A DNA stretch of 64,000 bases, taken from NCBI RefSeq assembly GCF_005877055.1, contig NZ_CP039424.1, forward strand, positions 496,001 through 560,000. The letters are read 5' to 3'. The position numbers and the translations under genes are program-made. Source of the stretch: Citricoccus sp. SGAir0253. Lineage in GTDB: Bacteria; Actinomycetota; Actinomycetes; Actinomycetales; Micrococcaceae. Shown here one piece after another: positions 1 through 64,000 of the stretch. A model generated the notes under the pieces. That model saw nothing but the letters and a program-made list of their open reading frames with translations. It made no database searches and was not told the DNA's origin. How positions within the stretch are numbered: position 1 is the stretch's first letter; each line of letters starts with the position of its first letter.

Positions 1-840
1 CGAGGCCGCCAGGGTGCGTGCCGTGCCCAGGCCGCCCGAGGAGCGGCGGACGGCCTCGAAGAACAGGGCGGTGAGGAACATGGTGGGGGAGACGCCCTCG
101 GCGCGGGCCAGCTCCAGCAGTCCCCGGGCCGGCATCGTCAGCTCGACGGCGCGGGTGCGGCTGTCGGGCGTGCGGGTGCCGCGGGCCCGGAACACGGTCC
201 GCGCCGCCGGATGCGCGCGGCCGGGCTCCGGGGGCCCGGCGGTCGCACGGGGCGCGTCGCCCACGGTGAGCACGGCCGGGGTGGCCGCCCGGCTGAAGTC
301 CGCCCTCGCGGCGGACTCGCCGGACTCCCCGGGCCGGCGTCGACCGTGGAAGTAGTGCCGGAAGCTGTCCGGCGTCAGGCCCAGCGCCGATCCCGTCGCC
401 TCCGGCGGGCGCCCCACCGCGGGGTGCCGCAGCGCGAGGTAGGCGGTGACCAGGTCCGAGAGGAACCACAGGGCGCCGGTGCCGTCGGAGAGGGCGTGGA
501 ACACCTCGAGGCTGATCCGCCGCCGGTGGTGCGTGACGCGGAACAGCAGCTCGCGCCGGTCCGCCCGGTAGATCGGCGCGCACGTGGGCTGGTCTTCCGC
601 GGCGACGACCGGGCGCAGGTCGCTGTCCTGCAGGTAGTACCAGAACACCCCGCGGCGCAGCACCGCGTGGTAGAGCGGGTAGCGCTCGTAGGTGGCGTCC
701 AGGGCGGCCTGCAGCAGGGCCGGGTCCACCTCGTGGTCCACCTCCGCGCCGAGGCGGAACACCTTGGGGTCGGCGTCCGTCCGGGCGGCGAGGAAGATAT
801 TGGAGGCGTTGTCCAGCCGCACCCAGGCCCGCCGCGTCAC
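1..840 (-). CDS. Condensation-domain acyltransferase (alcohol acetyltransferase-like), 3' end missing
   Basis: The frame runs off the left edge, so only the N-terminal 280 residues are present. The diagnostic feature is H-x3-D-G in FHALSDG (His115, Asp119), the active-site motif of the condensation / PapA / alcohol acetyltransferase superfamily, in which His deprotonates the acceptor. The GTG start at 840 overlaps the stop of the upstream alpha/beta hydrolase by four bases (GTGA), so the two are translationally coupled and probably work on the same ester or acyl substrate. No signal peptide is seen. The substrate cannot be inferred. Residues around 170-190 are Arg/Gly/Ala-rich and look like a linker. 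Confidence 0.72.
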   Translation of the reverse strand, partial: MTRRAWVRLDNASNIFLAARTDADPKVFRLGAEVDHEVDPALLQAALDATYERYPLYHAVLRRGVFWYYLQDSDLRPVVAAEDQPTCAPIYRADRRELLFRVTHHRRRISLEVFHALSDGTGALWFLSDLVTAYLALRHPAVGRPPEATGSALGLTPDSFRHYFHGRRRPGESGESAARADFSRAATPAVLTVGDAPRATAGPPEPGRAHPAARTVFRARGTRTPDSRTRAVELTMPARGLLELARAEGVSPTMFLTALFFEAVRRSSGGLGTARTLAAS

Positions 841-1802
841 CCCGGTGCCCCCAGCCCCGGATTCCCGACGGCGGCCGGGGCCTCCCCGAGGAAGGTGTCG
901 ATCACCGCGTAGGCCTCCCGCAGGGACCGGGAGAACCGCGGCAGGGCGATGAACCCGTGCAGGGCGCCCTCCACCCGGTGGACCCGCACCGCGTTCCCCG
1001 CCTCCCGCAGGGCGCGGGCGTAGGCCTCGCCCTCGTCGCACAGCAGGTCCAGTTCCGCCGTGATCACCAGCGTCTCCGGCTGGCCGGACAGGTCCGTGGC
1101 CAGCAGCGGGGCGACGAACCGGTCGCGGCGCCGGTCCGGGTCCGGCACGTACAGGTCGAAGTAGTCCTGGACCTCGGTGGTGGTCAGCCGGTAGCCCTCC
1201 CCATGCCGGCGCACCGAGGCGAAGGGGGAGGTGGCCGGGTCGTGGTCCCAGTGGGTCACCGGATAGAGCAGGATCTGCCGGTCCACCCCGCGGTGCCCGC
1301 GCTCGCGGAGCATCAGCGAGACAGCGGCGGCCAGGTTGCCGCCGGCGGAGTCGCCCACCAGGACGATCCGGTCCGCGTCCTCGATGCCCGCCCGCCGCGG
1401 GCCCTCCAGCAGCTGCCGGGTCACCCGGTAGCAGTCCTCCAGGCCCGCCGGGTAGGGGTGCTCGGGGGCCAGCCGGTAGTCGACGGCGGCCACCACGCAG
1501 CCGGTGAGGTCCGCCATCGTGGCGCACGCCGGGGTGTAGCTGGCGATGTCCCCGGTGACCCAGCCGCCGCCGTGGAAGAACAGCAGCACCTCGTCCCGGC
1601 GCTGCTCCCGCGGGCGGAAGACGCGGACGGGGATGGGCCGGCCGCCGTCGCCGGGCAGGGACTGCTCCTCCGGGGCGCGGTGGCGCCGCCCGCGCAGGGC
1701 CGCCACCCGGCGCTGCATCCGCCGGACCTTCGGGTAGTCCTCGCGCATGTTCAACCGGGGGGCTGCGAACAGGCCGAGCACCGTGCGGCGCAGCCGGTTC
1801 AC
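837..1802 (-). CDS. Alpha/beta hydrolase, hormone-sensitive-lipase family (fold-3)
   Basis: 321 residues. The oxyanion-hole motif HGGGW is at 77-81 and the nucleophile elbow GDSAGG at 150-155 (Ser152). The acid lies in AELDLLCDEGE near residue 250 and the histidine in LHGF near 281. This is the complete HSL/lipase-esterase layout, expected to hydrolyse short or medium acyl esters in the cytoplasm, since no leader peptide is visible. I chose the GTG start at 1802 because a ten-codon leaderless micro-ORF ends with a TGA overlapping it. An internal Met at residue 19 is a weaker alternative. It is the first gene of a two-gene operon with the acyltransferase, whose start overlaps its stop. Confidence 0.85.
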   Translation of the reverse strand: MNRLRRTVLGLFAAPRLNMREDYPKVRRMQRRVAALRGRRHRAPEEQSLPGDGGRPIPVRVFRPREQRRDEVLLFFHGGGWVTGDIASYTPACATMADLTGCVVAAVDYRLAPEHPYPAGLEDCYRVTRQLLEGPRRAGIEDADRIVLVGDSAGGNLAAAVSLMLRERGHRGVDRQILLYPVTHWDHDPATSPFASVRRHGEGYRLTTTEVQDYFDLYVPDPDRRRDRFVAPLLATDLSGQPETLVITAELDLLCDEGEAYARALREAGNAVRVHRVEGALHGFIALPRFSRSLREAYAVIDTFLGEAPAAVGNPGLGAPG

Positions 1803-1831
1803 GGGCGGGGGGCGGGGTCGGGGCGGTCCAT
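1799..1831 (-). CDS. Leaderless ten-codon upstream ORF (MDRPDPAPRP)
   Basis: An ATG at 1831 lies exactly six bases after a TACCCT -10 hexamer (1843-1838, minus strand), the spacing of leaderless mRNAs in actinobacteria. The frame reads MDRPDPAPRP and its TGA overlaps the GTG start of the hydrolase (GTGA). Four of ten residues are proline and two are arginine. The likely role is to feed ribosomes to the hydrolase start, which lacks its own Shine-Dalgarno sequence. It could also be a leader peptide sensing ribosome stalling. It is inferred from promoter geometry only. Confidence 0.45.
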   Translation of the reverse strand: MDRPDPAPRP

Positions 1832-1837
1832 GCCCTC

Positions 1838-1843
1838 AGGGTA
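1838..1843 (-). promoter_or_regulatory. -10 box for hydrolase/acyltransferase operon
   Basis: TACCCT on the minus strand, six bases before ATG 1831. It predicts a transcript starting at or next to that ATG. No convincing -35 is visible, as is usual for this promoter class in high-GC actinobacteria. Confidence 0.5.
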
Positions 1844-2071
1844 GGGGGCGGAGCTGGGCGTCCGCGCCGCGGCCGGTGAGGTCCGCTCGACGCCCGACCT
1901 CGTCGGCCGGCGCCGGAGCCCTTCGCGCTCGTCCCGGCGACCGTGGCATCGACGGCCCCACCCACGCGGTGAGGGCTGCCGATGCAGTGGGTACCGTGAT
2001 GTTCACACCCTGCCCACGGGGCGGCCCGGCCGCCCCGTGCCCGGCTCCCCTTCCCCTGCCCGAGGACCACC

Positions 2072-3244
2072 ATGACACCCCTGCCCGACGCCTTCCGGAT
2101 GACCGAGGACGAGCTGCGCCGGCTGGGCAGCAAGAAGTGGTCCACCCCGCCGGGGGTGATCGCCTCCACGGTCGCCGAGATGGACTTCGGCATCGCCGGC
2201 GAGGTGGCCGAGGCCCTCGACGCGCGGGTGCGCAGCGGGGCCCTGGGGTACCTGCCGGAGGCAGAACAGCAGGCGATGTCCCGGGCCTGCGCGCAGTGGT
2301 ATCGCCGGGCGTACGGGTGGGAGGTCCCCGCGGAGTGGGTGCGGCCCCTGCCGGACGTGCTGCGCGGCCTGGAGGTGGCGATCGAGCACTTCTCCTGGCC
2401 GGGCTCGGACGTCGTGCTGCTGACCCCGGCCCACGTGCCGTTCCTCTCGATCCCGGGTCGGCTCGGCCGGGCGGTGCGCCAGGTGCCCCTGCTGCGGGCC
2501 GCCCCGGGGGAATGGGCGATCGACCTCGAGGCGGTGGAGGCGGCCCTGGCCCGCGGCGGCGGCCTGGTGGTGTTCTGCAATCCGCACAACCCGGTGGGCA
2601 CGGTGTACCGGCGCGAGGAGATGGCCGCCCTGGCCGAGGTCGTCGAGCGCCACGGCGCCCGGGTGTTCTCCGATGAGGTCTACGCCCCGCTCGTCTTCGA
2701 GGGGCACCGGCACGTCCCGTACGCCTCCGTCTCCCCGGCCGCGGCCGGGCACACGGTCACGGCCACCTCGGTGTCCAAGGCCTGGAACCTGTCCGGACTG
2801 AAGTGCGCGCAGCTGATCCTGTCCAACGAGCGCGACGCCGCCCGGTGGAGCGAGATCGCCTTCCTGCCCGAGCACGGGGCCGGGCTGCTGGGGGCGGTGG
2901 CGACGACGGCCGCCTATACCCGGGGCCATGACTGGCTGGCCGCGGTGCTCGAGCACCTGGACGGCAACCGCACCCTGGCCGGCCGCCTGGTGGCCGAGCA
3001 CCTGCCCGGGGTCGACTACGTCCCGCCCCAGGGCACCTACCTGGCCTGGCTCGACTGCACCGGCCTGGACCTGGGACCGGACCCGGCCGCGTACTTCCTG
3101 GAGCACGCCCGCGTGGCCGTCAACGACGGCGCGGACTGCGGGGCCGCCGGCCGGGGCCACGTCCGCCTGAACCTGGCCACCCCACGCCCGATCCTGGCCG
3201 AGACCCTCGAACGCATGGGCCACGCCCTGGCCGCCCGCCCCTGA
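2072..3244 (+). CDS. PLP-dependent aminotransferase / C-S lyase of the MalY-PatB family
   Basis: 390 residues, the normal length for fold-type I MalY/PatB proteins, which cleave cystathionine or cysteine S-conjugates to pyruvate, ammonia and a thiol. The N-terminal signature (SKKWSTPP then AEMDF) matches the family. NPHNPVG and SDEVYAPLVF position the cofactor, and SVSKAWNLSGLK carries the Schiff-base lysine (Lys236). The start has a GAGGA ribosome site seven bases upstream. A possible TACCGT -10 at 1992 would give a leader of about 70 bases. The amidohydrolase follows after 42 bases on the same strand and may be co-transcribed. True aminotransferase rather than lyase activity cannot be excluded. 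Confidence 0.85.
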   Translation: MTPLPDAFRMTEDELRRLGSKKWSTPPGVIASTVAEMDFGIAGEVAEALDARVRSGALGYLPEAEQQAMSRACAQWYRRAYGWEVPAEWVRPLPDVLRGLEVAIEHFSWPGSDVVLLTPAHVPFLSIPGRLGRAVRQVPLLRAAPGEWAIDLEAVEAALARGGGLVVFCNPHNPVGTVYRREEMAALAEVVERHGARVFSDEVYAPLVFEGHRHVPYASVSPAAAGHTVTATSVSKAWNLSGLKCAQLILSNERDAARWSEIAFLPEHGAGLLGAVATTAAYTRGHDWLAAVLEHLDGNRTLAGRLVAEHLPGVDYVPPQGTYLAWLDCTGLDLGPDPAAYFLEHARVAVNDGADCGAAGRGHVRLNLATPRPILAETLERMGHALAARP

Positions 3245-3273
3245 CCCCGGGCCCGGTCCGCGCGGCCGTGCCC

Positions 3274-3279
3274 TACGGT
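3274..3279 (+). promoter_or_regulatory. -10 box, leaderless start of amidohydrolase
   Basis: TACGGT, seven bases before ATG 3287. This supports the ATG over the in-frame GTG at 3278, which would lie inside the promoter. Confidence 0.45.
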
Positions 3280-3286
3280 GGCTGGC

Positions 3287-4480
3287 ATGACCCAGACTGT
3301 TCTCACCGACGTGCGCCCGTGGGGCCACGAGCCGGCCGACATCATCATCGAGGACGAGACGATCACCGCGGTGGTGCCCGCCGGGCGCGCCGACACGGGG
3401 GACGCGGCCACCGTCATCGACGGGCGCGGCCTGCTCGCCCTGCCCGGCTTCATCAATGCCCACGCCCACGCGGACAAGAGCTGGTGGGGCCGGCCGTGGG
3501 TGTCCTACGGCGGGGAGGCCACCACGGCGGGCCGGATCGCGCACGAGCGGGCCGAGCGGGGCCGGTACGGCATCCCCAGCGCGGACGGCGCCGAGCGGCT
3601 CCTGCGCGAGTTCCTGCGCCACGGCACCACGGCCACCCGCTCGCACGTGGACGTGGACCCCGGCGTGGGCCTGGACGGCATCGCGGCCGTGCGGGAGGCC
3701 GAGGCCCGGCTCGGCGGGGCGGTACAGGTGGAGATCGTGGCCTTCCCCCAGGACGGGGTGGTGCGCCGCGAGGGCGTCCTGGACCTGCTCGACCGGGCCG
3801 CGGCGCAGGGCGCCGAGAACATCGGCGGACTGGACCCGTGCCTGATCGACCGCGACCCGGTGGCCCAGCTCGACGGGCTGTTCCGCGTGGCCGAGCGGCA
3901 CGGCTGCGGGCTGGACATCCACCTGCACGCCGGCGGGGAGCTCGGGGCGTTCGAGTACGAGCTCATCATCGACCGCACCCGCCGCACCGGCCTGCAGGGC
4001 AGGGTCACCGTGGCCCACGGCTTCGCGCTGGGCGAGCTGCCCGCCGCCCGGCAGGCCGCCCTCGTGGAGCAGTGCGCCGAGCTGGGGATCTCCTGGTCCA
4101 CGGTGGCCCCGATCGGCACGGCGCCGCTGCCCTGGGCGGCCATGCGAGAGCACGGCATGGGGCTCGGGCTGGGCACGGACGGGGTGCGGGACCTGTGGTC
4201 GCCCTACGGGGACGGCGACCTGCTGCGCGTGGCCCTGGACTTCGCCCGCCTGCACGGGGCCCGCCACGACGAGGACCTCACCGCGGTCGCCCGGCTGGCC
4301 ACGAGCGGCGGGGCCGCCTTCGTGCACCGCGCCGAGCAGGACCTGGTCCCCGGGGCGCGCGCCGACGTCGTGCTCCTGGAGGCCGAGAACGTCCCGGACG
4401 CGATCGTGCGCGCCCCGGCGCGCTCGATGGTCCTCTCCGGCGGCCGGCTGGTGGCCGACGGCGGCCGCCTGCTCCTCTAG
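3287..4480 (+). CDS. Amidohydrolase, cytosine-deaminase (CodA)-like
   Basis: 397 residues. The metal-binding HAHADK (His59, His61) follows a beta-sandwich entry strand ending in LLALPGFIN. HLHAGGE supplies the next histidine, VTVAHGF the next, and GTDGVRDLWSPYGDGDLL (about residue 297) the catalytic aspartate. DKSWWG and the WSP/GDGD signature resemble CodA-type cytosine/isoguanine deaminases more than dihydroorotases or hydantoinases. I expect deamination of a heterocycle in the cytosol, but the substrate is unknown. A leaderless promoter fits ATG 3287. A strong hairpin follows the stop, shared with the convergent penicillin acylase. Confidence 0.82.
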   Translation: MTQTVLTDVRPWGHEPADIIIEDETITAVVPAGRADTGDAATVIDGRGLLALPGFINAHAHADKSWWGRPWVSYGGEATTAGRIAHERAERGRYGIPSADGAERLLREFLRHGTTATRSHVDVDPGVGLDGIAAVREAEARLGGAVQVEIVAFPQDGVVRREGVLDLLDRAAAQGAENIGGLDPCLIDRDPVAQLDGLFRVAERHGCGLDIHLHAGGELGAFEYELIIDRTRRTGLQGRVTVAHGFALGELPAARQAALVEQCAELGISWSTVAPIGTAPLPWAAMREHGMGLGLGTDGVRDLWSPYGDGDLLRVALDFARLHGARHDEDLTAVARLATSGGAAFVHRAEQDLVPGARADVVLLEAENVPDAIVRAPARSMVLSGGRLVADGGRLLL

Positions 4481-4485
4481 GACCC

Positions 4486-4521
4486 GCCCGGCCCGCGGGA
4501 CCCTCGTCCCGCGGGCCGGGC
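4486..4521. terminator. Bidirectional hairpin between amidohydrolase and penicillin acylase
   Basis: Perfect 16-bp stem (4486-4501 pairs with 4506-4521) with a CCTC loop, between convergent stops. No long T-tract, which is common in this GC range. Confidence 0.7.
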
Positions 4522-4551
4522 GTCCGGTGCCCGGCTGGCAGCCGGTCGCCC

Positions 4552-7101
4552 TCAGCGGGCGGCCGCCACCGCCCCCTCCGGGGTCAGCACGGTGGTGGAC
4601 TCCGCCGCGGCGTCCACGGCCTCGGGGGTGAGGTGCTCGTCCTTGCACTCGAAGTCCCCGTACATCTCCAGCTGGTCGCTGTAGTGCGGGGAGAGCGTGC
4701 CGTCCGGGGCGATGAACCCGCTCTGTCCCGGAGGGGCCACGGTGCACATCTCGGCCTCGGCGCCGTCGAGGTGGACCATGTCGTTCTCGGTGCCGCGGTT
4801 CATGTAGTCCAGGGCCGTGAACCGCTCGTCCTTCCCGGCCTGGTCCACGCCGATGAAGTTCTGGTGGCTGAACGTGTGCTGGGCCATGGGGGCCTTCCAG
4901 TCCGCCGGGTCGGTCCCGTGCTCGGCCTCGAGCTGCTCCACGGCCTGCAGGTAGGTCTCGGCCAGCACGGTGGGCCCGTCCTCGCCGCCGAAGAGGTCCA
5001 CCCGCTGCTCCACGCCGGCCCTCTTCCCGAGCAGGGCGTTGACCACGAGCTTGGTGCCGTTGGCCGGCCGGGCCACGCCGGACGCGGGGTAGATGGTCCT
5101 CGCGTACTGCTGGTAGACGGACTCCGGCAGGTCGTCGGCGAGGACCTCCTCGAACAGGCGCGGCAGCCAGGCCCGCATGAGGGCCGGTTGCGGATCGTCA
5201 TAGAGCCCGTCGCCGTCGTCGTCCCGGGCCTGGCCGTCCCAGTCCAGCACGAGGTCGATCAGCTCGCGCTCGCGGCCGTGCGGGTGGTACCGGCGGGCGG
5301 CCTGCTCCAGGTAGGGGCGCAGGTAGCGGATGTTCAGGTCCGCGAAGCTGGTGGTCTCGAGGATGTCCCAGGACTCCTCCGGGGTGAAGGTCTTCTGGGA
5401 CTCCAGCTCGGCGAGGATCTCGTTCACCCGGTCCACCGGGGCCCAGTTGCCGCTGTCGCCCACGGCCCCCGGGCCGGCCTGGTTGTTCCAGTTGGCGATG
5501 TAGCCCTGCTTCGGGTTGTACGCCTGCGGGTTCTCCGAGAAGTCCCGGATGCCCTCCCACTCCATGGACCCGTCACCGGTGGCGGGGATGCGCGCGTCCT
5601 GGCCCTCGGGGCGGTCCGGCATCCGGCCGGGGGAGACGTAGCCGATGTTCCCCCCGCGGTCCGCGTAGTACCAGTTGATGCTGATGCCCATCCTCTTCGC
5701 CTGGGCGAGGTACTCGTCCCAGTCCCGGGCCTTGGTGACGTCCACCCAGGCCATGAGCGACTGCACCTCGGTCCCCGTCCAGGACCGCTTCTTGGCGTAC
5801 GCGGTGTGGTTCTCGCGGTCGATGCTCGTCACCGTGCCATGGACGGTGGAGTAGACGGTGTGGGTGACCGGGTCACCGCCCTTGACCTCGATCGTCTCCT
5901 GCCGCTGCTCCATCTGCCGCCACTGGCCCTCGTACCGGTACTGGGTGGGGTCCGCGGGGTTCAGCTGCTCCTGGTAGACGTCGTTGACGTCCAGCGGGCC
6001 GGCGGTGGAGCCCCAGGAGATGTGCCGGTTGGTGCCGAAGATGACCGCCGGGTAGGCGAAGGGCGTGTTGCCGGTGACGTCGTAGCCGGCCCCGTGCAGG
6101 CCGATGCCGTACACGTAGGAGGGGTTGAACCAGCCGAACTGGGGGCCGTTGACCAGCGTGGACCCGCCGCCCTCGGTCTTCTCCTCCCCGGTGATCCACA
6201 GGTTGGAGGCCTCCGGGCGGTCGCCGGGGGCGGTGCCGCCGCCGTTGGCGCGCATCCGCTCCACGCCGTCGTCGCTGAGGTCCGGGTCGATGGGGGACAG
6301 GCCCGACGCCGTCACCCCCGCGGGTGCCGCGGCCCCGGCTCCCAGCGCGCCGGGCAGGCGGTTGGGCTTCTTCACGTCCTGGCGGGGCTGCGTGGTGGGG
6401 GCGTTGGTGTCCTCGGTCCACAGGACCTGGTCGAACAGCGCGCGGCCCTTCTCCTCGCCGTGCTCGTCCACGAGGGCCTGCAGGGTCTGCAGGTTGGCCA
6501 CCTCGCCGGTGGAGTCGGAGAAGCGGTTGGCCATGGTGCCGATCCAGATCATCGCCACGTCGTAGGCCGTCCACTCCCGCGGGGTGAAGCCGTGGTCGGA
6601 GAACTGCTTCGGCAGCAGGGTCTCGGGGCTGTCCGCGATCTCCTCGAGGTGCCGGTTCATGCCCTCGGCGTAGCCGGCCAACACGTCCAACTGCTCCTGG
6701 GGCAGGTCCTCGAGCTGGGCGCGGATGGCAGCCGGGTCGAAGGTGGCTCGGGTGCGGCGGTCGATCTCCACGTAGTCCGGGCCGAGCACCTCCGCCGAGG
6801 TGCCCAGCACGGCCCGGCGGGCCATCTCCATCTGGAACAGCCGGTCCTGCGCGACCACGTAGCCGTAGCCGTAGAACAGGTCGAAGGTGGTGTCCGCGTA
6901 GACGTGCGGGACGCCGTACCCGTCCCGCTTGATGGTGACGTCCTCGGTGGGGCGCTGCACCGCGGCGTCGGTGGCGACGCCGGCCCGGTCGCCCGGGGCG
7001 GTGAGCGGGCCGGCCATCGGGGCGGCGACCGCCGGCGAGAGGGCGACCAGGGACAGGGACAGGGTGAGCGCGACACCGGCGGTGCGCGTGGCGTTGTTCA
7101 T
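4552..7101 (-). CDS. pac: Penicillin G acylase precursor, secreted Ntn hydrolase
   Basis: 849 residues, the length of the E. coli/Kluyvera enzyme. A cleavable signal peptide (hydrophobic 8-26, ending SPAVA) is followed by the A-chain, a spacer, and the autocatalytic site at Ala-Ser in EASNLWITG (Ser299). After maturation that Ser is the N-terminal nucleophile of the B-chain. Downstream, VNGPQFGW, YGIGLHGAGYDVTGNTPF, ISWGSTAG, GYIANWNN (oxyanion Asn), PVDRV (catalytic-site Arg), NRGTENDM and APGQSGFIAPDG follow the true penicillin G acylases closely, rather than the distant cephalosporin/AHL acylases. It should cleave phenylacetyl amides outside the cell, releasing phenylacetate. AGG lies eleven bases before the ATG. 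It is transcribed from its own promoter near 7250. Confidence 0.93.
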   Translation of the reverse strand: MNNATRTAGVALTLSLSLVALSPAVAAPMAGPLTAPGDRAGVATDAAVQRPTEDVTIKRDGYGVPHVYADTTFDLFYGYGYVVAQDRLFQMEMARRAVLGTSAEVLGPDYVEIDRRTRATFDPAAIRAQLEDLPQEQLDVLAGYAEGMNRHLEEIADSPETLLPKQFSDHGFTPREWTAYDVAMIWIGTMANRFSDSTGEVANLQTLQALVDEHGEEKGRALFDQVLWTEDTNAPTTQPRQDVKKPNRLPGALGAGAAAPAGVTASGLSPIDPDLSDDGVERMRANGGGTAPGDRPEASNLWITGEEKTEGGGSTLVNGPQFGWFNPSYVYGIGLHGAGYDVTGNTPFAYPAVIFGTNRHISWGSTAGPLDVNDVYQEQLNPADPTQYRYEGQWRQMEQRQETIEVKGGDPVTHTVYSTVHGTVTSIDRENHTAYAKKRSWTGTEVQSLMAWVDVTKARDWDEYLAQAKRMGISINWYYADRGGNIGYVSPGRMPDRPEGQDARIPATGDGSMEWEGIRDFSENPQAYNPKQGYIANWNNQAGPGAVGDSGNWAPVDRVNEILAELESQKTFTPEESWDILETTSFADLNIRYLRPYLEQAARRYHPHGRERELIDLVLDWDGQARDDDGDGLYDDPQPALMRAWLPRLFEEVLADDLPESVYQQYARTIYPASGVARPANGTKLVVNALLGKRAGVEQRVDLFGGEDGPTVLAETYLQAVEQLEAEHGTDPADWKAPMAQHTFSHQNFIGVDQAGKDERFTALDYMNRGTENDMVHLDGAEAEMCTVAPPGQSGFIAPDGTLSPHYSDQLEMYGDFECKDEHLTPEAVDAAAESTTVLTPEGAVAAAR

Positions 7102-7200
7102 GCGTGAGTACCTCAGTGGGGTGCGTACGGCGAGCGACCGCGCGCCCGGTGCGCGGCGCGCGCCGGACGGCCTCGGCGTGGCGCCGCGGGGGTGGTGGGG

Positions 7201-7230
7201 CGGCTCACCGACCGTTCGGTCAGTGAGCCG
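7201..7230. promoter_or_regulatory. TetR-type operator downstream of the pac transcription start
   Basis: 30-bp near-perfect palindrome (13-bp arms, one mismatch, GTTC centre) containing GACCGTTCGGTC, the classic TetR-family operator core. It begins about three bases downstream of the predicted pac start site, so a bound repressor would block elongation. No TetR gene lies next to it. Confidence 0.6.
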
Positions 7231-7239
7231 CGTCACAGG

Positions 7240-7268
7240 AGAGTAGCAACCTGTTTCGTTCAGTGCAA
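7240..7268 (-). promoter_or_regulatory. pac: Sigma-70 promoter of pac
   Basis: On the minus strand TTGCAC (7268-7263) and TACTCT (7245-7240) are separated by exactly 17 bases. This is the best -35/-10 pair I saw in the window. The start site would be near 7233, leaving a leader of about 130 bases. Confidence 0.65.
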
Positions 7269-7278
7269 CGCGGTTGCA
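7264..7278. promoter_or_regulatory. Palindrome TGCAACGCGGTTGCA over the pac -35
   Basis: 15-bp perfect inverted repeat (TGCAAC-GCG-GTTGCA) overlapping the -35 hexamer. It resembles LacI/GntR-type half sites. It is placed to act as a second control point, or as an operator for the opposite-strand operon at 7547. Confidence 0.5.
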
Positions 7279-7546
7279 GTGAGCGCCTCGGCGCGTGCGC
7301 CGGCGCGGGGAAGGCGGCTCCGGCCCGAGGGCCCGGAGACCGGCCCGCGTGCGCCCCGGGCCAGCCACCCTTGTCCTCCGCCGACGGCCGGGCGGACACT
7401 GGGGCTTCCTTGCCCCTGACGAGGGCAGGGAGTGCCCCGCCCGCTGGGCCCGCCGGCACGGCATGCCCGCACGGCACGCGCCCACCGGATCCCGGCCCGC
7501 CGGGGCGAGGGCACGGACAACGAGCGGTGACGCCGAGGAGGTCTTC

Positions 7547-8401
7547 ATGAGCCTGATGAACGAGCTGGTGCGGAACGTGGAGCGCTGGCGCGCCCTGGAC
7601 ACGGTCGGCCGGCCGGTGGCCGCCGCCGTCGGGAAGGTGGTGCGGCCCGCGCCGGTGCGGAACCTGCTCAGCGGCACCCTGCTGGGCCACCCCCTGCACC
7701 CGGTCCTCACGGACGTGCCCATCGGCGCCTGGTTCATGGCCGGGCTCGTGGACCTGGTCGGCGGGCGCGAGGCCGAGCCTGTCGCGGACCTGCTCGTGGC
7801 CACCGGCATCGCCGCCGCGGTCCCCACCGCCGCCGCGGGGCTGAACGACTGGTCGGACACGCGGGGGCGCCAGAACCGCGTGGGCCTGGCGCACGCCGTC
7901 GCCAACAGCACCGCCCTGGCCCTCTACACCGCCTCCTGGCTGGCGCGCCGCCGCGGCCGGCGCCTCGGCGGGAAGGTCCTGGCCCTGGCCGGCCTCGGCT
8001 CCCTCACCACCGGCGCCTATCTCGGCGGGCACCTGAGCTACGCCCAGGGGGTCAACGTCAACCGCACCGCCTGGCGCAGCGGCCCCCGGGAGTGGACCGC
8101 GGTCCTGGACGAGGCCGAGCTCGTCCCCGGTACACCCCGGAGGGTGGAGGCGGGGGACGTCTCGGTGCTGCTGGCCCGCGTGGGCGGGGCCGTCACCGCG
8201 GTGGACAGCGTGTGCTCGCACCTGGGCGGCCCGCTGGAGCAGGGCACGATCGTCGACGGCTGCGTCACCTGCCCGTGGCACGGCAGCACCTTCCGGCTGG
8301 CCGACGGCGCCGTGGTCCGCGGCCCGGCCAGCTCCCCCCAGCCCGCCTACGACGTCCGCGTCCGGGAGGGGCGCATCGAGCTCCGCGCCCGGCCGTGGTG
8401 A
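7547..8401 (+). CDS. DUF2231 membrane domain fused to a Rieske [2Fe-2S] domain
   Basis: 284 residues. The first ~165 residues form a DUF2231-type membrane domain with about four hydrophobic segments and the signature LLGHPLHPVLTDVPIG. Residues ~190-284 are a Rieske ferredoxin domain with Cys223-x-His225 and Cys242-x2-His245 (CSHLGG and CPWHGSTF). The fusion puts an iron-sulphur centre on the membrane, probably as an electron-transfer partner. The redox partner is unknown. GAGGAGG five bases before the ATG decides the start. It heads a four-gene run: GH15 enzyme 40 bases on, glucose dehydrogenase-like MDR, ZIP transporter. Confidence 0.85.
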   Translation: MSLMNELVRNVERWRALDTVGRPVAAAVGKVVRPAPVRNLLSGTLLGHPLHPVLTDVPIGAWFMAGLVDLVGGREAEPVADLLVATGIAAAVPTAAAGLNDWSDTRGRQNRVGLAHAVANSTALALYTASWLARRRGRRLGGKVLALAGLGSLTTGAYLGGHLSYAQGVNVNRTAWRSGPREWTAVLDEAELVPGTPRRVEAGDVSVLLARVGGAVTAVDSVCSHLGGPLEQGTIVDGCVTCPWHGSTFRLADGAVVRGPASSPQPAYDVRVREGRIELRARPW

Positions 8402-8441
8402 GCGGGGCCGTGAAGCGCGGCGCCGGGGAGCGGAGCGCGTG

Positions 8442-10232
8442 ATGGCCCAGGCGATCGAGGACTACGGCGTCATCGGCGACCTGCACACCATGGCCCTCGT
8501 GGGCCGCAACGGGTCGATCGACTGGCTGTGCCTGCCGCGGTTCGACGCGCCGGCGTGCTTCGCCCGGCTGCTCGGGGACGAGGAGAACGGCTTCTGGCAG
8601 CTCGCCCCGGCCGCCGGCGGGACGTGCACCCGGCGGCGCTACCGGGGCGAGACCCTCGTGCTGGAGACGGAGTGGGACACCCCGGAGGGAACGGTGCGCG
8701 TGGTGGACGCCATGCCCATGCGGGACCGCGCCACGGACGTGGTGCGCGTGGTCGAGGGCGTCTCCGGCCGCGTGCCGATGCGGATGGAGCTGCGGCTGCG
8801 CTTCGACTACGGCCGGATCGTGCCCTGGGTGCGCCGCCGGGACGGGCTGCTCTCGGCGGTCGCCGGCCCGGACGCGGTCTGGCTGGACACCCCGGCGTCC
8901 CTGCACGGCGAGCGCCTCTCCACGGTGGCCGAGTTCGAGGTGGCGGCGGGGGATCGGGTCCCCTTCGTGCTGACGTACCACCCCTCCCACGAGAGCGCCC
9001 CGGCCCGGCGGGACGCGATGGAGCGGATCCGGCACACGGAGCGGTTCTGGACGGACTGGATCACCCGGGCGGACTACGAGGGACAGTGGCAGGACGCGGT
9101 GAGCCGGTCCCTCCTGCTGCTCAAGGCCCTGATCTACGCGCCCACGGGCGGGATCGTGGCCGCGGCCACCACCTCCCTGCCGGAGGGGATCGGCGGCGTC
9201 CGGAACTGGGACTACCGGTTCTGCTGGCTGCGGGACGCGACCTTCACCCTCCAGGCCCTGCTGGGCACCGGGTACGTCAAGGAGGCGGGCGCGTGGCGCG
9301 ACTGGTTGCTGCGCGCCGTCGCGGGAGACCCGGCGGACCTGCAGATCATGTACGGGATCGACGGCACCCGGCGGCTGGCCGAGCTGCGGCTGGACTGGCT
9401 GCCCGGCTACGAGGGCTCGGCGCCGGTGCGCACCGGCAACGCCGCGGCCGGACAGTTCCAGCTGGACGTGTGGGGCGAGGTGCTGGACGGGCTGCACGTG
9501 GCGCGCCTGTCCGGGCTGTCCTCCCAGGCCGAGGCCTGGGACCTGCAGCGGGCCCTGCTGGACTTCCTCGAGGGCCACTGGCAGGAACCGGACGACTCGC
9601 TGTGGGAGATGCGCGGGGGCCGCCGGCACTTCGTGCACTCCAAGGTCATGGCCTGGGCCGGACTGGACCGGGCGGTGCAGGCCGTGGAGCGCTTCGGCCT
9701 GGAGGGGCCCGTGGACCGGTGGCGGGCCCTGCGCCGGCAGGTCCACGAGGAGGTCTGTGCCCGGGGGTTCGACCCGCAGCGCGGCACCTTCACCCAGTCC
9801 TACGGCTCGCGGGGGCTGGACGCGGCCCTGCTGCTCATCCCGCAGGTGGGGTTCCTGCCCTGGCACGACCCGCGCGTGGCCGGCACCGTCGAGGCCGTCC
9901 AGCGCGAGCTCGTCCGGGACGGGTTCATGCTGCGCTACGACCCCGAGGCCGACGGCGGCGTGGACGGGCTGCCTGGGGGCGAGGGCGCCTTCCTGGCCTG
10001 CAGCTTCTGGCTGGCCGACGCCCTGCACGGCATCGGCCGCACCGGCGAGGCCCGGCGGCTGTTCGAGCGCCTGCTGGGCCTGCGCAACGACCTCGGGATG
10101 CTGTCCGAGGAGGTCGACCCCGCCACGGGCCGCCACCTGGGCAACACGCCCCAGGCGTTCAGCCACGTGGGACTCGTGAACACCGCGCGGCACCTGTCCG
10201 GCACCCACCCGGCCACGGACGCCCCCGCCTGA
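8442..10232 (+). CDS. Glycoside hydrolase family 15 (trehalase / glucan glucosidase type)
   Basis: 596 residues, typical of cytoplasmic bacterial GH15 proteins, some of which (mycobacterial relatives) are trehalases. The N-terminus IEDYGVIGDLHTMALVGRNG and the (alpha/alpha)6 barrel motifs RNWDYRFCWLRDA (about residue 254) and SEEVDPATG near the C-terminus are the family hallmarks. No signal peptide. GGAG six bases before ATG 8442 favours it over the adjoining GTG at 8439. Co-transcription with a glucose-dehydrogenase-like enzyme suggests that the glucose released is oxidised directly. Whether the substrate is trehalose or an alpha-glucan cannot be read from the sequence. Confidence 0.88.
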   Translation: MAQAIEDYGVIGDLHTMALVGRNGSIDWLCLPRFDAPACFARLLGDEENGFWQLAPAAGGTCTRRRYRGETLVLETEWDTPEGTVRVVDAMPMRDRATDVVRVVEGVSGRVPMRMELRLRFDYGRIVPWVRRRDGLLSAVAGPDAVWLDTPASLHGERLSTVAEFEVAAGDRVPFVLTYHPSHESAPARRDAMERIRHTERFWTDWITRADYEGQWQDAVSRSLLLLKALIYAPTGGIVAAATTSLPEGIGGVRNWDYRFCWLRDATFTLQALLGTGYVKEAGAWRDWLLRAVAGDPADLQIMYGIDGTRRLAELRLDWLPGYEGSAPVRTGNAAAGQFQLDVWGEVLDGLHVARLSGLSSQAEAWDLQRALLDFLEGHWQEPDDSLWEMRGGRRHFVHSKVMAWAGLDRAVQAVERFGLEGPVDRWRALRRQVHEEVCARGFDPQRGTFTQSYGSRGLDAALLLIPQVGFLPWHDPRVAGTVEAVQRELVRDGFMLRYDPEADGGVDGLPGGEGAFLACSFWLADALHGIGRTGEARRLFERLLGLRNDLGMLSEEVDPATGRHLGNTPQAFSHVGLVNTARHLSGTHPATDAPA

Positions 10233-10281
10233 CCCGCCCGACCAGCCCGACCAGCCCGACGTGCTTGAGAGGATCCTCGCC

Positions 10282-11337
10282 ATGCGTGCACTGACCGTCA
10301 TCCCGGAGCAGTCCGGGTCGCTGTCCGTCCAGGACATGCCCGAACCGGACGACGGCGGCCGGGTCCAGGTGGACGGCCTGCTGCTCGGCGTGTGCGGCAC
10401 GGACCACGAGATCGCCCGCGGCGACTACGGCTGGGCCCCGCCCGGGGACGGTCGCCTCGTCCTGGGCCACGAGTCCCTCGGCCGGGTGCGCTCCGCCCCC
10501 GAGGGCTCGGACCTGGGCGCGGGCGACCTCGTCGTCGGCGTGGTGCGCCGGCCCGACCCCGTCCCGTGCGGGGCCTGCGGCCACGGCCAGTTCGACATGT
10601 GCCGCAACGGCCAGTACACCGAGCGCGGCATCAAGCACCTGCACGGCTACGGCAGCGAGCGGTGGCAGGTGGAGCCCGACTACGCCGTCCGCCTGGACCC
10701 GGGGCTGGGGGACGCCGGGGTGCTGATGGAGCCGACCAGCGTGGTGGCCAAGGCCTGGGACCAGGTCGACGCCATCGGCCACCGCTCCTGGTTCGAGCCC
10801 CGCCGGGTGCTGGTCACCGGGGCCGGCCCCATCGGCCTGCTCGCGGCGCTGCTGGGCGCCCAGCGGGGCCTGGACGTGCACGTCCTGGACCGGGTCACCG
10901 ACGGGCCCAAGCCGGGCATCGTCCGGGACCTCGGGGCCACCTACCACTCGGGGGACCCGGACGAGGTGGCGAGGGACCTGCAGCCGGACGTGACCCTCGA
11001 GGCCACCGGGGCCGCTCCCGTGGTGCTGGCGGCCATGACCCACACCGCCGCCTACGGGATCGTCTGCCTCACCGGCGTCTCGGCCGCGGGCCGCACCATC
11101 CGGATCGACGCCGGCGCCCTCAACCGGGAGATCGTGCTGGAGAACGACGTCGTCGTCGGCTCCGTCAACGCCAACCTCGGCCACTACGCCGCGGCTGCCG
11201 AGGCCCTGTCCCGGGCCGACGCCTCCTGGCTGCACCGGCTCATCACGCGCCGGGTGCCCCTGCACCGGGCCCCGGAGGCCTTCGAGGCCCGGGACGACGA
11301 CATCAAGGTGGTCATCGACCTGCAGGACGCGGGATGA
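10282..11337 (+). CDS. Zinc MDR, glucose 1-dehydrogenase-like
   Basis: 351 residues. Cys38 in GVCGTDHE, VLGHES (His-Glu) and MEPTSVV supply the catalytic-zinc region. PCGACGHGQFDMC carries the structural-zinc cysteines. VTGAGPIGLLAALLG begins the Rossmann fold. GTDHEIARGDYG, the cysteine lobe and YTERGIKHLHGYGSE are characteristic of the archaeal/bacterial glucose 1-dehydrogenase branch of MDR. It would oxidise glucose to gluconolactone with NAD(P). GAGAGGA lies seven bases before the ATG. It follows the GH15 gene by 49 bases, and its stop overlaps the ZIP start (ATGA). Confidence 0.8.
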   Translation: MRALTVIPEQSGSLSVQDMPEPDDGGRVQVDGLLLGVCGTDHEIARGDYGWAPPGDGRLVLGHESLGRVRSAPEGSDLGAGDLVVGVVRRPDPVPCGACGHGQFDMCRNGQYTERGIKHLHGYGSERWQVEPDYAVRLDPGLGDAGVLMEPTSVVAKAWDQVDAIGHRSWFEPRRVLVTGAGPIGLLAALLGAQRGLDVHVLDRVTDGPKPGIVRDLGATYHSGDPDEVARDLQPDVTLEATGAAPVVLAAMTHTAAYGIVCLTGVSAAGRTIRIDAGALNREIVLENDVVVGSVNANLGHYAAAAEALSRADASWLHRLITRRVPLHRAPEAFEARDDDIKVVIDLQDAG

Positions 11338-12086
11338 CCGGGATGCTCACCGCCGCCGGCTGGGGGCTGTTCGCCGGGGCGGCCCTGCTCGTCGGGGCCG
11401 CCGTCGCCTGGTTCATCCGGGTCCCGCCCAAGGTCGTCGGCTCGGTCATGGCCTTCGGCTCCGGCGTGCTGGTCTCCGCCGTGGCCTTCGAGCTGTTCGA
11501 GGAGGCCGCCCGCACCGGCGGGCTGTGGTCCGCGGTGCTCGGCTTCGCCGGCGGCGCGGCCGCGTACATGCTCGCCAACATGGTCCTGGCCCGCTACGGC
11601 GCCCGGCACCGCAAGCGCTCGCAGGACCAGCAGCCCTCCCGGGGCGAGCAGTCCGGCAGCGGGCTGGCCATCGCCCTCGGCGCCCTGCTGGACGGGATCC
11701 CGGAGTCCCTCGTGCTGGGCATCAGCCTGCTCGGCGGCGGCGGGGTCAGCGCCGCCGTGGTGGCCGCCGTCTTCATCTCCAACCTGCCCGAGGGCCTGTC
11801 CAGCGCCGCCGGCATGAAGAAGGCCGGCCGCGGCGCGGGGTACGTGTTCGGGGTGTGGGGAACCATCGCGCTCGTCAGCGCCGTGTCCGCGGGCGCCGGC
11901 TACCTGCTGCTCGGCTCGGCCCCGGACGGGGTGATCGGCGCGATCACCGCGATCGCCGGCGGGGCCATCCTGACCATGATCGCGGACACCATGATCCCCG
12001 AGGCGTTCGAGATCACCCACGCCTGGACCGGGCTCATCACCTCAGGCGGGTTCCTCCTGGCCGCCGCCATCAGCTGGCTCGGCTGA
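11334..12086 (+). CDS. ZIP-family metal transporter
   Basis: 250 residues with seven to eight hydrophobic segments and a charged cytoplasmic loop (HRKRSQDQQPSRGEQ) before the fourth. The two metal-site helices read LDGIPESLVLG and ISNLPEGLSSA. The P-E pairs of the ZIP signature are kept, but the leading His of HxxPEG is Asp in the first and Asn in the second. It belongs to the family but may prefer another ion or work differently from ZupT. Its ATG overlaps the dehydrogenase TGA, so it is translationally coupled to a zinc enzyme. The last 45 bases overlap the convergent reductase gene. Confidence 0.78.
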   Translation: MTGMLTAAGWGLFAGAALLVGAAVAWFIRVPPKVVGSVMAFGSGVLVSAVAFELFEEAARTGGLWSAVLGFAGGAAAYMLANMVLARYGARHRKRSQDQQPSRGEQSGSGLAIALGALLDGIPESLVLGISLLGGGGVSAAVVAAVFISNLPEGLSSAAGMKKAGRGAGYVFGVWGTIALVSAVSAGAGYLLLGSAPDGVIGAITAIAGGAILTMIADTMIPEAFEITHAWTGLITSGGFLLAAAISWLG

Positions 12087-13025
12087 CCCGCCGGCCCCCG
12101 CCCCGTACGCCTCGGCCAGGGCCGCGAACCCCGCCTCGGGGTGCGCGGCGGCGGCGGCCTCCCACGTGCGGCGGATCCCGGGCAGCAGGGTGCTCTCGAC
12201 GCCGGCCCCGGCCAGGGCCTCGTCCGCGAGGTCCAGGTCCTTGAGGAACTTCTCCAGCCCCGCGCCGTCGGGCCGGACGGAGCCGCGGACCGCGTCGGTG
12301 AACTGCAGCTCCAGGCGCCGCGAGGCCGCCCAGCCGCCCATGAGGGCCTCCAGCGCCGCGTCCGGGTCGACGCCCAGGACCCGGACCAGCGCCGCCGCCT
12401 CGGCCGCGGCCACCGAGTGCGCCGCGACGAGCAACTGGTTGACGATCTTGAGGGCCACGCCCGCCCCCGGCCCGCCGACGGGCACGATCCGCGCGCACGT
12501 GGCCTCGAGGTAGGGCCGGGCCGCGGCGAGCGCCGCGTCCGTCCCGCCGCACATGGCCACCAGCGTCCCGGTGGCGGCACCGGCCGGGCCGCCGGAGACG
12601 GGCGCGTCGACGTACAACACCCCGCGCGCGGCCAGGGCCGCCGCCACCGCCCGCGACGTCGCCGGGTCCACCGTCGCGTGCTCGATGACCAGTCCGGCCC
12701 GCAGCGCCGGGGTCGGGCCGCCCGTTCCGTCCGCCCCGACCGGTCCTGGACCGCCGTCCGGACGTGCCTCGACCGCCGACCCGGCCGGGCCGCCGTCGGA
12801 CCCGAGGAAGACCTCCCGCACCGCCGCCGCGTCCCGCAGGCAGCTGACCACGACGGGGCGGGCGAGCGCCTCCGCGAGCGTCCCCACGGCGAACCCCGCG
12901 TCCCGCAGTTCCCGCGCCCGTTCGGGCCGGCGCGCGCCGACGAGCACGTCGTGCCCGGCCCCACGCAGGCGGGCGGCCATGGGCTCGCCCATCGCCCCGG
13001 CCCCGAGGAACCCGATCTCGCTCAT
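12042..13025 (-). CDS. 3-hydroxyisobutyrate dehydrogenase-family NAD(P) reductase
   Basis: 327 residues. GFLGAGAMG opens the Rossmann fold, VDAPVSGGPAGA is the family substrate loop and GAGVALKIVNQLL carries the catalytic lysine. Members reduce or oxidise beta-hydroxy acids (3-hydroxyisobutyrate, tartronate semialdehyde, glycerate). A Gly/Pro-rich insertion of about 30 residues between two N-terminal strands (near 85-120) is unusual and may be a disordered loop. Its ATG overlaps the stop of the dehydratase gene (ATGA), which suggests that both act on one sugar-acid route. The 3' end overlaps the convergent ZIP gene by 45 bases. Confidence 0.85.
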   Translation of the reverse strand: MSEIGFLGAGAMGEPMAARLRGAGHDVLVGARRPERARELRDAGFAVGTLAEALARPVVVSCLRDAAAVREVFLGSDGGPAGSAVEARPDGGPGPVGADGTGGPTPALRAGLVIEHATVDPATSRAVAAALAARGVLYVDAPVSGGPAGAATGTLVAMCGGTDAALAAARPYLEATCARIVPVGGPGAGVALKIVNQLLVAAHSVAAAEAAALVRVLGVDPDAALEALMGGWAASRRLELQFTDAVRGSVRPDGAGLEKFLKDLDLADEALAGAGVESTLLPGIRRTWEAAAAAHPEAGFAALAEAYGAGAGGSAEPADGGGQEEPA

Positions 13026-14755
13026 GCGTCCCCCTCCGCCGCCGACTGCTCGGTCCCCTCCGGGACGGCCACCAGGAAGTCCAGGTCGCAGCCCTCGTGC
13101 GGCTGCAGGGCGTGCCGGGCCTGCAGGCGGGCGAAGCCGCGCGCGGGCAGCGGCGGCGGGGGCGCCGGCTCCCGGGCGGCGAACTCGGCCGCGGGCACGC
13201 AGTGGTCCAGCGTGCCGGCCTCGGCGTCGATCACCACCTGGTCCCCGGTGCGCAGCCGCGCGAGCGGCCCGCCGACCGCGGACTCGGGGCTGACGTGCAG
13301 CACCACGGAGCCGGTCGAGGTCCCGCTCATCCGCGCGTCCGAGATCCGCACCATGTCCCGCACCCCCTGCCGGTGCAGCCGGGCCGGGATGGGCAGGTGC
13401 CCGACCTCCGGCATCCCCGGCGCCCCGACCATGCCGAGCCCGCGCAGCACCAGGACGGTGTCCGCCTCCACCTCCAGATCCGGGTCGTCGATCCGGGCGT
13501 GCAGGTCCTCCAGCCCGTCGAACACCACCACGCGCGCCCGGTGCCGCGCCGGCGCCCCGGCGGCCAGCTTCATGACGCAGCCGTCCGGGGCGAGCGTGCC
13601 GCTCATCAGGCGCAGCGCGCCGCGGGGTGCCACCGGGTCCTGCTCCGTGCGCAGGGCCGGGTGGTCCGGGCCCGCGAGGACCGGGGGAGTGGCGGCCAGG
13701 ACCTCGCCCCAGGTGCGCCCGTCCGCGGCGGGGGCGCCGGCGTGGATCCGGTCACCGAGCCGGCGCAGCACCTCGACCACCCCGCCGGCGGCCTCGAGGT
13801 GCTCGAGCAGGTACCGACCGCCGGGCCGCACGTCCGCCAGCACCGGCGTGGTGCGCGACCACTCGTCCAGCCGGTCCCGGCCGATCCGCAGCCCGGCCCG
13901 TCCGGCGATCGCCTCGAGGTGGATCACCGCGTTGGTCGACCCGCCCAGCGCCGTGATCGCCCGGAACGCGTTCTCCAGGGACTCCAGCGTCACCCGGGTG
14001 CCGGGGGCCTCCCCGCGCCCGACGGCGGCCACGATCGCCTCCCCGGTGCCCCGCGCCACCGCGCGGCGGGACCGGCTCGCCGCCGCCGGCAGCGTCGAGC
14101 CCGGCAGGGCGAACCCGAGCACCTCGGCGACCGCCGCCATGGTGGTCGCGGTGCCCATGACGTTGCAGGTCCCGACCCCCACGTTGACGCCGCCCTCCAG
14201 CTCGGCCCAGGCGCCGTCGTCGAGCGCCCCGACCCGGCGCTGCTCGCACAGCGGCCACACGTCGTCCACGGTGAACTCGCGGTTGTCCCCGACGCAGGAC
14301 ACGGGGCGCGGGCCGGCGGCGAGGACCATGGCGGGCAGCCCGGCGCTGAGGGCGCCCATGAGCTGGGCGGGGATGGTCTTGTCGCAGCCGCCGAGCAGGA
14401 CCACGCCGTCGATGGGCGAGGCGCGCACCATCTCCTCCACGTCCATGGACATCAGGTTGCGCAGGTACATGCTGGAGGGGCGGGAGAACGGCTCCGAGAG
14501 CGAGATGGTGGGGAACTCCAGGGGCAGCCCGCCGGCCGCGCGGACCCCGGCCTTGACCTCCTGGGCGAGCGACGCCAGCCCCGCGTTGCACGGGTTGAGC
14601 TCGCTCGCGGTGGTGGCGATGCCGATGACGGGGGAGCGGCGCACGTCCTCGGCGCTGAAGCCCTCCCCGCGCAGGAACGCCCGGTGCAGCAGGCCGTCCT
14701 GGCCCTCGCCGCGGAACAGTGCCCCGCCGCCGCGGTCGATGTGCTCCTGGGACAT
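13022..14755 (-). CDS. IlvD/Edd-family dehydratase, probably sugar-acid specific
   Basis: 577 residues. NPCNAG, GGCDKT, VGTCNVMGTATTM and ISDARMSGTSTG are the iron-sulphur and active-site motifs of the IlvD/Edd superfamily. Length, the N-terminus (FRGEGQDGLLHRAFLRGEG) and pairing with a hydroxyacid dehydrogenase favour a pentonate/sugar-acid dehydratase (arabonate/xylonate type) over the branched-chain amino-acid enzyme. The ATG at 14755 is preceded by GGGGAGGA. First gene of a coupled pair with the reductase. An MFS transporter is divergent across 148 bases and may move the same compound. Confidence 0.8.
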   Translation of the reverse strand: MSQEHIDRGGGALFRGEGQDGLLHRAFLRGEGFSAEDVRRSPVIGIATTASELNPCNAGLASLAQEVKAGVRAAGGLPLEFPTISLSEPFSRPSSMYLRNLMSMDVEEMVRASPIDGVVLLGGCDKTIPAQLMGALSAGLPAMVLAAGPRPVSCVGDNREFTVDDVWPLCEQRRVGALDDGAWAELEGGVNVGVGTCNVMGTATTMAAVAEVLGFALPGSTLPAAASRSRRAVARGTGEAIVAAVGRGEAPGTRVTLESLENAFRAITALGGSTNAVIHLEAIAGRAGLRIGRDRLDEWSRTTPVLADVRPGGRYLLEHLEAAGGVVEVLRRLGDRIHAGAPAADGRTWGEVLAATPPVLAGPDHPALRTEQDPVAPRGALRLMSGTLAPDGCVMKLAAGAPARHRARVVVFDGLEDLHARIDDPDLEVEADTVLVLRGLGMVGAPGMPEVGHLPIPARLHRQGVRDMVRISDARMSGTSTGSVVLHVSPESAVGGPLARLRTGDQVVIDAEAGTLDHCVPAAEFAAREPAPPPPLPARGFARLQARHALQPHEGCDLDFLVAVPEGTEQSAAEGDA

Positions 14756-14903
14756 GCGCGTCCTCCCCGGGTCCGTGTGCCTGGGGACAGTGAACCACGG
14801 GAGGCCGCCGTCCTCACCCGCGTCCTCACCGGCGTTGCGCGGGGCGGACAGTACCGTGGGGGTGCAGGGCGGTCCGCGCGCTGCGTGGACGAAAGAAGGC
14901 GCC

Positions 14904-16331
14904 GTGCGATTCCCCGCTCCCCGTGACCGACAGGGTGACTCCCCGGCGCGGGAGGGCACGCCGCCGGCCGGGGGCCGCCCGGGCCGGCGGCAGCGCCGGG
15001 ACCGCCGGGGCCTCGGGGGACTGCGCCGGAGCGGGGGGACCGTGCCGGTGGCGCTGGCCGTCGTCGCCGTCCTGGCCGCGTCCATCAACCTGCGCGCGGG
15101 CATCGCCTCCCTCGGCCCCGTGCTCGGGGACGTCCTGGGCGCCCTCGACGCCGCCGGGTGGCTGGCCGGGGTGGTCACCGCCATCCCGGGGCTCTTCTTC
15201 GCGCTCATGGGCCTCGCGGCCGTGCCGCTGGCCCGACGGATCGGGCTGAGCGGGGCGCTCACCGCCGGCATGGTCCTCACCCTCCTCGGCTTGGCGGTGC
15301 GCCCCTGGGTGGGGGACATCTGGGTGTTCATCGTCCTCACGGCGTCCGTGGTGGCCGGCATCGCCCTGGCCAACGTGCTGTTGCCGGCGTGGATCAAGAA
15401 CCACGGACGGCACCGCACGGTGACGCTGATGACGGTCTACGCCGCGGTGCTGGGCGTCTCGGGCGCCATCGGCCCGTTGAGCGCGCTGCCCTTCCACGGC
15501 GGGGACGCCTGGCGGTGGGCGCTGTTCGTCTGGGCGTCGTTCGCCGCCGTGCAGGTGGTCGTGTGGGTCGTCGTCACGGCGCGCACCGGCTTCGACTTCC
15601 CCTCGCTCACGGTCACGCCGGATGCGGCGGGCGCGCCGGACGCGCCGGGCGCGGCGGGCGCGGCGGGCGCGGCGGGGGTGGCCGGGACGGGCGCCGCCGG
15701 GGCGGCCGGCGCCGGTGGCGGGGCCGGCCGGGCCCGGGGGTCGCTGTGGCGGGCCCCGACGGCCGTGTTCCTCATGGCGTTCTTCGGCCTGCAGTCGATG
15801 AACGCCTACGTGCAGATGGGCTGGCTGCCGCAGGTCTACGTGGACAGCGGGGCCCCGGCGTCCGTGGGGGCGATCGCCCTGGCGCTGATCGGCGCGCTGA
15901 ACATCGTCGGCGGCCTGGTCATGCCCGTCATCATCAGCCGGGTCCGCAACCTGACGGTGTTCCCCGTGGTGTTCTCCGCGCTCTCGGCCGCCGGGTACCT
16001 CGGGCTGCTGTTCGCGCCCGCGGCCATGCCGCTGCTGTGGGCGTTCCTGCTCGGCATCGGCGGCTTCTGCTTCCCCACCGCGCTGGCCCTCATCGCCGCC
16101 CGTAGCCGGACCGCCCTGGTCACCGCCCGGCTGTCCGGGTTCGTCCAGCCGTTCGGCTACTTCGTGGCCGCGGCCGGCCCCCTGCTCGTGGGCATCCTCT
16201 ACGACGTCACCGGCCAGTGGACGGTGATCCTGTGGGCGCTCGTCGCCGCGACCGTGGCCATGGCCATCACCGGCGTCCGGGCCGGGCGCCTGGGGTACAT
16301 CGACGACGAGCTCGAGGCCTCCGCACGTTAG
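14904..16331 (+). CDS. MFS transporter, CynX/NimT-like
   Basis: 475 residues with twelve predicted membrane segments after a ~45-residue Arg/Gly-rich cytoplasmic N-terminus. INLRAGIASLGPVLG in the first helix is typical of the CynX/NimT (cyanate/2-nitroimidazole transporter) branch. The central loop between helices six and seven is a 40-residue Ala/Gly-rich stretch encoded by GGCGCG-type repeats. AGAAGG four bases before GTG 14904 sets the start. The cargo is unknown; the divergent dehydratase operon suggests a sugar acid or other small anion. A 19-bp hairpin follows the stop. Confidence 0.82.
   Translation: MRFPAPRDRQGDSPAREGTPPAGGRPGRRQRRDRRGLGGLRRSGGTVPVALAVVAVLAASINLRAGIASLGPVLGDVLGALDAAGWLAGVVTAIPGLFFALMGLAAVPLARRIGLSGALTAGMVLTLLGLAVRPWVGDIWVFIVLTASVVAGIALANVLLPAWIKNHGRHRTVTLMTVYAAVLGVSGAIGPLSALPFHGGDAWRWALFVWASFAAVQVVVWVVVTARTGFDFPSLTVTPDAAGAPDAPGAAGAAGAAGVAGTGAAGAAGAGGGAGRARGSLWRAPTAVFLMAFFGLQSMNAYVQMGWLPQVYVDSGAPASVGAIALALIGALNIVGGLVMPVIISRVRNLTVFPVVFSALSAAGYLGLLFAPAAMPLLWAFLLGIGGFCFPTALALIAARSRTALVTARLSGFVQPFGYFVAAAGPLLVGILYDVTGQWTVILWALVAATVAMAITGVRAGRLGYIDDELEASAR
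15619..15735 (+). repeat. Simple GC repeat coding for an Ala/Gly linker
   Basis: Imperfect GCGGGCGC / GCGCCGG units within the MFS gene, coding for AGAPDAPGAAGAAGA-type residues in the central cytoplasmic loop. Likely to vary in length between strains by slippage. Confidence 0.7.
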
Positions 16332-16341
16332 ACACGGCCAA

Positions 16342-16382
16342 GCCCGACGCCGGCCGCTCGAGGCGAGCGGCCGGCGTCGGGC
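16342..16382. terminator. Bidirectional hairpin between MFS and P450 genes
   Basis: Perfect 19-bp stem (16342-16360 with 16364-16382) and AGG loop between convergent stops. Confidence 0.8.
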
Positions 16383-16410
16383 CCATGGCACCCCGGAGGG
16401 GGCCGGTGGG

Positions 16411-17619
16411 TCAGGCCTTCGGGACCAGCCGCAGCGGCATGCGCGCGAAGCCGCGCAGCACGTTGTGGATCCACGGGGTGGCCTCGCCGGTCGGCTCGAT
16501 CCGGTCCACGCGCTTGATGAGCGCCTGCAGCATGAGCTCGATCTCGGCGCGGGCGATCGGCTGGCCCACGCACTGGTGCAGGCCCATGCCGAAGGCCACG
16601 TGGCCCGAGGCGTTGCGGTCCAGGTCGAACACGTCCGCGTCCTCGCCCCACTTGCGCGGGTCGCGGTTCGCGGCGCCCATGAACAGCAGGACCTTCGAGT
16701 CCGCGGGGATGTGCACGCCGCCGATCTCGGTGTCCACGGTGCTGGTGCGGTGGAACATCTGGAACGGGGACTCCAGGCGCAGCGCCTCGTCCACCGCGAA
16801 CTTGGCCAGCTGCGGCTTGGCCTTGAGCTTCTCCCACTGCTCGGGGTGCCTGGCCAGGTTGTACAGCGTGTTGCCGATGCCGAAGATCGTGGTGTCCACG
16901 CCGGCGGACAGCAGCGCCCGGACCAGCAGGGTGGCCTGCTGGGGCTCGATCCGGCCCTCGTCCGCGACCTTCCAGATGTCCGCGCCGAGGCCGGTCGTGG
17001 TCAGGTTCTCCCGCTCGCAGCTGTCCATGATCCAGGCGGCCACCCGTTCGCCCTCCTCGAACGCCGCGGCGCGGATGTCGTTGTCCGCGCCGAAGGCGTT
17101 GAAGACCATGGAGCCGTAGGGCAGCAGGTTCTCGCGGCCGTCCGGGCGCAGGCCCACGGCGTCCGGGAACACCTTGAGCGGGTAGCGCTCGGCGATGTCC
17201 ACGATGCCGTCCACCTCACCGCGGCCGGCGACCTCCTCGGCCAGCTCCTCGGCGAAGGGGGCGAACTGCTCGCGCAGCCGGCGCATGGTGGACGGGGAGA
17301 TGACCCCGGCCAGCCCGCGGCGCATCACGGTGTGCGTGGGCGGGTCGGACTCGAGGATCGACGGCGGGCGCCACTCGGCCTCCTTGCGGATGTCCTTGGG
17401 GCCGAGGCCGCCAGACGAGCAGTAGGACTCGAAGTCCGTGAGGATCTCGTAGACCCACTCGTAGCGGGTGACGGCGTAGCAGCCGTGCTTCTCCAGCCAC
17501 ACCACGGGGCCGGCCTCGCGCAGCTTCTCGTGCAGCGGGTAGGGGTTCGAGATGTTCTCGAGGGTGAAGGGGTCGTCCGGCAGGGAGACGACGCTGGTGG
17601 GGGTCATGGTGACGGTCAT
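16411..17619 (-). CDS. Cytochrome P450, CYP199-like (para-substituted benzoate O-demethylase)
   Basis: 402 residues. I-helix AGVDTT (239-244), ExxR at Glu278/Arg281 and heme loop FGMGLHQCVG (Cys350). The sequence tracks the CYP199A enzymes of Rhodopseudomonas along its whole length, including WRPPS (83-87), whose Arg and Ser hold the benzoate carboxylate in that family, VFNAFG, and RALLSAGVDTT (one Ser of the family is Ala235 here). CYP199 proteins O-demethylate 4-methoxybenzoate and relatives. It is the last gene of the SDR-reductase-P450 operon, 22 bases after the reductase. Native substrate inferred: a para-alkoxy or para-alkyl benzoic acid. Confidence 0.88.
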   Translation of the reverse strand: MTVTMTPTSVVSLPDDPFTLENISNPYPLHEKLREAGPVVWLEKHGCYAVTRYEWVYEILTDFESYCSSGGLGPKDIRKEAEWRPPSILESDPPTHTVMRRGLAGVISPSTMRRLREQFAPFAEELAEEVAGRGEVDGIVDIAERYPLKVFPDAVGLRPDGRENLLPYGSMVFNAFGADNDIRAAAFEEGERVAAWIMDSCERENLTTTGLGADIWKVADEGRIEPQQATLLVRALLSAGVDTTIFGIGNTLYNLARHPEQWEKLKAKPQLAKFAVDEALRLESPFQMFHRTSTVDTEIGGVHIPADSKVLLFMGAANRDPRKWGEDADVFDLDRNASGHVAFGMGLHQCVGQPIARAEIELMLQALIKRVDRIEPTGEATPWIHNVLRGFARMPLRLVPKA

Positions 17620-17641
17620 GGCTTCTCCTGGGGGCGTCGGG

Positions 17642-18652
17642 TCAGAGGTCGAGGACGAGCTTGGGGCACCCGGCGGCCGCGCGGGAGACGCAGACCATCA
17701 TCGAGTCGCCGAACTGCTTCTCGTCCTCGCTGAGGATGGCGTCGCGGTGCTCCACCTCGCCGCTGACCACGCGGGTCTCGCAGGTGCCGCAGATCCCGCC
17801 GCGGCACGAGGACAGCACGCGCACGCCCTGTGCCTCCACGGCCTCGAGCACGGTCTGGTCCGGGGTGACGGTGACGGTGGTCCCGGTCTGGGTCAGCTCG
17901 ACCTCGAACGGCTCGCTGCTGGCCCCGGCGTCCAGGCTCGCGGCCACGAAGCGCTCAGTGTGCAGGACCCCGGGCGGCCAGCCCATGCAGTAGTCCTCGA
18001 TCACGCGCAGCAGCGGCTCCGGGCCGCACGCGTACACGAGCATCTTGGCCCGCGGCAGGGCGAGCAGGCCCTCCAGGTCGATCCGGCCCACCTCGTCCTC
18101 GGGGAACAGCAGGATCCGGTCCCCGTACCGCTCCACGAGCTCGTCCGCGAACGCCATGGACGCCCGCGAGCGCCCGCCGTAGGCCAGCCGCCACTCGCGG
18201 CCGGCGGCCTCGGCGGCCTCGATCATCGGCAGGATCGGGGTGATCCCGATGCCCCCGGCGATGAACAGGTACTTGCGCGAGTCCACGAACGGGAAGTTGT
18301 TGCGCGGCCCGTTGATCCGGATGACGTCGCCCTCGGCCAGGCCCTGGTGGACGTACCGCGAGCCGCCGCGGGAGTCCCGGGTGTGCAGCACGGAGACCTG
18401 CAGGCGGCTGCGGTCGGCCAGCGGGGAGCACAGGGAGTACTGGCGCACGTGGTCCGGCAGGACCAAGTCGATGTGGGCCCCGGGCTCCCAGCGGGCGAAC
18501 TCCGAGCCGTCCAGGGTGCGCAGCGTCAGGCGGCGGACGCCCTCGGCGACCTCCTCGAGGCGCTCGACCACGACCTCCTCGAGCTCGTGCCCGAAGCGGC
18601 CGGTGGACCCGGCCTCGGCGGCCAGGGCGGCGGTGTCAGGGATGGTCTGCAT
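17642..18652 (-). CDS. Phthalate-dioxygenase-reductase-type flavin/[2Fe-2S] reductase
   Basis: 336 residues. The flavin-binding RQYSL and GDVIRINGPRNNFPF come first, then the NAD(P) domain (FIAGGIGITPILPM, YACGPEPLL), then a C-terminal plant-type ferredoxin with CRGGICGTC and a fourth Cys in MVCVSRA. This order (FMN, NAD, 2Fe-2S) defines the VanB/PDR family. Here it most likely feeds electrons from NADH to the adjacent P450 in place of separate ferredoxin and reductase, a two-component layout. It lies ten bases after the SDR and 22 before the P450. GGAGG seven bases before the ATG. Confidence 0.88.
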   Translation of the reverse strand: MQTIPDTAALAAEAGSTGRFGHELEEVVVERLEEVAEGVRRLTLRTLDGSEFARWEPGAHIDLVLPDHVRQYSLCSPLADRSRLQVSVLHTRDSRGGSRYVHQGLAEGDVIRINGPRNNFPFVDSRKYLFIAGGIGITPILPMIEAAEAAGREWRLAYGGRSRASMAFADELVERYGDRILLFPEDEVGRIDLEGLLALPRAKMLVYACGPEPLLRVIEDYCMGWPPGVLHTERFVAASLDAGASSEPFEVELTQTGTTVTVTPDQTVLEAVEAQGVRVLSSCRGGICGTCETRVVSGEVEHRDAILSEDEKQFGDSMMVCVSRAAAGCPKLVLDL

Positions 18653-18662
18653 GGTGCCTCCT

Positions 18663-19451
18663 TCAGGCGGCCGCGGGGGCCATCGCGGTGACGGACCGGT
18701 GGGCCAACAGCCCACCGTCCACGCACAGGTCGGTGCCGTTGAGCCAGGCCGCCTGCGGGCTGAGCAGGAAGGCGATCGCCGCGGCGATGTCCTCCGGCTG
18801 GCCGGCGCGGCCGAGCAGGGAGACCGCGCCCTCGACCTTCTCCCGGCCGTGGTCCTTCTTGAAGTCCTCGAGGATGGGCGTCTGCACCGGCCCGGGGCTG
18901 ACCGAGTTGACCCGGACCCGGCCCAGGTTCTCGGACGCCTGCACCTGGGTCAGCCAGCGCACGCACTCCTTGGAGAAGCGGTACGAGTTCCCGGTGACCT
19001 CCGGGTCGTCGGCGACGGCGGCGATCGCCTCGGCGGCGTCGGCGGCCTGGACGAAGCGGGCCACCTCCTCCCGGCGCTCGGCCCAGCCGGCGGCGACGTT
19101 CGAGGCCAGGTTGACGACGGCGCCGCCGTCGGCGATCTTCGGCAGCAGCAGGCGGGTCAGGTCCCGGACGCCGAAGACGTTGACGGCCAGGACCGTCTGC
19201 CACGGCGCGGTGCCGGGCACCCCGGCGATGTTCAACAGGCCGTGGATCCCGGCGGGCACCTGGTCGGCGACGGCGGCCACGCCTTCGGGCGTGGAGAGGT
19301 CGCCCTGGACGAAGGTCCCGGCGAAGGCGTCGGGGATGTTGCGGTCCACGCCGACGACCGTGGCGCTGCCGCGCTGCAGCAGCGCCGCGGTGGCCGCGCC
19401 GATGCCCGAGGCGACGCCGGTGACGACGAGGGTCTGCCCATCGAGGTTCAT
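18663..19451 (-). CDS. Short-chain dehydrogenase (3-alpha-HSD/coniferyl-alcohol-DH-like)
   Basis: 262 residues. TGVASGIG nucleotide-binding motif, NIAG, catalytic Ser in NLASNVAAG and YRFSK (Tyr-x3-Lys). The short, deletion-bearing middle (no region between strand four and the active site, then a 30-residue insertion before YxxxK) resembles the hydroxysteroid / coniferyl-alcohol dehydrogenase branch. Probable role: oxidation of an aromatic alcohol or a cis-diol intermediate. First gene of the operon. The predicted -10 (CATAGT at 19554-19549) gives a leader of about 90 bases and lies 41.5 bp from the shared operator. Confidence 0.83.
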   Translation of the reverse strand: MNLDGQTLVVTGVASGIGAATAALLQRGSATVVGVDRNIPDAFAGTFVQGDLSTPEGVAAVADQVPAGIHGLLNIAGVPGTAPWQTVLAVNVFGVRDLTRLLLPKIADGGAVVNLASNVAAGWAERREEVARFVQAADAAEAIAAVADDPEVTGNSYRFSKECVRWLTQVQASENLGRVRVNSVSPGPVQTPILEDFKKDHGREKVEGAVSLLGRAGQPEDIAAAIAFLLSPQAAWLNGTDLCVDGGLLAHRSVTAMAPAAA

Positions 19452-19548
19452 GGGGATGTCCTTCCGGTGGTCCGCATCCGGTCCTGCGCGAGCCCCGGAG
19501 GGCCGGGATGCGTCAGGATGATGATGCCTGCTGACGGTGTTGCCTCTC

Positions 19549-19554
19549 ACTATG
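19549..19554 (-). promoter_or_regulatory. -10 of the SDR-reductase-P450 operon
   Basis: CATAGT on the minus strand. Its centre is 41.5 bp from the centre of the 19-bp palindrome, the same distance as at the MFS promoter. No -35 is present, as expected for an activator-dependent promoter. Confidence 0.45.
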
Positions 19555-19583
19555 TGGCGTCGAGCACAGGATCTTCAGCCCGG

Positions 19584-19602
19584 CTTTTCACTGGACGAGA
19601 AG
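19584..19602. promoter_or_regulatory. IclR-regulon operator, site 1
   Basis: CTTTTCACTGGACGAGAAG, between the divergent SDR operon and aldehyde dehydrogenase. Consensus of the three sites is CTTNTC-ACTGGAY-GARAAR. Confidence 0.75.
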
Positions 19603-19699
19603 ACGCGTGGGTCGGCCTCCGCCCGCGGCCCAAGCTTGGAGTGGGAACCCGCGCCCGCCCGCCGGTGGGCGCCTCATCCGTCGAGCCCGAGGAGTACGC

Positions 19700-21076
19700 G
19701 TGACCGCCACGTATGAAGTCATAGACCCGGCCACCCTGGAGCCGGTGGGAGACGTGCCCCTGCACCAGCCCGAGGACGTCGAGCGCGCCATCACCGCCGC
19801 CCAGGGGGCCGGGCGGGCGTGGGCCGCGGACCGCGAGGCGCGCCGGGCGGCCCTGCGGTCCGCCGCCGACGCCGTGGACGCGGAGGCCGGGGACCTCGGG
19901 CGCATCCTGTCCCTCGAGCAGGGCAAGGTGCTGGCCGAGGCCGTGCAGGAGTTCCGCGTGGCCGCGGGGCTGCTGCGCCACTACGCGGACCTCGACTGGG
20001 CCCAGTCCGAGACGCTGCCCCCGCGCGACGGTCGGCAGGTCCAGGTCCAGTACGCCCCCGTGGGACTCGTCGGGGCCATCACCCCGTGGAACTTCCCCAT
20101 CTCCCTACTGGCCGTGAAGCTGGCCCCCGCCCTCGTGGCGGGCTGCACCGTGGTCGCCAAGCCCTCGCCGTCCACCCCGATGTCCACCCGGGCCCTGGCC
20201 GAGGTGCTCAACCGCTTCCTCCCGGAGGGCGTGCTGCAGGTCGTCACGGGCCGCGGCGTGCTGTCCCGTGCGCTGTCCGAGATGCCCGGCGTCCGGAAGA
20301 TCTCCTTCACCGGATCCACCGAGATCGGCGCGGCGATCATGGCCCAGGCCGCGCCCACCGTGAAGAAGGTGACCCTCGAGCTCGGCGGCAACGACCCGGC
20401 GATCGTCCTGCCGGACGCCGACCTCGAGGTCACCGCGCAGCGGATCGTGGCCTCCGCCTTCCGCAACGCCGGCCAGGTCTGCATGGCCGTCAAGCGGGTG
20501 TACGCGCCCCGGGAACTGGGCGGCGCGCTGACGGAGGCGCTCGTGGCCGCGGCCGCGGCCCTGCGCGTGGGCCACGGCGTGGCCGAGGGCACCACGATGG
20601 GCCCCATGCACACCAGCGGGCAGCAGCAGCTGGTGAAGGACTACGTGGCCCAGGCGGTCGCGCAGGGCGGGCGCATCGCCCACGGCGGTGAGCACGGCAC
20701 GTCCCTGCCGGGATACTTCCTCGAGCCGACGATCGTGGCCGACGCCCCGGCCGGCTCGGAGCTCGTTTCCTGTGAGCAGTTCGGTGCCGCCCTGCCCGTG
20801 GTCGCCTACGACGACCTGGACGCCACGATCGAGGCCCTCAATGCCCAGGAGTTCGGCCTGGGCGCCTCCGTCTGGTCCCCGGACCTGCACCGCGCCCACG
20901 AGGTCGCCTCCCGGCTGGAGGTCGGCACCGCGTGGATCAACCAGCACACCGTCGTGGAGCTGGACGCGCCCTTCGGCGGCTGGAAGGGCTCGGGCCTGGG
21001 CCGCGAGCGCGGGCGCTGGGGCCTCGAGGAGTACCTCGAGCCGCGCACCGTCAACGCCCGGGCGCACACGGACTGA
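19700..21076 (+). CDS. Aldehyde dehydrogenase of the P450 cluster
   Basis: 458 residues. TPWNFPIS carries the transition-state Asn, ISFTGSTEIG the NAD-binding turn, LELGGND the general-base Glu, NAGQVCMAVKR the nucleophilic Cys, and WINQHTV/PFGGWKGSG the C-terminal signature. Closest in style to the salicylaldehyde/benzaldehyde-type and LuxC-like NAD ALDHs. It would turn an aromatic aldehyde (or formaldehyde-level product of demethylation) into the acid. GAGGAG six bases before GTG 19700 fixes the start; an upstream in-frame ATG at 19607 overlaps the operator region. It is divergent from the SDR operon across site 1 and ends at a 14-bp hairpin. Confidence 0.88.
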   Translation: MTATYEVIDPATLEPVGDVPLHQPEDVERAITAAQGAGRAWAADREARRAALRSAADAVDAEAGDLGRILSLEQGKVLAEAVQEFRVAAGLLRHYADLDWAQSETLPPRDGRQVQVQYAPVGLVGAITPWNFPISLLAVKLAPALVAGCTVVAKPSPSTPMSTRALAEVLNRFLPEGVLQVVTGRGVLSRALSEMPGVRKISFTGSTEIGAAIMAQAAPTVKKVTLELGGNDPAIVLPDADLEVTAQRIVASAFRNAGQVCMAVKRVYAPRELGGALTEALVAAAAALRVGHGVAEGTTMGPMHTSGQQQLVKDYVAQAVAQGGRIAHGGEHGTSLPGYFLEPTIVADAPAGSELVSCEQFGAALPVVAYDDLDATIEALNAQEFGLGASVWSPDLHRAHEVASRLEVGTAWINQHTVVELDAPFGGWKGSGLGRERGRWGLEEYLEPRTVNARAHTD

Positions 21077-21111
21077 GCCACGGCGCCCCGCCCTCGCGGA
21101 GGGCAGGCCGA

Positions 21112-21143
21112 GCGGGCCCCGCACCGGACGGTGCGGGGCCCGC
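21112..21143 (+). terminator. Terminator hairpin of the aldehyde dehydrogenase
   Basis: Perfect 14-bp stem (21112-21125 with 21130-21143), loop GGAC, 36 bases after the stop. Confidence 0.75.
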
Positions 21144-21205
21144 GTGCGTCCGGGCGGCCGGGACACCCGCCCGCTCGCCGCGGGGCCGGGGCACCGCCCG
21201 CGCGC

Positions 21206-21240
21206 AGGACGCCCGGTGGGAGGTTCCCACCGGGCGTCCT
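21206..21240. terminator. Terminator hairpin of the MFS transporter
   Basis: Perfect 16-bp stem (21206-21221 with 21225-21240) and GGT loop. Back to back with the preceding hairpin, so each convergent gene has its own. Confidence 0.78.
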
Positions 21241-21280
21241 GGATGGTGCGCCGCCCTCGGCGGCACGGTCGGCGGACGGC

Positions 21281-22660
21281 TCAGGCCTCGATGCCCAGCC
21301 TGCGCCGCTGGCGCTGCTGGTTGACGAACACGAGGGCCAGCACGCCGAACACCGTCAGCAGCACGGCGGTGACCTGGAAGGCCACCTGGTAGCCGGCGGC
21401 CGGCGTCACGGCCTGGCCGATGAGGAAGCCCCCCACGGCCGGGGCGAAGACGCCACCGGCCGTCAGGACGGCGTTGGCGACGTTCAGGTGCGCCCCGCGC
21501 TGGGAGATCGTCGTCAGCTCACCGACGATCAGGTAGGTGATGGCGAACAGCGCCGGGGCGGTGCCGAAGCCGAGGCTCATCAGGACCAGGGCCAGCACGG
21601 GGGAGGCGACGAGCGTGGAGGCCAGCAGGGACAGCCCGGCCAGGGTGCCCGCCAGGCCGAGGGTCCAGCCGCGCGAGCGCCGGCTCGGCACGCCGCGCTG
21701 GTCCAGGCGCTGGATCATGGCGTTCAGTCCGATCGTCGCCACCACGCCCCACAGGGCGGGCAGGGCGATGAGCGAGCCGGCCTGCTGGCCGGAGAAGCCC
21801 ATGACGTTCTGGAAGTAGGCCGGGCCCCAGGACATGGCCAGGGTGAAGGTCCAGTAGCCGAAGAAGGACGCCAGCACCGCGAAGATCCAGGTCGGGTTCG
21901 CGATGGTGCGGAAGAACGGCACCTTCTCCTCGCTGACGCGCGTCGCGCCGGGATCCATGGCCGCCACCGGGGTGCCCTCGATCTCCCGCTCCACGGCCAG
22001 GGACGTGTAGGGGCCCTCCTTGCCCAGCCACATCCAGACGGCGCACCACACCACGCCGACGACGGCCAGGGCCACGAACGCGGTCCGCCAGCCGTGCTGG
22101 GTGATGACCCAGGCGAGGACCGGGGCGAAGGCCACGATGCCCAGCGTCACCCCGGAGGAGGCGACCGCGGCCGGCGTCGCGCCCTTCTTGGAGGGGAACC
22201 ACTTGTAGATCGCGTGCATCAGGACCGGGGCCAGCGGGCCCTCGCCCGCGCCGAGGGCCAGGCGGCTGACCCACAGGGCGGGCAGGGTGGCGAAGACGAC
22301 CACGGGCATCACGGACAGGGACCAGATCAGGCACATCACGAACAGCAGCGTCTTGGCCCGGATCTTGTTGGCCAGCGGGGCGGCCACGAGCTGCGCGAGC
22401 CCGAAGGTCAGGAACATGGCGCTGGAGACCAGCCCGAACTGCTCGGGGGTGATGCCCAGTTCCTTCATCAGCGGCACGGCCGCGATGCCGAGCACCGCCT
22501 TGTCCGCCCAGCTCAGCATCATGAGGAACAGCAGCAGGCCCGTCAGCATCCACGCGTACCGCGTGCGCCGGCGCGCGGACCAGTGGCGCGGGTCGCCGGT
22601 GTCGACGGGCGTGGGGCTCGGCATGGTGGTCTGCGCCTGTTGGGGTGGGGCCAGGGTCAT
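21281..22660 (-). CDS. MFS transporter, aromatic-acid/anion symporter type
   Basis: 459 residues, twelve hydrophobic segments. LSWADKAVLGIAAVPLMKELG in helix one and the conserved GEGPLAPVLMHAIYKWFPSKKG loop are typical of the anion:cation symporter (ACS)/phthalate-aromatic acid MFS branch. Likely imports the aromatic acid handled by the cluster. GAGGAGA five bases before the ATG. The predicted -10 (TAGATT, 22719-22714) is 41.5 bp from operator site 2, the same geometry as at the SDR promoter. Confidence 0.85.
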   Translation of the reverse strand: MTLAPPQQAQTTMPSPTPVDTGDPRHWSARRRTRYAWMLTGLLLFLMMLSWADKAVLGIAAVPLMKELGITPEQFGLVSSAMFLTFGLAQLVAAPLANKIRAKTLLFVMCLIWSLSVMPVVVFATLPALWVSRLALGAGEGPLAPVLMHAIYKWFPSKKGATPAAVASSGVTLGIVAFAPVLAWVITQHGWRTAFVALAVVGVVWCAVWMWLGKEGPYTSLAVEREIEGTPVAAMDPGATRVSEEKVPFFRTIANPTWIFAVLASFFGYWTFTLAMSWGPAYFQNVMGFSGQQAGSLIALPALWGVVATIGLNAMIQRLDQRGVPSRRSRGWTLGLAGTLAGLSLLASTLVASPVLALVLMSLGFGTAPALFAITYLIVGELTTISQRGAHLNVANAVLTAGGVFAPAVGGFLIGQAVTPAAGYQVAFQVTAVLLTVFGVLALVFVNQQRQRRRLGIEA

Positions 22661-22713
22661 CTGATTCTCCTCTGGGGGGACCGTGGGGGTCGGCGGGGGA
22701 ATGTCTGGAGGCG

Positions 22714-22719
22714 AATCTA
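22714..22719 (-). promoter_or_regulatory. -10 of the MFS transporter gene
   Basis: TAGATT on the minus strand, 41.5 bp centre to centre from the 19-bp palindrome at 22749-22767. Start site near 22707. Confidence 0.5.
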
Positions 22720-22748
22720 GGAGCGTGTGAACTGGCGCACATAGGTGG

Positions 22749-22767
22749 CTTTTCGTCCAGTGAGAAG
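22749..22767. promoter_or_regulatory. IclR-regulon operator, site 2
   Basis: Minus strand reads CTTCTCACTGGACGAAAAG. Flanking AGGTGGC/GCCACCT extends the dyad. Serves the divergent MFS and metallo-hydrolase genes. A weak CACAGT hexamer lies at the same 41.5-bp distance on the plus side (22797-22802). Confidence 0.75.
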
Positions 22768-22836
22768 GCCACCTGAGGCGGCGGCAGATGGTCGGGCACA
22801 GTGTGGGGGAACCACTGACCCACGGAAGGCCCCCAC

Positions 22837-23850
22837 ATGGACCACCGCACCACCACCGAGCAGCACGCCGAGGACCGGGCCTCGGGCCGCGCCGGGCTGA
22901 AGGTCGTCACCCTGGGCACGGCGGCCGGACCCGCCATCCGCTCGGAGTGCGCCGGCATCGCCACGGCGATCGTCGTCGACGGGGCGTACTACCTGGTGGA
23001 CTTCGGCTTGGGCGTCACCCGGGCGGCCCACGAGGCGGGCCTGCGCGGCCAGGACCTCCGCGCGTGCTTCGTGACCCACCTGCACTCGGACCACGTGGCC
23101 GAGCTGCCCGCGTACCTGCTGTGGAACTGGGGCCTGCCCGTGCAGGGCTTCACCGAGCCCGTGCCGATCATCGGGCCCGGCTCCGCGGACCCGGCGGCGG
23201 GCGCCGTGGGGCTGGCGGGCCTGGTGGACCACGTCCTGCGCGGGTACTCCTACGACATCGACGTGCGCATCGTCGACGAGGGCCGCCCCCCGCTGTACGA
23301 CCTCGTCACGGTGGAGGAGATCGCCCTGCCGGAGGCCGCCGCGGGCGCCTCGGGGGAGTCCACCCCCGCCATGGACCCGTTCGTGGTGTACGCTGACGAG
23401 CGGGTGCGGGTCAGCGCGATCCTGGTGGAGCACCCGCCGATCTTCCCCGCGTTCGCCTTCCGCTTCGACACCGCCCACGGCTCCGTGGTGGTCTCCGGGG
23501 ACACCACCGAGTGCCAGAACATGGTGCGGATCGCCGCCGGCACCGACCTGCTCGTGCACGAGAGCGTCTACCTGGACTTCTACCGCGCCCGGGACTTCGG
23601 CCCGGAGTTCCTCAACCACCAGCTGATCTCCCACACCACCCCGGAGGGGGTCGGCCGGGTGGCCACCCGGGCCGGGGCCGGGCGCGTGGTGCTCTCGCAC
23701 CTGGCCGGCGTCGCGACGGACGAGCAGTGGGCCGCGGGCGTGGCGGCCGAGTACGACGGGCCCGTCAACGTCGCCCGGCCGGGGACCGTCTTCGAGGTCA
23801 CCGGGACCCGGGCGGGAACGGGAGCGGCCGTCGTCGGGACGCCGGCCTGA
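22837..23850 (+). CDS. Metallo-beta-lactamase-fold hydrolase (RNase Z / arylsulfatase-like)
   Basis: 337 residues. THLHSDHVAELP (about residue 86) is the di-zinc signature. VVSGDTTEC supplies the bridging aspartate, VHESVY and VVLSHLAG the remaining ligands. The overall pattern (LGTAAGPA..., HTTPEGVGRVA) is that of the RNase Z/AtsA-like branch used in small-molecule catabolism, not antibiotic resistance. Expected to open an ester, lactone or thioester made by the cluster, but the substrate is unknown. GGAAGG seven bases before the ATG. Confidence 0.85.
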   Translation: MDHRTTTEQHAEDRASGRAGLKVVTLGTAAGPAIRSECAGIATAIVVDGAYYLVDFGLGVTRAAHEAGLRGQDLRACFVTHLHSDHVAELPAYLLWNWGLPVQGFTEPVPIIGPGSADPAAGAVGLAGLVDHVLRGYSYDIDVRIVDEGRPPLYDLVTVEEIALPEAAAGASGESTPAMDPFVVYADERVRVSAILVEHPPIFPAFAFRFDTAHGSVVVSGDTTECQNMVRIAAGTDLLVHESVYLDFYRARDFGPEFLNHQLISHTTPEGVGRVATRAGAGRVVLSHLAGVATDEQWAAGVAAEYDGPVNVARPGTVFEVTGTRAGTGAAVVGTPA

Positions 23851-23942
23851 GGTGACGAGCCCGGCCCGGCCGCTGCGGCCCGGACGGGGGAGGGCCGCCG
23901 TCGGGGCGACCGCCCGGGCCGCGCCGGCCGCGTCCGCCGCCC

Positions 23943-24701
23943 CTAGCCGGCGCGCGTCAGGGACCGGGAGATCGCGGCCGAGGCGACCTGCAGGGCCGGC
24001 ACGATCCGCTGGAAGTCCGTGATCCGCGCCAGGCTGACGATGCCCAGCGCCGCGATGACCTCGCCCTCCGCGCCGCGGATGGGGACGGCCAGGCCGTAGG
24101 CGCCGGAGGAGTGCTCGCCCTCCGTGGTGGCGTAGCCGCGCTCGCGCACCAGCTCCAGTTCCGCCTCGAGCCGCGGGCGGTCGGCGATGCTGTACCGGGT
24201 CTCCGGGGTCAGTCGCGCGGCGGCCGCCTCCACCAGCTCCGCGGGGCCGTGGGCCAGGAGGACCTTCCCGGCGGCGCTGGTGTGCAGGGGCAGCCGGTCC
24301 CCGGGGCGGGCGATCGGCGAGCCCACGCGCGTGCCCGCGATCCGGTCCAGCAGCAGCGCCTCCGTGCCGTCCAGGACGAAGAGGTTGACGATCTGGCGGG
24401 TGGCGAAGAGGACGTCCTGCATGTAGGGCGCGGCCGTCTGGCGCAGGCCGCGCTCGAGCGGGGCGAGCAGGCCCAGCTGGGCGAGGCGGGGGCCGATCGT
24501 GTAGGTGCCGTCCTCGCCGCGGGCGACGGCCCCCCACTCGGCGAGGTCACGCAGCAGGCGGTAGCAGGTGGGCACGGGCATCCCGGCGCGGCGGGCGATC
24601 TGGGACAGGTTCTGCCGGACGTGCTGGGTGTCGAAGGTCCCCAGGAGGTCGAGGGCCCGCGACGTCACCGACCGTCCCGGTGCGTGCGCGTTGCCGGCCA
24701 C
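23943..24701 (-). CDS. IclR-family regulator of the P450 cluster
   Basis: 252 residues. N-terminal winged helix (13-75) with NLSQIARRAGMPVPTCYRLLRDL, then the IclR effector domain (80-250) with LHTSAAGKVLLAH and the C-terminal LGIVSLA. IclR proteins of this kind (PcaU/PobR group) bind aromatic acids and often activate catabolic promoters while repressing themselves. The GTG start at 24701 lies nine bases downstream of operator site 3, which sits between its predicted -10 (TAGACT, 24743-24738) and the start codon, consistent with autorepression. Confidence 0.9.
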   Translation of the reverse strand: MAGNAHAPGRSVTSRALDLLGTFDTQHVRQNLSQIARRAGMPVPTCYRLLRDLAEWGAVARGEDGTYTIGPRLAQLGLLAPLERGLRQTAAPYMQDVLFATRQIVNLFVLDGTEALLLDRIAGTRVGSPIARPGDRLPLHTSAAGKVLLAHGPAELVEAAAARLTPETRYSIADRPRLEAELELVRERGYATTEGEHSSGAYGLAVPIRGAEGEVIAALGIVSLARITDFQRIVPALQVASAAISRSLTRAG

Positions 24702-24709
24702 GGAACCGC

Positions 24710-24728
24710 CTTGTCACTGGATGAAAAA
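24710..24728. promoter_or_regulatory. IclR-regulon operator, site 3
   Basis: CTTGTCACTGGATGAAAAA, between the IclR gene and the divergent BASS transporter. More divergent than sites 1 and 2, and placed downstream of the IclR -10 box. Confidence 0.7.
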
Positions 24729-24759
24729 TACGCGACCAGTCTACGACCCGGAGACCAGA

Positions 24760-25638
24760 ATGACCCCCATGGACCTCCAGGCGATCACCGACTCCGTGGG
24801 CGCCGTGGCCGTCCCCCTGTTCGCCGTGGCCAGCATGGCCGCCGTCGGGCTCGGGCAGACCGTGCAGGAGTTCCTCGCCCCGCTGCGCAGTGCCAGGCTG
24901 CTGCTCTCCGGCGCCGTGGCCAACTTCCTGGTGGCCCCGGCCGTGGCCCTGGCCCTGACGGCCCTGCTGCCGATTCCCGCGGACGCGCGCACCGGGCTGA
25001 TGGTGCTGGCCTGCGCCGCCGGGGCGCCCTTCGCCCTCAAGCTCACCGGCCTGGCCCGCGGCCACATGCCCTCCGCCTCGGCCCTGCTGGCCGTGCTGCT
25101 CGTGGCCACCACGCTGTTCATGCCCGTGGTCCTGCCCCTGCTGCTGCCCGGGGCGGAGGTCTCGGCCGCCAGCATCGCCGCCGTCCTGGTGCCCACCATG
25201 CTGCTGCCCCTCGGCGCGGCCATCGCCGTGCGGCAGTTCCGGCCCGGCCTGGCCGCCCGGCTGCAGGGACCCGTGCGGCGATTGAGCCTCTGGTCCATGC
25301 TCGTGATGCTCGCCAACCAGTTCCTCGCCGACCACCGGGAACTCGCGGGGCTGCTCGGCACCGGCACGGTGCTGGCGATCGTCCTGTTCACCCTGGCCAA
25401 CCTCGGGGCCGGGTGGGCGCTCGGGGCGATGACGCCCGGCAGTGGGTCCCTCGTCGGGATCTCCGCCTCGCAGCGGAACATGGGCGTGGCCACGCTCGTG
25501 GCGGTGGCGAACTTCGGGGACTCCTCCGTGGTGGTCACCGTCGTGCTGGCCGGCTTCCTCGCGCTCGTGCTGCTGCTGCCGCTGACCTGGCTCGCCGGGC
25601 GCAGGTGGGGCGGCCGCGCCGCCGTGCCCGCGGGCTGA
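24760..25638 (+). CDS. Bile-acid:sodium-symporter-family (BASS) transporter
   Basis: 292 residues with about nine or ten hydrophobic segments and the inverted-repeat layout of BASS proteins. The unwound-helix motifs read CAAGAPFALKLTGLARGH and SASQRNMGVATLVA, matching the family's two crossing helices. Probably sodium-coupled movement of an organic anion. It shares operator site 3 with the IclR gene, so it is likely a second carrier of the aromatic-acid regulon. GGAG six bases before ATG 24760 sets the start. Confidence 0.78.
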   Translation: MTPMDLQAITDSVGAVAVPLFAVASMAAVGLGQTVQEFLAPLRSARLLLSGAVANFLVAPAVALALTALLPIPADARTGLMVLACAAGAPFALKLTGLARGHMPSASALLAVLLVATTLFMPVVLPLLLPGAEVSAASIAAVLVPTMLLPLGAAIAVRQFRPGLAARLQGPVRRLSLWSMLVMLANQFLADHRELAGLLGTGTVLAIVLFTLANLGAGWALGAMTPGSGSLVGISASQRNMGVATLVAVANFGDSSVVVTVVLAGFLALVLLLPLTWLAGRRWGGRAAVPAG

Positions 25639-25691
25639 GCGGGTGGTGGCGCTGCCGGACCGAGGTGGTGTCCCGGGAGGCCCGGAACCGG

Positions 25692-26171
25692 TCAGAGCCG
25701 CTCGGCGAACGCGGCCACCCGCAGCTGCAGCTGCTCGATCCGCCCCTGCCGCGCCGCGTCCAGGTCGTAGCCCTTGTAGGGCAGGGGCGGATCCCGCCGC
25801 ACGTTCTCCGAGCACTGGAAGTCGCGGCAGAGGTAGGTCCCCATGGTGTTGCCCTGGCGCCCGGAGGCCCCGGAGCGCTTGGCCCCGTAGAACACGACCT
25901 CGCTGCTGAGCCACACGTCCTCGCACCAGGCGCACATCATGCGCAGGCCCGCCGGCGCCTCGGCCTGGCGGAAGAGGATGCCGACCGGGCCGCCGTCGAG
26001 CGGGACGACCGCGTAGGCCCGGCCCGGGATCTTCGGGTCCCGCCAGCCGAGGTAGTCGAGGCCGTCCCAGTCGGTGGACGCCAGCTCCGCGGGCAAGGTG
26101 GCCCCGGTGCGCTCGCGGCGCGAGGCGTTGACGAAGGAGGAGCGGATGTCGTCTTCCGTCAGGGCGATCAT
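25692..26171 (-). CDS. FBP-domain (FusB-like C-terminal zinc finger) protein
   Basis: 159 residues. An N-terminal alpha-helical segment is followed by a four-cysteine treble-clef finger: CAWC (about residue 97) and CRDFQC (about 131). This is the FBP domain found in FusB/FusC, which bind elongation factor G and rescue ribosomes from fusidic acid. Many actinobacteria carry such proteins without known resistance; YLCRDFQCSENVR is typical. I expect EF-G or ribosome binding, with resistance unproven. GAGGAGA seven bases before the ATG. Confidence 0.8.
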   Translation of the reverse strand: MIALTEDDIRSSFVNASRRERTGATLPAELASTDWDGLDYLGWRDPKIPGRAYAVVPLDGGPVGILFRQAEAPAGLRMMCAWCEDVWLSSEVVFYGAKRSGASGRQGNTMGTYLCRDFQCSENVRRDPPLPYKGYDLDAARQGRIEQLQLRVAAFAERL

Positions 26172-26284
26172 GGGCGTCTCTCCTCGTGGGCGGCCGAAAC
26201 GACAGGACGGTACCAGGGCGCACGGGAGGCTTGCGACGGACCTCACCGCCCACCGGCCCTTGAGCCGCCCCGGGGCCACCGGCC

Positions 26285-26290
26285 TAGGCT
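26285..26290 (+). promoter_or_regulatory. -10 box for the alcohol dehydrogenase transcript
   Basis: TAGGCT, six bases before GTG 26297, so the mRNA probably begins at that GTG. Confidence 0.5.
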
Positions 26291-26296
26291 CGGGCC

Positions 26297-26371
26297 GTGC
26301 GCCGCCACCGTGGGCGACGCCGGGACGGACACCGCCCCGCAGTCCGACGTGGAATGAGGTTGATGGCATGA
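26297..26371 (+). CDS. Leaderless arginine-rich micro-ORF overlapping the alcohol dehydrogenase start
   Basis: A GTG six bases after the TAGGCT hexamer opens a 24-codon frame (begins MRRHRGRRRDG; ten of its 24 residues are arginine). Its TGA overlaps the dehydrogenase ATG as ATGA. It would deliver ribosomes to the main gene by termination-reinitiation. The run of arginine codons suggests a possible stalling or attenuation role. The alternative is an untranslated leader, with the GGAATGAGG at 26351-26359 acting as the ribosome site. Confidence 0.45.
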   Translation: MRRHRGRRRDGHRPAVRRGMRLMA

Positions 26372-27324
26372 AGGCCTGGCAGTTCGTGGGAACCGACAAG
26401 CCCCTGGAGCTCAACGAGGTCGAGGAGCCGCACGCCGGCCCCGGCGAGGTGGTCGTGGACGTCAAGGCGTCCGGCGTCTGCCACTCGGACGTGACCGCCC
26501 TCGACGACCCCGGCTGGATGGCCCTGTTCCAGCACGGCCTGCCGCGCACCATGGGCCACGAGTCGGCGGGTGTGGTCAGCGAGGTCGGCGAGGGCATGGA
26601 CCACTGGGAGGTCGGGGACCGCGTGGGTCTGGCCCCCGTGATGTCCGACGGTGACGCCCTCGGCTACGGCAAGTGGGACGGCGGCTTCGCCGCCAAGCTC
26701 CGCGCCACGGACGACAACCTCGTCCGCCTCCCGGACGAGGTCCCCTTCGACCTCGGGGCCATGGCCACCGACGCCGGCCTGACCGCCTACCACGCGATCA
26801 TGACCGCCGGTGGGGCGAAGGAGGGCATGCGCGTGGGCGTGATCGGCCTCGGCGGGCTGGGCTACATCGGTGCCCGCTGCGCCGTGCTGGCCGGCGCCGA
26901 GGTCTACGGCGCGGAGATCAACCCCGAGACGCAGAAGCTGGCCGACGAGATCGGCCTGGCCGGCGTGGCGGACTCGATCGACGCCTTCAAGGACAAGGAC
27001 CTGCAGCTGATCGTGGACTACGCCGGCTTCGGCACCACCACGGCGGCCGGCATCGAGACCCTCGGCGAGTTCGGCACCCTCGTCCAGGTGGGCATGGGCA
27101 AGCTCGAGGCCACGATCAACACGTACCCGATCATCATCAACCAGCTGACGATCAAGGGCTCGAAGTCCGGCACCAAGGAGGACCTGGCCGGCATCTACGA
27201 GATCATGAAGTCCGGCCAGCTCAACCCGCCGGTCAACCACATCTCCCACGGCGAGATCCCGGAGGCGATCGACAAGCTGCGCAAGGGCGGGGTGATCGGC
27301 CGCTTCATCGCGATGTACGAGTGA
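26368..27324 (+). CDS. Zinc-type alcohol dehydrogenase without the structural-zinc lobe
   Basis: 318 residues against the usual 340-350. SGVCHSD (Cys38), MGHES (His-Glu) and the GLGGLGYIGARCA Rossmann turn are standard for AdhP-like MDRs. The four-cysteine structural-zinc loop between about residues 90 and 120 is replaced by a short LAPVMSDGDALGYGKWDGGF. It probably oxidises a simple alcohol with NAD. The gene has codons and residues typical of high expression (many GAG/AAG, few rare codons). Translation may be coupled to the upstream micro-ORF. Confidence 0.82.
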   Translation: MKAWQFVGTDKPLELNEVEEPHAGPGEVVVDVKASGVCHSDVTALDDPGWMALFQHGLPRTMGHESAGVVSEVGEGMDHWEVGDRVGLAPVMSDGDALGYGKWDGGFAAKLRATDDNLVRLPDEVPFDLGAMATDAGLTAYHAIMTAGGAKEGMRVGVIGLGGLGYIGARCAVLAGAEVYGAEINPETQKLADEIGLAGVADSIDAFKDKDLQLIVDYAGFGTTTAAGIETLGEFGTLVQVGMGKLEATINTYPIIINQLTIKGSKSGTKEDLAGIYEIMKSGQLNPPVNHISHGEIPEAIDKLRKGGVIGRFIAMYE

Positions 27325-27358
27325 GCGGCGGGGGCGCGGGGCGCCCTGACCCTGCGGT

Positions 27359-27399
27359 GGACGCCGTCGGATGGGTCACGTACACGCCCGACGGCGTCC
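27359..27399 (+). terminator. Hairpin after alcohol dehydrogenase, interleaved with R1
   Basis: Perfect 12-bp stem GGACGCCGTCGG / CCGACGGCGTCC with a 17-base loop. One arm lies within the loop of the R1 inverted ends, so the two structures interleave or exclude one another. Confidence 0.5.
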
Positions 27400-27437
27400 T
27401 GCTCGGCGCGTCTCCACATTCAGCGTGTACGTGAGGC
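27368..27437 (+). repeat. Intergenic repeat copy R1
   Basis: A 70-bp element about 71% identical, without gaps, to R2 at 28041. The shared core is ACGTACACGSCCGAYGGYGT. R1 carries perfect 12-bp inverted ends, TCACGTACACGC (27376) and GCGTGTACGTGA (27423). Read in one frame it gives VTYTPDGVLLGASPHSACT-stop; R2 gives VTYTADGVFVGVSPRAS-stop. Confidence 0.6.
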
Positions 27438-27459
27438 GAGGGCAGGCACGCCAGGCCTA

Positions 27460-27494
27460 GGGGGGCGGCGCCGTCGGCGCCGCCCCCCTTTCTT
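27460..27494 (+). terminator. Intrinsic terminator
   Basis: 13-bp GC stem (27460-27472 with 27476-27488), GTC loop, followed by TTTCTT. The clearest rho-independent terminator in the window, ending the alcohol dehydrogenase transcript. Confidence 0.85.
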
Positions 27495-27547
27495 GTCCCG
27501 GCAGGCCGGGGAGTGCGGTGTCAGGCCGCTCGTGCCACCCTCTCCCC

Positions 27548-28006
27548 ATGACGATCACCCGCGCGACGCCGGCCCACGCCGCCACCGTCGGTCGGCTGCT
27601 GCACGACTTCAACGTGGAGTTCGACTCGCCCACGCCCACGGCGGAGGAGTTCGCCGCCCGCTTCACGCGGCTGCTGGAGTGGGAGGACCAGCTGGTGCTG
27701 CTGGCCGGCGATCCCGCGGACCCGGAGGGTTTCGCCTACCTCACCACCCGGTCCTCGCCGTACTACGACGGCCCGCTGATGCAGCTCGAGGAGCTCTACG
27801 TGCGCCCACGGCTGCGGGACAGGGGCATCGGCACCGAGTTGGTCCTAGGGATGCTCCGCCGGGCGCGGGAACGGCACTGCGGGGAGATCCACGTCAACGT
27901 CGACGAGGTGGACGTGGACACCCGGCGGTTCTACGAGCGCCACGGTTTCACGAACACCGAGCCGGGGGAGGACTCCCGCATGCTGCTCTACCTCCGAGAG
28001 CTCTGA
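27548..28006 (+). CDS. GNAT-family N-acetyltransferase
   Basis: 152 residues. LEELYVRPRLRDRGIGTELVLGML contains the acetyl-CoA-binding V-x-P-x-x-R-x-x-G-I-G of motif A. RRFYERHGFTNTE is motif B. Single-domain GNAT; acceptor unknown. No Shine-Dalgarno. A CACCCT hexamer ends six bases before the ATG, in line with a leaderless start. The gene sits alone between two direct copies of the R1/R2 repeat and just after a strong terminator, so it looks like an independent insertion. Confidence 0.85.
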   Translation: MTITRATPAHAATVGRLLHDFNVEFDSPTPTAEEFAARFTRLLEWEDQLVLLAGDPADPEGFAYLTTRSSPYYDGPLMQLEELYVRPRLRDRGIGTELVLGMLRRARERHCGEIHVNVDEVDVDTRRFYERHGFTNTEPGEDSRMLLYLREL

Positions 28007-28040
28007 CCAGCACGCCGGGTCGCGTCGCAACGTCCCGGGC

Positions 28041-28110
28041 GGAGGGGTTACGTACACGGCCGATGGTGTGTTCGTCGGCGTGTCACCACGCGCATCGTGA
28101 TCGTGACGGA
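28041..28110 (+). repeat. Intergenic repeat copy R2
   Basis: Partner of R1, same orientation, 34 bases after the GNAT stop. The left end (TTACGTACACGGC) is conserved. The right inverted end has decayed (ATCGTGATCGTGA), so R2 would not form the long stem of R1. Confidence 0.55.
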
Positions 28111-28363
28111 GGGGTGAGGGAGCGGGGCCTGCGTCCGGTGCCGGGCTTCCAGGGAAGCCCAGGGGCGTGCAGTGGGCGCATTAGGGATTCGGACCTCCGT
28201 GCCGTACCGTGGGAGTCGAAGTTGTACTAGCAGTAAGTCCGTCACATTTGCGGACCGGGCGGCCCCTCGGGGCCGAACGGGGCGTCGAGAAGCGGTTCGC
28301 AACATGCCGCTTCGCCCCGCGGGAATCCCCGCGGGTATACACCCCGAGAGAAAAGAGGCCACC
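28111..28363 (+). promoter_or_regulatory. Promoter and long leader of the cold-shock gene
   Basis: Holds a small hairpin (GGGCTTCC-AG-GGAAGCCC, 28143-28160), a possible TACCGT -10 at 28205, and a second dyad of two CCCGCGGG units (28316-28323, 28328-28335) just before the ribosome site. A leader of about 150 bases fits the long structured 5' UTRs of cspA-type genes. The exact start site cannot be fixed by eye. Confidence 0.4.
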
Positions 28364-28567
28364 ATGGCCACCGGTACCGTCAAGTGGTTCAACGCTGAGA
28401 AGGGCTTCGGCTTCATCGCGCCGGACGACAACTCCGCTGACATCTTCGTTCACTTCTCCGCCATCGAGGGCACTGGCTTCAAGGAGCTGCAGGAGGACCA
28501 GAAGGTCTCCTTCGAGGCGACCCAGGGCCCCAAGGGCATGCAGGCCTCGGCGGTTCGCCCCGCCTGA
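28364..28567 (+). CDS. cspA: Cold-shock protein, CspA family
   Basis: 67 residues, a single OB-fold cold-shock domain. RNP1 is KGFGFI (residues 14-19) and RNP2 is DIFVHF (27-32). It binds single-stranded RNA/DNA and melts RNA structure. Strong AAAGAGG ribosome site seven bases before the ATG. Codon use includes GCT/GTT/TCC choices unlike its GC-saturated neighbours, as expected for a highly expressed gene. A terminator hairpin follows 32 bases after the stop. Confidence 0.95.
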
Positions 28568-28598
28568 CCTGACCAGCCCGCGGGCTGACCAGTAGTCG

Positions 28599-28631
28599 AA
28601 CGGCCGTCCTCCCCTCGGGAGGGCGGCCGTT
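28599..28631 (+). terminator. Terminator of the cold-shock gene
   Basis: Stem CGGCCGTCCTCCC / GGGAGGGCGGCCG (one G-T pair), loop CTC, flanked by AA and TT. Confidence 0.75.
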
Positions 28632-28726
28632 CCGCTGTAACCCATTACCTTCCCGACCGTGACCGACTGTGTCGCCCTGCGAGCGGCCGGCGCGCCCCGG
28701 GCCCGCGCGCCTGTCATGCTGGGGAC

Positions 28727-29341
28727 ATGACCGTGGACCAGTCCCTTCCCGTCGCCGCCGCCCCCACCTCCGGGACGGCCCCCGCCGGCGAGCCCGGAGC
28801 CGCCCTCGTGGGCTACCAGGAGCGCGCCGAGTGGCTCGGCGAGCCGATCCTCACGCTGCGGGACCTGTGGCCGCAGGACGCCCGGGCCATGATCGTGGGC
28901 CTCAACCCCTCGCCGGTCAGCGTCGCGGCGGGGCACTACTACCAGGGCCCCGTCGGCCAGCGCCAGCTGCGCAGCCTGGCCGAGGCCGGGCTGTTCACGC
29001 TCGCCCAGGACCAGCACGCCTTCGAGGAGGCGGCGCTCGCGGCCGGCGTCGGGTTCACGGACATCGTCAAGAAGCCGACCGTGGGGGAGAAGGACCTGAC
29101 CGCGGAGGACCTGCGCGTGGGCCGCGAGCAGCTGCGGGCGAAGCTCGACGCCCACCCGGTGGACCTCATCGTCTGCGTCTTCCGGCACCCCGTGGAGGCG
29201 CTGCTCGGCCACCCCGGCCGGCCCGGGTTCCAGGAGGAGCGCACGGCCTCCGGCGCGCGCATCTTCCGCATGCCCGGCCCGTTCGCGGCCACCCGCCCGC
29301 GGCAGGCCGTCCTGGCCCAGCTGCGGGACGCGCTGGCCTGA
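28727..29341 (+). CDS. Uracil-DNA-glycosylase superfamily protein (Mug/TDG-like)
   Basis: 204 residues after a ~25-residue Ala/Pro tail. MIVGLNPSPVSVAAGHYYQG is the Mug-type motif 1 (G-x-N-P with catalytic Asn), and RIFRMPGPFA near the C-terminus matches the motif 2 loop that intercalates into DNA. Probably excises uracil or ethenocytosine from mismatches. The start is leaderless-like: CATGCT ends six bases before the ATG and there is no Shine-Dalgarno. Faces the convergent PQQ dehydrogenase across 21 bases. Confidence 0.75.
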   Translation: MTVDQSLPVAAAPTSGTAPAGEPGAALVGYQERAEWLGEPILTLRDLWPQDARAMIVGLNPSPVSVAAGHYYQGPVGQRQLRSLAEAGLFTLAQDQHAFEEAALAAGVGFTDIVKKPTVGEKDLTAEDLRVGREQLRAKLDAHPVDLIVCVFRHPVEALLGHPGRPGFQEERTASGARIFRMPGPFAATRPRQAVLAQLRDALA

Positions 29342-29362
29342 CGCCACCGGCGGTACCCGCCG

Positions 29363-30544
29363 TCACCGCCCGCCGAACCGCAGCACCCGGTCGTCGTCCG
29401 GGCCCGGCCGGCCCCGCCCGTCGGTGTTGTTGGTGAGCACCCACAGCTGCCCGTCCGGCGTGCGCACCACGTCCCGCAGGCGGCCGAACTCGCCGGCCCA
29501 GTGCTCCGTCGCGGCGCCGGGGTCCGCCAGGGGCACCTCGCGCAGCCGCCGGCCGCGCAGGTTCGCCACCCACACCGCCTCCCGGGCCACGGCGATCCCG
29601 CTGGGGCTCGCCTCGCGCGGGGCCCACTGCTGCACCGGGTCCACGAACCCCTCCCGGCCCGCGATGCCCTCCACCTCCGGCCAGCCGTAGTTGCCGGCGG
29701 GCTCGATCACGTTGAGCTCGTCCCACGTGTCCTGCCCGAACTCGCTCGCGTAGAGGGTGCCATCGGGCGCCCACGCCAGGCCCTGCGGGTTGCGGTGGCC
29801 CAGCGAGTACACGAGCGAGCCGGGGAACGGGTTGTCCGGCGGCACGCCGCCCTCGGGCGTCATCCGCAGGACCTTGCCCGCCAGCGACCCGGGATCCTGT
29901 GCGCTCGGGCGGTTCCCGGCGTCCCCCGTGGTGGCGTAGAGCATCCCGTCCGGGCCGAACGCGATCCGTCCGCCGTTGTGGTTCCCGGCCGCCGGGATGC
30001 CGCCGAGCACCTCCCGCGGCTCTCCGAGCGCCAGGGAGCCGGGCTCGCCGGCCACGGTGAAGCGCTGGATCCGGTTCTGCCCGTCTCCGGTGGAGTACGC
30101 GTAGAGCGTCCCGTCCCGCACGGCGAGCCCGAGCAGCCCGCCCTCGCCGCCGTGGCGCACGCCGGGCACGGTGCCGACCTCACGCGCCCGCCCGTCCGGG
30201 GCCAGTTCGAGCACCCGGCCCGAGTCCCGCTCGCTGATAAGCGGCACCGTCCCGTGGAACGCCACGGACCAGGGGGCCTCCAGCCCGCCCACGACGACGG
30301 CCGGCCCGCTCGCGGCCGGCGTGCCGGTGGGTGCCGCGGACGGGGAGGACCGGCCGGAGGCCGGTCCCGCCGGAGACGAGGTGGGGGCGAGCGCGCCGGG
30401 GGAGCCGTCGACCGGGGCGGAGGTGCCGGGTCCTGCCGGCCGGTCCCCCTCGCCGTCGCCGGTCCCCATGCCGCAGGCCGCTGCGGTACTCGCGGAGGCG
30501 AGGACGGCCGCCGTGGCCAGCATCGTCCGGAGCCGGGGTCCCAT
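29363..30544 (-). CDS. PQQ-type soluble aldose/sugar dehydrogenase, lipoprotein
   Basis: 393 residues. A signal peptide ends at a lipobox-like STAAAC (Cys near 24), then ~55 residues of Ser/Pro/Gly linker, then a six-bladed propeller of the glucose/sorbosone dehydrogenase (GSDH) family. GLEAPWSVAF, GGEGGLLGLAV, NHNGGRIAFGPDG, GHRNPQGLAW and SEFGQDTWDELN are the PQQ- and calcium-binding signatures. It would oxidise aldoses outside the cell. A leaderless promoter (TACCCT at 30556-30551, six bases before the ATG) sets the start. Confidence 0.88.
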   Translation of the reverse strand: MGPRLRTMLATAAVLASASTAAACGMGTGDGEGDRPAGPGTSAPVDGSPGALAPTSSPAGPASGRSSPSAAPTGTPAASGPAVVVGGLEAPWSVAFHGTVPLISERDSGRVLELAPDGRAREVGTVPGVRHGGEGGLLGLAVRDGTLYAYSTGDGQNRIQRFTVAGEPGSLALGEPREVLGGIPAAGNHNGGRIAFGPDGMLYATTGDAGNRPSAQDPGSLAGKVLRMTPEGGVPPDNPFPGSLVYSLGHRNPQGLAWAPDGTLYASEFGQDTWDELNVIEPAGNYGWPEVEGIAGREGFVDPVQQWAPREASPSGIAVAREAVWVANLRGRRLREVPLADPGAATEHWAGEFGRLRDVVRTPDGQLWVLTNNTDGRGRPGPDDDRVLRFGGR

Positions 30545-30550
30545 GCCCCG

Positions 30551-30556
30551 AGGGTA
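30551..30556 (-). promoter_or_regulatory. -10 box, leaderless start of PQQ dehydrogenase
   Basis: TACCCT on the minus strand, six bases before ATG 30544. Confidence 0.5.
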
Positions 30557-30816
30557 CGGCGCGCGGCGCGCGCCGGGGGAGTGGCCGCCGTCGGGGGTCG
30601 CCCCGCCGCGCCGACCTACCCAGGGCGCGTGACCGCGCGCAGGGCGACCGAGGTCCGGCCGGGACTGAACAGCACGTGGCAGGACGCTGGGAGGGTCCTG
30701 CGAGCACGGCGCTCCCGCTCGCCTGACATGGGCGGATGGGCCACGCTGGACCGCGGCCCCGATCCGGGGCGGCCGGCGGGAGGCCCGCCGGGCCGATCCA
30801 CCCGAGAGGACTGCAC

Positions 30817-31503
30817 GTGACGGACATCCAGACGACCGACCGCGGCCCCGGACGGCGCACGGCGGCTCCGGACGCGGGCCCGCCCTCGCCCGAGGAGCGC
30901 GCGGCCCAGGCCCTCACCGCCCGGAGCGCGACGCCGCGGCCCCCGGACGCGGTCGAGGCCGGGACCCCGGAGCCGCCGGCGGGAGCCGACGGCGGACGCC
31001 CCGGGCGCCGTGCGGCACGGACGGTCCCGGGGGACGGCACGCTCGTGGGGATGCCCCAGGCCGCCCGGGACCTCGTCCTGCTCCTCGCCCGGCTGGTGCT
31101 GGGCGCGGTGCTCGTCGCCCACGGTCTCCAGAAGGTGGCCGTCGGGGCGCCGGGCACGGCGGAGGGCTTCGGGCAGCTGGGCATCCCCCAGCCCGGGGCG
31201 GCCGCGGTGTTCACCATGGTCGCCGAGACCGGGGGCGGGCTCCTGCTGCTGCTGGGCGCGCTGACGCCGCTCGCGGCGCTGCTGCCGGCCGTGGTCATGG
31301 CCGGTGCCCTGCCGCTGCACGTCGGCCGCGGGGTGTTCGTGACCGACGGCGGCTGGGAACTGGCCGCGACCGTGGGGGCCGGACTGCTGGTGATCGCCGT
31401 GGTGGGCCCCGGGCGCGTCAGCGTGGACGGCCTGGTCTCCCGGGCGCGGCGCCGCCGGGCGGCCGTGGCCACCGCGTCGACGCCGGGCTCCACCGGCGGG
31501 TGA
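30817..31503 (+). CDS. DoxX-family membrane protein
   Basis: 228 residues. About 75 disordered Pro/Gly/Arg-rich residues precede four membrane helices (LVLLLARLVLGAVLVAHGLQK..., the DoxX entry motif with the conserved HGLQK). DoxX-type proteins sit in the membrane in oxidative-stress or quinol-linked complexes; function here is unknown. GAGAGGA six bases before GTG 30817 decides the start. The N-terminal extension is longer than in most relatives. Confidence 0.78.
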   Translation: MTDIQTTDRGPGRRTAAPDAGPPSPEERAAQALTARSATPRPPDAVEAGTPEPPAGADGGRPGRRAARTVPGDGTLVGMPQAARDLVLLLARLVLGAVLVAHGLQKVAVGAPGTAEGFGQLGIPQPGAAAVFTMVAETGGGLLLLLGALTPLAALLPAVVMAGALPLHVGRGVFVTDGGWELAATVGAGLLVIAVVGPGRVSVDGLVSRARRRRAAVATASTPGSTGG

Positions 31504-31520
31504 GGGCACGCGGGCGTGGG

Positions 31521-31547
31521 CGGCCGGCCGGGGGGACCGGCCGGCCG
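31521..31547. terminator. Hairpin between DoxX and the 50-residue peptide gene
   Basis: 11-bp stem of alternating CGG/CCG (31521-31531 with 31537-31547) around GGGGA, between convergent genes. Confidence 0.6.
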
Positions 31548-31554
31548 GAGGGCT

Positions 31555-31707
31555 CTACCCCATCACGTGCAGCAGGACCTCGGCGGCACCCGCGAGGGCC
31601 GTCAGGCCGACGACGCCGGTGATCGTCCAGAAGGCGGTGGTCTCCGACGTCGCGCCGGACAGGCCGGTGCGCGAGACGGGGGCGAAGGAGGGCAGGAAAG
31701 CGGACAT
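31555..31707 (-). CDS. 50-residue single-pass membrane peptide
   Basis: MSAFLPSFAPVSRTGLSGAT opens the peptide. Residues ~24-48 (FWTITGVVGLTALAGAAEVLL) form one hydrophobic helix. A full GGAGGA ribosome site four bases before the ATG, a plausible TAGTGT -10 at 31788-31783 and a hairpin beyond its stop argue that it is expressed despite its size. I do not recognise a family. It is convergent with DoxX and divergent from Hsp20, so it is not part of either operon. Possibly a stress-induced membrane peptide. Confidence 0.6.
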   Translation of the reverse strand: MSAFLPSFAPVSRTGLSGATSETTAFWTITGVVGLTALAGAAEVLLHVMG

Positions 31708-32100
31708 GGCGTCCTCCAAGTGATGCGGAACCTCTACGGCCCAGAGCGGGCACGGTCCTGCCGAGAGCCGGCATTGGGCAGGACACTACACCCCCTGTGG
31801 GGGCCGGAAAAACGCCACGCCGGACGACACGCCGAGGACGTCCGGAGAGGTGGGCGTGCCACCCCTCGCGGGGTCCCGCGGGTCCCGGATATGGTCCGGA
31901 GTGCCAGGCGCGGCGCGGGAGCGCTGGCCCGGTTGCGCCAGGGCGGGACGTTCCCCGCCCGGGCCGCCGAGGACCGTCGAGGGAGGGTTCCGCGCCCGCG
32001 CCCGGCTGATTAACATGATCGCTGCGCCGCGGACACGGGAACCTCCGGGGCCGCACCCGGGGGCCGCGAGCGCGTGGAACCAGTGGAGGTGAACCCCGCC
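31708..32100. other. Intergenic region upstream of the small peptide and Hsp20
   Basis: No convincing gene. Contains the predicted small-peptide promoter (TAGTGT at 31788-31783), an inverted repeat GTCCTGCC / GGCAGGAC (31755-31762, 31777-31784) over its start site, a CCCCC-TGT-GGGGG dyad at 31791-31803, and the Hsp20 leader with GATTAACATGAT near 32007. No HAIR or CIRCE heat-shock operator was seen. Confidence 0.5.
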
Positions 32101-32538
32101 ATGAGCGATCTCTTGAGGTGGAACCCGTTCGAGCGCCGCACGCCCTTCGACCTGGCCGTGCCCTTCCGCCGTCTCCTCGAGGGAGACCTGGACCAGTCCA
32201 TGATCCGCGTGGAGGAGGAGGTCAAGGACGGCAAGCTGTGCATCCGCGCCGAGCTGCCGGGCGTGGACCCGGACAAGGACGTGGACATCAGCGTCTCCGA
32301 CAACACGGTGACGATCCGGGCGGAGCGCCGCCAGGAGGAGCGGACCGAGGACCAGGAGGGCTTCCGGTCCGAGTTCCGGTACGGCTCCTTCTACCGCACC
32401 CTGCCGTTGCCCGCCAATGCCCAGGCGGACGACATCCAGGCCTCCTACCGGGACGGCGTCCTGGAGATCACCGTCCCCGTCCCGGAGCCGGGCCCGGGCG
32501 ACGAGGGGCGGCGCAAGGTGCCGATCAGCCGCGGCTAG
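32101..32538 (+). CDS. hsp20: Hsp20 / alpha-crystallin small heat-shock protein
   Basis: 145 residues. A short N-terminal arm (WNPFERRTPFD) is followed by the alpha-crystallin domain (~37-130): LCIRAELPGVDPDKDVDISV, FYRTLPLPANAQ and the closing DGVLEITVPVPEP (the A-x-x-x-n-G-V-L motif). ATP-independent holdase. The C-terminal KVPISRG carries the I/V-x-I-type tail that docks subunits. GGAGGT ten bases before the ATG. Its last 14 bases overlap the convergent membrane-protein gene. Confidence 0.92.
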   Translation: MSDLLRWNPFERRTPFDLAVPFRRLLEGDLDQSMIRVEEEVKDGKLCIRAELPGVDPDKDVDISVSDNTVTIRAERRQEERTEDQEGFRSEFRYGSFYRTLPLPANAQADDIQASYRDGVLEITVPVPEPGPGDEGRRKVPISRG

Positions 32539-32908
32539 CCGTCGCCGCCCGGCCGGCGGCGAGGTAGCGGAGGAACTCCGCGAGCACCCCCGCGCCCAGC
32601 GCGAGCAGGGCCAGCACGGGCGAGAGGGGCGCGAGGGCGGCGGTCGCCGGCACCCCGGCGGCCGCCATGACCGGCAGGCCGATCGCGAGCACGACGGCCA
32701 GGACGAGGCCGAGGAGGATCAGCCCGACGCGCGGCCTCCGCCGGGGCTCGGGGGCCAGCCGGGCGGCGTAGTCCTCGGGATCGCCGAACGCGGAGACCCG
32801 GTCGCGCTCCTCGAGGGGCTCCACCGCGCGCACCGCGGAGCGCACCAGGGCCTCGTCCGCGCCCCGGGCCCTCAGGGCCGCCGACAGCCGATCGGTGTAG
32901 TCGAACAT
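32525..32908 (-). CDS. Small HAAS/DUF1700-like membrane protein
   Basis: 127 residues. The N-terminal helical part (YTDRLSAALRARGADEALVRSAV...FGDPEDYAARL) resembles the HAAS/DUF1700 domain that begins many PadR-partner membrane proteins. Two hydrophobic helices follow (~63-83, 92-112). The family usually works with a PadR regulator, but none is adjacent here. GGAG six bases before the ATG. Family assignment is tentative. Confidence 0.6.
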   Translation of the reverse strand: MFDYTDRLSAALRARGADEALVRSAVRAVEPLEERDRVSAFGDPEDYAARLAPEPRRRPRVGLILLGLVLAVVLAIGLPVMAAAGVPATAALAPLSPVLALLALGAGVLAEFLRYLAAGRAATASRG

Positions 32909-33147
32909 GGCTCACTCCGCTCTGGTCGTCTCGGTGCGGGACCGCCTCGCGCGTCCGGCCGCCGTGTCCTGGGCCTGCTCCGGGCGGGGACCACGCCGGG
33001 CCGCTGGCTCCGGGGCCAGGGCCGCCCGCGCTGCCCATCGTAGGGATCGCCGACGAGGCCGCACCATTGACCGAAGGTCCATGTCCCGCTCCCGCCGGCC
33101 GTCTCGCTACGCTGGGCACCGCCGTCACCCGCACCAAAGGGAGCCCC

Positions 33148-34155
33148 ATGGACGTCCTCGCGCTGGACCGCCGCCTCACCGCCCTCGCCGAGGGCGCCCC
33201 CTGCGCGCTGCACTACCGCATCGTCCTCCTGGACCCGACGCCGGCCGGGCACCCCGCCCTCCCGGCCGCCGGTCCGGCGGCGCCCACCACCGCACCCCCG
33301 GCGGCCACCGCCGGTGCCCCGGCACCCGCCGCCGGCCGGACGCTGTCCCGCGGCGCCGACGTCGTGGTCCCGTCCTTCTCCACCCGGAAGGTGGGGGTGC
33401 TGTGCGCGACGCTGGCGCTCGTCCGGGCCGGGCGGCTCGCGCCGGACCACCGGCTCACCGTGACCGAGGAGCTCAAGGAGGGGGTGCAGGCCGGGATCCT
33501 GCGCAGCCTCTCCGCGGGGATCGAGCTGGGGCTGCGCGACTGCCTCGTGCAGATGATGGCGACCTCGGACAACGTCTGCACGCGGCTGGTCTTCGAGGCC
33601 ATCGGCAGCGCGGTGGCGCCCGGCGCGGACCGGGCCGCCGCCGAGGCCGAGGCGCTGCAGTACGTCAACGACTACTGCGCGTGGGCCGGGATGCGGGCCA
33701 CGTGGCACCGCGAGACCTTCCCGCGCACGGGGGACCTGGCGTGGTCGCACCCGCTCGACGCCGTCACCGTGACCACCGCCGCGGACCAGGCGCACCTGCT
33801 GACCCTGCTCGCCACGGGGACCACCGACCCCCGGGCCGCCGCCCGGCTGCAGCTGGCGCCGGAGGACTGCCGGGCGGCGATCGGGCTGATGCGCGGCATC
33901 GCCACCCCGCGCCTCGGCGCCGCGACGGAGCGGATCGCCTTCGCCGAGAAGAACGGCCGGGGCCTGCGCTCGCTGTCCCAGGTGGGCATCGCGCTGGACG
34001 GGCGGGGCGCGGCGCGGGCCGCCGTCGCCGCCTACGCCGAGACGGTCCCCACGCGGCTGCCCGACGGGGTGCCCGGGCGCAACGCCGTGTTCGACGTCTT
34101 CGCCGAGCTGGGGCTCGCGGTGCAGGAGGCGGTCGAGCCGCGGCACCGAGCGTGA
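33148..34155 (+). CDS. Class A beta-lactamase-fold serine hydrolase, cytoplasmic
   Basis: 335 residues, no signal peptide. The S-x-x-K is S78-T79-R80-K81 (PSFSTRK) and SDN is at 140-142. The third box reads K268-N269-G270 in place of K-T/S-G. A ~30-residue Pro/Ala insert (45-65) splits the N-terminal strands. The cytoplasmic location and altered KTG argue against antibiotic resistance; peptidase or amide/ester hydrolase activity is more likely. GGGAG four bases before the ATG. It starts a three-gene run with a receiver-domain protein and a degenerate paralogue. Confidence 0.78.
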   Translation: MDVLALDRRLTALAEGAPCALHYRIVLLDPTPAGHPALPAAGPAAPTTAPPAATAGAPAPAAGRTLSRGADVVVPSFSTRKVGVLCATLALVRAGRLAPDHRLTVTEELKEGVQAGILRSLSAGIELGLRDCLVQMMATSDNVCTRLVFEAIGSAVAPGADRAAAEAEALQYVNDYCAWAGMRATWHRETFPRTGDLAWSHPLDAVTVTTAADQAHLLTLLATGTTDPRAAARLQLAPEDCRAAIGLMRGIATPRLGAATERIAFAEKNGRGLRSLSQVGIALDGRGAARAAVAAYAETVPTRLPDGVPGRNAVFDVFAELGLAVQEAVEPRHRA

Positions 34156-34262
34156 CCGGCACCGGGTCCGGGCGACGACGCGGCCTCCCCACCGCGGCGC
34201 CGACTGCGGACAATGGCGTCAGGACCGCTGCCGCCCGCGGCCCGCACGAGGAGGGCGAACCG

Positions 34263-34970
34263 GTGACGCCAGACCAGTGGTCCCAGCTCATCACGGCCGG
34301 TGCCGCCGTGCTCTCGGCCGTCGCGTGGCCGCTGGTCGTGGTGGTCCTCGTGCTGGCCGTCCTGCGGCGCTTCGGCGCGGACCTGATCGCCAAGTTCAAC
34401 GCCTCCGACCAGGCCACGGTGCAGGTCGGGAGCTTCCAGCTGGACCTCAGGCGCAGGGTGGAGGCCGGCGTCGCCCTCGCGGTGGCCACCGAGCAGCGGG
34501 GCGCCGCCCCGATGGACCCGGCGGGCATCGCCGAGGCCGTCATGGCCCCGGGCACCCGCGCGGGCGGCCGCGAGGGGCTCCAGGGGGCGCGGATCCTGTG
34601 GGTCGACGACCGGCCGGAGAACAACCGCTACGAACGGCAGGTGTTCGAGGCGCTCGGCGCCGCGGTGGACACGGCGCTGTCCACCGAGGACGCGCTGGAG
34701 AGGCTGCGGCAGCGGGGTGCCGACCTGGTCATCTCGGACATGGGCCGCCCGGGCGACCGGTCCGCGGGCTACACCCTGCTGGAGCGGCTGCGCGCCGGGG
34801 GAGACCGCACACCCTACGTCATCTACGCCGGCGCCGGGGCCCGGCAGCAGGCCGCGGAGGCCCGGGAGCGCGGTGCCGCGGGCGCCACGGATTCCCCCGG
34901 CGAGCTGCTGTCCCTCGTCACCGCGGCACTCTCCGGCGGCCCGGCCTCCCCGCGGGCGCGCCGGTCCTAG
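34263..34970 (+). CDS. Membrane-anchored response-regulator receiver-like protein
   Basis: 235 residues. One N-terminal membrane helix (~10-33, AVAWPLVVVVLVLAVL), a linker, then a receiver-like domain from about 108. ILWVDDRPENN holds the acidic pair, VISDMGRP the acceptor aspartate (Asp159), and GYTLLERLR-x-G-x-RTPYVIYAG follows. The usual conserved Lys before Pro (K-P) is D-S-P, so phosphorylation switching may be lost. No histidine kinase or output domain is nearby. The VIYAG form is typical of atypical receivers. GAGGAGG before GTG 34263. Confidence 0.68.
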   Translation: MTPDQWSQLITAGAAVLSAVAWPLVVVVLVLAVLRRFGADLIAKFNASDQATVQVGSFQLDLRRRVEAGVALAVATEQRGAAPMDPAGIAEAVMAPGTRAGGREGLQGARILWVDDRPENNRYERQVFEALGAAVDTALSTEDALERLRQRGADLVISDMGRPGDRSAGYTLLERLRAGGDRTPYVIYAGAGARQQAAEARERGAAGATDSPGELLSLVTAALSGGPASPRARRS

Positions 34971-34973
34971 GGT
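34968..34973 (+). promoter_or_regulatory. -10 box overlapping the stop codon of the receiver gene
   Basis: TAGGGT, whose first three bases are the UAG stop of the upstream gene. It ends six bases before ATG 34980, so the next gene can be made from its own leaderless transcript. Confidence 0.5.
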
Positions 34974-34979
34974 GGTGCC

Positions 34980-36170
34980 ATGAGCGCACCCTCCCCGGCC
35001 CGCCCCGCCCCTCCCGCCCTCGGCACGCCGCTCGCGGACGTCCCGACGGCGGCGCCCGGCCTGCGCTTCGCCGTGCGGTTCCCGGGGGCACCGGCGTCCG
35101 GGGAGGAGGCCGGTGCCGCGGCGTCGCGGCCCGGCGCCGCAGCGGAGGAGGTCCGCCCCGGGCCCGCGCGGGAGGCAGTGCGCCCCGGCCTCGCCTCGGA
35201 GGCGGTGCGCCTCGGCCCCCGGGACCACGAGGCCGACCGGCCGCACGCCCTCGCCGGCACCGGGAAGCTGGTCCTCGCGCTGGCCGTGGCCCGGCTGGCC
35301 GACGACGAGCCGGGCCTGCTGGCCCAGCCCGTGGAGATCGGTGCCCGGCACCGCGCCGGCGCCCGGGCCGGGACGTTGCGGCTCATGGGTGGGGACCTGT
35401 CCCTGGCGGTCGGCGACGCGATGGCGCTGGTCGTCGGGACCGGGGACGGGGCCTGCGTGCTGGCGCTGCTCGAGGCGCTGGCCGCCCGCGGCGTGGACGT
35501 CCTGGCCGAGGCGCGACGGGCGGTGGCGGACGTGGGGCTGGCGGCCACGGAGCTGACCGGCCTGGAGGCGGGGGAGAGCTGGGGCGAGGGGCTGCTGGGC
35601 ACCACGACCCCCGCGGACCTGTGCGCACTGCTGGAGCGGCTCGTCGCCGCCGGGATGCCGGTTGCCCACGGGGGCGCGCCCGCCGGGCCGCCGCGGGTCG
35701 CCCACCGGCTCGCGGCCATGGGAGAGGCCGCCGGGGCGCCCGGTGGCCCGGCCTCGCCGTCTCCGCCCGTGGCCAACCCTGCCCCGGCCACGGAGGAGGG
35801 ATCCGGAGCGCCGGGCGGACCGGCGCCACTGCCTGCGCCCGTGGCCGACCGCGTCCTGGGCTGGATGGGGACGGCGTTCGAGCCGGCCGGGCTCGCGAGC
35901 GCGCTGCCGGGCTTCGGCCCGCGGACCCTCCCGCACCGCACCGTCTCCGGGTGGGAGCTGCTCGCCCCTCCCGGGGCACCCGGGTGCGCCTCCGTGCTCG
36001 TCCTGCCGGCCGGCGTCGGGACCGGGAGCCCGGCCGCCTGCGTGGCGGCCTATCACCCCGGCGCCCGGGCCGACGGATCTGCCGTGCCACCGCGGGAGCG
36101 CTCACGGACCCTGGGCGCGCTGGGCCTGGCCGTCGCCGCGGCCCGTGGCGACGCCAGCCGCCTCGGCTGA
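34980..36170 (+). CDS. Beta-lactamase-fold pseudoenzyme (degenerate serine hydrolase)
   Basis: 396 residues. The layout follows the beta-lactamase at 33148, but the boxes have decayed. S-x-x-K is G93-T94-G95-K96 (Lys kept, nucleophile lost). SDN is replaced by GTGDG (153-157) after a good LSLAVGDAMALVV helix. The KTG strand reads HRTVSG (about 319). Pro/Ala-rich tracts (40-75, 250-285) are inserted. I infer a binding or regulatory pseudoenzyme, perhaps partner to the active-looking paralogue two genes upstream. Fold assignment is by eye and needs a profile search. Confidence 0.55.
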   Translation: MSAPSPARPAPPALGTPLADVPTAAPGLRFAVRFPGAPASGEEAGAAASRPGAAAEEVRPGPAREAVRPGLASEAVRLGPRDHEADRPHALAGTGKLVLALAVARLADDEPGLLAQPVEIGARHRAGARAGTLRLMGGDLSLAVGDAMALVVGTGDGACVLALLEALAARGVDVLAEARRAVADVGLAATELTGLEAGESWGEGLLGTTTPADLCALLERLVAAGMPVAHGGAPAGPPRVAHRLAAMGEAAGAPGGPASPSPPVANPAPATEEGSGAPGGPAPLPAPVADRVLGWMGTAFEPAGLASALPGFGPRTLPHRTVSGWELLAPPGAPGCASVLVLPAGVGTGSPAACVAAYHPGARADGSAVPPRERSRTLGALGLAVAAARGDASRLG

Positions 36171-36275
36171 GGCGCCTCCGGACGGTCCCGGCCCGGCCGT
36201 CCGGACCCCGGAGACCCGTCCAAGCCCCGGGACCACCCCGGACATGTCCTCCGGAGCCGGACGAATGCCGGCTGG

Positions 36276-36310
36276 GCCGCCAGCCGCCAGCCGCCAGCCG
36301 TCAGCCGCTG
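36276..36310 (+). repeat. Heptamer tandem repeat (GCCGCCA)
   Basis: Three perfect GCCGCCA units, one GCCGTCA and a partial fifth. The fourth contains the stop codon of the flavodoxin gene (TGA on the minus strand), so a change in copy number could alter that C-terminus. Confidence 0.65.
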
Positions 36311-36819
36311 ACGTGCCCGGCCAGCTCGGCGCCCCAGGCCTTGGCCCGGTCGATCTCGTCGTGCTTGAGCGGGCCGGCGGTGTCCTCGACCCAGAACGTC
36401 TCCCCGCGCTCCACGTGCTGGAAGCCGCGGTGCTGCAGCGCCTTCAGTGCGCTCTTGGCCGCCGAGCCGGGCAGGCCGGGGACCTTGACGCGCGTGTCGA
36501 AGGTGTACACCGGCACATCGGGCCGGGCCTGCACTGACTCGATCCACTCGCGGATGCCGGACTCGGACGGCTCGTGCGCGGTGGCGCCCTGCTCGTGCGC
36601 CCCCTCCCGGGTCCGTTCCCGTGTCATGGAGAAGGCATGCGTGGGACCGCCCACCAGCAGCAGGCGCACCTCCGCGGGGATCTGCGGGCCGGCGTCGGCG
36701 GCGTCCACCACCTCGACGGCGGCGCCCCCGCCGAGGGCGTCGTGCAGTCCCTCGGCCACGGCGTCCGCCGCGTGCCGGGTGTTGCCGAACTGCGATTCCA
36801 CGATGATCAGCACGCTCAT
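36301..36819 (-). CDS. Flavodoxin-family protein
   Basis: 172 residues. ESQFGNTRHAAD (8-19) is the phosphate-binding T/S-x-T-G-x-T-like loop of flavodoxins, GGPTHAFSM the next FMN loop, and the C-terminal half (VKVPGLPGSAAKSALKALQ) matches the actinobacterial flavodoxin/nitric-oxide-synthase-like group. Probably a one-electron carrier or FMN-dependent reductase. GGAGGT four bases before the ATG. Partner enzyme unknown. Confidence 0.85.
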   Translation of the reverse strand: MSVLIIVESQFGNTRHAADAVAEGLHDALGGGAAVEVVDAADAGPQIPAEVRLLLVGGPTHAFSMTRERTREGAHEQGATAHEPSESGIREWIESVQARPDVPVYTFDTRVKVPGLPGSAAKSALKALQHRGFQHVERGETFWVEDTAGPLKHDEIDRAKAWGAELAGHVSG

Positions 36820-36933
36820 GACGACCTCCGGACCGGTGCGATGCCGCCAGTGTAGGAAGCCGCCGGGCGGCCGGTGAAGGCCCGGCCGCCCCCTGGCCTC
36901 AGGTGATCCGGACGGTGACCCGCGGTCGCCGGC

Positions 36934-37635
36934 TCACGGCCAGGACGGCTCCTCGGCGTGGGCGATGAACAGCTCGCGCACCTCGCAGCCGGCCGGCTGG
37001 GACAGCGCGAACAGCACGGCGTTGGCCACGTTCTGCGGGTCGTTGAGCTGGGAGTCGTCCTGCGGCTTGTACTGCTCCGTGCGGTCGTCGAAGAACCGGG
37101 TCTTCATGCCGCCGGGGATGAGCTGGGTGACGCCCACCTCGCCCTTGAGCTCCGCCGCCAGGGCCTGCGTGAAGCCCAGGACGCCGAACTTGGAGGCGCA
37201 GTAGGCGGTCGCGTCTGAGACGCCCTTGAGGGCCAGCGTGGAGGCCACGGTGACGATCCGGCCGCGCGAGGCCCGCAGCGCCGGCAGCGCCGCGCGGACC
37301 GTGGAGACGGTGCCGAACAGGTTCACGCCCACCACCAGTTCCCAGTCCTCCACGGACACGTCCTCGAGGCGGCCGCAGCGGTCGATGCCCGCGGCGGTCA
37401 CGACGGCGTCCAGGCCCCCGGCCTCCTCGGCCGCCGTGCGCACGGCCTCGGTGACCGCGGCGGTGTCCGCCACGTCCACCTGGTAGGCGGGCACCCCGGA
37501 CACGGCGCTGATGTCCCGGTCCAGGACGATCGGCGTGCCGCCGTGCTCGCGCACCGCCGCCACGATCGCGGCGCCGAGGCCGGAGGCGCCACCGGTGACC
37601 AGGACGCGGCCGGGGTTGGGGGACTGGGAGATCAT
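36934..37635 (-). CDS. Short-chain dehydrogenase/reductase
   Basis: 233 residues. TGGASGLG, NLFG, catalytic Ser in VASTLAL and YCASK (Tyr-x3-Lys); classical SDR. The C-terminal VRELFIAHAEEPSWP resembles NADP-dependent enzymes of the YdfG/serine-dehydrogenase-like group. AGAGGA six bases before ATG 37635. Divergent from an aldehyde dehydrogenase across 83 bases, so the pair may process an alcohol to an acid in two steps. Confidence 0.85.
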   Translation of the reverse strand: MISQSPNPGRVLVTGGASGLGAAIVAAVREHGGTPIVLDRDISAVSGVPAYQVDVADTAAVTEAVRTAAEEAGGLDAVVTAAGIDRCGRLEDVSVEDWELVVGVNLFGTVSTVRAALPALRASRGRIVTVASTLALKGVSDATAYCASKFGVLGFTQALAAELKGEVGVTQLIPGGMKTRFFDDRTEQYKPQDDSQLNDPQNVANAVLFALSQPAGCEVRELFIAHAEEPSWP

Positions 37636-37705
37636 GCGTGGTCCTCTCATCGGGAAGGGCCGCCCCCGCGGCGGCCCGACTTCCCCCACCGTAACGGAGG
37701 GCCGG

Positions 37706-37711
37706 TAGGGT
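37706..37711 (+). promoter_or_regulatory. -10 box, leaderless start of aldehyde dehydrogenase
   Basis: TAGGGT, seven bases before ATG 37719. Confidence 0.5.
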
Positions 37712-37718
37712 CGGATCC

Positions 37719-39104
37719 ATGACCACCACCGCCACCGCCCCTGCAGAGATCACCGTGCTCAGCCCCCACGACGGCTCCGTCGTCGGGACGCTGCCCTGCG
37801 CCGGCGAGGACGAGGTCCGCGCCGCCGTCGCCACCGCCCGGTCCACCGCCCGGGACTGGGCCCGCACCAGCCCGGAGGAGCGCGGCCGCATCCTGCGCGC
37901 CGCCGCCGACGCCCTGGCCGAGCACGCGCAGGAGCTGGCCGAGCTGAACACCCGGGAGACGGGCAAGCTGGCCGGCGAGGCCCTCGGCGGCGTGATGGCC
38001 GGCGTCGGGACCCTGCACCAGTACGCCGAGCTGGGCCCGGTGCACCGCGGCCGCAGCCTGCGCGGCTCCGCGCTCGCCGCGGACTGGACCGTGGCCGAAC
38101 CCCGCGGCGTGGTCGCCGCGATCACCCCGTGGAACGACCCCGTGGCCGTGGCCGCGGGCCTGCTGGGCGCCGCGATCGTCACCGGCAACACCGTGGTCCA
38201 CAAGCCCTCCGAGCGCTGCCCGCACACCGGGGCGCGCCTGGGCGAGATCCTCGCCGCCGCGCTGCCCGAGGGCGTGCTCGTCACCGTCACCGGCGGCCCG
38301 GAGACGGGGCGGCTGGTGACGTCCAGCCCGGACGTGGACATGGTCGCCCACGTCGGTTCCACGGAGACCGGCCAGGCGATCGCCCGCGCCGCCCTGGAGA
38401 CCGGCGCCCACGTGATCCGCGAGAACGGCGGCAACGACCCGCTCGTGGTGGACGAGGACGTGGACCCGGCCTGGGCCGCCGAGCAGGCCGCGATCGGCGC
38501 GTTCACCAATGCCGGCCAGATCTGCACCTCCGTGGAGCGCGTCTACGTCCACCGGGCGATCGCGGAGCCGTTCCTGGCGGCGCTCACCGCCGAGGCCGAG
38601 CGCCGCTCGGCCGACCCGGAGCTGCTGGCCCCCCTCGTGGACCGCCGCCTACGCGAGACCGTCCACGGGCACGTGACCGAGGCCGTCGCCGCCGGGGGCA
38701 CCGTGCTCGCCGGCGGGGAGGTGCCCGCGGGAGAGGGCTCGGCCTACCCCGCCACCGTGCTGCGCGACTGCACGCAGGAGATGACCGTGATGCGCGAGGA
38801 GACCTTCGGCCCCGTGGCCCCGGTGTGCGTGGTGGACGGCTTCGAGGAGGGGCTGCGGCTGGCCGCCGAGGGCCGCTACGGGCTGGCCGCCACCGTGCTG
38901 ACGGGGTCGATCGCGCACGCCCAGCAGGCCGTGGCCGAGCTCGGCGTGGGCACGCTCAAGGTCAACAACGTCTTCGGCGGGGCCCCGGGCGGGGCCGCCC
39001 AGCCGCGCCGGGACAGCGGCTCCGGCTTCGGCTACGGGCCCGAGCTGCTCGACGAGATGACCGAGGTCAAGGTCGTCCACGTGGAGATGCCGCCGGCCCG
39101 GTGA
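37719..39104 (+). CDS. NAD(P)-dependent aldehyde dehydrogenase
   Basis: 461 residues. ITPWNDPVA (transition-state Asn; the usual F/Y-P after it is D-P), VGSTETG, general-base Glu in RENGGND (where most relatives have ELGG) and NAGQICTSVER (nucleophile). A complete but slightly atypical ALDH. The C-terminal end is cut close after the FGYGPELL segment, as in succinate-semialdehyde-like enzymes. Leaderless start. Convergent with the cyclodeaminase gene. Confidence 0.88.
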   Translation: MTTTATAPAEITVLSPHDGSVVGTLPCAGEDEVRAAVATARSTARDWARTSPEERGRILRAAADALAEHAQELAELNTRETGKLAGEALGGVMAGVGTLHQYAELGPVHRGRSLRGSALAADWTVAEPRGVVAAITPWNDPVAVAAGLLGAAIVTGNTVVHKPSERCPHTGARLGEILAAALPEGVLVTVTGGPETGRLVTSSPDVDMVAHVGSTETGQAIARAALETGAHVIRENGGNDPLVVDEDVDPAWAAEQAAIGAFTNAGQICTSVERVYVHRAIAEPFLAALTAEAERRSADPELLAPLVDRRLRETVHGHVTEAVAAGGTVLAGGEVPAGEGSAYPATVLRDCTQEMTVMREETFGPVAPVCVVDGFEEGLRLAAEGRYGLAATVLTGSIAHAQQAVAELGVGTLKVNNVFGGAPGGAAQPRRDSGSGFGYGPELLDEMTEVKVVHVEMPPAR

Positions 39105-39149
39105 CGGCCGGATGAGGGTCCGGGCGGGGGCGGCAGCGCCCGGCGCCGG

Positions 39150-39743
39150 TCAGCCGCGGATCATCCGCCGCACCCGCGTCACCTGGGTGTCCAGCGTCTC
39201 GACGAGCCGCGCGGCCCGGGCGATGTCCTCCGCGAGCCGGAACTCGACGTCGCGGTCCTTCACCGGCGCCAGGTCCGTCTCGAGGGTGACCACCGCGGCC
39301 ACCAGCCCCGCGCGCACCCCGGCGAGGGCCGTGCCCACGTCGCTGAGCACGTTCGGGTTGCACTTGTCCAGCAGCTCCCGGGCCACCTGCACGACGTCGG
39401 CCCCGATCGTCACGATCGCCCGCGGCGGTTCCGCGGCGCGCGTGATTGCCGACTGGATGCGCCGGGAGCGCTCGGCGCGCTCGTCCTCGGTGTCCTTCGG
39501 CAGCGCGAAGGCGTCCGCGACGGCGGCGAAGCCGGACTCGTCCGCGTCCGAGAGTCCCAGCGCGCTCGCGATCAGCTCCTCGCAGCGCGCGGCCAGCTCC
39601 TCGCGCTCGCTGAAGCGGGCGGCCATGGCCACGAGCGCGGCGCCCTGGGCGGTCATCAGCGCGCCGGTGGCCCCGCCGCCGGGCGTCGGCTCCCCGGAGG
39701 CCAGGCGGTTCAGGTAGTCCTCGATGCGTTCGTGACGGATCAT
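39150..39743 (-). CDS. Cyclodeaminase/cyclohydrolase-family protein (FTCD-C / FchA)
   Basis: 197 residues, all-helical. SGEPTPGGGATGAL (16-29) is the folate-binding P-G-G-G-S/A motif of formimidoyl-THF cyclodeaminase and of methenyl-THF cyclohydrolase FchA. It likely interconverts one-carbon folates. No ATP or membrane motif. The start is set by the conserved MIRHERIEDYLNRLASGE; an ATG-ATG mini-frame (MMGP) ends in an overlapping ATGA just before it. Confidence 0.85.
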   Translation of the reverse strand: MIRHERIEDYLNRLASGEPTPGGGATGALMTAQGAALVAMAARFSEREELAARCEELIASALGLSDADESGFAAVADAFALPKDTEDERAERSRRIQSAITRAAEPPRAIVTIGADVVQVARELLDKCNPNVLSDVGTALAGVRAGLVAAVVTLETDLAPVKDRDVEFRLAEDIARAARLVETLDTQVTRVRRMIRG

Positions 39744-39909
39744 GGCCCCATCATGCCCTGCCGCGCCACCGGCGGTCGATGGACGCCCCCGCCTGCCCGC
39801 CCGGTTCCCGCCGGATCGCCATCACCGGATGGACGATTCCTGTGGGAACGGTCCGGGGAATGGTCCATCAGGGCATGAACCGTGCGGGTGGCTGTGCCTC
39901 GGTGGCGCG

Positions 39910-39954
39910 GCCGCACCGTGGTGGTCAGCCGCCCAGCCGCACCGTGCTGGTCAG
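39910..39954 (+). repeat. 26-bp partial tandem duplication at a gene end
   Basis: GCCGCACCGTGSTGGTCAG occurs at 39910-39928 and 39936-39954 (period 26). The first copy contains the stop codon of the gene at 39925. Because 26 is not a multiple of three, the duplication shifts frame and creates that stop. Confidence 0.6.
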
Positions 39955-40569
39955 GGTGGTGAGCGTGGGCGAGCGCGGCGTGGAGCTGAACCCGAAGCGC
40001 GGTGGCGGGTCCATGTCCGCCAGGGCGCCGAGGTCCTGCCCGTCCCACGTCGCGCTCGATGCGGTGAGCCGGTGCAGGTCCCGGGCGGCGTACCACTCGA
40101 GGCGGTCGTTGCCGGCCGTGCCGAGGGTGCGCACGCCGGGCATGACGAGCCGGGCGACCCGGTCGCTGACCCGGGCCACGGTGAGCGTGCGCCCCAGCCG
40201 CGGCGGCACCGCGCGCAGCACGTGTCCCCAGCCGGTCCGCGCGCCGACCGTGAACTCCCAGCGCAGCGGGCCCGCGGCGACGGTCCAGCGAGCCCCCGGG
40301 CGGTCGCCCGTCCCGATCCCGTCGCCCGCGCCGCCGTCGACGGTGACCGTCACGGGGACCAGCCGGACGGCGTCGAACACGTAGGTGGCGGCCACGAACT
40401 CGGCGACCCACTCGTCCGGGGCCAGGAGCTCGCGGCGCCCGTCCGGGTGCTCGACCATGACGTCGGCGAAGGCCCCGTGCGGGCTCCGGTCCCAGGCGCC
40501 CAGCACGAGCCGGGTGCCGCCGGCGGTACCCGCCCCGGCGATGTGGCCGGTGAACCGCCACCGTTCCAT
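39925..40569 (-). CDS. Hypothetical actinobacterial protein, beta-rich
   Basis: 214 residues. Not recognised. No signal peptide, membrane helix or cysteine motif. The pattern of alternating hydrophobic residues (WRFTGHIAGAGTAGGTRLVLGAW, ARWTVAAGPLRWEFTVGA) suggests a beta-sandwich or lipocalin-like fold, as in proteins that shield ligands. GGAGA five bases before the ATG supports expression. The extreme C-terminus (LTSTVRLGG) comes from a 26-bp tandem duplication and may not be conserved. Confidence 0.65.
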   Translation of the reverse strand: MERWRFTGHIAGAGTAGGTRLVLGAWDRSPHGAFADVMVEHPDGRRELLAPDEWVAEFVAATYVFDAVRLVPVTVTVDGGAGDGIGTGDRPGARWTVAAGPLRWEFTVGARTGWGHVLRAVPPRLGRTLTVARVSDRVARLVMPGVRTLGTAGNDRLEWYAARDLHRLTASSATWDGQDLGALADMDPPPRFGFSSTPRSPTLTTLTSTVRLGG

Positions 40570-40664
40570 GGTCGTCTCCTGCCGTCGTCGGGCGTGGCCG
40601 GCCGGTCCGCGCACCCGGGACGGACTCTATCGAGGCGGTGGGCGCCGGGGCTGCCGCGAGGGTC

Positions 40665-41456
40665 TCAGGTGAGGAAGTCCCGGACCGCCTCGTTGAAGGG
40701 GCCCGGGGCCTCGGCGGAGATGCCGTGCCCGGCGCCGAGGATGACCACGAGGCGTGACCCCGGGATGGCCTGCTGCAGGGCGCGCGCCACCGAGAGCGGT
40801 GAGCGCTCGTCGCGTTCGCCGTAGAGCAACAGGGTGGGCGCCGTGATGGTCGGCAGGACATCGCGCAGGTCGGCGTCGGCCATCGGGCGCAACAGGTGGA
40901 GGCACGCCGGTCGCACCGATCGGAGGAGTTCCATGGACTCGGCCACGACCTCCGGGGGCGTGGCGGCGCCGAACACCGTGTCGAGGAACGGCGGTCCCCA
41001 CTCCTCCACCGGCCGCTCCAGCAGCCCTGTCATCCATTCCTTGCGCCGGGCCACCTCCTCGGGCGGCAGCGAGCCCGCCCAGCCGGCGTAGGCCGAGGCC
41101 AGGACGAGACGCCGTGCCAGGCCGGGCTGGTGGCGCTGGATCGCCAGCACGCACACGGAACCGAAGGAGAGTCCACCCAGGTCCGGGTGGTCGAGGCCCA
41201 GCGCGGCACAGAATCCCGCCATCAGGTCGGCATATCCCTCGAGGGTGAGGTCCTCGACCGGGTCGGCGGAGCCCCCGCACCCGGGGGCATCGACTGCGAT
41301 GACGTCACAGTGTTCCGAGAGCCCCGCCAGCTGGTGGTGCCACTCGCGGCCGTCACTGAGCGCGCCGTGCAGGAGCACGAGGGGATGACCCCGTCCGGCG
41401 CGCCGATACGCCAGACGGACGCCGTGGACGTCGACCGTGTGCAGTGGGGGCATCAT
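40665..41456 (-). CDS. Alpha/beta hydrolase
   Basis: 263 residues from this start. LLHGALSDGREWH (oxyanion hole), GGLSFGSVC (nucleophile elbow, G-x-S-x-G with Ser), LLLYGERDERSP (acid) and GAGHGISAEAP (His) form the complete alpha/beta hydrolase set, nearest in style to the 3-oxoadipate enol-lactonase/MenH-like group. ATG 41456 overlaps the stop of a 73-codon upstream ORF (ATGA), so I prefer it; an in-frame ATG at 41468 would add four residues. Substrate unknown. Confidence 0.83.
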   Translation of the reverse strand: MMPPLHTVDVHGVRLAYRRAGRGHPLVLLHGALSDGREWHHQLAGLSEHCDVIAVDAPGCGGSADPVEDLTLEGYADLMAGFCAALGLDHPDLGGLSFGSVCVLAIQRHQPGLARRLVLASAYAGWAGSLPPEEVARRKEWMTGLLERPVEEWGPPFLDTVFGAATPPEVVAESMELLRSVRPACLHLLRPMADADLRDVLPTITAPTLLLYGERDERSPLSVARALQQAIPGSRLVVILGAGHGISAEAPGPFNEAVRDFLT

Positions 41457-41674
41457 GGGCGCGCCCATTCCGCTCTCGACGGGCCGGAGGCGGTCGGGAG
41501 GCCTCGGGCGAAGAGGAACCCGGCGGACCCGGAGGGTCTCGAGGGGGTGGCCAGGGACCCCTGGACCATGGCGGCCCCGACGTCGAGAGCGGTCCGGGGG
41601 GCGCGAGCGTGCCCGCGGCCGGCCCGTGCCCGGACCGCGCTGACGACGGTGACGACTAGGAGCCGTCCGGGCAT
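41453..41674 (-). CDS. 73-residue ORF translationally coupled to the hydrolase
   Basis: Has a near-perfect ribosome site (AGGAGGT, four bases before ATG) while the hydrolase has none, and its TGA overlaps the hydrolase ATG. The peptide opens MPGRLLVVTVVSAVRAR (one short hydrophobic patch) and continues Arg/Ala/Pro-rich. No family recognised. It may matter only as a translated leader that loads ribosomes onto the hydrolase message. Confidence 0.45.
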   Translation of the reverse strand: MPGRLLVVTVVSAVRARAGRGHARAPRTALDVGAAMVQGSLATPSRPSGSAGFLFARGLPTASGPSRAEWARP

Positions 41675-41835
41675 GGTCACCTCCTGGATGGGGGGAGCGG
41701 GGGCGCACCGTCCGCCGGGACCAGTAGAGCGACGGCGGCCCCCCGCGTCAATGCATGAGCGAGCGTGCCGCGCGGGGATGAGGGACCGGCGCCGAGGGGT
41801 GGCTGGGGCGCGCGGACCGGGCGCACACTGCCGCC

Positions 41836-42231
41836 ATGAGCATGGACCCAGCCGTCACCAACCCGGACCACTATCGCGTGGTGTTCGAGAACGAGCACGT
41901 CCGGGTGCTGAGATACCACGACGAGCCGGGGGAGCGGACGACCGCGCACGAGCACCCCGACTCGGTCATGTACACCCTCAGTGCCTTCCGCCGCCGGCTG
42001 GTCTCCGGCGACCAGGAGCGTGAGGTGGAGATGGTGGCCGGGATGACCGGCTGGCTGCCGGCGCAGCGGCACATGGGGGAGAACATCGGGGACACCCCGA
42101 CCGACGTGCTGTTCGTCGAGCTCAAGCACGCCGGGGCGGCCGCCGTTGACCCGGGTTCGGGGAGCGCCGGGAGCGGCGCCGATTCGAACGCCGGGGGAGA
42201 CGGAGCGGACCAGCCGCTCGGACCCGGCTGA
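41836..42231 (+). CDS. Single-domain cupin
   Basis: 131 residues. The cupin core gives TTAHEHPDSVMYTLS (the metal-binding H-x-H-x3/4 of motif 1) and GWLPAQRHMGENIG (motif 2). The last ~30 residues are a Gly/Ser/Asp-rich tail. Small cupins of this kind bind a metal or ligand; enzymatic role unknown. CACACT ends six bases before the ATG and there is no Shine-Dalgarno, so the start is probably leaderless. Confidence 0.8.
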   Translation: MSMDPAVTNPDHYRVVFENEHVRVLRYHDEPGERTTAHEHPDSVMYTLSAFRRRLVSGDQEREVEMVAGMTGWLPAQRHMGENIGDTPTDVLFVELKHAGAAAVDPGSGSAGSGADSNAGGDGADQPLGPG

Positions 42232-42270
42232 GAGGCGGGGCTCGCGCAGCCGGCACTGCTGTCGCAGGAG

Positions 42271-42336
42271 CCGTCATGGCCCGGAGGACATGTCCGTGAG
42301 GGGCCGCAGGGGGACAAGTCTCCTGGAGCATGACGG
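42271..42336. repeat. Dispersed palindromic element, copy 1
   Basis: Inverted arms 42271-42295 and 42312-42336 (about 17 of 23 positions pair) around a 16-base loop. The right arm, GGACAAGTCTCCTGG plus AGCATGACGG, matches copy 2 at 57661-57686 at 22 of 24 or more positions. Confidence 0.55.
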
Positions 42337-42520
42337 AGCCCGCACGGGCGTCGGACGACGGGCGCTGGGCGTTGCGCGGCGGCCGGCGGGCCTCGGGCGA
42401 CGCGCACCGGACGGAAGCGAGGGGGCGCCGGGCCGGGGGGCACTGCCCCCGGGCATAGGGTGGCGGGGAAGGCCCGGTCCGGGCGTCGGCCCGCCGGGGA
42501 CCACGAGCACAGGAGGTGCC

Positions 42521-42745
42521 ATGTCCGGATCGTCGACCGACTTCTCCGTGGGAGACCACGTGAGCTGGAACTCCGAGGCCGGCCGCGTCAGCGGCAGGAT
42601 CACGAAGGTGCACACGAGCGACTTCGAGTTCAAGGGGCGGACCCGCCGCGCCTCCAAGGAGGAGCCGCAGTACGAGATCGCCAGCGACAAGACCGACCAC
42701 CTCGCCGCCCACAAGGGCAGCGCGCTGCGCAGGCTCTCCTCCTGA
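42521..42745 (+). CDS. DUF2945 (HVA1/TUDOR-like) protein
   Basis: 74 residues. FSVGDHVSWNSEAGRVSGRI, FKGRTRRASKEEPQYEI and the closing KTDHLAAHKGSALRRL are the whole DUF2945 domain, a small SH3/TUDOR-like beta barrel of unknown role, frequent in soil bacteria. Excellent AGGAGG four bases before the ATG and a TAGGGT -10 at 42456. A CTGGGCCC-rich hairpin region follows. Confidence 0.9.
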   Translation: MSGSSTDFSVGDHVSWNSEAGRVSGRITKVHTSDFEFKGRTRRASKEEPQYEIASDKTDHLAAHKGSALRRLSS

Positions 42746-42750
42746 ACCCT

Positions 42751-42838
42751 GGGCACTGGGCCCTGGGCCCCGGGTCCTGAGCCCAGCGCCCTCCTGGCCC
42801 TGGGCCCTGCGCCCGGAACGCCGCGCCCAGGGCCCCGC
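42751..42838. terminator. CTGGGCCC-rich repeat region between convergent genes
   Basis: Several imperfect CTGGGCCC/GCCCAG units that can fold (for example GGGCCCTGGGC near 42758 with GCCCAGGGCCC near 42825). Probably a bidirectional terminator. Confidence 0.5.
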
Positions 42839-42840
42839 GT

Positions 42841-43986
42841 TCAGAGCCCGAGGTCGCGCCCGATGAGCTCCTTCATGATCTCGTTCGAGCCGGCCCAGAT
42901 GCGGTTCACGCGCGCGTCCTTCCACGCCCGGGCCACCCGGTACTCGTTCATGTAGCCGTAGCCGCCGTAGAGCTGGACGCAGTGGTCCAGGATCTCGTTC
43001 TGCACGTCCGAGGCCCAGTACTTCGCCTTGGCCGCGTCCACGGCGGAGAGCTCCCCGGCGGTGTGGGCCATCACGGCGTCGTCCACGAAGGACTGCGTGA
43101 CCTCCGCCTTGGTCACCAGCTCGGCCAGCAGGAACTTGTTGTGCTGGAAGGAGCCGATGGGCTGGCCGAAGGCCCGGCGCTCCTTGGTGTACTCGAGCGT
43201 CTCCTCGAGCACCTGCCGGGCGTGCGAGAGGCCGTACACGGCGGCGCAGAGCCGCTCCTGGGGCAGGTTGACCATCATCTGGATGAAGCCCGTGTCCACC
43301 TCGCCGATGATGTTCTCCGAGGGCACCCGCAGGGTGTCGAAGAACAGCTCGGCGGTGTCCGACTCCGGCTGGCCCACCTTGTCCAGCTTGCGGCCCCGGT
43401 GGAAGCCGTCCATGGTGGCCTCCACCCCGAACAGGGTGATGCCGCGGGCCTTCTTCTCCGGGCTGGTCCGGGCGGCGACGATCACGAAGTCCGCCGAGTA
43501 GCCGTTGGTGATGAAGGTCTTCGAGCCGTTGAGGATCCAGTCGTCGCCGTCCCGCACGGCGGTGGTGCGCAGGTTGGCCAGGTCGGAGCCGCCGGAGGGC
43601 TCGGTCATGGCGATCGCGGCGATGGTGGACCCGTCCGCGATGCCCGGCAGCCACCGCTCCTGCTGCTCGCGCGTGCCCAGCTTGACGAGGTACGGCGGGA
43701 CGATGTCCGCATGGATCCCGATGCAGGAGGGCAGCGCGAAGTTGACCTTGGAGAGCTCCTCGAACAGCACGGCGTTGAACCGGTAGTCCTGCGGGTAGCC
43801 GCCGCCGAACTCCTCCGGGATCTCCAGCCCCAGCAGCCCCTGCTCGCCGGCGGCCCGCCACAGCTCGCGCGGCAGGGACTTGTCCTCGGCCCACTGCTCC
43901 ACGTGGGGGGTGATGTGGCGCTTGACGAACTCGGCGACGGAGTCGCGGAAGTCCTCGTGCTCGGTCTCGAACATGCGGCGGCGCAT
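42841..43986 (-). CDS. Acyl-CoA dehydrogenase, long-chain (LCAD) type
   Basis: 381 residues. FAD-site motifs AIAMTEPSGGSDLANLRT and KTFITNG; PQERLCAAVYG carries the helix-G Glu that serves as base in the LCAD/IVD group; WAGSNEIMKELI at the C-terminus lacks the MCAD-type Glu, consistent with that placement. It catalyses alpha-beta oxidation of an acyl-CoA, passing electrons to ETF. GAGAGGA six bases before the ATG. It follows the ArsR-type gene on the same strand after a 79-base gap holding a possible promoter. Confidence 0.92.
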   Translation of the reverse strand: MRRRMFETEHEDFRDSVAEFVKRHITPHVEQWAEDKSLPRELWRAAGEQGLLGLEIPEEFGGGYPQDYRFNAVLFEELSKVNFALPSCIGIHADIVPPYLVKLGTREQQERWLPGIADGSTIAAIAMTEPSGGSDLANLRTTAVRDGDDWILNGSKTFITNGYSADFVIVAARTSPEKKARGITLFGVEATMDGFHRGRKLDKVGQPESDTAELFFDTLRVPSENIIGEVDTGFIQMMVNLPQERLCAAVYGLSHARQVLEETLEYTKERRAFGQPIGSFQHNKFLLAELVTKAEVTQSFVDDAVMAHTAGELSAVDAAKAKYWASDVQNEILDHCVQLYGGYGYMNEYRVARAWKDARVNRIWAGSNEIMKELIGRDLGL

Positions 43987-44065
43987 GGCTGGTCCTCTCG
44001 GTGCTCCGGACGGGGTCCCCTGAGGTTGTCAACCGTCCCGGGGAAAAGCAATACCCGCCGGTAAC

Positions 44066-44986
44066 TTATCCGGTCGTGTCGCGCCCCGGGGCGGGGTCGG
44101 CGGGGGATTCCGCGACGTCGGCCGGCGCCTGGGTCCCGGTGGCCGCCCCCTCCGGGGCGGGCGCCCGGTGCGGGGTCCCGACGGCGGCCGGCCCCTCGGG
44201 CGCGCCCGGCGCCTCGCCGGCGGGCAGCGGGAAGACGCTGAGGTACAGGCGGACGCGCCGCGTGGGCTCCTCGCCGGAGGGGGCGTCCGTGGCGGGCTCC
44301 TCGCCGCCTCCGGCGTGCTCGGCGGACTCCTCGACGTCCGTCTCGGCGGTCCCCTCCGCGGCATCCTCGTCCACCGGCTGGGCACCCGGGGCGACGTCGG
44401 CCGGGCCGAGGTGCCGGGCGACCACGGCCATGAGCTCCTCCGTCAGGGCGCGCGCCTGGGCCGCGGTCAGTGACCGGGTGGTGGTGTTGTCCACCGAGGC
44501 CTCGATCCACTCCCGGTCCTCGGTGGTCTCCACGGACAGCCAGCGGGCCAGGGCGTCGGCGCGCTCGTGGAGGCGGTTGCGCATCATCGCCTCGATCGCC
44601 GGGCGGTTGGCCTCGTCCTGGGCGAGGTCGAAGGTCGGCACCGCGAAGCCCAGGGGCTTCCACCAGCGCTCGCGGCCCGTGCCGCGGCCCGGGTCCTCCG
44701 CCACGAAGCCGTGCTTCTCCAGCTGGCGCAGGTGGTAGCTGGTCTGTCCCGTGCTCTCGCCGAGGTGCCGGGCCAGGGCCGTGGCGGTGGCCGCGCCCAC
44801 GTCGGTCAGGTGGGAGTAGATGGCCATCCGCAGTGGGTGGGCGAAGGCCTTCATCGCCTGCGCGTCCACGGTGCGCGGGGCGGTGCCGGGGAAGCGGGCC
44901 GACCCCGCGGCCGCGGGGTCCGGCGAGTCCGGCCCCGAGGGGGCGGACTCCGGGGCGCCGGGCGCGCTCGACTTGTCGGAGGGCAT
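44066..44986 (-). CDS. ArsR-type (winged-helix, DUF5937/HTH_20-like) regulator with long C-terminal arm
   Basis: 306 residues. The winged helix spans ~30-105 (MKAFAHPLRMAIYSHL, TATALARHLGESTGQTSYHLRQLEKHGFV). A helical middle (~110-190) carries the YHL-x-W-type dimer region with LHERADALARWLSVE. The last ~100 residues are acidic, Glu/Ala/Pro-rich and partly repetitive. No metal-binding CxC is seen, so it is unlikely to be a metal sensor. The ATG at 44986 lies inside the first unit of a four-unit, 14-bp operator array, arguing for autorepression. In-frame ATGs at 45007 and 45013 would extend it into the array. Confidence 0.8.
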   Translation of the reverse strand: MPSDKSSAPGAPESAPSGPDSPDPAAAGSARFPGTAPRTVDAQAMKAFAHPLRMAIYSHLTDVGAATATALARHLGESTGQTSYHLRQLEKHGFVAEDPGRGTGRERWWKPLGFAVPTFDLAQDEANRPAIEAMMRNRLHERADALARWLSVETTEDREWIEASVDNTTTRSLTAAQARALTEELMAVVARHLGPADVAPGAQPVDEDAAEGTAETDVEESAEHAGGGEEPATDAPSGEEPTRRVRLYLSVFPLPAGEAPGAPEGPAAVGTPHRAPAPEGAATGTQAPADVAESPADPAPGRDTTG

Positions 44987-45039
44987 GATGCAGAGGTACC
45001 TTTGCATAGACATCTTTGCAAAGAAATCTCTGCAAAGTC
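44984..45039. promoter_or_regulatory. Four TGCA-centred operator units with exact 14-bp period
   Basis: TGCA centres at 44990.5, 45004.5, 45018.5 and 45032.5. The third unit is a perfect dyad, TCTTTGCAAAGA (45013-45024); the others are variants. It occupies the leader just downstream of a TAGACT -10 (45056-45051) of the ArsR-type gene. Confidence 0.7.
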
Positions 45040-45050
45040 TTCTCGGCACC

Positions 45051-45056
45051 AGTCTA
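45051..45056 (-). promoter_or_regulatory. -10 box of the ArsR-type gene
   Basis: TAGACT on the minus strand, predicting a start near 45044, immediately upstream of the repeat array. Confidence 0.45.
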
Positions 45057-45061
45057 CGGAG

Positions 45062-45466
45062 ATGATTCCCTTGCTGCGATCCAGCCTGGACGCACCCGCC
45101 GCCTGCCCGCCGGCCGTCGCGACGGCCTCGGCCCCCTCGACCTCCCGGGCCGAGCGCGCCCTCGAGGCGGAGGCCCCGGCACCCGGCGCCGTGCCGGCCG
45201 CCGACTCCAGCGGTCCGTCGCCCACGCCCCGCGTCACCGCCCCCGTGGGTGCCGCCGACCCCGCCACGGCCCGGCGGGCGGGCGCGGTCCTGGCCGCGGC
45301 CGCCGAGGCCACCGGCACCCCGAGGCGTCGTTCGCGGGGCTGGCTGTCCCGTCGCGGCACCGCCGCCCGTCGCCCCCGCCCGGTCGCCCCCGACCCGCGG
45401 GACGCGGAGGCGACGCACCGCATCTGGCGCGCCGCCGTCGTCGGCGGAGGCCCCGGCCTGCGCTGA
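45062..45466 (+). CDS. Small hypothetical protein, disordered and basic
   Basis: 134 residues. Not recognised. An Ala/Pro-rich N-terminal two-thirds leads to a basic cluster (TPRRRSRGWLSRRGTAARRPRP) and a short ordered-looking tail (AEATHRIWRAAVVGGGPGLR). No membrane or signal segment. It is divergent from the ArsR-type gene, and the 14-bp array lies between, so it is probably a target of that regulator. GGAG sits too close to the ATG to be a good ribosome site. Confidence 0.5.
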   Translation: MIPLLRSSLDAPAACPPAVATASAPSTSRAERALEAEAPAPGAVPAADSSGPSPTPRVTAPVGAADPATARRAGAVLAAAAEATGTPRRRSRGWLSRRGTAARRPRPVAPDPRDAEATHRIWRAAVVGGGPGLR

Positions 45467-45577
45467 GCCGGGCAGCCCGGCGCCCTGCCACGGGGTGCCG
45501 GGCCGCTCGGGCGCGACGCCGGCGGGCCGGGATCGGAACGGGACCGGCCGGCCGCCGTCGGGCCCACGGGCGGGCCG

Positions 45578-45583
45578 TAGACT
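45578..45583 (+). promoter_or_regulatory. -10 box, leaderless start of AI-2E permease gene
   Basis: TAGACT, seven bases before GTG 45591. Confidence 0.5.
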
Positions 45584-45590
45584 GCAGGAC

Positions 45591-46775
45591 GTGGAGAGCG
45601 CAGAGACCACCGGCCGCGGGGCCGGCACGGAGGCCGGTCCGGGGGCCGACGTCGACCCCCGCCCCAACCGCGTCTGGCCCCGGTTCCTCGTCATCGTGCT
45701 GAGCCTGGCCGGACTGGTCATCGCGCTGCAGTTCGTGCAGGGGCTGCAGGGCATCATCGGACCGGTGTTCCTGGGCCTGAACCTCGTGATCATCGCCTAC
45801 CCGCTGCAGTCGTGGCTGATCGGCCGGGGCGTGCACCGCTTCGTGGGAGCCTCGATCACGGTGGCGCTGGTCGTCGTCGTGCTGCTGGTGTTCCTCGGGC
45901 TGATCCTGTGGTCGGCCTCCGAGCTCGTGCTGGCCCTGCCGCAGTACAGCGAGCAGTTCACGGACCTCTACGACGGCGTCATCGCCTGGATCGGCAGCTT
46001 CGGCGTCACCCCGGACATGGTGCTGGAGCAGCTGTCCGGGCTGAACATGTCCACGGTGATGTCCACCCTCACGGGCGTGCTCACGGCGCTGCTGTCCAAC
46101 CTCACCGCGATCGTGGGCCTGCTGGCCACCGTGGTGATGGCCGTGTTCTTCCTCGCCATGGACTCGGTGGCCGTGGAGCGCCGGATGGCGCTGCTCAACA
46201 CCGCCCAGTACGAGCTCGGCCGGGCCCTGGGCGCGTTCGCCCAGGGGGTGCGGCGGTACTGGGTGGTCACCACCCTGTTCGGCCTGATCGTGGCGCTGCT
46301 GGACGTCGTGGCCCTCATGGCGATCGGCGTGCCGATGATCTGGGTGTGGGGCGTGCTGAGCTTCCTGACCAACTACATCCCCAACATCGGCTTCATCATC
46401 GGCATGATCCCGCCCGCGCTGCTCGGCCTCGTGGAGGGCGGCTGGGGCGCGTTCTTCGGGGTGATCGTGGCCTACTCGGTGCTGAACTTCGTCATCCAGT
46501 CGATCATCCAGCCCAAGTTCACGGGCGACGCCGTGGGGGTCATCCCCACCATCTCGTTCCTGTCCCTGCTCTTCTGGGCGTGGATCCTCGGCCCGCTCGG
46601 TGCCATCCTGGCCCTGCCGGCCACCCTGTTGCTCAAGGCCATCATGATCGACGCCGATCCGCAATCCCGCTGGATCAACGCCTTCATCGCCTCGGACCTG
46701 CGCGGCATGGAGGCCCGCAGCCGCCGGGCGTCCCGGCGGCTGCTGGCGGAGGCCCCTGCACAGCAGTCCGCGTGA
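45591..46775 (+). CDS. AI-2E-family transporter (TqsA/YdiK-like permease)
   Basis: 394 residues. Eight hydrophobic segments in the family order: two pairs, a long amphipathic region (YSEQFTDLYDGVIAWIGSFG), then FLTNYIPNIGFIIGMIPPALLG and QPKFTGDAVGVIPTISFLSLLFWAWILGPLGAILA-type signature helices. Family members export autoinducer-2, or act as sodium/proton antiporters. The cargo here is unknown. The GTG start is leaderless. Confidence 0.87.
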   Translation: MESAETTGRGAGTEAGPGADVDPRPNRVWPRFLVIVLSLAGLVIALQFVQGLQGIIGPVFLGLNLVIIAYPLQSWLIGRGVHRFVGASITVALVVVVLLVFLGLILWSASELVLALPQYSEQFTDLYDGVIAWIGSFGVTPDMVLEQLSGLNMSTVMSTLTGVLTALLSNLTAIVGLLATVVMAVFFLAMDSVAVERRMALLNTAQYELGRALGAFAQGVRRYWVVTTLFGLIVALLDVVALMAIGVPMIWVWGVLSFLTNYIPNIGFIIGMIPPALLGLVEGGWGAFFGVIVAYSVLNFVIQSIIQPKFTGDAVGVIPTISFLSLLFWAWILGPLGAILALPATLLLKAIMIDADPQSRWINAFIASDLRGMEARSRRASRRLLAEAPAQQSA

Positions 46776-46842
46776 GGGCGGGCGTCCCCCGCCGGCCCGC
46801 CCCGTTGCCGGACCGGCCGGCGGCGCGTGAAACCATGGAGCG

Positions 46843-49800
46843 ATGACCGCCCGCACCGCCCTGCCCTATGTCGCCGACCAGGAGATCGTCTCCCTGGTGG
46901 GGGCCGCGGCGGCCGCCAAGGGCAAGGCCTACGCGCGCCAGGGCGCGGTGACCGGCCTGCAGTGGGATCCCCCCGCGGTCACGGACCCGGGCGCCGGGAT
47001 CCCCACGGGCGCCGCCCCGGCGGGAGCCCTGGCCACCCTGACCGGATCGGTCCAGGGCAACGACCCGCTGCCCTACGAGACCTACGTGCTGCTGAAGCCG
47101 GCCCGGGCCGCCCAGGCCGCCGCCATGCCCGATCCCTGGACGCCGGTCCGCGGCGGCTGCACCTGCCCCGTCCGCAACGACTGCAAGCACGGCGCCGCCC
47201 TGCTCTATGCGGCCACCACCGAGTCGATCCGCCGGCACCTGCGGCCCCAGGCGGCCGGCGCGCCGGCCGTGGAGGGCTGGGGCGAGGTGCACCGCTTCAC
47301 CGAGGGGGCCGGGGCGGCGTCCGACGGCGGCGCCGGCGAGGAGCCCGCGGACTGGCGGGCGGTGCTCGGCGGCCTCGCCGGGGACGGCCCCGCCGAGCAC
47401 GCCGAGGACCCCGTGGGGATCGGCGTGGAGCTGTTCGCCGAGCCGCGCAGCGCGATGCGCCGGCGCTGGGGCGCCGCCCCGGCCACCGTGGCCGACGTCC
47501 GGGAGGGCGCCGCGCTGCAGGTGCACCTGCGCCCCATGCGCCGGGGCTCGCGGGACAACTGGATCAAGGGCGGGCTGACCTGGAAGAAGTTCCAGTACGG
47601 GGGCCTGCGGCACCAGCTGCGCGAGGACCACGTGGAGCTGCTGGGGCAGTTCTACCGGCTGTTCCTCGCCGAGCGGCCCCACCAGTCCCTCGGCACGGAC
47701 GACACCCTCCGGCTCGACCAGCTCTCGGGCCCGGCGGCCTGGCAGTTGCTCGCCCGGGCCCGGCAGGCCGGCATCGAGTTCATCGGCCAGGGCGTGGTGG
47801 GGGAGGTGGTCCTGGCCGAGCCGGCCACGCTGCGCCTGGACGTGAGCCGGGACGCGGACCTCGCCGTCGCCCCCGTGGTGGAGTCGGCCGGGCAGCCCGT
47901 GCCGGGGGCGCGGGCGGCCGGCACCGGCGGCTTCCTCGCCGTCGAGGTGCCCGACGACGCGCCCCAGTGGGGTGCCCCGGTGCGCCTGACGCTCGTCCCG
48001 GCGGCGCAGACGGTGCCGCGGCCCGTGCTGGACCTGCTGGGCCGCGGGGAGTCGCTGCGCATCCCGCAGCAGGAGGCCGAGGAGTTCTTCTACGACGTCT
48101 ACCCCCGGCTGTCCCGCCTCATGCCCGTGGACAGCGCCGACGGCACCGTGGAGTTCCCCGAGGTCCCCGCCCCCGAGCTGCGCCTGGCGGTCCGCTACGG
48201 CCGGGACCACCGGGCCAGCCTCGAGTGGAGCTGGCTGTACTGGGGCCCGCGCCGCGAGCTGCCGCTGGAGGTCCGGCGGTCCCGCTCGCGGGGCGGCTGG
48301 TCCCCGACCGGCTACTCCGGGCGCGCCCGGAACCCCGGGGCGGAACGGGACATCGAGCACGAGGACGCCGTGCTGGACCGCGTCCAGGAGCACTGGGCGC
48401 CGGGCGGGTCCGGCGGCCTCCAGCACCTGGCCGGCGCCGAGACGGCCCGGTTCGTGGAGCACGTGCTGCCGGCGCTGTCCGCGCTGGAGCACGTCACGGT
48501 CACCGAGCAGGGCGAGAGGCCGGACTACCAGGAGCTCACGGACGACCCGCTCGTGCGCGTCACCCAGGTCCAGTCGGCCCGCCCGAACGAGAACGACTGG
48601 TACGACCTGGGCTTCGAGATCACCATCGGCGGGCAGCTCATGCCGTTCACCGCGGTGTTCACGGCCCTCGCGCGCGGCGAGAAGGCCCTCGTGCTGGACG
48701 ACGGGACGTACTTCCGCCTGGACCACCCCTCCTTCGAGCGGCTGCGGGACCTCATCGCGGAGGCCGAGGTGATGGGGGACTGGACCGCCGAGGCGCCGCG
48801 GATCACCAAGTACGACGTGGCCCTGTGGGAGGAGTTCGAGGACCTCGCCCACGAGTCCGTCGAGGCGGTGGCCTGGCGCGAGTCCGTGGGCGCCCTCAAG
48901 GACCTCCGGGAGATCCCGACGCCGGCCGTGCCCGCCGGCCTCGACGCCACCCTGCGGCCCTACCAGCTCGAGGGCTTCGCGTGGCTGTCCTTCCTCCACG
49001 ACCACGGCCTCGGCGGCATCCTCGCCGACGACATGGGCCTGGGCAAGACGGTGCAGACCCTGGCGCTCATGGTGCGCGCGCGGGACCGGGCGCCCGCGGG
49101 GACGCCGCCGTTCCTCGTGGTGGCGCCGTCCTCGGTGCTGTCCGTCTGGCGGGACGAGGCCGCGCGCTTCGCGCCGGGGCTGGCACTGCGCGTGCTGGAC
49201 ACCACCGCGGCCAAGCGCGGCACGACGGTCGCCGCGGAGGTGGCGGGGGCCGACGTCGTGATCACCAGCTACACCCTGCTGCGGCTGGACTCGGAGCAGT
49301 TCACCGCGCTCGACTGGGACGGGCTGGTGCTGGACGAGGCGCAGTTCGTGAAGAACCGCTCGGCCAAGGCGCACCAGGCGGCCAAGGCCGTCCGCGCGCC
49401 GTTCCGGCTGGCCATCACGGGCACCCCGATGGAGAACTCCCTGTCCGACCTGTGGGCGCTGCTGTCCCTCACCGCCTCGGGCCTGTTCCCCTCGCCCACC
49501 GTGTTCCGCCAGGAGTACCTCAAGCCGATCGAGTCCCCGGACCCCTCCGAGGACGGCGCGCGGTTCGCCGCGGAGCGGATGGCCCGGCTGCGGCGGCGGA
49601 TCCGGCCGTTCATGCTGCGCCGCACCAAGGAGCTCGTCGCCTCGGACCTGCCGCCCAAGCAGGAGCAGGTCTCCCACGTGGAGCTGGTCCCCCGGCACCG
49701 CCGCCTCTACGACCAGGTGCTCCAGCGCGAGCGCAAGAAGGTCCTCGGGCTGCTGGAGAACATGGAGGAGAACCGCTTCGTCATCTTCCGCTCGCTCACC

Positions 49801-50376
49801 CTGCTGCGAATGCTCGCCCTGGACCCGGCGATCGTGGACGAGGAGCACGCCGCCGTTCCCTCGTCCAAGCTGGAGGCGCTCATGCTCCAGCTCGAGGAGA
49901 TCGTCGCCGAGGGGCACCGGGTGATCATCTTCAGCCAGTTCACCTCGTTCCTGACCCGGGTGGGGGACCGACTGGCCGACCGCGGCGTGGACTTCGCCTA
50001 CCTGGACGGCTCCACGCGGAACCGCTCGGAGGTCATCGAGCGGTTCAAGCAGGGCAGCGCCCCGGCGTTCCTCATCAGCCTCAAGGCCGGCGGCTTCGGC
50101 CTGACCCTGACCGAGGCGGACTACGTGTTCCTGCTGGACCCGTGGTGGAACCCCGCCACGGAGGCCCAGGCCGTGGACCGCGCCCACCGGATCGGCCAGG
50201 AGCGCACCGTGATGGTCTACCGGATGGTCGCCGAGCGCACGATCGAGGACAAGGTGCTGGCCCTGCAGCAGCGCAAGGCGGCCCTGTTCTCCTCGCTCAC
50301 CGACGGGGACACGGCCTTCGCCAGCACCATCACCGCCGACGACGTCCGGGAGCTGTTCGCCCCGGACCGGGACTGA
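46843..50376 (+). CDS. SWIM-domain SNF2/HepA-type helicase
   Basis: 1177 residues. An N-terminal SWIM zinc finger, CTCPVRNDCKH (about 107-117), is followed by a ~500-residue linker module typical of the bacterial SNF2 'SWIM/DEAD' group, then the helicase: ADDMGLGKT (motif I, about 729), DEAQ (motif II), TGTPMEN (motif III), the C-terminal half with DGSTRNR and DPWWNPATEAQAVDRAHRIGQ (motif VI). An ATP-driven translocase on duplex DNA, perhaps acting on RNA polymerase or repair complexes. The start has both a weak GGAG and an AACCAT hexamer six bases upstream. Confidence 0.92.
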   Translation: MTARTALPYVADQEIVSLVGAAAAAKGKAYARQGAVTGLQWDPPAVTDPGAGIPTGAAPAGALATLTGSVQGNDPLPYETYVLLKPARAAQAAAMPDPWTPVRGGCTCPVRNDCKHGAALLYAATTESIRRHLRPQAAGAPAVEGWGEVHRFTEGAGAASDGGAGEEPADWRAVLGGLAGDGPAEHAEDPVGIGVELFAEPRSAMRRRWGAAPATVADVREGAALQVHLRPMRRGSRDNWIKGGLTWKKFQYGGLRHQLREDHVELLGQFYRLFLAERPHQSLGTDDTLRLDQLSGPAAWQLLARARQAGIEFIGQGVVGEVVLAEPATLRLDVSRDADLAVAPVVESAGQPVPGARAAGTGGFLAVEVPDDAPQWGAPVRLTLVPAAQTVPRPVLDLLGRGESLRIPQQEAEEFFYDVYPRLSRLMPVDSADGTVEFPEVPAPELRLAVRYGRDHRASLEWSWLYWGPRRELPLEVRRSRSRGGWSPTGYSGRARNPGAERDIEHEDAVLDRVQEHWAPGGSGGLQHLAGAETARFVEHVLPALSALEHVTVTEQGERPDYQELTDDPLVRVTQVQSARPNENDWYDLGFEITIGGQLMPFTAVFTALARGEKALVLDDGTYFRLDHPSFERLRDLIAEAEVMGDWTAEAPRITKYDVALWEEFEDLAHESVEAVAWRESVGALKDLREIPTPAVPAGLDATLRPYQLEGFAWLSFLHDHGLGGILADDMGLGKTVQTLALMVRARDRAPAGTPPFLVVAPSSVLSVWRDEAARFAPGLALRVLDTTAAKRGTTVAAEVAGADVVITSYTLLRLDSEQFTALDWDGLVLDEAQFVKNRSAKAHQAAKAVRAPFRLAITGTPMENSLSDLWALLSLTASGLFPSPTVFRQEYLKPIESPDPSEDGARFAAERMARLRRRIRPFMLRRTKELVASDLPPKQEQVSHVELVPRHRRLYDQVLQRERKKVLGLLENMEENRFVIFRSLTLLRMLALDPAIVDEEHAAVPSSKLEALMLQLEEIVAEGHRVIIFSQFTSFLTRVGDRLADRGVDFAYLDGSTRNRSEVIERFKQGSAPAFLISLKAGGFGLTLTEADYVFLLDPWWNPATEAQAVDRAHRIGQERTVMVYRMVAERTIEDKVLALQQRKAALFSSLTDGDTAFASTITADDVRELFAPDRD

Positions 50377-50403
50377 GCCTCCCGGCGGGTGGGGGCCCGC
50401 CCG

Positions 50404-51516
50404 TCAGGGCCGGCGGGAGGGCTGGGGCAGGCCGACGTGCCGGACGCCCACGCCCCGGCGGTACAGCCGGTGCGCCGGGACGGGGACCACGGTGCGGCCC
50501 GGATAGGCGGCCTCGAGCAGCTGGTGGGCGCCCTCGTCGTGCGGGTCGTCGAAGGACGGGACCACCACGGCGCCGTTGACGGGCAGGACGTTGACGTAGG
50601 ACCACGAGACCTGCGCCCGCGCGTCCGCCTCGGCCAGCGGGGCGACGACGGCCGCCACGTTGAGCGTGCGGCCGCGGGCGTCCGTGGCGCCCTGGAGGAT
50701 CTCGAGGGCGCGCGCCGAGACCTCGTGGTCCGGGTGGGACGGGTTTTCCTGCCAGTGCAGCAGCACCACGGTGGGGGAGGCGAAGGCGACCAGCTGGTCC
50801 ACCTGCCCGCCGAGCCCGCGCGGGCCGGCGTCGTGGGTCAGGCCGCCGGGCAGCCAGATCACCTTGCGGACGTCCGTGTACCGGGCGAACTCCGCCTCCA
50901 CGTGGGCCCGCGTCCAGCCCGGGTTGCGCGCCGGGTCCAGCAGCACGGCCTCCGAGGCGATCACGGTCCCCTCGCCGTCGGTGACGTAGGCCCCGCCCTC
51001 GTTGACGAGCAGCGAGAGCTGGCGGCGCGCCCCCGTGAGCTCGGCGATCGTCCCGCCGGCCACGTCGTCGAGCCGGTACTCGATGCCGGGACGGCGGCCG
51101 AAGCCGTTGAAGGCCCAGTCGACCATCCCGAGGCGGTGCTGGCCCGTCTCCCGGTCCACCCCGCCCACGGTGAACGCCGGCCCGGACAGCCGCAGGAAGG
51201 GGTTGTCCATGGCCAGTGGCACCACCGGGACCAGGGGGTCCACGTAGGTGTGCACGACCTGCCGGTCCGCGGGGTCCACCAGCAGGGTGACCGGCTCGTG
51301 GTCCATGACCGCGTGCGCCACCCGCGCCCAGGCCCGGCGTGCACCCGAGAGCTCCCAGGAGTTGGCGCCCATCCGGTGGTAGTCGCGCGGGAACGCCATC
51401 CACAGGCGCTCCTGCCGCTCGGTGTCCGCCGGCAGGTGCCACGTGGTCTCCCCGCCCGCCGGCCCGGGGAAGTCCTCGACGTCCGCCTCGCCCAACGACG
51501 CCGACTGCTCGCGCAT
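50404..51516 (-). CDS. Agmatine-deiminase-family protein lacking catalytic residues
   Basis: 370 residues, full length for the peptidyl-arginine/agmatine deiminase fold. Structural motifs are kept (MAFPRDYHRMG, DWAFNGFGRR, VNEGGAYVTDGEGT, RNPGWT, WLPGGL, HPDHEVS, FDDPHDE). Three key sites are not. The substrate Asp of W-x-R-D is Leu110 (FLRLSGP), the catalytic His of G-H-V-D is Gln238 (GGQVD), and the C-terminal nucleophile of G-G-x-H-C is Val361 (VRHVGL). No alternative frame restores the Cys. Either a pseudoenzyme or a new activity. GGAGGAGAGG ends six bases before the ATG. Confidence 0.85.
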   Translation of the reverse strand: MREQSASLGEADVEDFPGPAGGETTWHLPADTERQERLWMAFPRDYHRMGANSWELSGARRAWARVAHAVMDHEPVTLLVDPADRQVVHTYVDPLVPVVPLAMDNPFLRLSGPAFTVGGVDRETGQHRLGMVDWAFNGFGRRPGIEYRLDDVAGGTIAELTGARRQLSLLVNEGGAYVTDGEGTVIASEAVLLDPARNPGWTRAHVEAEFARYTDVRKVIWLPGGLTHDAGPRGLGGQVDQLVAFASPTVVLLHWQENPSHPDHEVSARALEILQGATDARGRTLNVAAVVAPLAEADARAQVSWSYVNVLPVNGAVVVPSFDDPHDEGAHQLLEAAYPGRTVVPVPAHRLYRRGVGVRHVGLPQPSRRP

Positions 51517-51596
51517 GGCTCCCTCTCCTCCGGTGCTCCACGGGGTCCCTCGCTCCGGCACGCGCGGCGTGGCGGACGACACATGCCTCATGCTAT

Positions 51597-51631
51597 GCGA
51601 GCGCCCCGGACCCCCGGCTCCGGGGCGTCGC
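51597..51631 (-). terminator. Hairpin after the SGNH hydrolase
   Basis: GCGCCCCGGA / TCCGGGGCGT (9 of 10 pairs) with an 8-base loop, downstream of the SGNH stop and upstream of the agmatine-deiminase-family start. Confidence 0.5.
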
Positions 51632-51690
51632 ATGACGCGCCGGGGCCGGGGATCCCGCCTGGGGGCCCGTGCCGAGGGGCCCAGGACCCG

Positions 51691-52530
51691 TCAGCGGGCC
51701 AGCTGCCCCTGGCTGAGGGCGCTGCGCAGCGCCGGGTAGTAGCCGTACAGGTAGCCGAGCTGGTTCGGGTGCAGGTTGTTCGGGTCCTGCAGGTTGGCGG
51801 GGTTGAAGTAGATCCACGGGTCCGTGGAGTCCGCGCCGTGGCCGGCGAAGCGGTCGGTGACGTCCACGAAGATCGCGCCGTTGGCCTCGGCGGCGGCCCG
51901 CAGCGCGGCGTTGAGCGCGTCGGTCGCCGCGTTGAGCTGGGCGATCCGCTCGGCGGAGAGGAACGCGGTGTCCGCGCCGCCGTCGAACAGGTGGGGGTAG
52001 CCCAGCACCACGATCGTGCCGTCGGTGTTGGCGTCGATGAGCCGGATGGTCTCCCCGGCGCTGGCCGCGGCAGCGGCGATCCGGGCCGGGACCTGGGCCA
52101 GCAGGGCATCGCAGAGCGCCGGGTCGCCGAGGGTGCTGCAGGCGAGGAGGACCTGGGTCCAGCCGACATCGTTGCCGCCGAGGGTCAGGGTGACCAGCTC
52201 GGCCTCGTCGAGCGCGGCGTCCACGGTGGGGTACTGCGCGATGGCCGCGATCTGCGTGGTGGTGGCGCCGGAGCACGAGGCGTCCAGCAGGAGGTCCAGT
52301 CGCCCGGTCGACCCCAGCTTCTCGGCGGCGCTCGTCCCGGTGCCCTGGTAGCACCCCGGCACGTCCTCCGCCGGGGCGGGATAGCCGGCGCCGATGCCGG
52401 CCGAGAAGGAGTCGCCGAGGTTGACGACGTCGTAGGAGGGCTGGGCGGCGGTGGCGGGCGTGAGGGCGGCCCCCGCGACGGCGACGGAGGCCGCCAGGGC
52501 GGCGGCGGAGCGGACAACGGTGCGGATCAT
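51691..52530 (-). CDS. Secreted SGNH/GDSL-type lipase-esterase
   Basis: 279 residues. Signal peptide (hydrophobic 9-24, ending ATAA). NLGDSFSAGIGAG is block I (Ser44 region), TLTLGGNDVGW block III (Gly/Asn oxyanion hole) and NNLHPNQLGY block V (catalytic His; the usual D-x-x-H Asp is Asn here). Two cysteine pairs suggest disulphides, as in streptomycete SGNH esterases. Extracellular ester hydrolysis is expected. AGGA seven bases before the ATG. Confidence 0.9.
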   Translation of the reverse strand: MIRTVVRSAAALAASVAVAGAALTPATAAQPSYDVVNLGDSFSAGIGAGYPAPAEDVPGCYQGTGTSAAEKLGSTGRLDLLLDASCSGATTTQIAAIAQYPTVDAALDEAELVTLTLGGNDVGWTQVLLACSTLGDPALCDALLAQVPARIAAAAASAGETIRLIDANTDGTIVVLGYPHLFDGGADTAFLSAERIAQLNAATDALNAALRAAAEANGAIFVDVTDRFAGHGADSTDPWIYFNPANLQDPNNLHPNQLGYLYGYYPALRSALSQGQLAR

Positions 52531-52663
52531 GGGGGGTCCTCGGGGCTCGGGACGCGGGCCGCCGGCACGGGGCGTCCCACGGGGGTCTGACAGGGGTGTC
52601 TGGACAGTACCGCGCGGCGGGCGGGTTGGTAAGCCCCGTCCCGTCAGTCGGTCCCCTCGACCG

Positions 52664-53728
52664 TCACGCGCCGCCCGCCGTCCGGCCCCCCACGGGGACC
52701 TGCCCCTGGGCCGGAGGAGGGCCATCGGCACCGCTGGCCTCCGCAGGACCGTCCCGACCGGCCTCGAGCCCGAGGCCCGCGGCCACCTCCTCGAGGGCCG
52801 AGCGGACGGCGACGACGGCCGGGGACCGGGCGGAGGAGGACCGGACGGAGGTGAAGACCGTGCGCAGCGGCCGGCCGTCCAGCGGGATGCGCCGGAGGCG
52901 GGCGGGGGCGTCCACCAGCATCAGCCCGGGCAGCAGGGCGACCGCGTTGCCGGAGGCGACGAGGGCGAGGTGGACCTGGAGGTCGGCGGACACGTAGCGC
53001 ACGTCCGGCTCGTGGCCGGTGGACCGGCACACCTGCTCGGCCCAGTGCCGGGTGGCGGTGCCCCGCGGCTCCATCACCCACGGCAGCGGACGGTCCTCGA
53101 GCAGCCGGCGCAGCTGCGGGCCCGCCCCGCCCTCCGGGCCCGCCCCGCTCGCACCGCACTCGCCCCCCTCGCCGAGGTCCAGCCCCGCCGGGACGACCAG
53201 CTGCAGCTCGTCGCGCAGCAGCGGCCGGCGGTCGAGGCCGGGCCAGTGCGGGGCGGCGTGCCCGGGGTACTGCTCGGCGACCACCACGTCCACGTCCCGC
53301 GCCCATGTCTCGTGCAGCGCCGCCTCGGGCTCGTACTGCACCACCTCCAGGCGCAGCCCCGGCTGGCGCGCCCGCAGGAGGGTCAGCACGGGCGGCAGCA
53401 CGGTGAGCGCGGCGGACTGGAAGACCGCCAGGGTGACCCGTCCGCTGAGCTCCTCGCCCGCGGAGGCCAGGGCCGCCTCGGCCTCCTCGAGGGCGTCGAG
53501 GATCGGCTCGGTGCGCTCCACCAGGGCCCGTCCGGCATCGGTGAGCTGCACGGTGCGCCCGGCCCGGCGCAGCAGCCGCGTGCGGGTCTCGCGCTCCAGC
53601 AGGGCCAGTTGCTCGGAGACGGAGGACGGCGCGAGGTTCATGGCCCGGGCCACCGCGGTCATGGTGCCGCGGATGGACAGTTCGCGCAGCAGGACCAGTC
53701 GTCGCACGTCCAGCACAAGGCCTCCCAT
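52664..53728 (-). CDS. LysR-type regulator, divergent from putA
   Basis: 354 residues. Helix-turn-helix 20-45 (TMTAVARAMNLAPSSVSEQLALLERETRTRLLRR), then the substrate-binding domain. A ~25-residue Gly-rich insert and a long Pro/Gly C-terminal tail (~320-354) are unusual. Position and the dyad at 53731-53745 suggest control of putA and of itself, like PutR-type LysR proteins elsewhere. The annotated ATG is preferred, but the family's normal start (M-L-D-V-R-R-L) is four residues further in at a TTG/GTG. Confidence 0.85.
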   Translation of the reverse strand: MGGLVLDVRRLVLLRELSIRGTMTAVARAMNLAPSSVSEQLALLERETRTRLLRRAGRTVQLTDAGRALVERTEPILDALEEAEAALASAGEELSGRVTLAVFQSAALTVLPPVLTLLRARQPGLRLEVVQYEPEAALHETWARDVDVVVAEQYPGHAAPHWPGLDRRPLLRDELQLVVPAGLDLGEGGECGASGAGPEGGAGPQLRRLLEDRPLPWVMEPRGTATRHWAEQVCRSTGHEPDVRYVSADLQVHLALVASGNAVALLPGLMLVDAPARLRRIPLDGRPLRTVFTSVRSSSARSPAVVAVRSALEEVAAGLGLEAGRDGPAEASGADGPPPAQGQVPVGGRTAGGA

Positions 53729-53730
53729 GG

Positions 53731-53745
53731 TTCGGTAGAACCGAA
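53731..53745. promoter_or_regulatory. LysR-box dyad between lysR and putA
   Basis: TTCGGTAGAACCGAA: 6-bp arms around AGA, containing a T-N11-A. It ends three bases before a TACCCT -10 (53749-53754) for putA and directly abuts the regulator's start codon. Confidence 0.6.
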
Positions 53746-53803
53746 GGATACCCTGCGGAAACGTTCGCTGGCCCGGGGGGATGTGACGGAGAACAATGTC
53801 AGC

Positions 53804-56800
53804 ATGAGCACCCACACGACGCACTCGGTGATCCCCGACCCGGCCCCGCTGCGGGACCTCGCCCCGGCCGCCGTCGAGCAGGTCCGCGCCTGGCTGCGCG
53901 AGGCCCGGAACCATCCCGCCACCTTCTCCGCCCGCCAGCTGGCCGGCGTGCTGAAGGACCCGGCGGGACTGGACTTCACCGTCGGGTTCGTGGACCGCGT
54001 GGTCCGCCCTGAGGACCCGGCGATCGCCGCCCGGGCGCTGAGCGACCTCGCCCCGCGGACCCCGCCGTTCCTGCCGTGGCCCATGCGCGCGGCGATGGGC
54101 GCCGGCGGCCGGCTCGCCCCCGCCGTGCCCGGCCTGGCCGTCCCCGCGGCCCGGACGGTGCTGCGCGAACTGGTCTCCCACCTCATCGTGGACGCCTCGG
54201 AGGACAAGCTCGGCCCGGCCATCGCCCGGCTGCGCGACCCCGGCACCCGGCTGAACATCAACCTGCTCGGCGAGGCCATCCTGGGCCGGGCCGAGGCCGA
54301 GCGGCGCATGGCCGGGATCCGCACGCTCATCGAGCGCGACGACGTGGACTACGTCTCCGTCAAGGTCTCCGCCGCCACCGCCCCCCACGCCGCGTGGGCG
54401 TTCGACGAGGCCGTCGAGGAGATCACCGAGTCCCTGCGCCCGCTCTACGAGCTCGCCGCCGCGCAGCACGGCCAGCCCGGGCACCCCGGCCCCACCTTCA
54501 TCAACCTGGACATGGAGGAGTACCACGACCTGGACCTGACCCTGGCCGTGTTCATGCGCCTCATGGACACCCCGTCCCTGCGGGGGCTGCCGGCCGGGAT
54601 CGTGCTCCAGGCCTACCTGCCGGACGCCCTGGACGCCATGGTCCGGCTGCAGGAGTTCGCCGCGCACCGCGTGGCGGCGGGCGGCGCCCCGATCAAGGTC
54701 CGGGTGGTCAAGGGCGCCAACCTGCCCATGGAGCACGTCCAGTCCTCGCTCACCGGTTGGCCCGCCGCCACCTACGGCTCCAAGCAGGCCACGGACACGA
54801 ACTACAAGCGCGTGCTGAACTACGCGCTGACCCCCGAGCACGTGCGCAACGTGCGCATCGGCGTGGCGGGGCACAACCTCTTCGACATCGCCCTGGCCTG
54901 GCTGCTCGTCCGGGACCGGGGGCTCAGCACGTCGCCGCAGGGGGAGCGCGCGGCGGACGTCGAGTTCGAGATGCTCCTGGGCATGGCCACCGGCCAGGCC
55001 GAGGCCGTCAAGAAGGACGTCGGCTCGCTGCTGCTCTACACGCCCGTGGTGCACCCGCACGAGTTCGACGTGGCCATCGCCTACCTGGTCCGCCGGCTCG
55101 AGGAGGGCGCCAGCCAGGAGAACTTCATGTCCGCCGTCTTCGAACTGGACTCCGATCCCGCGCTCTTCGCCCGCGAGGAGGCGCGCTTCCTCGCCTCCGT
55201 GGCGGACGTGGACACCACGGTCCCGACGCCGGCCCGCACCCAGGACCGGCGGGCGGGGGTCCCCGGACCGGTCCCGGAGCCCGTGGACGGCTTCGCGAAC
55301 ACCCCCGACACCGACCCCTCCCTGGCCGCGAACCGCGAGTGGGCCCGGCGGATCACCGCCGCGATCCCCGGCTCCCGGCTCGGGGTGGACGAGGTGGCCG
55401 CCGCGCGGCTGGGCAGCCCGCAGGAGGTACGCGACGCCGTCGGGACCGCCGCGGCCGCCGGGGAGCGCTGGCGCACCCTGTCCGGGGCCGAGCGCGAGCG
55501 CGTGCTGCGGGCGGTGGCGGACGAGCTCGAGGCCCGGCGCGCCGAGCTGCTCGAGGTGGCCGCCGCGGAGACCGGCAAGACCCTGGACCAGGGTGACCCG
55601 GAGGTCTCCGAGGCCGTGGACTTCGCGCGGTACTACGGGCGGCTGGCCCGCGGCCTCGACGAGGTGCCCGGCGCCCGGTTCGAGCCCTCGCGGCTCGTGG
55701 TGGTCATCCCGCCGTGGAACTTCCCCGTGGCCATCCCCACCGGCGGCGTGCTCGCCGGGCTCGCCGCCGGGGCGCCCGTGGTGTTCAAGCCCGCCGCGCC
55801 CTCGGCGCGCACGGGTGCCGTGGTGCACCGCGCCGTCGTGGAGGGCCTCCGCTCCGGGCTGACGGGCCTGGGGTGGGACGCCCGGGAGGCCGCGGACGTG
55901 GCCGGGTCCCTCGTGCGGTTCGTGACGATCGACCGGCAGGACGAGGCGACCCTCGGCCGCGAGCTCATCTCCCACCCGGACGTCGAGCGGGTCATCCTCA
56001 CCGGCAGCTACGAGACCGCCCGCCGGTTCCGGTCCTTCCGGCCGGACCTGCCGCTGCTGGCGGAGACCTCGGGGAAGAACGCGATCATCGTGACCCCCTC
56101 GGCGGACCTGGACCTGGCCGCGAGGGACGTGGTCCACTCGGCCTTCGGCCACGCGGGGCAGAAGTGCTCGGCCTCCTCGCTCGTGGTCCTGGTGGGATCC
56201 GTGGCCACCTCGAGGCGCTTCCACCGCCAGCTGCTGGACGCCGCGGCGTCGCTGACCGTCGGCTACCCGGAGGACCCGCGATCGCAGGTGGGGCCGGTCA
56301 TCCAGGTGCCGGGGGAGAAGCTCGAGCGCGGGCTGACGCAGCTCGGCCCGGGGGAGCACTGGGCCCTGCAGCCGCAGCCGCTGGACGAGACGGGCCGGCT
56401 GTGGAGTCCGGGCATCCGGGCCGGCGTGCGGCCCGGCTCCGACGCCCACCTCACCGAGTACTTCGGGCCCGTGCTGGGCGTGATGACCGCCGGCTCGCTC
56501 GAGGAGGCCGTGGAGCTGGTCAACGCCGTGGACTACGGGCTGACCAGCGGGCTGCACTCGCTGGAGGACGAGGAGATCGACTACTGGTTGGAGCACGTGC
56601 ACGCCGGGAACCTCTACGTCAACCGCGGGATCACCGGGGCGATCGTGCGCCGGCAGCCCTTCGGCGGCTGGAAGCGCTCCGCCGTGGGCGCCGGGACGAA
56701 GGCCGGCGGACCGCACTACCTGCACGGCCTCGGCACGTGGGTGGACGCCCCGGAGACGTCGGCGGGGGAGCGGGCGGTGTCCTCGGGTGAGCCGGACGCC

Positions 56801-57565
56801 GCGGCCGTGACCGCGAGCGGGTCACCGAGCGGGACGCCGGCCGGGGCGCCGAGCACGGGCGCCGCCGAGGGCGACCTGCCCGCCCGGCTGCTGGCCGCCG
56901 TCGCCGAGGACCTCGACGACCGGGAGCTGGCCTGGCTGGAGCGGGCCGTGGCCCTGGACGCGGCCGCGTGGGAGGAGCGGTTCGGCGTGGCCCGGGACGT
57001 CTCCGGGCTGATGGCCGAGCGCAACCTGCTGCGCTACCGGCCGGTGCCCGTGCTCATCCGCTGGGAGTCCGGGCCGCTCGTGCACCTGCTGCGGGTGCTC
57101 GCCGCGGGCCTGCGGGCCGGGGGGCCGGTGACGCTGAGCACCCCGGAGCCGCTGGCCGCCGAGGCGCTCGACGTCCTGGTCGAGGAGGGTGCCCCCGTGG
57201 ACGTCCAGGTCGAGTCCGCGGCCGCCTTCCACTCGCGGGCGCGGCAGCTCGCCGACGTCCCGCCGTCCGCTGAGGGCGGCGGCGATCCCCGGGTCCGCCT
57301 GGTGCTGGACTGGGGCGGGGCGGGTGCCGGCGCCGGACGGGCCGGCGGGGCCGAGGAGGCCGACGAGCTGGCCTCGGGTGCGGCGCGCGCCGCCGTCGTG
57401 GCCCTGCACGAGGCGGTGGACGGCTCGCCGGACCTGGCGGTGTACGCCGGCCCCGTGGTCTCGGCGGCCGACGTGGAGCTGCTGCCCTTCGTGCACGAGC
57501 AGGCCGTGTCCATCACCGCGCACCGCTTCGGCACCCCGGACGGGCTCACGGACCACCTGCTCTGA
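53804..57565 (+). CDS. putA: Bifunctional proline dehydrogenase / glutamate-semialdehyde dehydrogenase
   Basis: 1253 residues. The N-terminal part is the FAD proline dehydrogenase barrel (~60-480: LGEAILGRAEAERRM, VSVKVSAATAPH, GAPIKVRVVKGANLPME, ATGQAEAVKKD). The aldehyde dehydrogenase follows (~525-980: IPPWNFPVAIP, ETSGKN with Glu near 752, GQKCSASS with Cys near 785, FGGWKRSAVG). A C-terminal ~240-residue tail resembles a second, inactive ALDH-like domain that stabilises long PutAs. It takes proline to glutamate through tunnelled P5C. There is no ribbon-helix-helix DNA-binding domain, so a separate LysR regulator fits. GGAGA precedes a three-codon frame (ATG TCA GCA TGA) whose stop overlaps the ATG. 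Confidence 0.95.
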   Translation: MSTHTTHSVIPDPAPLRDLAPAAVEQVRAWLREARNHPATFSARQLAGVLKDPAGLDFTVGFVDRVVRPEDPAIAARALSDLAPRTPPFLPWPMRAAMGAGGRLAPAVPGLAVPAARTVLRELVSHLIVDASEDKLGPAIARLRDPGTRLNINLLGEAILGRAEAERRMAGIRTLIERDDVDYVSVKVSAATAPHAAWAFDEAVEEITESLRPLYELAAAQHGQPGHPGPTFINLDMEEYHDLDLTLAVFMRLMDTPSLRGLPAGIVLQAYLPDALDAMVRLQEFAAHRVAAGGAPIKVRVVKGANLPMEHVQSSLTGWPAATYGSKQATDTNYKRVLNYALTPEHVRNVRIGVAGHNLFDIALAWLLVRDRGLSTSPQGERAADVEFEMLLGMATGQAEAVKKDVGSLLLYTPVVHPHEFDVAIAYLVRRLEEGASQENFMSAVFELDSDPALFAREEARFLASVADVDTTVPTPARTQDRRAGVPGPVPEPVDGFANTPDTDPSLAANREWARRITAAIPGSRLGVDEVAAARLGSPQEVRDAVGTAAAAGERWRTLSGAERERVLRAVADELEARRAELLEVAAAETGKTLDQGDPEVSEAVDFARYYGRLARGLDEVPGARFEPSRLVVVIPPWNFPVAIPTGGVLAGLAAGAPVVFKPAAPSARTGAVVHRAVVEGLRSGLTGLGWDAREAADVAGSLVRFVTIDRQDEATLGRELISHPDVERVILTGSYETARRFRSFRPDLPLLAETSGKNAIIVTPSADLDLAARDVVHSAFGHAGQKCSASSLVVLVGSVATSRRFHRQLLDAAASLTVGYPEDPRSQVGPVIQVPGEKLERGLTQLGPGEHWALQPQPLDETGRLWSPGIRAGVRPGSDAHLTEYFGPVLGVMTAGSLEEAVELVNAVDYGLTSGLHSLEDEEIDYWLEHVHAGNLYVNRGITGAIVRRQPFGGWKRSAVGAGTKAGGPHYLHGLGTWVDAPETSAGERAVSSGEPDAAAVTASGSPSGTPAGAPSTGAAEGDLPARLLAAVAEDLDDRELAWLERAVALDAAAWEERFGVARDVSGLMAERNLLRYRPVPVLIRWESGPLVHLLRVLAAGLRAGGPVTLSTPEPLAAEALDVLVEEGAPVDVQVESAAAFHSRARQLADVPPSAEGGGDPRVRLVLDWGGAGAGAGRAGGAEEADELASGAARAAVVALHEAVDGSPDLAVYAGPVVSAADVELLPFVHEQAVSITAHRFGTPDGLTDHLL

Positions 57566-57620
57566 GGCCGGCGCCGGTCACCTGCGGGGTCGGCCGCCCC
57601 GGACCCGGCGCCAGGGCCAA

Positions 57621-57686
57621 CCGTCCTGTCCCAGGAGACTCGTCCGTGGTGGTGCCACCCCGGACGAGTCTCCTGGGGCATGACGG
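57621..57686. repeat. Dispersed palindromic element, copy 2
   Basis: Near-perfect hairpin: arms 57621-57646 and 57661-57686, with CCCAGGAGACTCGTCCG / CGGACGAGTCTCCTGGG as a perfect 17-bp core and an inner GTGG-TG-CCAC dyad. Lies after putA and before the TetR gene. Homologous to copy 1 at 42271-42336. Confidence 0.65.
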
Positions 57687-57705
57687 GCGAGCGGGATCGC
57701 GCACC

Positions 57706-57711
57706 TAGAGT
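57706..57711 (+). promoter_or_regulatory. -10 box, leaderless start of the TetR gene
   Basis: TAGAGT, six bases before ATG 57718. Confidence 0.5.
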
Positions 57712-57717
57712 CGGGGC

Positions 57718-58506
57718 ATGACCCAGCCCCCGCTCCATGACCCGCCCTCCTCCGCCCCGGCTGCCCGCCCGGCCGACGTGCGCTCGCGCGTGGTGGAGGC
57801 CGCCGTCGCGCTGTTCGACGAGCGCGGCTTCGAGGCGACCAGCGTGGACGACATCGCCCGGGCCGCCGGGGTGTCCCGGTCCACCTACTTCCGCCAGGTC
57901 GGCGGCAAGGAGGACGCGGTATTCGCCGACCACGGCCCCCTGCTGGACCAGCTCGCCGGGTGGATGGACGAGCGCGCCGCCCGCCCCGGCGACGACCCGT
58001 GGGGGACCGTGTGCGCGGCCTCGGAGCGCGTCTTCGCGCACCTGTCCGCGGACCTGCCCCTGGCCCGGCGCCGCTACCGCGTGGTGCGGGCGGTGCCGGC
58101 CCTGCGCGACCGGGAGATCGTCACCGAGCGCCGCTACGAGCGGCTCTTCGCCCGCTTCCTGCGCACCGCCGTGCCGGGCCTCGAGCCGGTGGACGCGGTC
58201 GGCTTCGCCGCGCTCGTCACCGCGACCCACAACCACGTCCTGCGCGAGGCGGTCCGCTCGGACGACCCCACGACCGAGGCCCACGCCCGCGCCCTGGCCC
58301 GGGCGCTGGAGACGGTGCGGCGCCGCTTCGGGGTCGCGGCGGCGGGGGAGGGGCCCGACGGCGGCCCCGCGGGCGAGGCGGGCGGTGCCGGTGCGCGCGT
58401 GGTCGTCGCCGCGTTCCCCACGACCATGCCCTCGGGAGAGGTCATCCGCCGCGTGCAGGAGTCCCTGCGCCGGGACGCCGAGGCGGGCGGGCCGGTCGAG
58501 GACTGA
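57718..58506 (+). CDS. TetR-family regulator
   Basis: 262 residues. The N-terminal HTH (~22-66: VVEAAVALFDERGFEATSVD, IARAAGVSRSTYFRQVGGKE) is classic TetR. The C-terminal ligand domain resembles TetR proteins next to acyl-CoA dehydrogenases (RRYRVVRAVPALRDREI...). It precedes a glutaryl-CoA-dehydrogenase-like gene by 89 bases holding a dyad, so it probably represses that gene and senses an acyl-CoA. The C-terminal ~40 residues are an added Gly-rich tail. Confidence 0.88.
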   Translation: MTQPPLHDPPSSAPAARPADVRSRVVEAAVALFDERGFEATSVDDIARAAGVSRSTYFRQVGGKEDAVFADHGPLLDQLAGWMDERAARPGDDPWGTVCAASERVFAHLSADLPLARRRYRVVRAVPALRDREIVTERRYERLFARFLRTAVPGLEPVDAVGFAALVTATHNHVLREAVRSDDPTTEAHARALARALETVRRRFGVAAAGEGPDGGPAGEAGGAGARVVVAAFPTTMPSGEVIRRVQESLRRDAEAGGPVED

Positions 58507-58544
58507 GAGGACCGGGCGGAGGCGCCGGCGCGCAGCGACCCCGC

Positions 58545-58579
58545 GGGACTGAGTTCCTCTAGACGCGGAACTGAGTCCC
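58545..58579. promoter_or_regulatory. Operator dyad upstream of the acyl-CoA dehydrogenase
   Basis: GGGACTGAGTTCC (58545-58557) and GGAACTGAGTCCC (58567-58579), 12 of 13 positions symmetric, nine bases apart and ending four bases before the -10. Probable target of the adjacent TetR protein. Confidence 0.7.
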
Positions 58580-58582
58580 ATC

Positions 58583-58588
58583 TACGAT
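58583..58588 (+). promoter_or_regulatory. -10 box, leaderless start of the acyl-CoA dehydrogenase
   Basis: TACGAT, seven bases before ATG 58596. This excludes the in-frame ATG at 58587, which lies inside the -10. Confidence 0.5.
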
Positions 58589-58595
58589 GGGCGGC

Positions 58596-59891
58596 ATGAC
58601 CGAGACCACCGCCCGCACCGACGCCCCGGCCCCCGCCGGTGAGGCCTCCCCCGCCGCCGGACTGCCCGGCGCCACCGAGCCCGGGTACGACGTGACCACC
58701 CCGCTGGACATCGACTACTACGAGGCCTTCGCGGACCTCCCCGCCGCGGACCGCGCGGTGTGGGAACGCGCCCGGGCCGCGGCCACCGCCGTGCAGGCCG
58801 AGTTCGTGGCGGCGTGGGACCGCCACGAGTACCCCGTGGCGGCCGCCGCGGGCCTGGGGCGCCACGGGCTGTTCAACGACGGGCTCGACCACCCGGAGCT
58901 GGAGCGGTTCTCCCCGCTGGCCACGGGGCTGGTCAACATGGAGCTCTCCCGCGTGGACGGCTCCCTGGGGACCGTGCTCGCCGTGCAGGGCGGCCTGGCC
59001 CTGCGCACGCTCGTGTACTTCGGCAGCGAGGAGCAGCAGCGCCAGTACGTCGGGCCGCTGGCGCGGGGCGAGGTGCTCGGCGCCTTCGCCCTGACGGAGC
59101 CGGACCACGGCTCGGACTCCGCGGGGCTCGAGACCCGCGCCACCCGGACGGAGCGGGGCTGGGTGCTGCGCGGGGCCAAGAAGTGGATTGGCAACGGGGC
59201 CTCGGGCGGGATCACCTTCGTCTGGGCCCGGGTCGAGGACCCCGGGGCCGGGGGCGGCGGCGCCGGCGACCACGGGGCGGTCCGGTGCTTCCTCGTGCCG
59301 CAGGACACCCGCGGGTACCGGGGCGAGGTCATCGCCGGCAAGGGCGCGCTGCGGGCGATCGACCAGGCCGTCATCACCCTCGACGACGTGGAGCTGCCCG
59401 CCGAGGCGCTGCTGCCCGGGGCCCGCACGTTCAAGGACGCCTCCCGGGTCCTCTACGCCACCCGGGCCGGCGTCGCCTGGTCCGCCCTGGGCCACGCGAC
59501 CGCGTGCTTCGAGTCGGCCCTGGCCTATGCCACCCAGCGCGTGCAGTTCGGCAAGCGGCTGGCCCAGCACCAGCTGGTCCAGGAGCGGCTCACCCGCATG
59601 CTCTCCCAGCTCGTCTCGATGCAGCTGTACTGCGTGGGGCTCGCCGACCTGGAGGCCGCGGGCCGGCTGCGGCCCACCCAGGCCTCGCTCGCGAAGTACC
59701 ACAACACCCGCACGGCCCGGGCGATCGCCGCCGAGGCGCGCGACCTGCTCGGCGGCAACGGCATCCTGCTCGAGCACGGCGTCATCCGCCACCAGGCGGA
59801 CATCGAGGCCATCCACACCTACGAGGGCACCGAGTCCGTGCAGGCGCTGCTCATCGGCCGCGACCTCACCGGCTACGGCGCCTTCGCCTAG
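58596..59891 (+). CDS. Acyl-CoA dehydrogenase, glutaryl-CoA dehydrogenase-like
   Basis: 431 residues. LGAFALTEPDHGSDSAGLET (FAD), KKWIGNGASGGITFVWARV, and the C-terminal ARDLLGGNGILLEHGVIRH, EAIHTYEGTES (catalytic Glu in YEG) and LLIGRDLTGYGAF follow the GcdH/short-branched group closely. It dehydrogenates, and perhaps decarboxylates, a short dicarboxylyl- or branched acyl-CoA. A ~45-residue Ala/Pro N-terminal tail is extra. Probably repressed by the upstream TetR protein through the dyad at 58545. Confidence 0.9.
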   Translation: MTETTARTDAPAPAGEASPAAGLPGATEPGYDVTTPLDIDYYEAFADLPAADRAVWERARAAATAVQAEFVAAWDRHEYPVAAAAGLGRHGLFNDGLDHPELERFSPLATGLVNMELSRVDGSLGTVLAVQGGLALRTLVYFGSEEQQRQYVGPLARGEVLGAFALTEPDHGSDSAGLETRATRTERGWVLRGAKKWIGNGASGGITFVWARVEDPGAGGGGAGDHGAVRCFLVPQDTRGYRGEVIAGKGALRAIDQAVITLDDVELPAEALLPGARTFKDASRVLYATRAGVAWSALGHATACFESALAYATQRVQFGKRLAQHQLVQERLTRMLSQLVSMQLYCVGLADLEAAGRLRPTQASLAKYHNTRTARAIAAEARDLLGGNGILLEHGVIRHQADIEAIHTYEGTESVQALLIGRDLTGYGAFA

Positions 59892-59912
59892 CGAGCCCTC
59901 GGCCGGGTGCGC

Positions 59913-59931
59913 GCGGTCCGCGCCGGACCGC
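59913..59931. terminator. Hairpin between acyl-CoA dehydrogenase and tautomerase
   Basis: GCGGTCCG / CGGACCGC around CGC, between convergent genes. Confidence 0.55.
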
Positions 59932-59970
59932 ACCGGGACGCGTCCGCCGGACCGGGGTCACGCGCGGGCG

Positions 59971-60186
59971 TCAGGGCGCCACCGGGGGCTCCCCGGTCGC
60001 CGCCTGCTCGCTCTTCAGGACCCCGCCGACGCACCAGAGCCCCGGGTCCACCTCCTGGGCCACCACGCGGACCGAGGACAGTGGCGCGTCCAGCGTGCGG
60101 GCCACCGTCTCCGCGACCTGGCGCAGGCACTCCTGGACGGTCTCGCGGTCCCGTCCGGCGACGAGGTTGATGGTGACGATCGGCAT
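59971..60186 (-). CDS. 4-oxalocrotonate tautomerase-family protein
   Basis: 71 residues. The catalytic Pro directly follows the initiator Met (MPIVTINLVAGRD), the hallmark of 4-OT/CHMI enzymes, which use an N-terminal proline as base. Residues VRVVAQEV form the dimer strand. Slightly long for 4-OT (62), with a short C-terminal tail. It may tautomerise 2-hydroxymuconate-type intermediates, but no meta-cleavage genes are near. Start unambiguous because Pro must be residue 2. Confidence 0.88.
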   Translation of the reverse strand: MPIVTINLVAGRDRETVQECLRQVAETVARTLDAPLSSVRVVAQEVDPGLWCVGGVLKSEQAATGEPPVAP

Positions 60187-60364
60187 GGCGGGTCTCCGTT
60201 CTCCGGCGCCGCGGGCGGCGGCGCGCGTGGACTGGTGCGGACGATACCAAGGCCGGGAACGACGAGGAGCGAAGGGCGAGGCGCAAGGGGGCCGACGAGG
60301 TCCGGCGCCCACCGCCCCTTGCCTCCCCACCGACCCCTACCGATGGGTAACATCGCGTGCCACC

Positions 60365-60931
60365 ATGGACCGCATGCACCTGCTCCTGCGCACCCTGCTG
60401 CTGCTCATCACCGCCCGGCGCCGCCCGCGCCTCGGCATCTTCGACGACTCGTCGCTGCCGCTCCGGGCCCTGCCCACGGACATCGACATCGCGATGCACG
60501 TCAACAACGGCATGTACCTCTCCCTCATGGACCTGGGCCGCTTCGACCTCATGGTCCGCTCCGGCGTATGGGACCTGATGCGCCGGCGCAAGTGGACACC
60601 GGTGGTGCAGGCCGAGCAGATCGCCTTCCGGAGGTCCATCACGCTCTGGCAGGACTACGCCTTGGCCACCCGGCTCGTGGGCGTCGACGACAAGGCGGTC
60701 TGGTTCGAGCAGCGCTTCGTCGTGGACGGCGAGGTCTACGTCCGCGGCTACGTGGCCACCCGGCTGGTGGGCCCGGACGGCCCGGTGTCGAACGAGGAGA
60801 TCCTCGCCGCCGTGGAGCAGGAGCTCGGGCACGTCCGGCCGGCGGACCTCGAGCTGCCGGAGTGGCTGCACCAGTGGCGCCTCGACGCCTCCCTGCCCGG
60901 CTCCCGGAAGCCGGCGCCGCACCGCTGGTGA
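60365..60931 (+). CDS. THEM6-like thioesterase (hotdog fold)
   Basis: 188 residues. After a short hydrophobic N-terminus (LLLRTLLLLITARRR) comes a hotdog domain with DIDIAMHVNNGMYLSLMDLGRFDLM, the acyl-ACP-thioesterase/THEM6-type active-site helix (D/N-x-x-x-H-V-N-N). Likely hydrolyses acyl-CoA at the membrane surface. TAACAT at 60348 is a reasonable -10, giving a leader of only ~5 bases before ATG 60365. An in-frame ATG at 60374 would shorten the N-terminus by three residues. Confidence 0.82.
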   Translation: MDRMHLLLRTLLLLITARRRPRLGIFDDSSLPLRALPTDIDIAMHVNNGMYLSLMDLGRFDLMVRSGVWDLMRRRKWTPVVQAEQIAFRRSITLWQDYALATRLVGVDDKAVWFEQRFVVDGEVYVRGYVATRLVGPDGPVSNEEILAAVEQELGHVRPADLELPEWLHQWRLDASLPGSRKPAPHRW

Positions 60932-60984
60932 GGGCCCGACGGCGGCCGGGCGCCGCCGTCGTTCTCCACGGACCCGCGCGGTGG

Positions 60985-60990
60985 CACGAT
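60985..60990 (+). promoter_or_regulatory. -10-like box before the GltB-like gene
   Basis: CACGAT, six bases before ATG 60997; same spacing as the stronger leaderless promoters. Confidence 0.4.
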
Positions 60991-60996
60991 GGCCCC

Positions 60997-63000
60997 ATGA
61001 ACAACCGGCTCCTCCTCATCGGCGGACTGGCGACCCTGCTGCTGGTCCTGGTCGTCGCCTATCTCGTGGGCCTGTGGGCCTGGATCGTGCTCGGCGTGAT
61101 CGTCCTGCTGCTGATCGGCCTGGCCGTCTGGGACATGACGCAGCGCCGGCACTCGATCCTGCGCAACTTCCCGGTGATCGGCCACGCGCGCTACCTCCTG
61201 GAGTCCATCCGGCCGGAGATCCAGCAGTACTTCGTCGAGCGGAACGTGGACGGCAAGCCGTTCAACCGGGACCAGCGCTCGCTCGTCTACTCCCGGGCCA
61301 AGGGCCAGGACGACCACAAGGCCTTCGGCACCGAGCGGGACACCAACCTCATCGGCTACGAGTACCTGCTGCACTCCACCGCGCCGGTGCCCACGCCCGA
61401 GCCGCTGCCCACGGTGCGGATCGGCGGCCCGGACTGCCGGCAGCCGTACGACATCTCGTTGCTGAACATCTCCTCGATGTCCTTCGGCTCGCTGTCCAAG
61501 AACGCCGTGCTGGCCATGAACAAGGGCGCGGGGATGGGCGGGTTCATCCACGAGACCGGCGAGGGCGGGCTGACGCGGTTCCACCGCGGCAACGGCGCGG
61601 ACCTGTTCTGGGAGATCGGCTCCGGGTACTTCGGCTGCCGCACGGAGGACGGGCACTTCGACCCCGAGCGATTCGCCGCCAAGGCGGTGCTGCCGGAGGT
61701 CAAGGGCATCACCATCAAGCTCTCCCAGGGGGCCAAGCCCGGGCTCGGCGGCGTGCTGCCCGCGGCGAAGGTGACCCCGGAGATCGCCGAGGCCCGCGAG
61801 GTCCCGGTGGGCGTGGACTGCATCTCCCCGGCCTCGCACTCGGCGTTCCACACCCCGCGCGAGCTGATGCGGTTCATCGGGCGGCTGCGCGAGCTCTCCG
61901 GCGGCAAGCCGATCGGCATCAAGCTCTGCGTCGGCTCCCGCACGGACGTGCTCGCCATGTGCAAGGCCATGTGGGCCGAGCGGATCGCGCCGGACTACGT
62001 CATCGTGGACGGCTCGGAGGGCGGCACGGGCGCCGCCGCCCTGGAGTACCAGGACAACGTGGGCACCCCGCTGACCGAGGGGCTCATGCTCATGCACAAC
62101 GCCCTCGTGGGCACGGGCCTGCGGCACATGATCAAGATCGGCGCCGCCGGCAAGGTCGTCTCCGGCTCGGACATCGTCAAGCGCCTCATCCAGGGCGCCG
62201 ACTTCACGATGTCCGCCCGGGCCATGATGATGGCCACCGGCTGCATCCAGGCGCAGAAGTGCCACACCAACCACTGCCCCGTCGGCGTGGCCACCCAGGA
62301 CCCGCGGCTCATGCGCGCCCTGGACGTGGACGACAAGGCCAACCGGGTGCACAACTACCACAAGCTCACGGTGCGCGAGGCGGTGCAGATCATGGCCTCG
62401 ATGGGGGTGTCCAACCCCTCCCAGCTCACCACGCGGATGCTGCGGCGGCGGGTGGACCACCTCACCACGCGTTCGTACGCCTCGATCTACCACTGGCTGC
62501 GCGAGGACGAGCTGCTCGAGGACCCGCCGCGCGGCTGGGCCGCGGACTGGGCCGAGGCCGATCCGGACACCTTCGGCGAGCATGCACCGCTGCCCTACGC
62601 CGAGGCCGGCCCGCGCTGGCGCACCGACCTGGCCGTGGACACCTCCGCCCTGCCGGTGCGCGGATTGCGGCCCGCCGAGCCGCCCCGGCAGGCCGAGGAG
62701 GTCGAGGAGGTCGAGGCGGGGGCCGATGCCGGGGCTCCGGCCCGCGAGCGGGTCCCCGTCGGCGCCGGCCCGGGTGGCCGCGGCGGCTGGGGGGACGCTG
62801 GCGGCGACGCCGCCGAGGGCGGTGGCCGCGGTGCCGAGGAGGGCCGGCCCCAGCCGCGCACCGGCGGCAGGGCCCCGGTGCGCGACGCCGCGCCGGCGAC
62901 GAGCGGGAAGGAGCCGAACCGGGGCACCCGCCGCGGGGAGACGGGGTCCACGCCGGTCGTGAGCGACGCCCCCCGCCCGGAGGGCCGCCCCGGCCGCTGA
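60997..63000 (+). CDS. FMN-binding glutamate-synthase-family protein (GltB central domain)
   Basis: 667 residues. Two N-terminal membrane helices (5-45), then the GltB-like FMN barrel (~110-525): MSFGSLSKNAVLAMNKGA, GEGGLTRFHRGNGADLFWEIGSGYFGCR, VDGSEGGTGAAALEY and the [3Fe-4S] cysteines C-x5-C-x4-C in GCIQAQKCHTNHCPVG. It lacks the glutaminase and NADPH domains, so it is not a full glutamate synthase; a membrane-bound dehydrogenase of unknown substrate is more likely. The last ~110 residues are disordered, acidic then Arg/Gly-rich. Confidence 0.9.
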   Translation: MNNRLLLIGGLATLLLVLVVAYLVGLWAWIVLGVIVLLLIGLAVWDMTQRRHSILRNFPVIGHARYLLESIRPEIQQYFVERNVDGKPFNRDQRSLVYSRAKGQDDHKAFGTERDTNLIGYEYLLHSTAPVPTPEPLPTVRIGGPDCRQPYDISLLNISSMSFGSLSKNAVLAMNKGAGMGGFIHETGEGGLTRFHRGNGADLFWEIGSGYFGCRTEDGHFDPERFAAKAVLPEVKGITIKLSQGAKPGLGGVLPAAKVTPEIAEAREVPVGVDCISPASHSAFHTPRELMRFIGRLRELSGGKPIGIKLCVGSRTDVLAMCKAMWAERIAPDYVIVDGSEGGTGAAALEYQDNVGTPLTEGLMLMHNALVGTGLRHMIKIGAAGKVVSGSDIVKRLIQGADFTMSARAMMMATGCIQAQKCHTNHCPVGVATQDPRLMRALDVDDKANRVHNYHKLTVREAVQIMASMGVSNPSQLTTRMLRRRVDHLTTRSYASIYHWLREDELLEDPPRGWAADWAEADPDTFGEHAPLPYAEAGPRWRTDLAVDTSALPVRGLRPAEPPRQAEEVEEVEAGADAGAPARERVPVGAGPGGRGGWGDAGGDAAEGGGRGAEEGRPQPRTGGRAPVRDAAPATSGKEPNRGTRRGETGSTPVVSDAPRPEGRPGR

Positions 63001-63028
63001 GCCAGCCGTGCCGCGATCCGGCCCGGGC

Positions 63029-64000
63029 TCAGCCCCAGGCGGAGCCCGGCGCGGTGTACTGGCCGGTGCGGGCGCCGTCGGGGTCCAGCCGCCAGCCCAC
63101 GCGCTTGGCGATGGCCGCGATGATGACGCTCTCCCGGATCTCCAGCGTGGGCAGTTGGCGGGAGGCGGCCTGCTCCACGGTCATGATGTCCGCGGCCGAG
63201 CGCAGCCACATCATGAACGTGAAGTTCGTCCGCCCCGTGGTGGAGGCGCACAGCCGCAGGGCGCCGAGCGGGGCGAGCGCGGCCGCGGCGGCGTCGTGGT
63301 CGGCGGCGGGCAGCCGCGCGAACCACTGGCAGATCACGGGATAGCCGGCCGCGCGGTGGGAGACCTCGCACCGGAAGGACAGCATGCGGCTGTCCAGCAC
63401 CCTCTGGAGCCGACGCCGCGCCGTGGCCGGGTGCAGCCCGGTCTCCTCCGCGATCCGTGTGGCCGTCATCCGGGCATCGCGGCCCAGTGCCCGCACGATC
63501 GGCCCGAACGAGGGCGGCGGTGCCACGTAGCGGGCGATCGCGTGCCGCGGGCCGGCCGCGGACCGCAGGGCGGCGCGTTGCTCGGGGGAGAGGGCGTCGA
63601 GCTGCCAGTCCCCGCCGCTGCCGTGCAGCCGGGTACAGAACGCGGACTCGTAGCGGGTGAGCCCGGGCACGCGGTCCAGCTGGGGGTACACCGACCGGGT
63701 GAGCTCGGTGGGGCCCGGCGTGATGGCGGTGAGCATCAGGTCGCGGTCCCGGTGACACTCCTCGATGGTGAACACGTCCGGGATGGCGGCGATGGCCTCG
63801 GCCACCGCCCGGCGCCGGCCGGGGGCGCACTGGACGTCGTGGAAGGACAGGGCCATCTGGTCCGGGTGGCCCACCGGATGGGCGGTGAGCCAGGCGCGCC
63901 CGCTGTCCTCGAGGCGGCGCCAGCGGTCCGCCAGGGAGGTGGGGTGCACGCCGAGGACCTCGCCGAGGACCGCCCAGGGCAGCCGGGGCCCGATCTGCAG
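63029..64000 (-). CDS. Lrp/AsnC-family regulator with two tandem domains (5' end missing)
   Basis: 324 residues visible; the frame continues past the right edge, and the apparent ATG/GTG at 63949 is internal (the preceding LQIGPRLPWAVLGEVLGVHP belongs to the first HTH). It reads HTH - AsnC ligand domain - second HTH (IVRALGRDARMTATRIAEETGLHPATARRRL) - second AsnC domain. Double-Lrp proteins are known in actinobacteria. Position next to the GltB-like gene on the opposite strand does not show what it regulates. Confidence 0.85.
   Translation of the reverse strand: MQIGPRLPWAVLGEVLGVHPTSLADRWRRLEDSGRAWLTAHPVGHPDQMALSFHDVQCAPGRRRAVAEAIAAIPDVFTIEECHRDRDLMLTAITPGPTELTRSVYPQLDRVPGLTRYESAFCTRLHGSGGDWQLDALSPEQRAALRSAAGPRHAIARYVAPPPSFGPIVRALGRDARMTATRIAEETGLHPATARRRLQRVLDSRMLSFRCEVSHRAAGYPVICQWFARLPAADHDAAAAALAPLGALRLCASTTGRTNFTFMMWLRSAADIMTVEQAASRQLPTLEIRESVIIAAIAKRVGWRLDPDGARTGQYTAPGSAWG

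Follow-up and report, generated by a model that had tools for sequence, protein, structure and literature searches.

PcaU and PobR of Acinetobacter baylyi are activators that repress themselves. Their operators have half-sites of the TCGA/CCGA type together with a required third box (PMC8222616). As a rule, regulators of the IclR family act on the gene that encodes them and on one or two neighbouring operons, and one subgroup of their group 1 operators, WTT-11-AAW, follows the palindrome WTTYCRYW3RYGRAAW (Suvorova and Gelfand, 2021; PMC8222616); the main text of that survey mentions neither Arthrobacter nor Micrococc-. GenR of Corynebacterium glutamicum, which controls gentisate genes, has the operator ATTCC-N7(5)-GGAAT (PMC8222616). 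According to the accessible part of PMC9582017, HbaR1 and VanR1 of Rhodococcus opacus PD630 are IclR-type activators of peripheral pathways feeding protocatechuate, and the HbaR1 gene precedes pobA on the same strand; the operators of the two and their spacing are not stated there.

As for the enzymes, PbdA/PbdB of Rhodococcus jostii RHA1 and CYP199A4 represent CYP199A-type P450s that act with a cognate reductase on para-methoxybenzoates (PMC11530827, accessible part); the accessible main text of that paper nowhere uses the word "regulator". Among the papers listed by a literature search, none treated the regulator of a CYP199A-type demethylase cluster and none joined IclR with 4-methoxybenzoate. 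Both CYP199 and IclR occur in one review (PMC7356249), and P450 has 0 occurrences in the accessible part of a study of Kocuria transcriptomes (PMC12343579). PMC12285266, whose accessible part concerns an AraC-type PobR, was set aside. Here, we describe a candidate IclR-type switch in a window of 64,000 nucleotides, the whole stretch of Citricoccus sp. SGAir0253 DNA that was analysed.

Genes of the cluster

The genes concerned, which apparently look made for the breakdown of methoxylated benzoates, are as follows:

16411..17619, minus strand: cytochrome P450, CYP199A-like (para-methoxybenzoate O-demethylase type; CYP199A4, 4dnz, E 3e-121)
17642..18652, minus strand: FAD/NAD reductase with C-terminal 2Fe-2S domain, probable P450 partner
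18663..19451, minus strand: SDR, coniferyl-alcohol-dehydrogenase type (NF009092, 266 bits against a cut-off of 242)
19700..21076, plus strand: aldehyde dehydrogenase (ALDH)
21281..22660, minus strand: MFS transporter
22837..23850, plus strand: metallo-beta-lactamase-fold (MBL) hydrolase, RNase Z/arylsulfatase-like
23943..24701, minus strand: IclR-family regulator, 252 aa
24760..25638, plus strand: bile-acid:sodium-symporter-family (BASS) permease (PF01758 above cut-off; TIGR00841 weak, below cut-off)

Eighteen PDB sequences match the window P450 with E values between 6e-124 and 2e-115, and all the named ones among them are CYP199A4 or CYP199; the next match reaches only 8e-52. By this sequence relationship the enzyme groups with CYP199A, and para-methoxybenzoate O-demethylation is its predicted activity; compared with PbdA and CYP199A4, its substrate is putative. 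IclR-family proteins, taken as those of about 250 aa with an N-terminal IclR helix-turn-helix (HTH) and a C-terminal IclR effector domain, include the 252-aa regulator, in which PF09339 (E 3e-11) and PF01614 (E 4e-32) both score above cut-off. Its best NCBIfam match is the PcaR/PcaU/PobR model TIGR02431, at 140.5 bits against a cut-off of 284.75, so that it appears related to this subfamily and is not filed as a member.

A probable palindromic operator in three divergent intergenic regions

The preliminary description had reported a 19-bp motif, CTTNTCACTGGAYGARAAR, in three divergent intergenic regions, and three exact copies are indeed present in the window:

19584..19602, plus strand: operator site 1, CTTTTCACTGGACGAGAAG, SDR/ALDH intergenic region
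22749..22767, minus strand: operator site 2, CTTCTCACTGGACGAAAAG, MFS/MBL intergenic region
24710..24728, plus strand: operator site 3, CTTGTCACTGGATGAAAAA, between iclR and the symporter gene

The window has no further match at up to 3 mismatches, and none of 100 dinucleotide shuffles of it contains the motif. Few other copies were found by a whole-genome scan, which returned the same three exact copies, one with 2 mismatches and four with 3 mismatches. As a reversed-pattern control at up to 3 mismatches also gave 8 matches, the four 3-mismatch copies are uninformative and only the best four copies are counted. The 2-mismatch copy, ATTCTCACTGGATGAGAAT at C1:356889, lies upstream of pobA and adjoins a second IclR gene. 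A looser palindrome gave 13 matches against 3 for its reversed control, adding one mismatch-free match (C1:3183264) with no assigned gene pair and eight 2-mismatch matches, among them C1:2959959, which has a third IclR gene on one side and another P450 gene on the other and probably belongs to that third regulator. A genome-wide regulon is unsupported.

The motif had also been taken as undescribed. As to its kind, this is not supported: half-sites and spacing resemble those of the WTT-11-AAW subgroup (PMC8222616), although the centre is mostly TGG/CCA where that subgroup has W3, and position 3 of the half-site is variable within the genus. In Arthrobacter/Glutamicibacter relatives the operator reads TTTCC-N7-GGAAA, with nearly the half-sites of the GenR operator and a 7-bp centre; GenR, however, controls gentisate genes, whereas the present regulator lies with a P450/SDR/ALDH cluster. 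Near-identical palindromes occur beside other IclR genes, of the PobR-like/pobA and hutG types.

Conservation among relatives

An operator was scored where a palindrome matched at least 15 of 17 positions within 250 bp upstream of a gene, a level reached by 141 of 4000 random segments; the pattern was drawn up once L009-L029 had been inspected, and loci that share ancestry do not count as independent observations. Orthologues of the SDR (23/23) and the ALDH (23/23) all have such an operator, confirming the expected conservation, in palindrome forms diverging towards TTTCC-N7-GGAAA. So do all seven loci holding the BASS gene and 16 of 22 reductases; in the other six, those of the window, L010 and four Kocuria loci, the reductase gene comes after that of the SDR. 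For MFS and MBL the counts are 7/24 and 7/25, rising to 11 each at a score of at least 14, and gene order explains many of the misses. Site 2 is identical in L009 and L010; four Kocuria loci have a related palindrome, and L015-L018 a weaker one (14/17). Upstream of iclR orthologues, an operator is found in 12 of 26. A later-examined clade of four loci (L086-L089) has it at SDR/ALDH (4/4) and at the reductase (3/3). L030 (29% identity, no cluster) was excluded from the comparisons, and L090 and L091, whose upstream sequences are identical to those of L016 and L018, were not counted as new.

The strict motif behaves differently. Among eight sampled genomes of the genus, the three with an IclR orthologue (E<=1e-50) are the same three that have the motif. 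More widely, the 17-bp core, at up to 1 mismatch, is missing from 20 of the 25 genomes that hold an IclR orthologue, and of the 13 genomes where it does match, 8 lack the orthologue. For the core matches L031, L035, L036, L040 and L042 no tie to an IclR gene was established; that of L036 is inside a predicted coding frame. To judge from these sequences, the strict motif is a genus-level feature and outside the genus does not follow the regulator.

Spacing between operator and promoter

Where do the operators lie with respect to the promoters? The four hexamers named in the preliminary description are all centred 41.5 bp from an operator centre:

19549..19554, minus strand: -10-like box CATAGT, SDR-reductase-P450, 41.5 bp from site 1
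19632..19637, plus strand: weak -10-like box AAGCTT, ALDH, 41.5 bp from site 1 (alternative CAAGCT, one base closer)
22714..22719, minus strand: -10-like box TAGATT, MFS, 41.5 bp from site 2
22797..22802, plus strand: -10-like box CACAGT, MBL, 41.5 bp from site 2

Because this distance runs from operator centre to -10 box centre, the operator centre is at about -51 from the predicted transcription start and not at -41.5, which rules out class-II activation at -41.5. By eye, the -35 boxes in the window are poor. For the symporter gene, next to site 3, no promoter was found; its start codon occupies the expected -10 position.

Across relatives, 72 of 84 promoters, all predicted, have a -10-like NANNNT at 40.5 or 41.5 bp from the centre of the operator, the upstream placement expected of an activator, and 83 of 84 have it at 39.5-42.5 bp; other neighbouring pairs of offsets give 6% on average and 14% at most. 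The lone exception is the ALDH promoter of L024, where the operator picked may be wrong. A circular-shift test on 34 clade-promoters gave 0/5000. All 11 operator-bearing MFS promoters have TAGATT, TACATT or TACAGT at 41.5 bp; for MBL, NANNNT is at 41.5 bp in 9/11 and at 40.5 or 41.5 bp in 11/11. CATAGT recurs in L010-L014, one base closer in L014. Tested alone, SDR and reductase each peak at 39.5/40.5; ALDH, the weakest of the promoters, peaks at 45.5/46.5 with 40.5/41.5 second. In the later-examined clade the hexamers are 41.5-42.5 bp from the operator at SDR/ALDH and reductase. In 50% of promoters, compared with 8% on average, positions +17/+18 carry the TG of a TTG-type -35 box, indicating a 17-bp spacer.

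The arrangement at iclR is reversed. Its -10-like box TAGACT (24738..24743, minus strand) lies upstream of site 3, as had been claimed; the centre of site 3 precedes the start codon of iclR by 18 bp, and the site would span roughly +4 to +22 of the predicted transcript. The window and all seven compared loci (L009-L014 and L092, a second copy in G133 used solely for this promoter) have TAGACT, TAGAGT or TACACT with the operator just downstream, a placement expected of an autorepressor.

A model for the switch and its alternatives

From the sites, their conservation and their spacing we infer that the three sites are probably operators of the IclR protein encoded at 23943-24701, which here would activate the catabolic promoters and repress itself. 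Activation is proposed because of operator position. The protein would bind just upstream of -35 (centre about -51) at the SDR-reductase-P450, ALDH, MFS and MBL promoters, and would activate sigma-70-type transcription upon sensing a compound of the pathway; the likeliest effectors are para-substituted benzoates, for instance 4-methoxybenzoate or 4-hydroxybenzoate. Since the -10 boxes are equidistant on either side of the palindrome, one dimer site may serve both divergent promoters. At iclR, site 3 would cover the transcript start, leading to self-repression. The self-repressing activator of the preliminary description is thus kept as to activator geometry and the position at iclR, both conserved in relatives; its autorepression is not general, as no operator was found upstream of iclR in the four loci L086-L089.

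The second IclR protein (C1:355861-356766), whose gene resembles that of HbaR1 in preceding pobA on the same strand, might also or instead bind these sites, making the P450 cluster and the pobA-pca genes one cross-wired regulon. The pobA site is the only other close copy in the genome; pcaHG, pcaB-like and pcaF-like genes follow pobA; both HTHs share P-T-x-Y-R; and the geometry recurs at pobA, with NANNNT 39.5-41.5 bp from the operator in all five promoters having the palindrome. In a sixth pobA upstream region, that of L011, no palindrome reaches a score of 13; the region was excluded from this count, and its lack of a site speaks against sharing. Overall identity between the two regulators is only 35%, with 36% in the HTH, and the pobA sites of L024, L041 and L043 adjoin a relative of the second regulator, so that each regulator seems to own its neighbouring site. 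We regard sharing as rather unlikely.

Less probable still is that the IclR protein is a plain repressor everywhere, released by an aromatic effector and acting from upstream sites by looping or polymerase contact. IclR-type proteins are generally recognized as repressors, and in R. opacus two of them repress, those of the catechol and protocatechuate branches (PMC9582017, accessible part); site 3 is at a blocking position. The enzyme and transporter operators, however, stand clear of the -35/-10 region, with their near end about 6 bp upstream of -35 at a conserved distance. That the motif, with only three exact window copies as candidate binding sites, is a non-regulatory conserved element or a chance repeat is extremely improbable, the latter being rejected, given 0/100 shuffles, conservation upstream of orthologues with coupled -10-like boxes and the agreement of the later clade.

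Significance

The site is very probably, on sequence grounds, the switch of the neighbouring IclR-type regulator. As IclR activators of aromatic funnelling genes are already known (PMC9582017, accessible part), it is a new case of such a switch. More tentatively, Micrococcaceae IclR activators may share a mirrored module (operator, about 6 bp, -35, 17 bp, -10) that fires two divergent promoters at once, with the same geometry at pobA under a different IclR protein, and near-identical operators may let two regulators cross-talk in an aromatic-funnelling network. The analysis proposes a regulator, an operator and promoters for the CYP199A-type demethylase cluster in several related genera, offers candidates for inducible promoters that work in both directions, of use in lignin-aromatic studies, and gives a sharp, testable geometric rule for IclR activators.

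Operator copies in the cluster and in the genome

The window (74.9% G+C) lies in a genome of 3.56 Mb and carries the following features:

16411-25638, aromatic cluster: CYP199A-type P450, FAD/2Fe-2S reductase, coniferyl-alcohol-dehydrogenase-type short-chain dehydrogenase (SDR), aldehyde dehydrogenase (ALDH), MFS transporter, metallo-beta-lactamase-fold hydrolase (MBL), IclR regulator and BASS-family permease
19584-19602, operator site 1, SDR/ALDH gap
22749-22767, operator site 2, MFS/MBL gap
24710-24728, operator site 3, iclR/symporter gap
23943-24701 (-), IclR-family regulator

The SDR, reductase and P450 genes are read as a single minus-strand operon. The preliminary description had placed one 19-bp motif in all three divergent promoters, and this is borne out: the window holds three exact copies and no others at up to three mismatches, and 100 shuffles gave none. 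The whole genome adds one further good copy, a near-perfect palindrome with two mismatches, and four matches at three mismatches, which are no excess over the reversed control. The two-mismatch copy, the fourth good one in all, is flanked by a second IclR gene and by pobA, with protocatechuate-pathway genes next, and for this reason a route from 4-methoxybenzoate through 4-hydroxybenzoate (P450) to protocatechuate (PobA) is plausible, its enzyme steps being assigned by family membership. A weaker palindrome, GCTTTCACTGGGTGAAGAC, without an assigned target lies outside the window, some 2.5 kb to its left, at G000:C1:493519 (L093:9520).

Conservation among relatives

One scan of named genomes yielded 22 loci, 21 of them with the whole or partial cluster; the nearest by regulator, at 88% best-segment identity, were a Citricoccus and a Micrococcus MAG, followed by Kocuria (75-76%). 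The 26 loci examined comprise these 21, the window and four fetched afterwards (L086-L089). With a scoring pattern written only after the scanned loci had been seen, the 250 bp before the gene hold a palindrome matching at least 15 of 17 positions for SDR in 23/23, ALDH in 23/23, BASS in 7/7, reductase in 16/22, iclR in 12/26, MFS in 7/24 and MBL in 7/25 cases; among random 265-bp segments from the same loci, 141 of 4000 reach this score, true sites included. Reductase lacks such a palindrome in the window, in L010 and in four Kocuria loci, in all of which it comes after SDR, and many MFS and MBL misses are loci with MFS after P450 and MBL after ALDH. The MBL protein itself (window 22837-23850) is present in 25/26 loci, and a role for it in aromatic breakdown is not obvious.

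The operator sequence shifts from CTTNTCACTGGAYGARAAR in the genus to near-TTTCCAYTGGRTGGAAA forms in Glutamicibacter/Arthrobacter relatives. Among the eight genomes of the genus that were sampled, the three with an IclR orthologue are the same three with the motif. In a 149-genome sample, 25 have a regulator orthologue (E<=1e-50), 13 have the 17-bp core (at most one mismatch) and five have both (G000, G119, G133, G094, G125); in G094 (L038) the site lies upstream of another, different IclR gene and in G125 (L041) at pobA. The strict motif thus does not track the regulator outside the genus; the diverged form alone does. Draft genome G133 contains a second, Kocuria-like symporter/iclR/MBL/MFS copy (L092, G133:C194) with its own operators and 61-82% identity to the window's, which reflects either transfer or contamination.

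Promoter geometry

The earlier claim that four hexamers flank sites 1 and 2 at a fixed distance also held, all four being 41.5 bp from the operator centres; since this distance is measured to the middle of the -10 box, the operator would be centred at about -51 from the predicted start. With positions numbered from the operator centre, conservation outside the operator peaks at +39 to +45; the next best positions are +17 and +19, and +51 comes near them. This pattern predicts a -10 and a -35 box with a 17-bp spacer. The -10-like pattern NANNNT occurs at 40.5 or 41.5 in 72 of 84 promoters (SDR 20/23, ALDH 18/23, MFS 11/11, MBL 11/11, reductase 12/16) and, when the range is widened to 39.5-42.5, in 83 of 84. 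Other adjacent offset pairs give a mean of 6% and a maximum of 14%. In a circular-shift test on 34 clade-promoters (later clade left out), whose trials are not independent as the clades have common ancestry, 40.5/41.5 was the top pair and its peak was matched in 0/5000 shifts. For single promoters, whose trials are likewise not independent, the peak was reached in 0 (SDR), 0 (reductase), 11 (MFS), 44 (MBL) and 91 (ALDH) of 5000 shifts. Taken alone, SDR and reductase have 39.5/40.5 as top pair, MBL has 40.5/41.5, MFS ties 41.5/42.5 with 40.5/41.5, and ALDH has 45.5/46.5 with 40.5/41.5 second.

In the later clade (L086-L089) the operator is present at SDR/ALDH in 4/4 loci and at reductase in the 3/3 loci having that gene. 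The SDR hexamers (GACAGT, AAGAGT, AAGACT, AAGAGT) are all at 41.5; the ALDH promoters combine a -35-like box, TTGTCN, with a GACGCT or CACGCT hexamer at 41.5 or 42.5, and reductase has TATCGT at 41.5, TAAGGT at 42.5 and TATCGT at 42.5. The operator is absent there at MFS (0/3), MBL (0/4) and iclR (0/4); autorepression via the regulator's own operator is therefore not general.

At iclR in the window, L009-L014 and L092, a box reading TAGA(C/G)T or TACACT stands directly upstream of the operator, its first base 39-42 bp before the start codon, so that site 3 would cover about +4 to +22 of the predicted transcript, a blocking position. For the symporter gene, a distance of 41-42 bp separates the operator centre from the start codon in 7/7 loci, and no promoter could be assigned to this gene.

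In the MFS promoter, inspection by eye shows a CRP/GlxR-like palindrome, TGTGC-N6-TCACA, that separates the operator from the -10 (window 22726-22741, -); the genus and Kocuria retain it, and L015-L018 have it partially (TGTTG-N6-TCACA). It possibly confers carbon-catabolite control.

Sites beside other IclR regulators

In L004, L019, L024, L041 and L043 the pobA promoter carries a related palindrome, and all five have NANNNT at 39.5-41.5; upstream of the sixth pobA (L011) no such palindrome was found. A contrast set is provided by L037-L039 (genus g22), where near-same palindromes of ATTCTCACTGNRCGAGAA type lie upstream of an IclR gene with NANNNT at 39.5-42.5 in 0/6 directions. The IclR frame is intact in L038 and L039 and split over two frames in L037, and a hutG-like gene follows it in L037 and L039; these are probably histidine-use regulators with an almost identical operator. 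The window regulator and the pobA-linked IclR are 35% identical, and P-T-x-Y-R is common to both helix-turn-helix motifs; cross-binding to each other's sites is therefore possible. Elsewhere in the window's genome (L084, G000:C1:2959959), a third IclR gene (641-1435) and a different cytochrome P450 gene (~1662-2981) flank a TTTCCACTCAGTGGAAC palindrome.

Relation to known systems

PMC8222616 describes an IclR operator class WTTYCRYW3RYGRAAW and gives the GenR operator as ATTCC-N7(5)-GGAAT; window-type sites agree with that class in half-sites and spacing but depart from it at the central W3. According to PMC9582017, the IclR-type HbaR1 and VanR1 of R. opacus are activators of 4-hydroxybenzoate and vanillate genes, and PbdA/PbdB (PMC11530827) are the nearest characterised enzyme pair found for the window's cluster. 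The regulator is not counted among the PcaR/PcaU/PobR proteins because it scores under the cut-off of the TIGR02431 model; by analogy it would work in the manner of those activators.

Judged from sequence comparison, the operator system is real and conserved, with convincing geometry, and adds another case to a known kind of switch. We consider the full model of activation plus autorepression quite likely for this genome. The newest parts of the system would be the mirrored, two-sided promoter module and the possible cross-talk between regulators.
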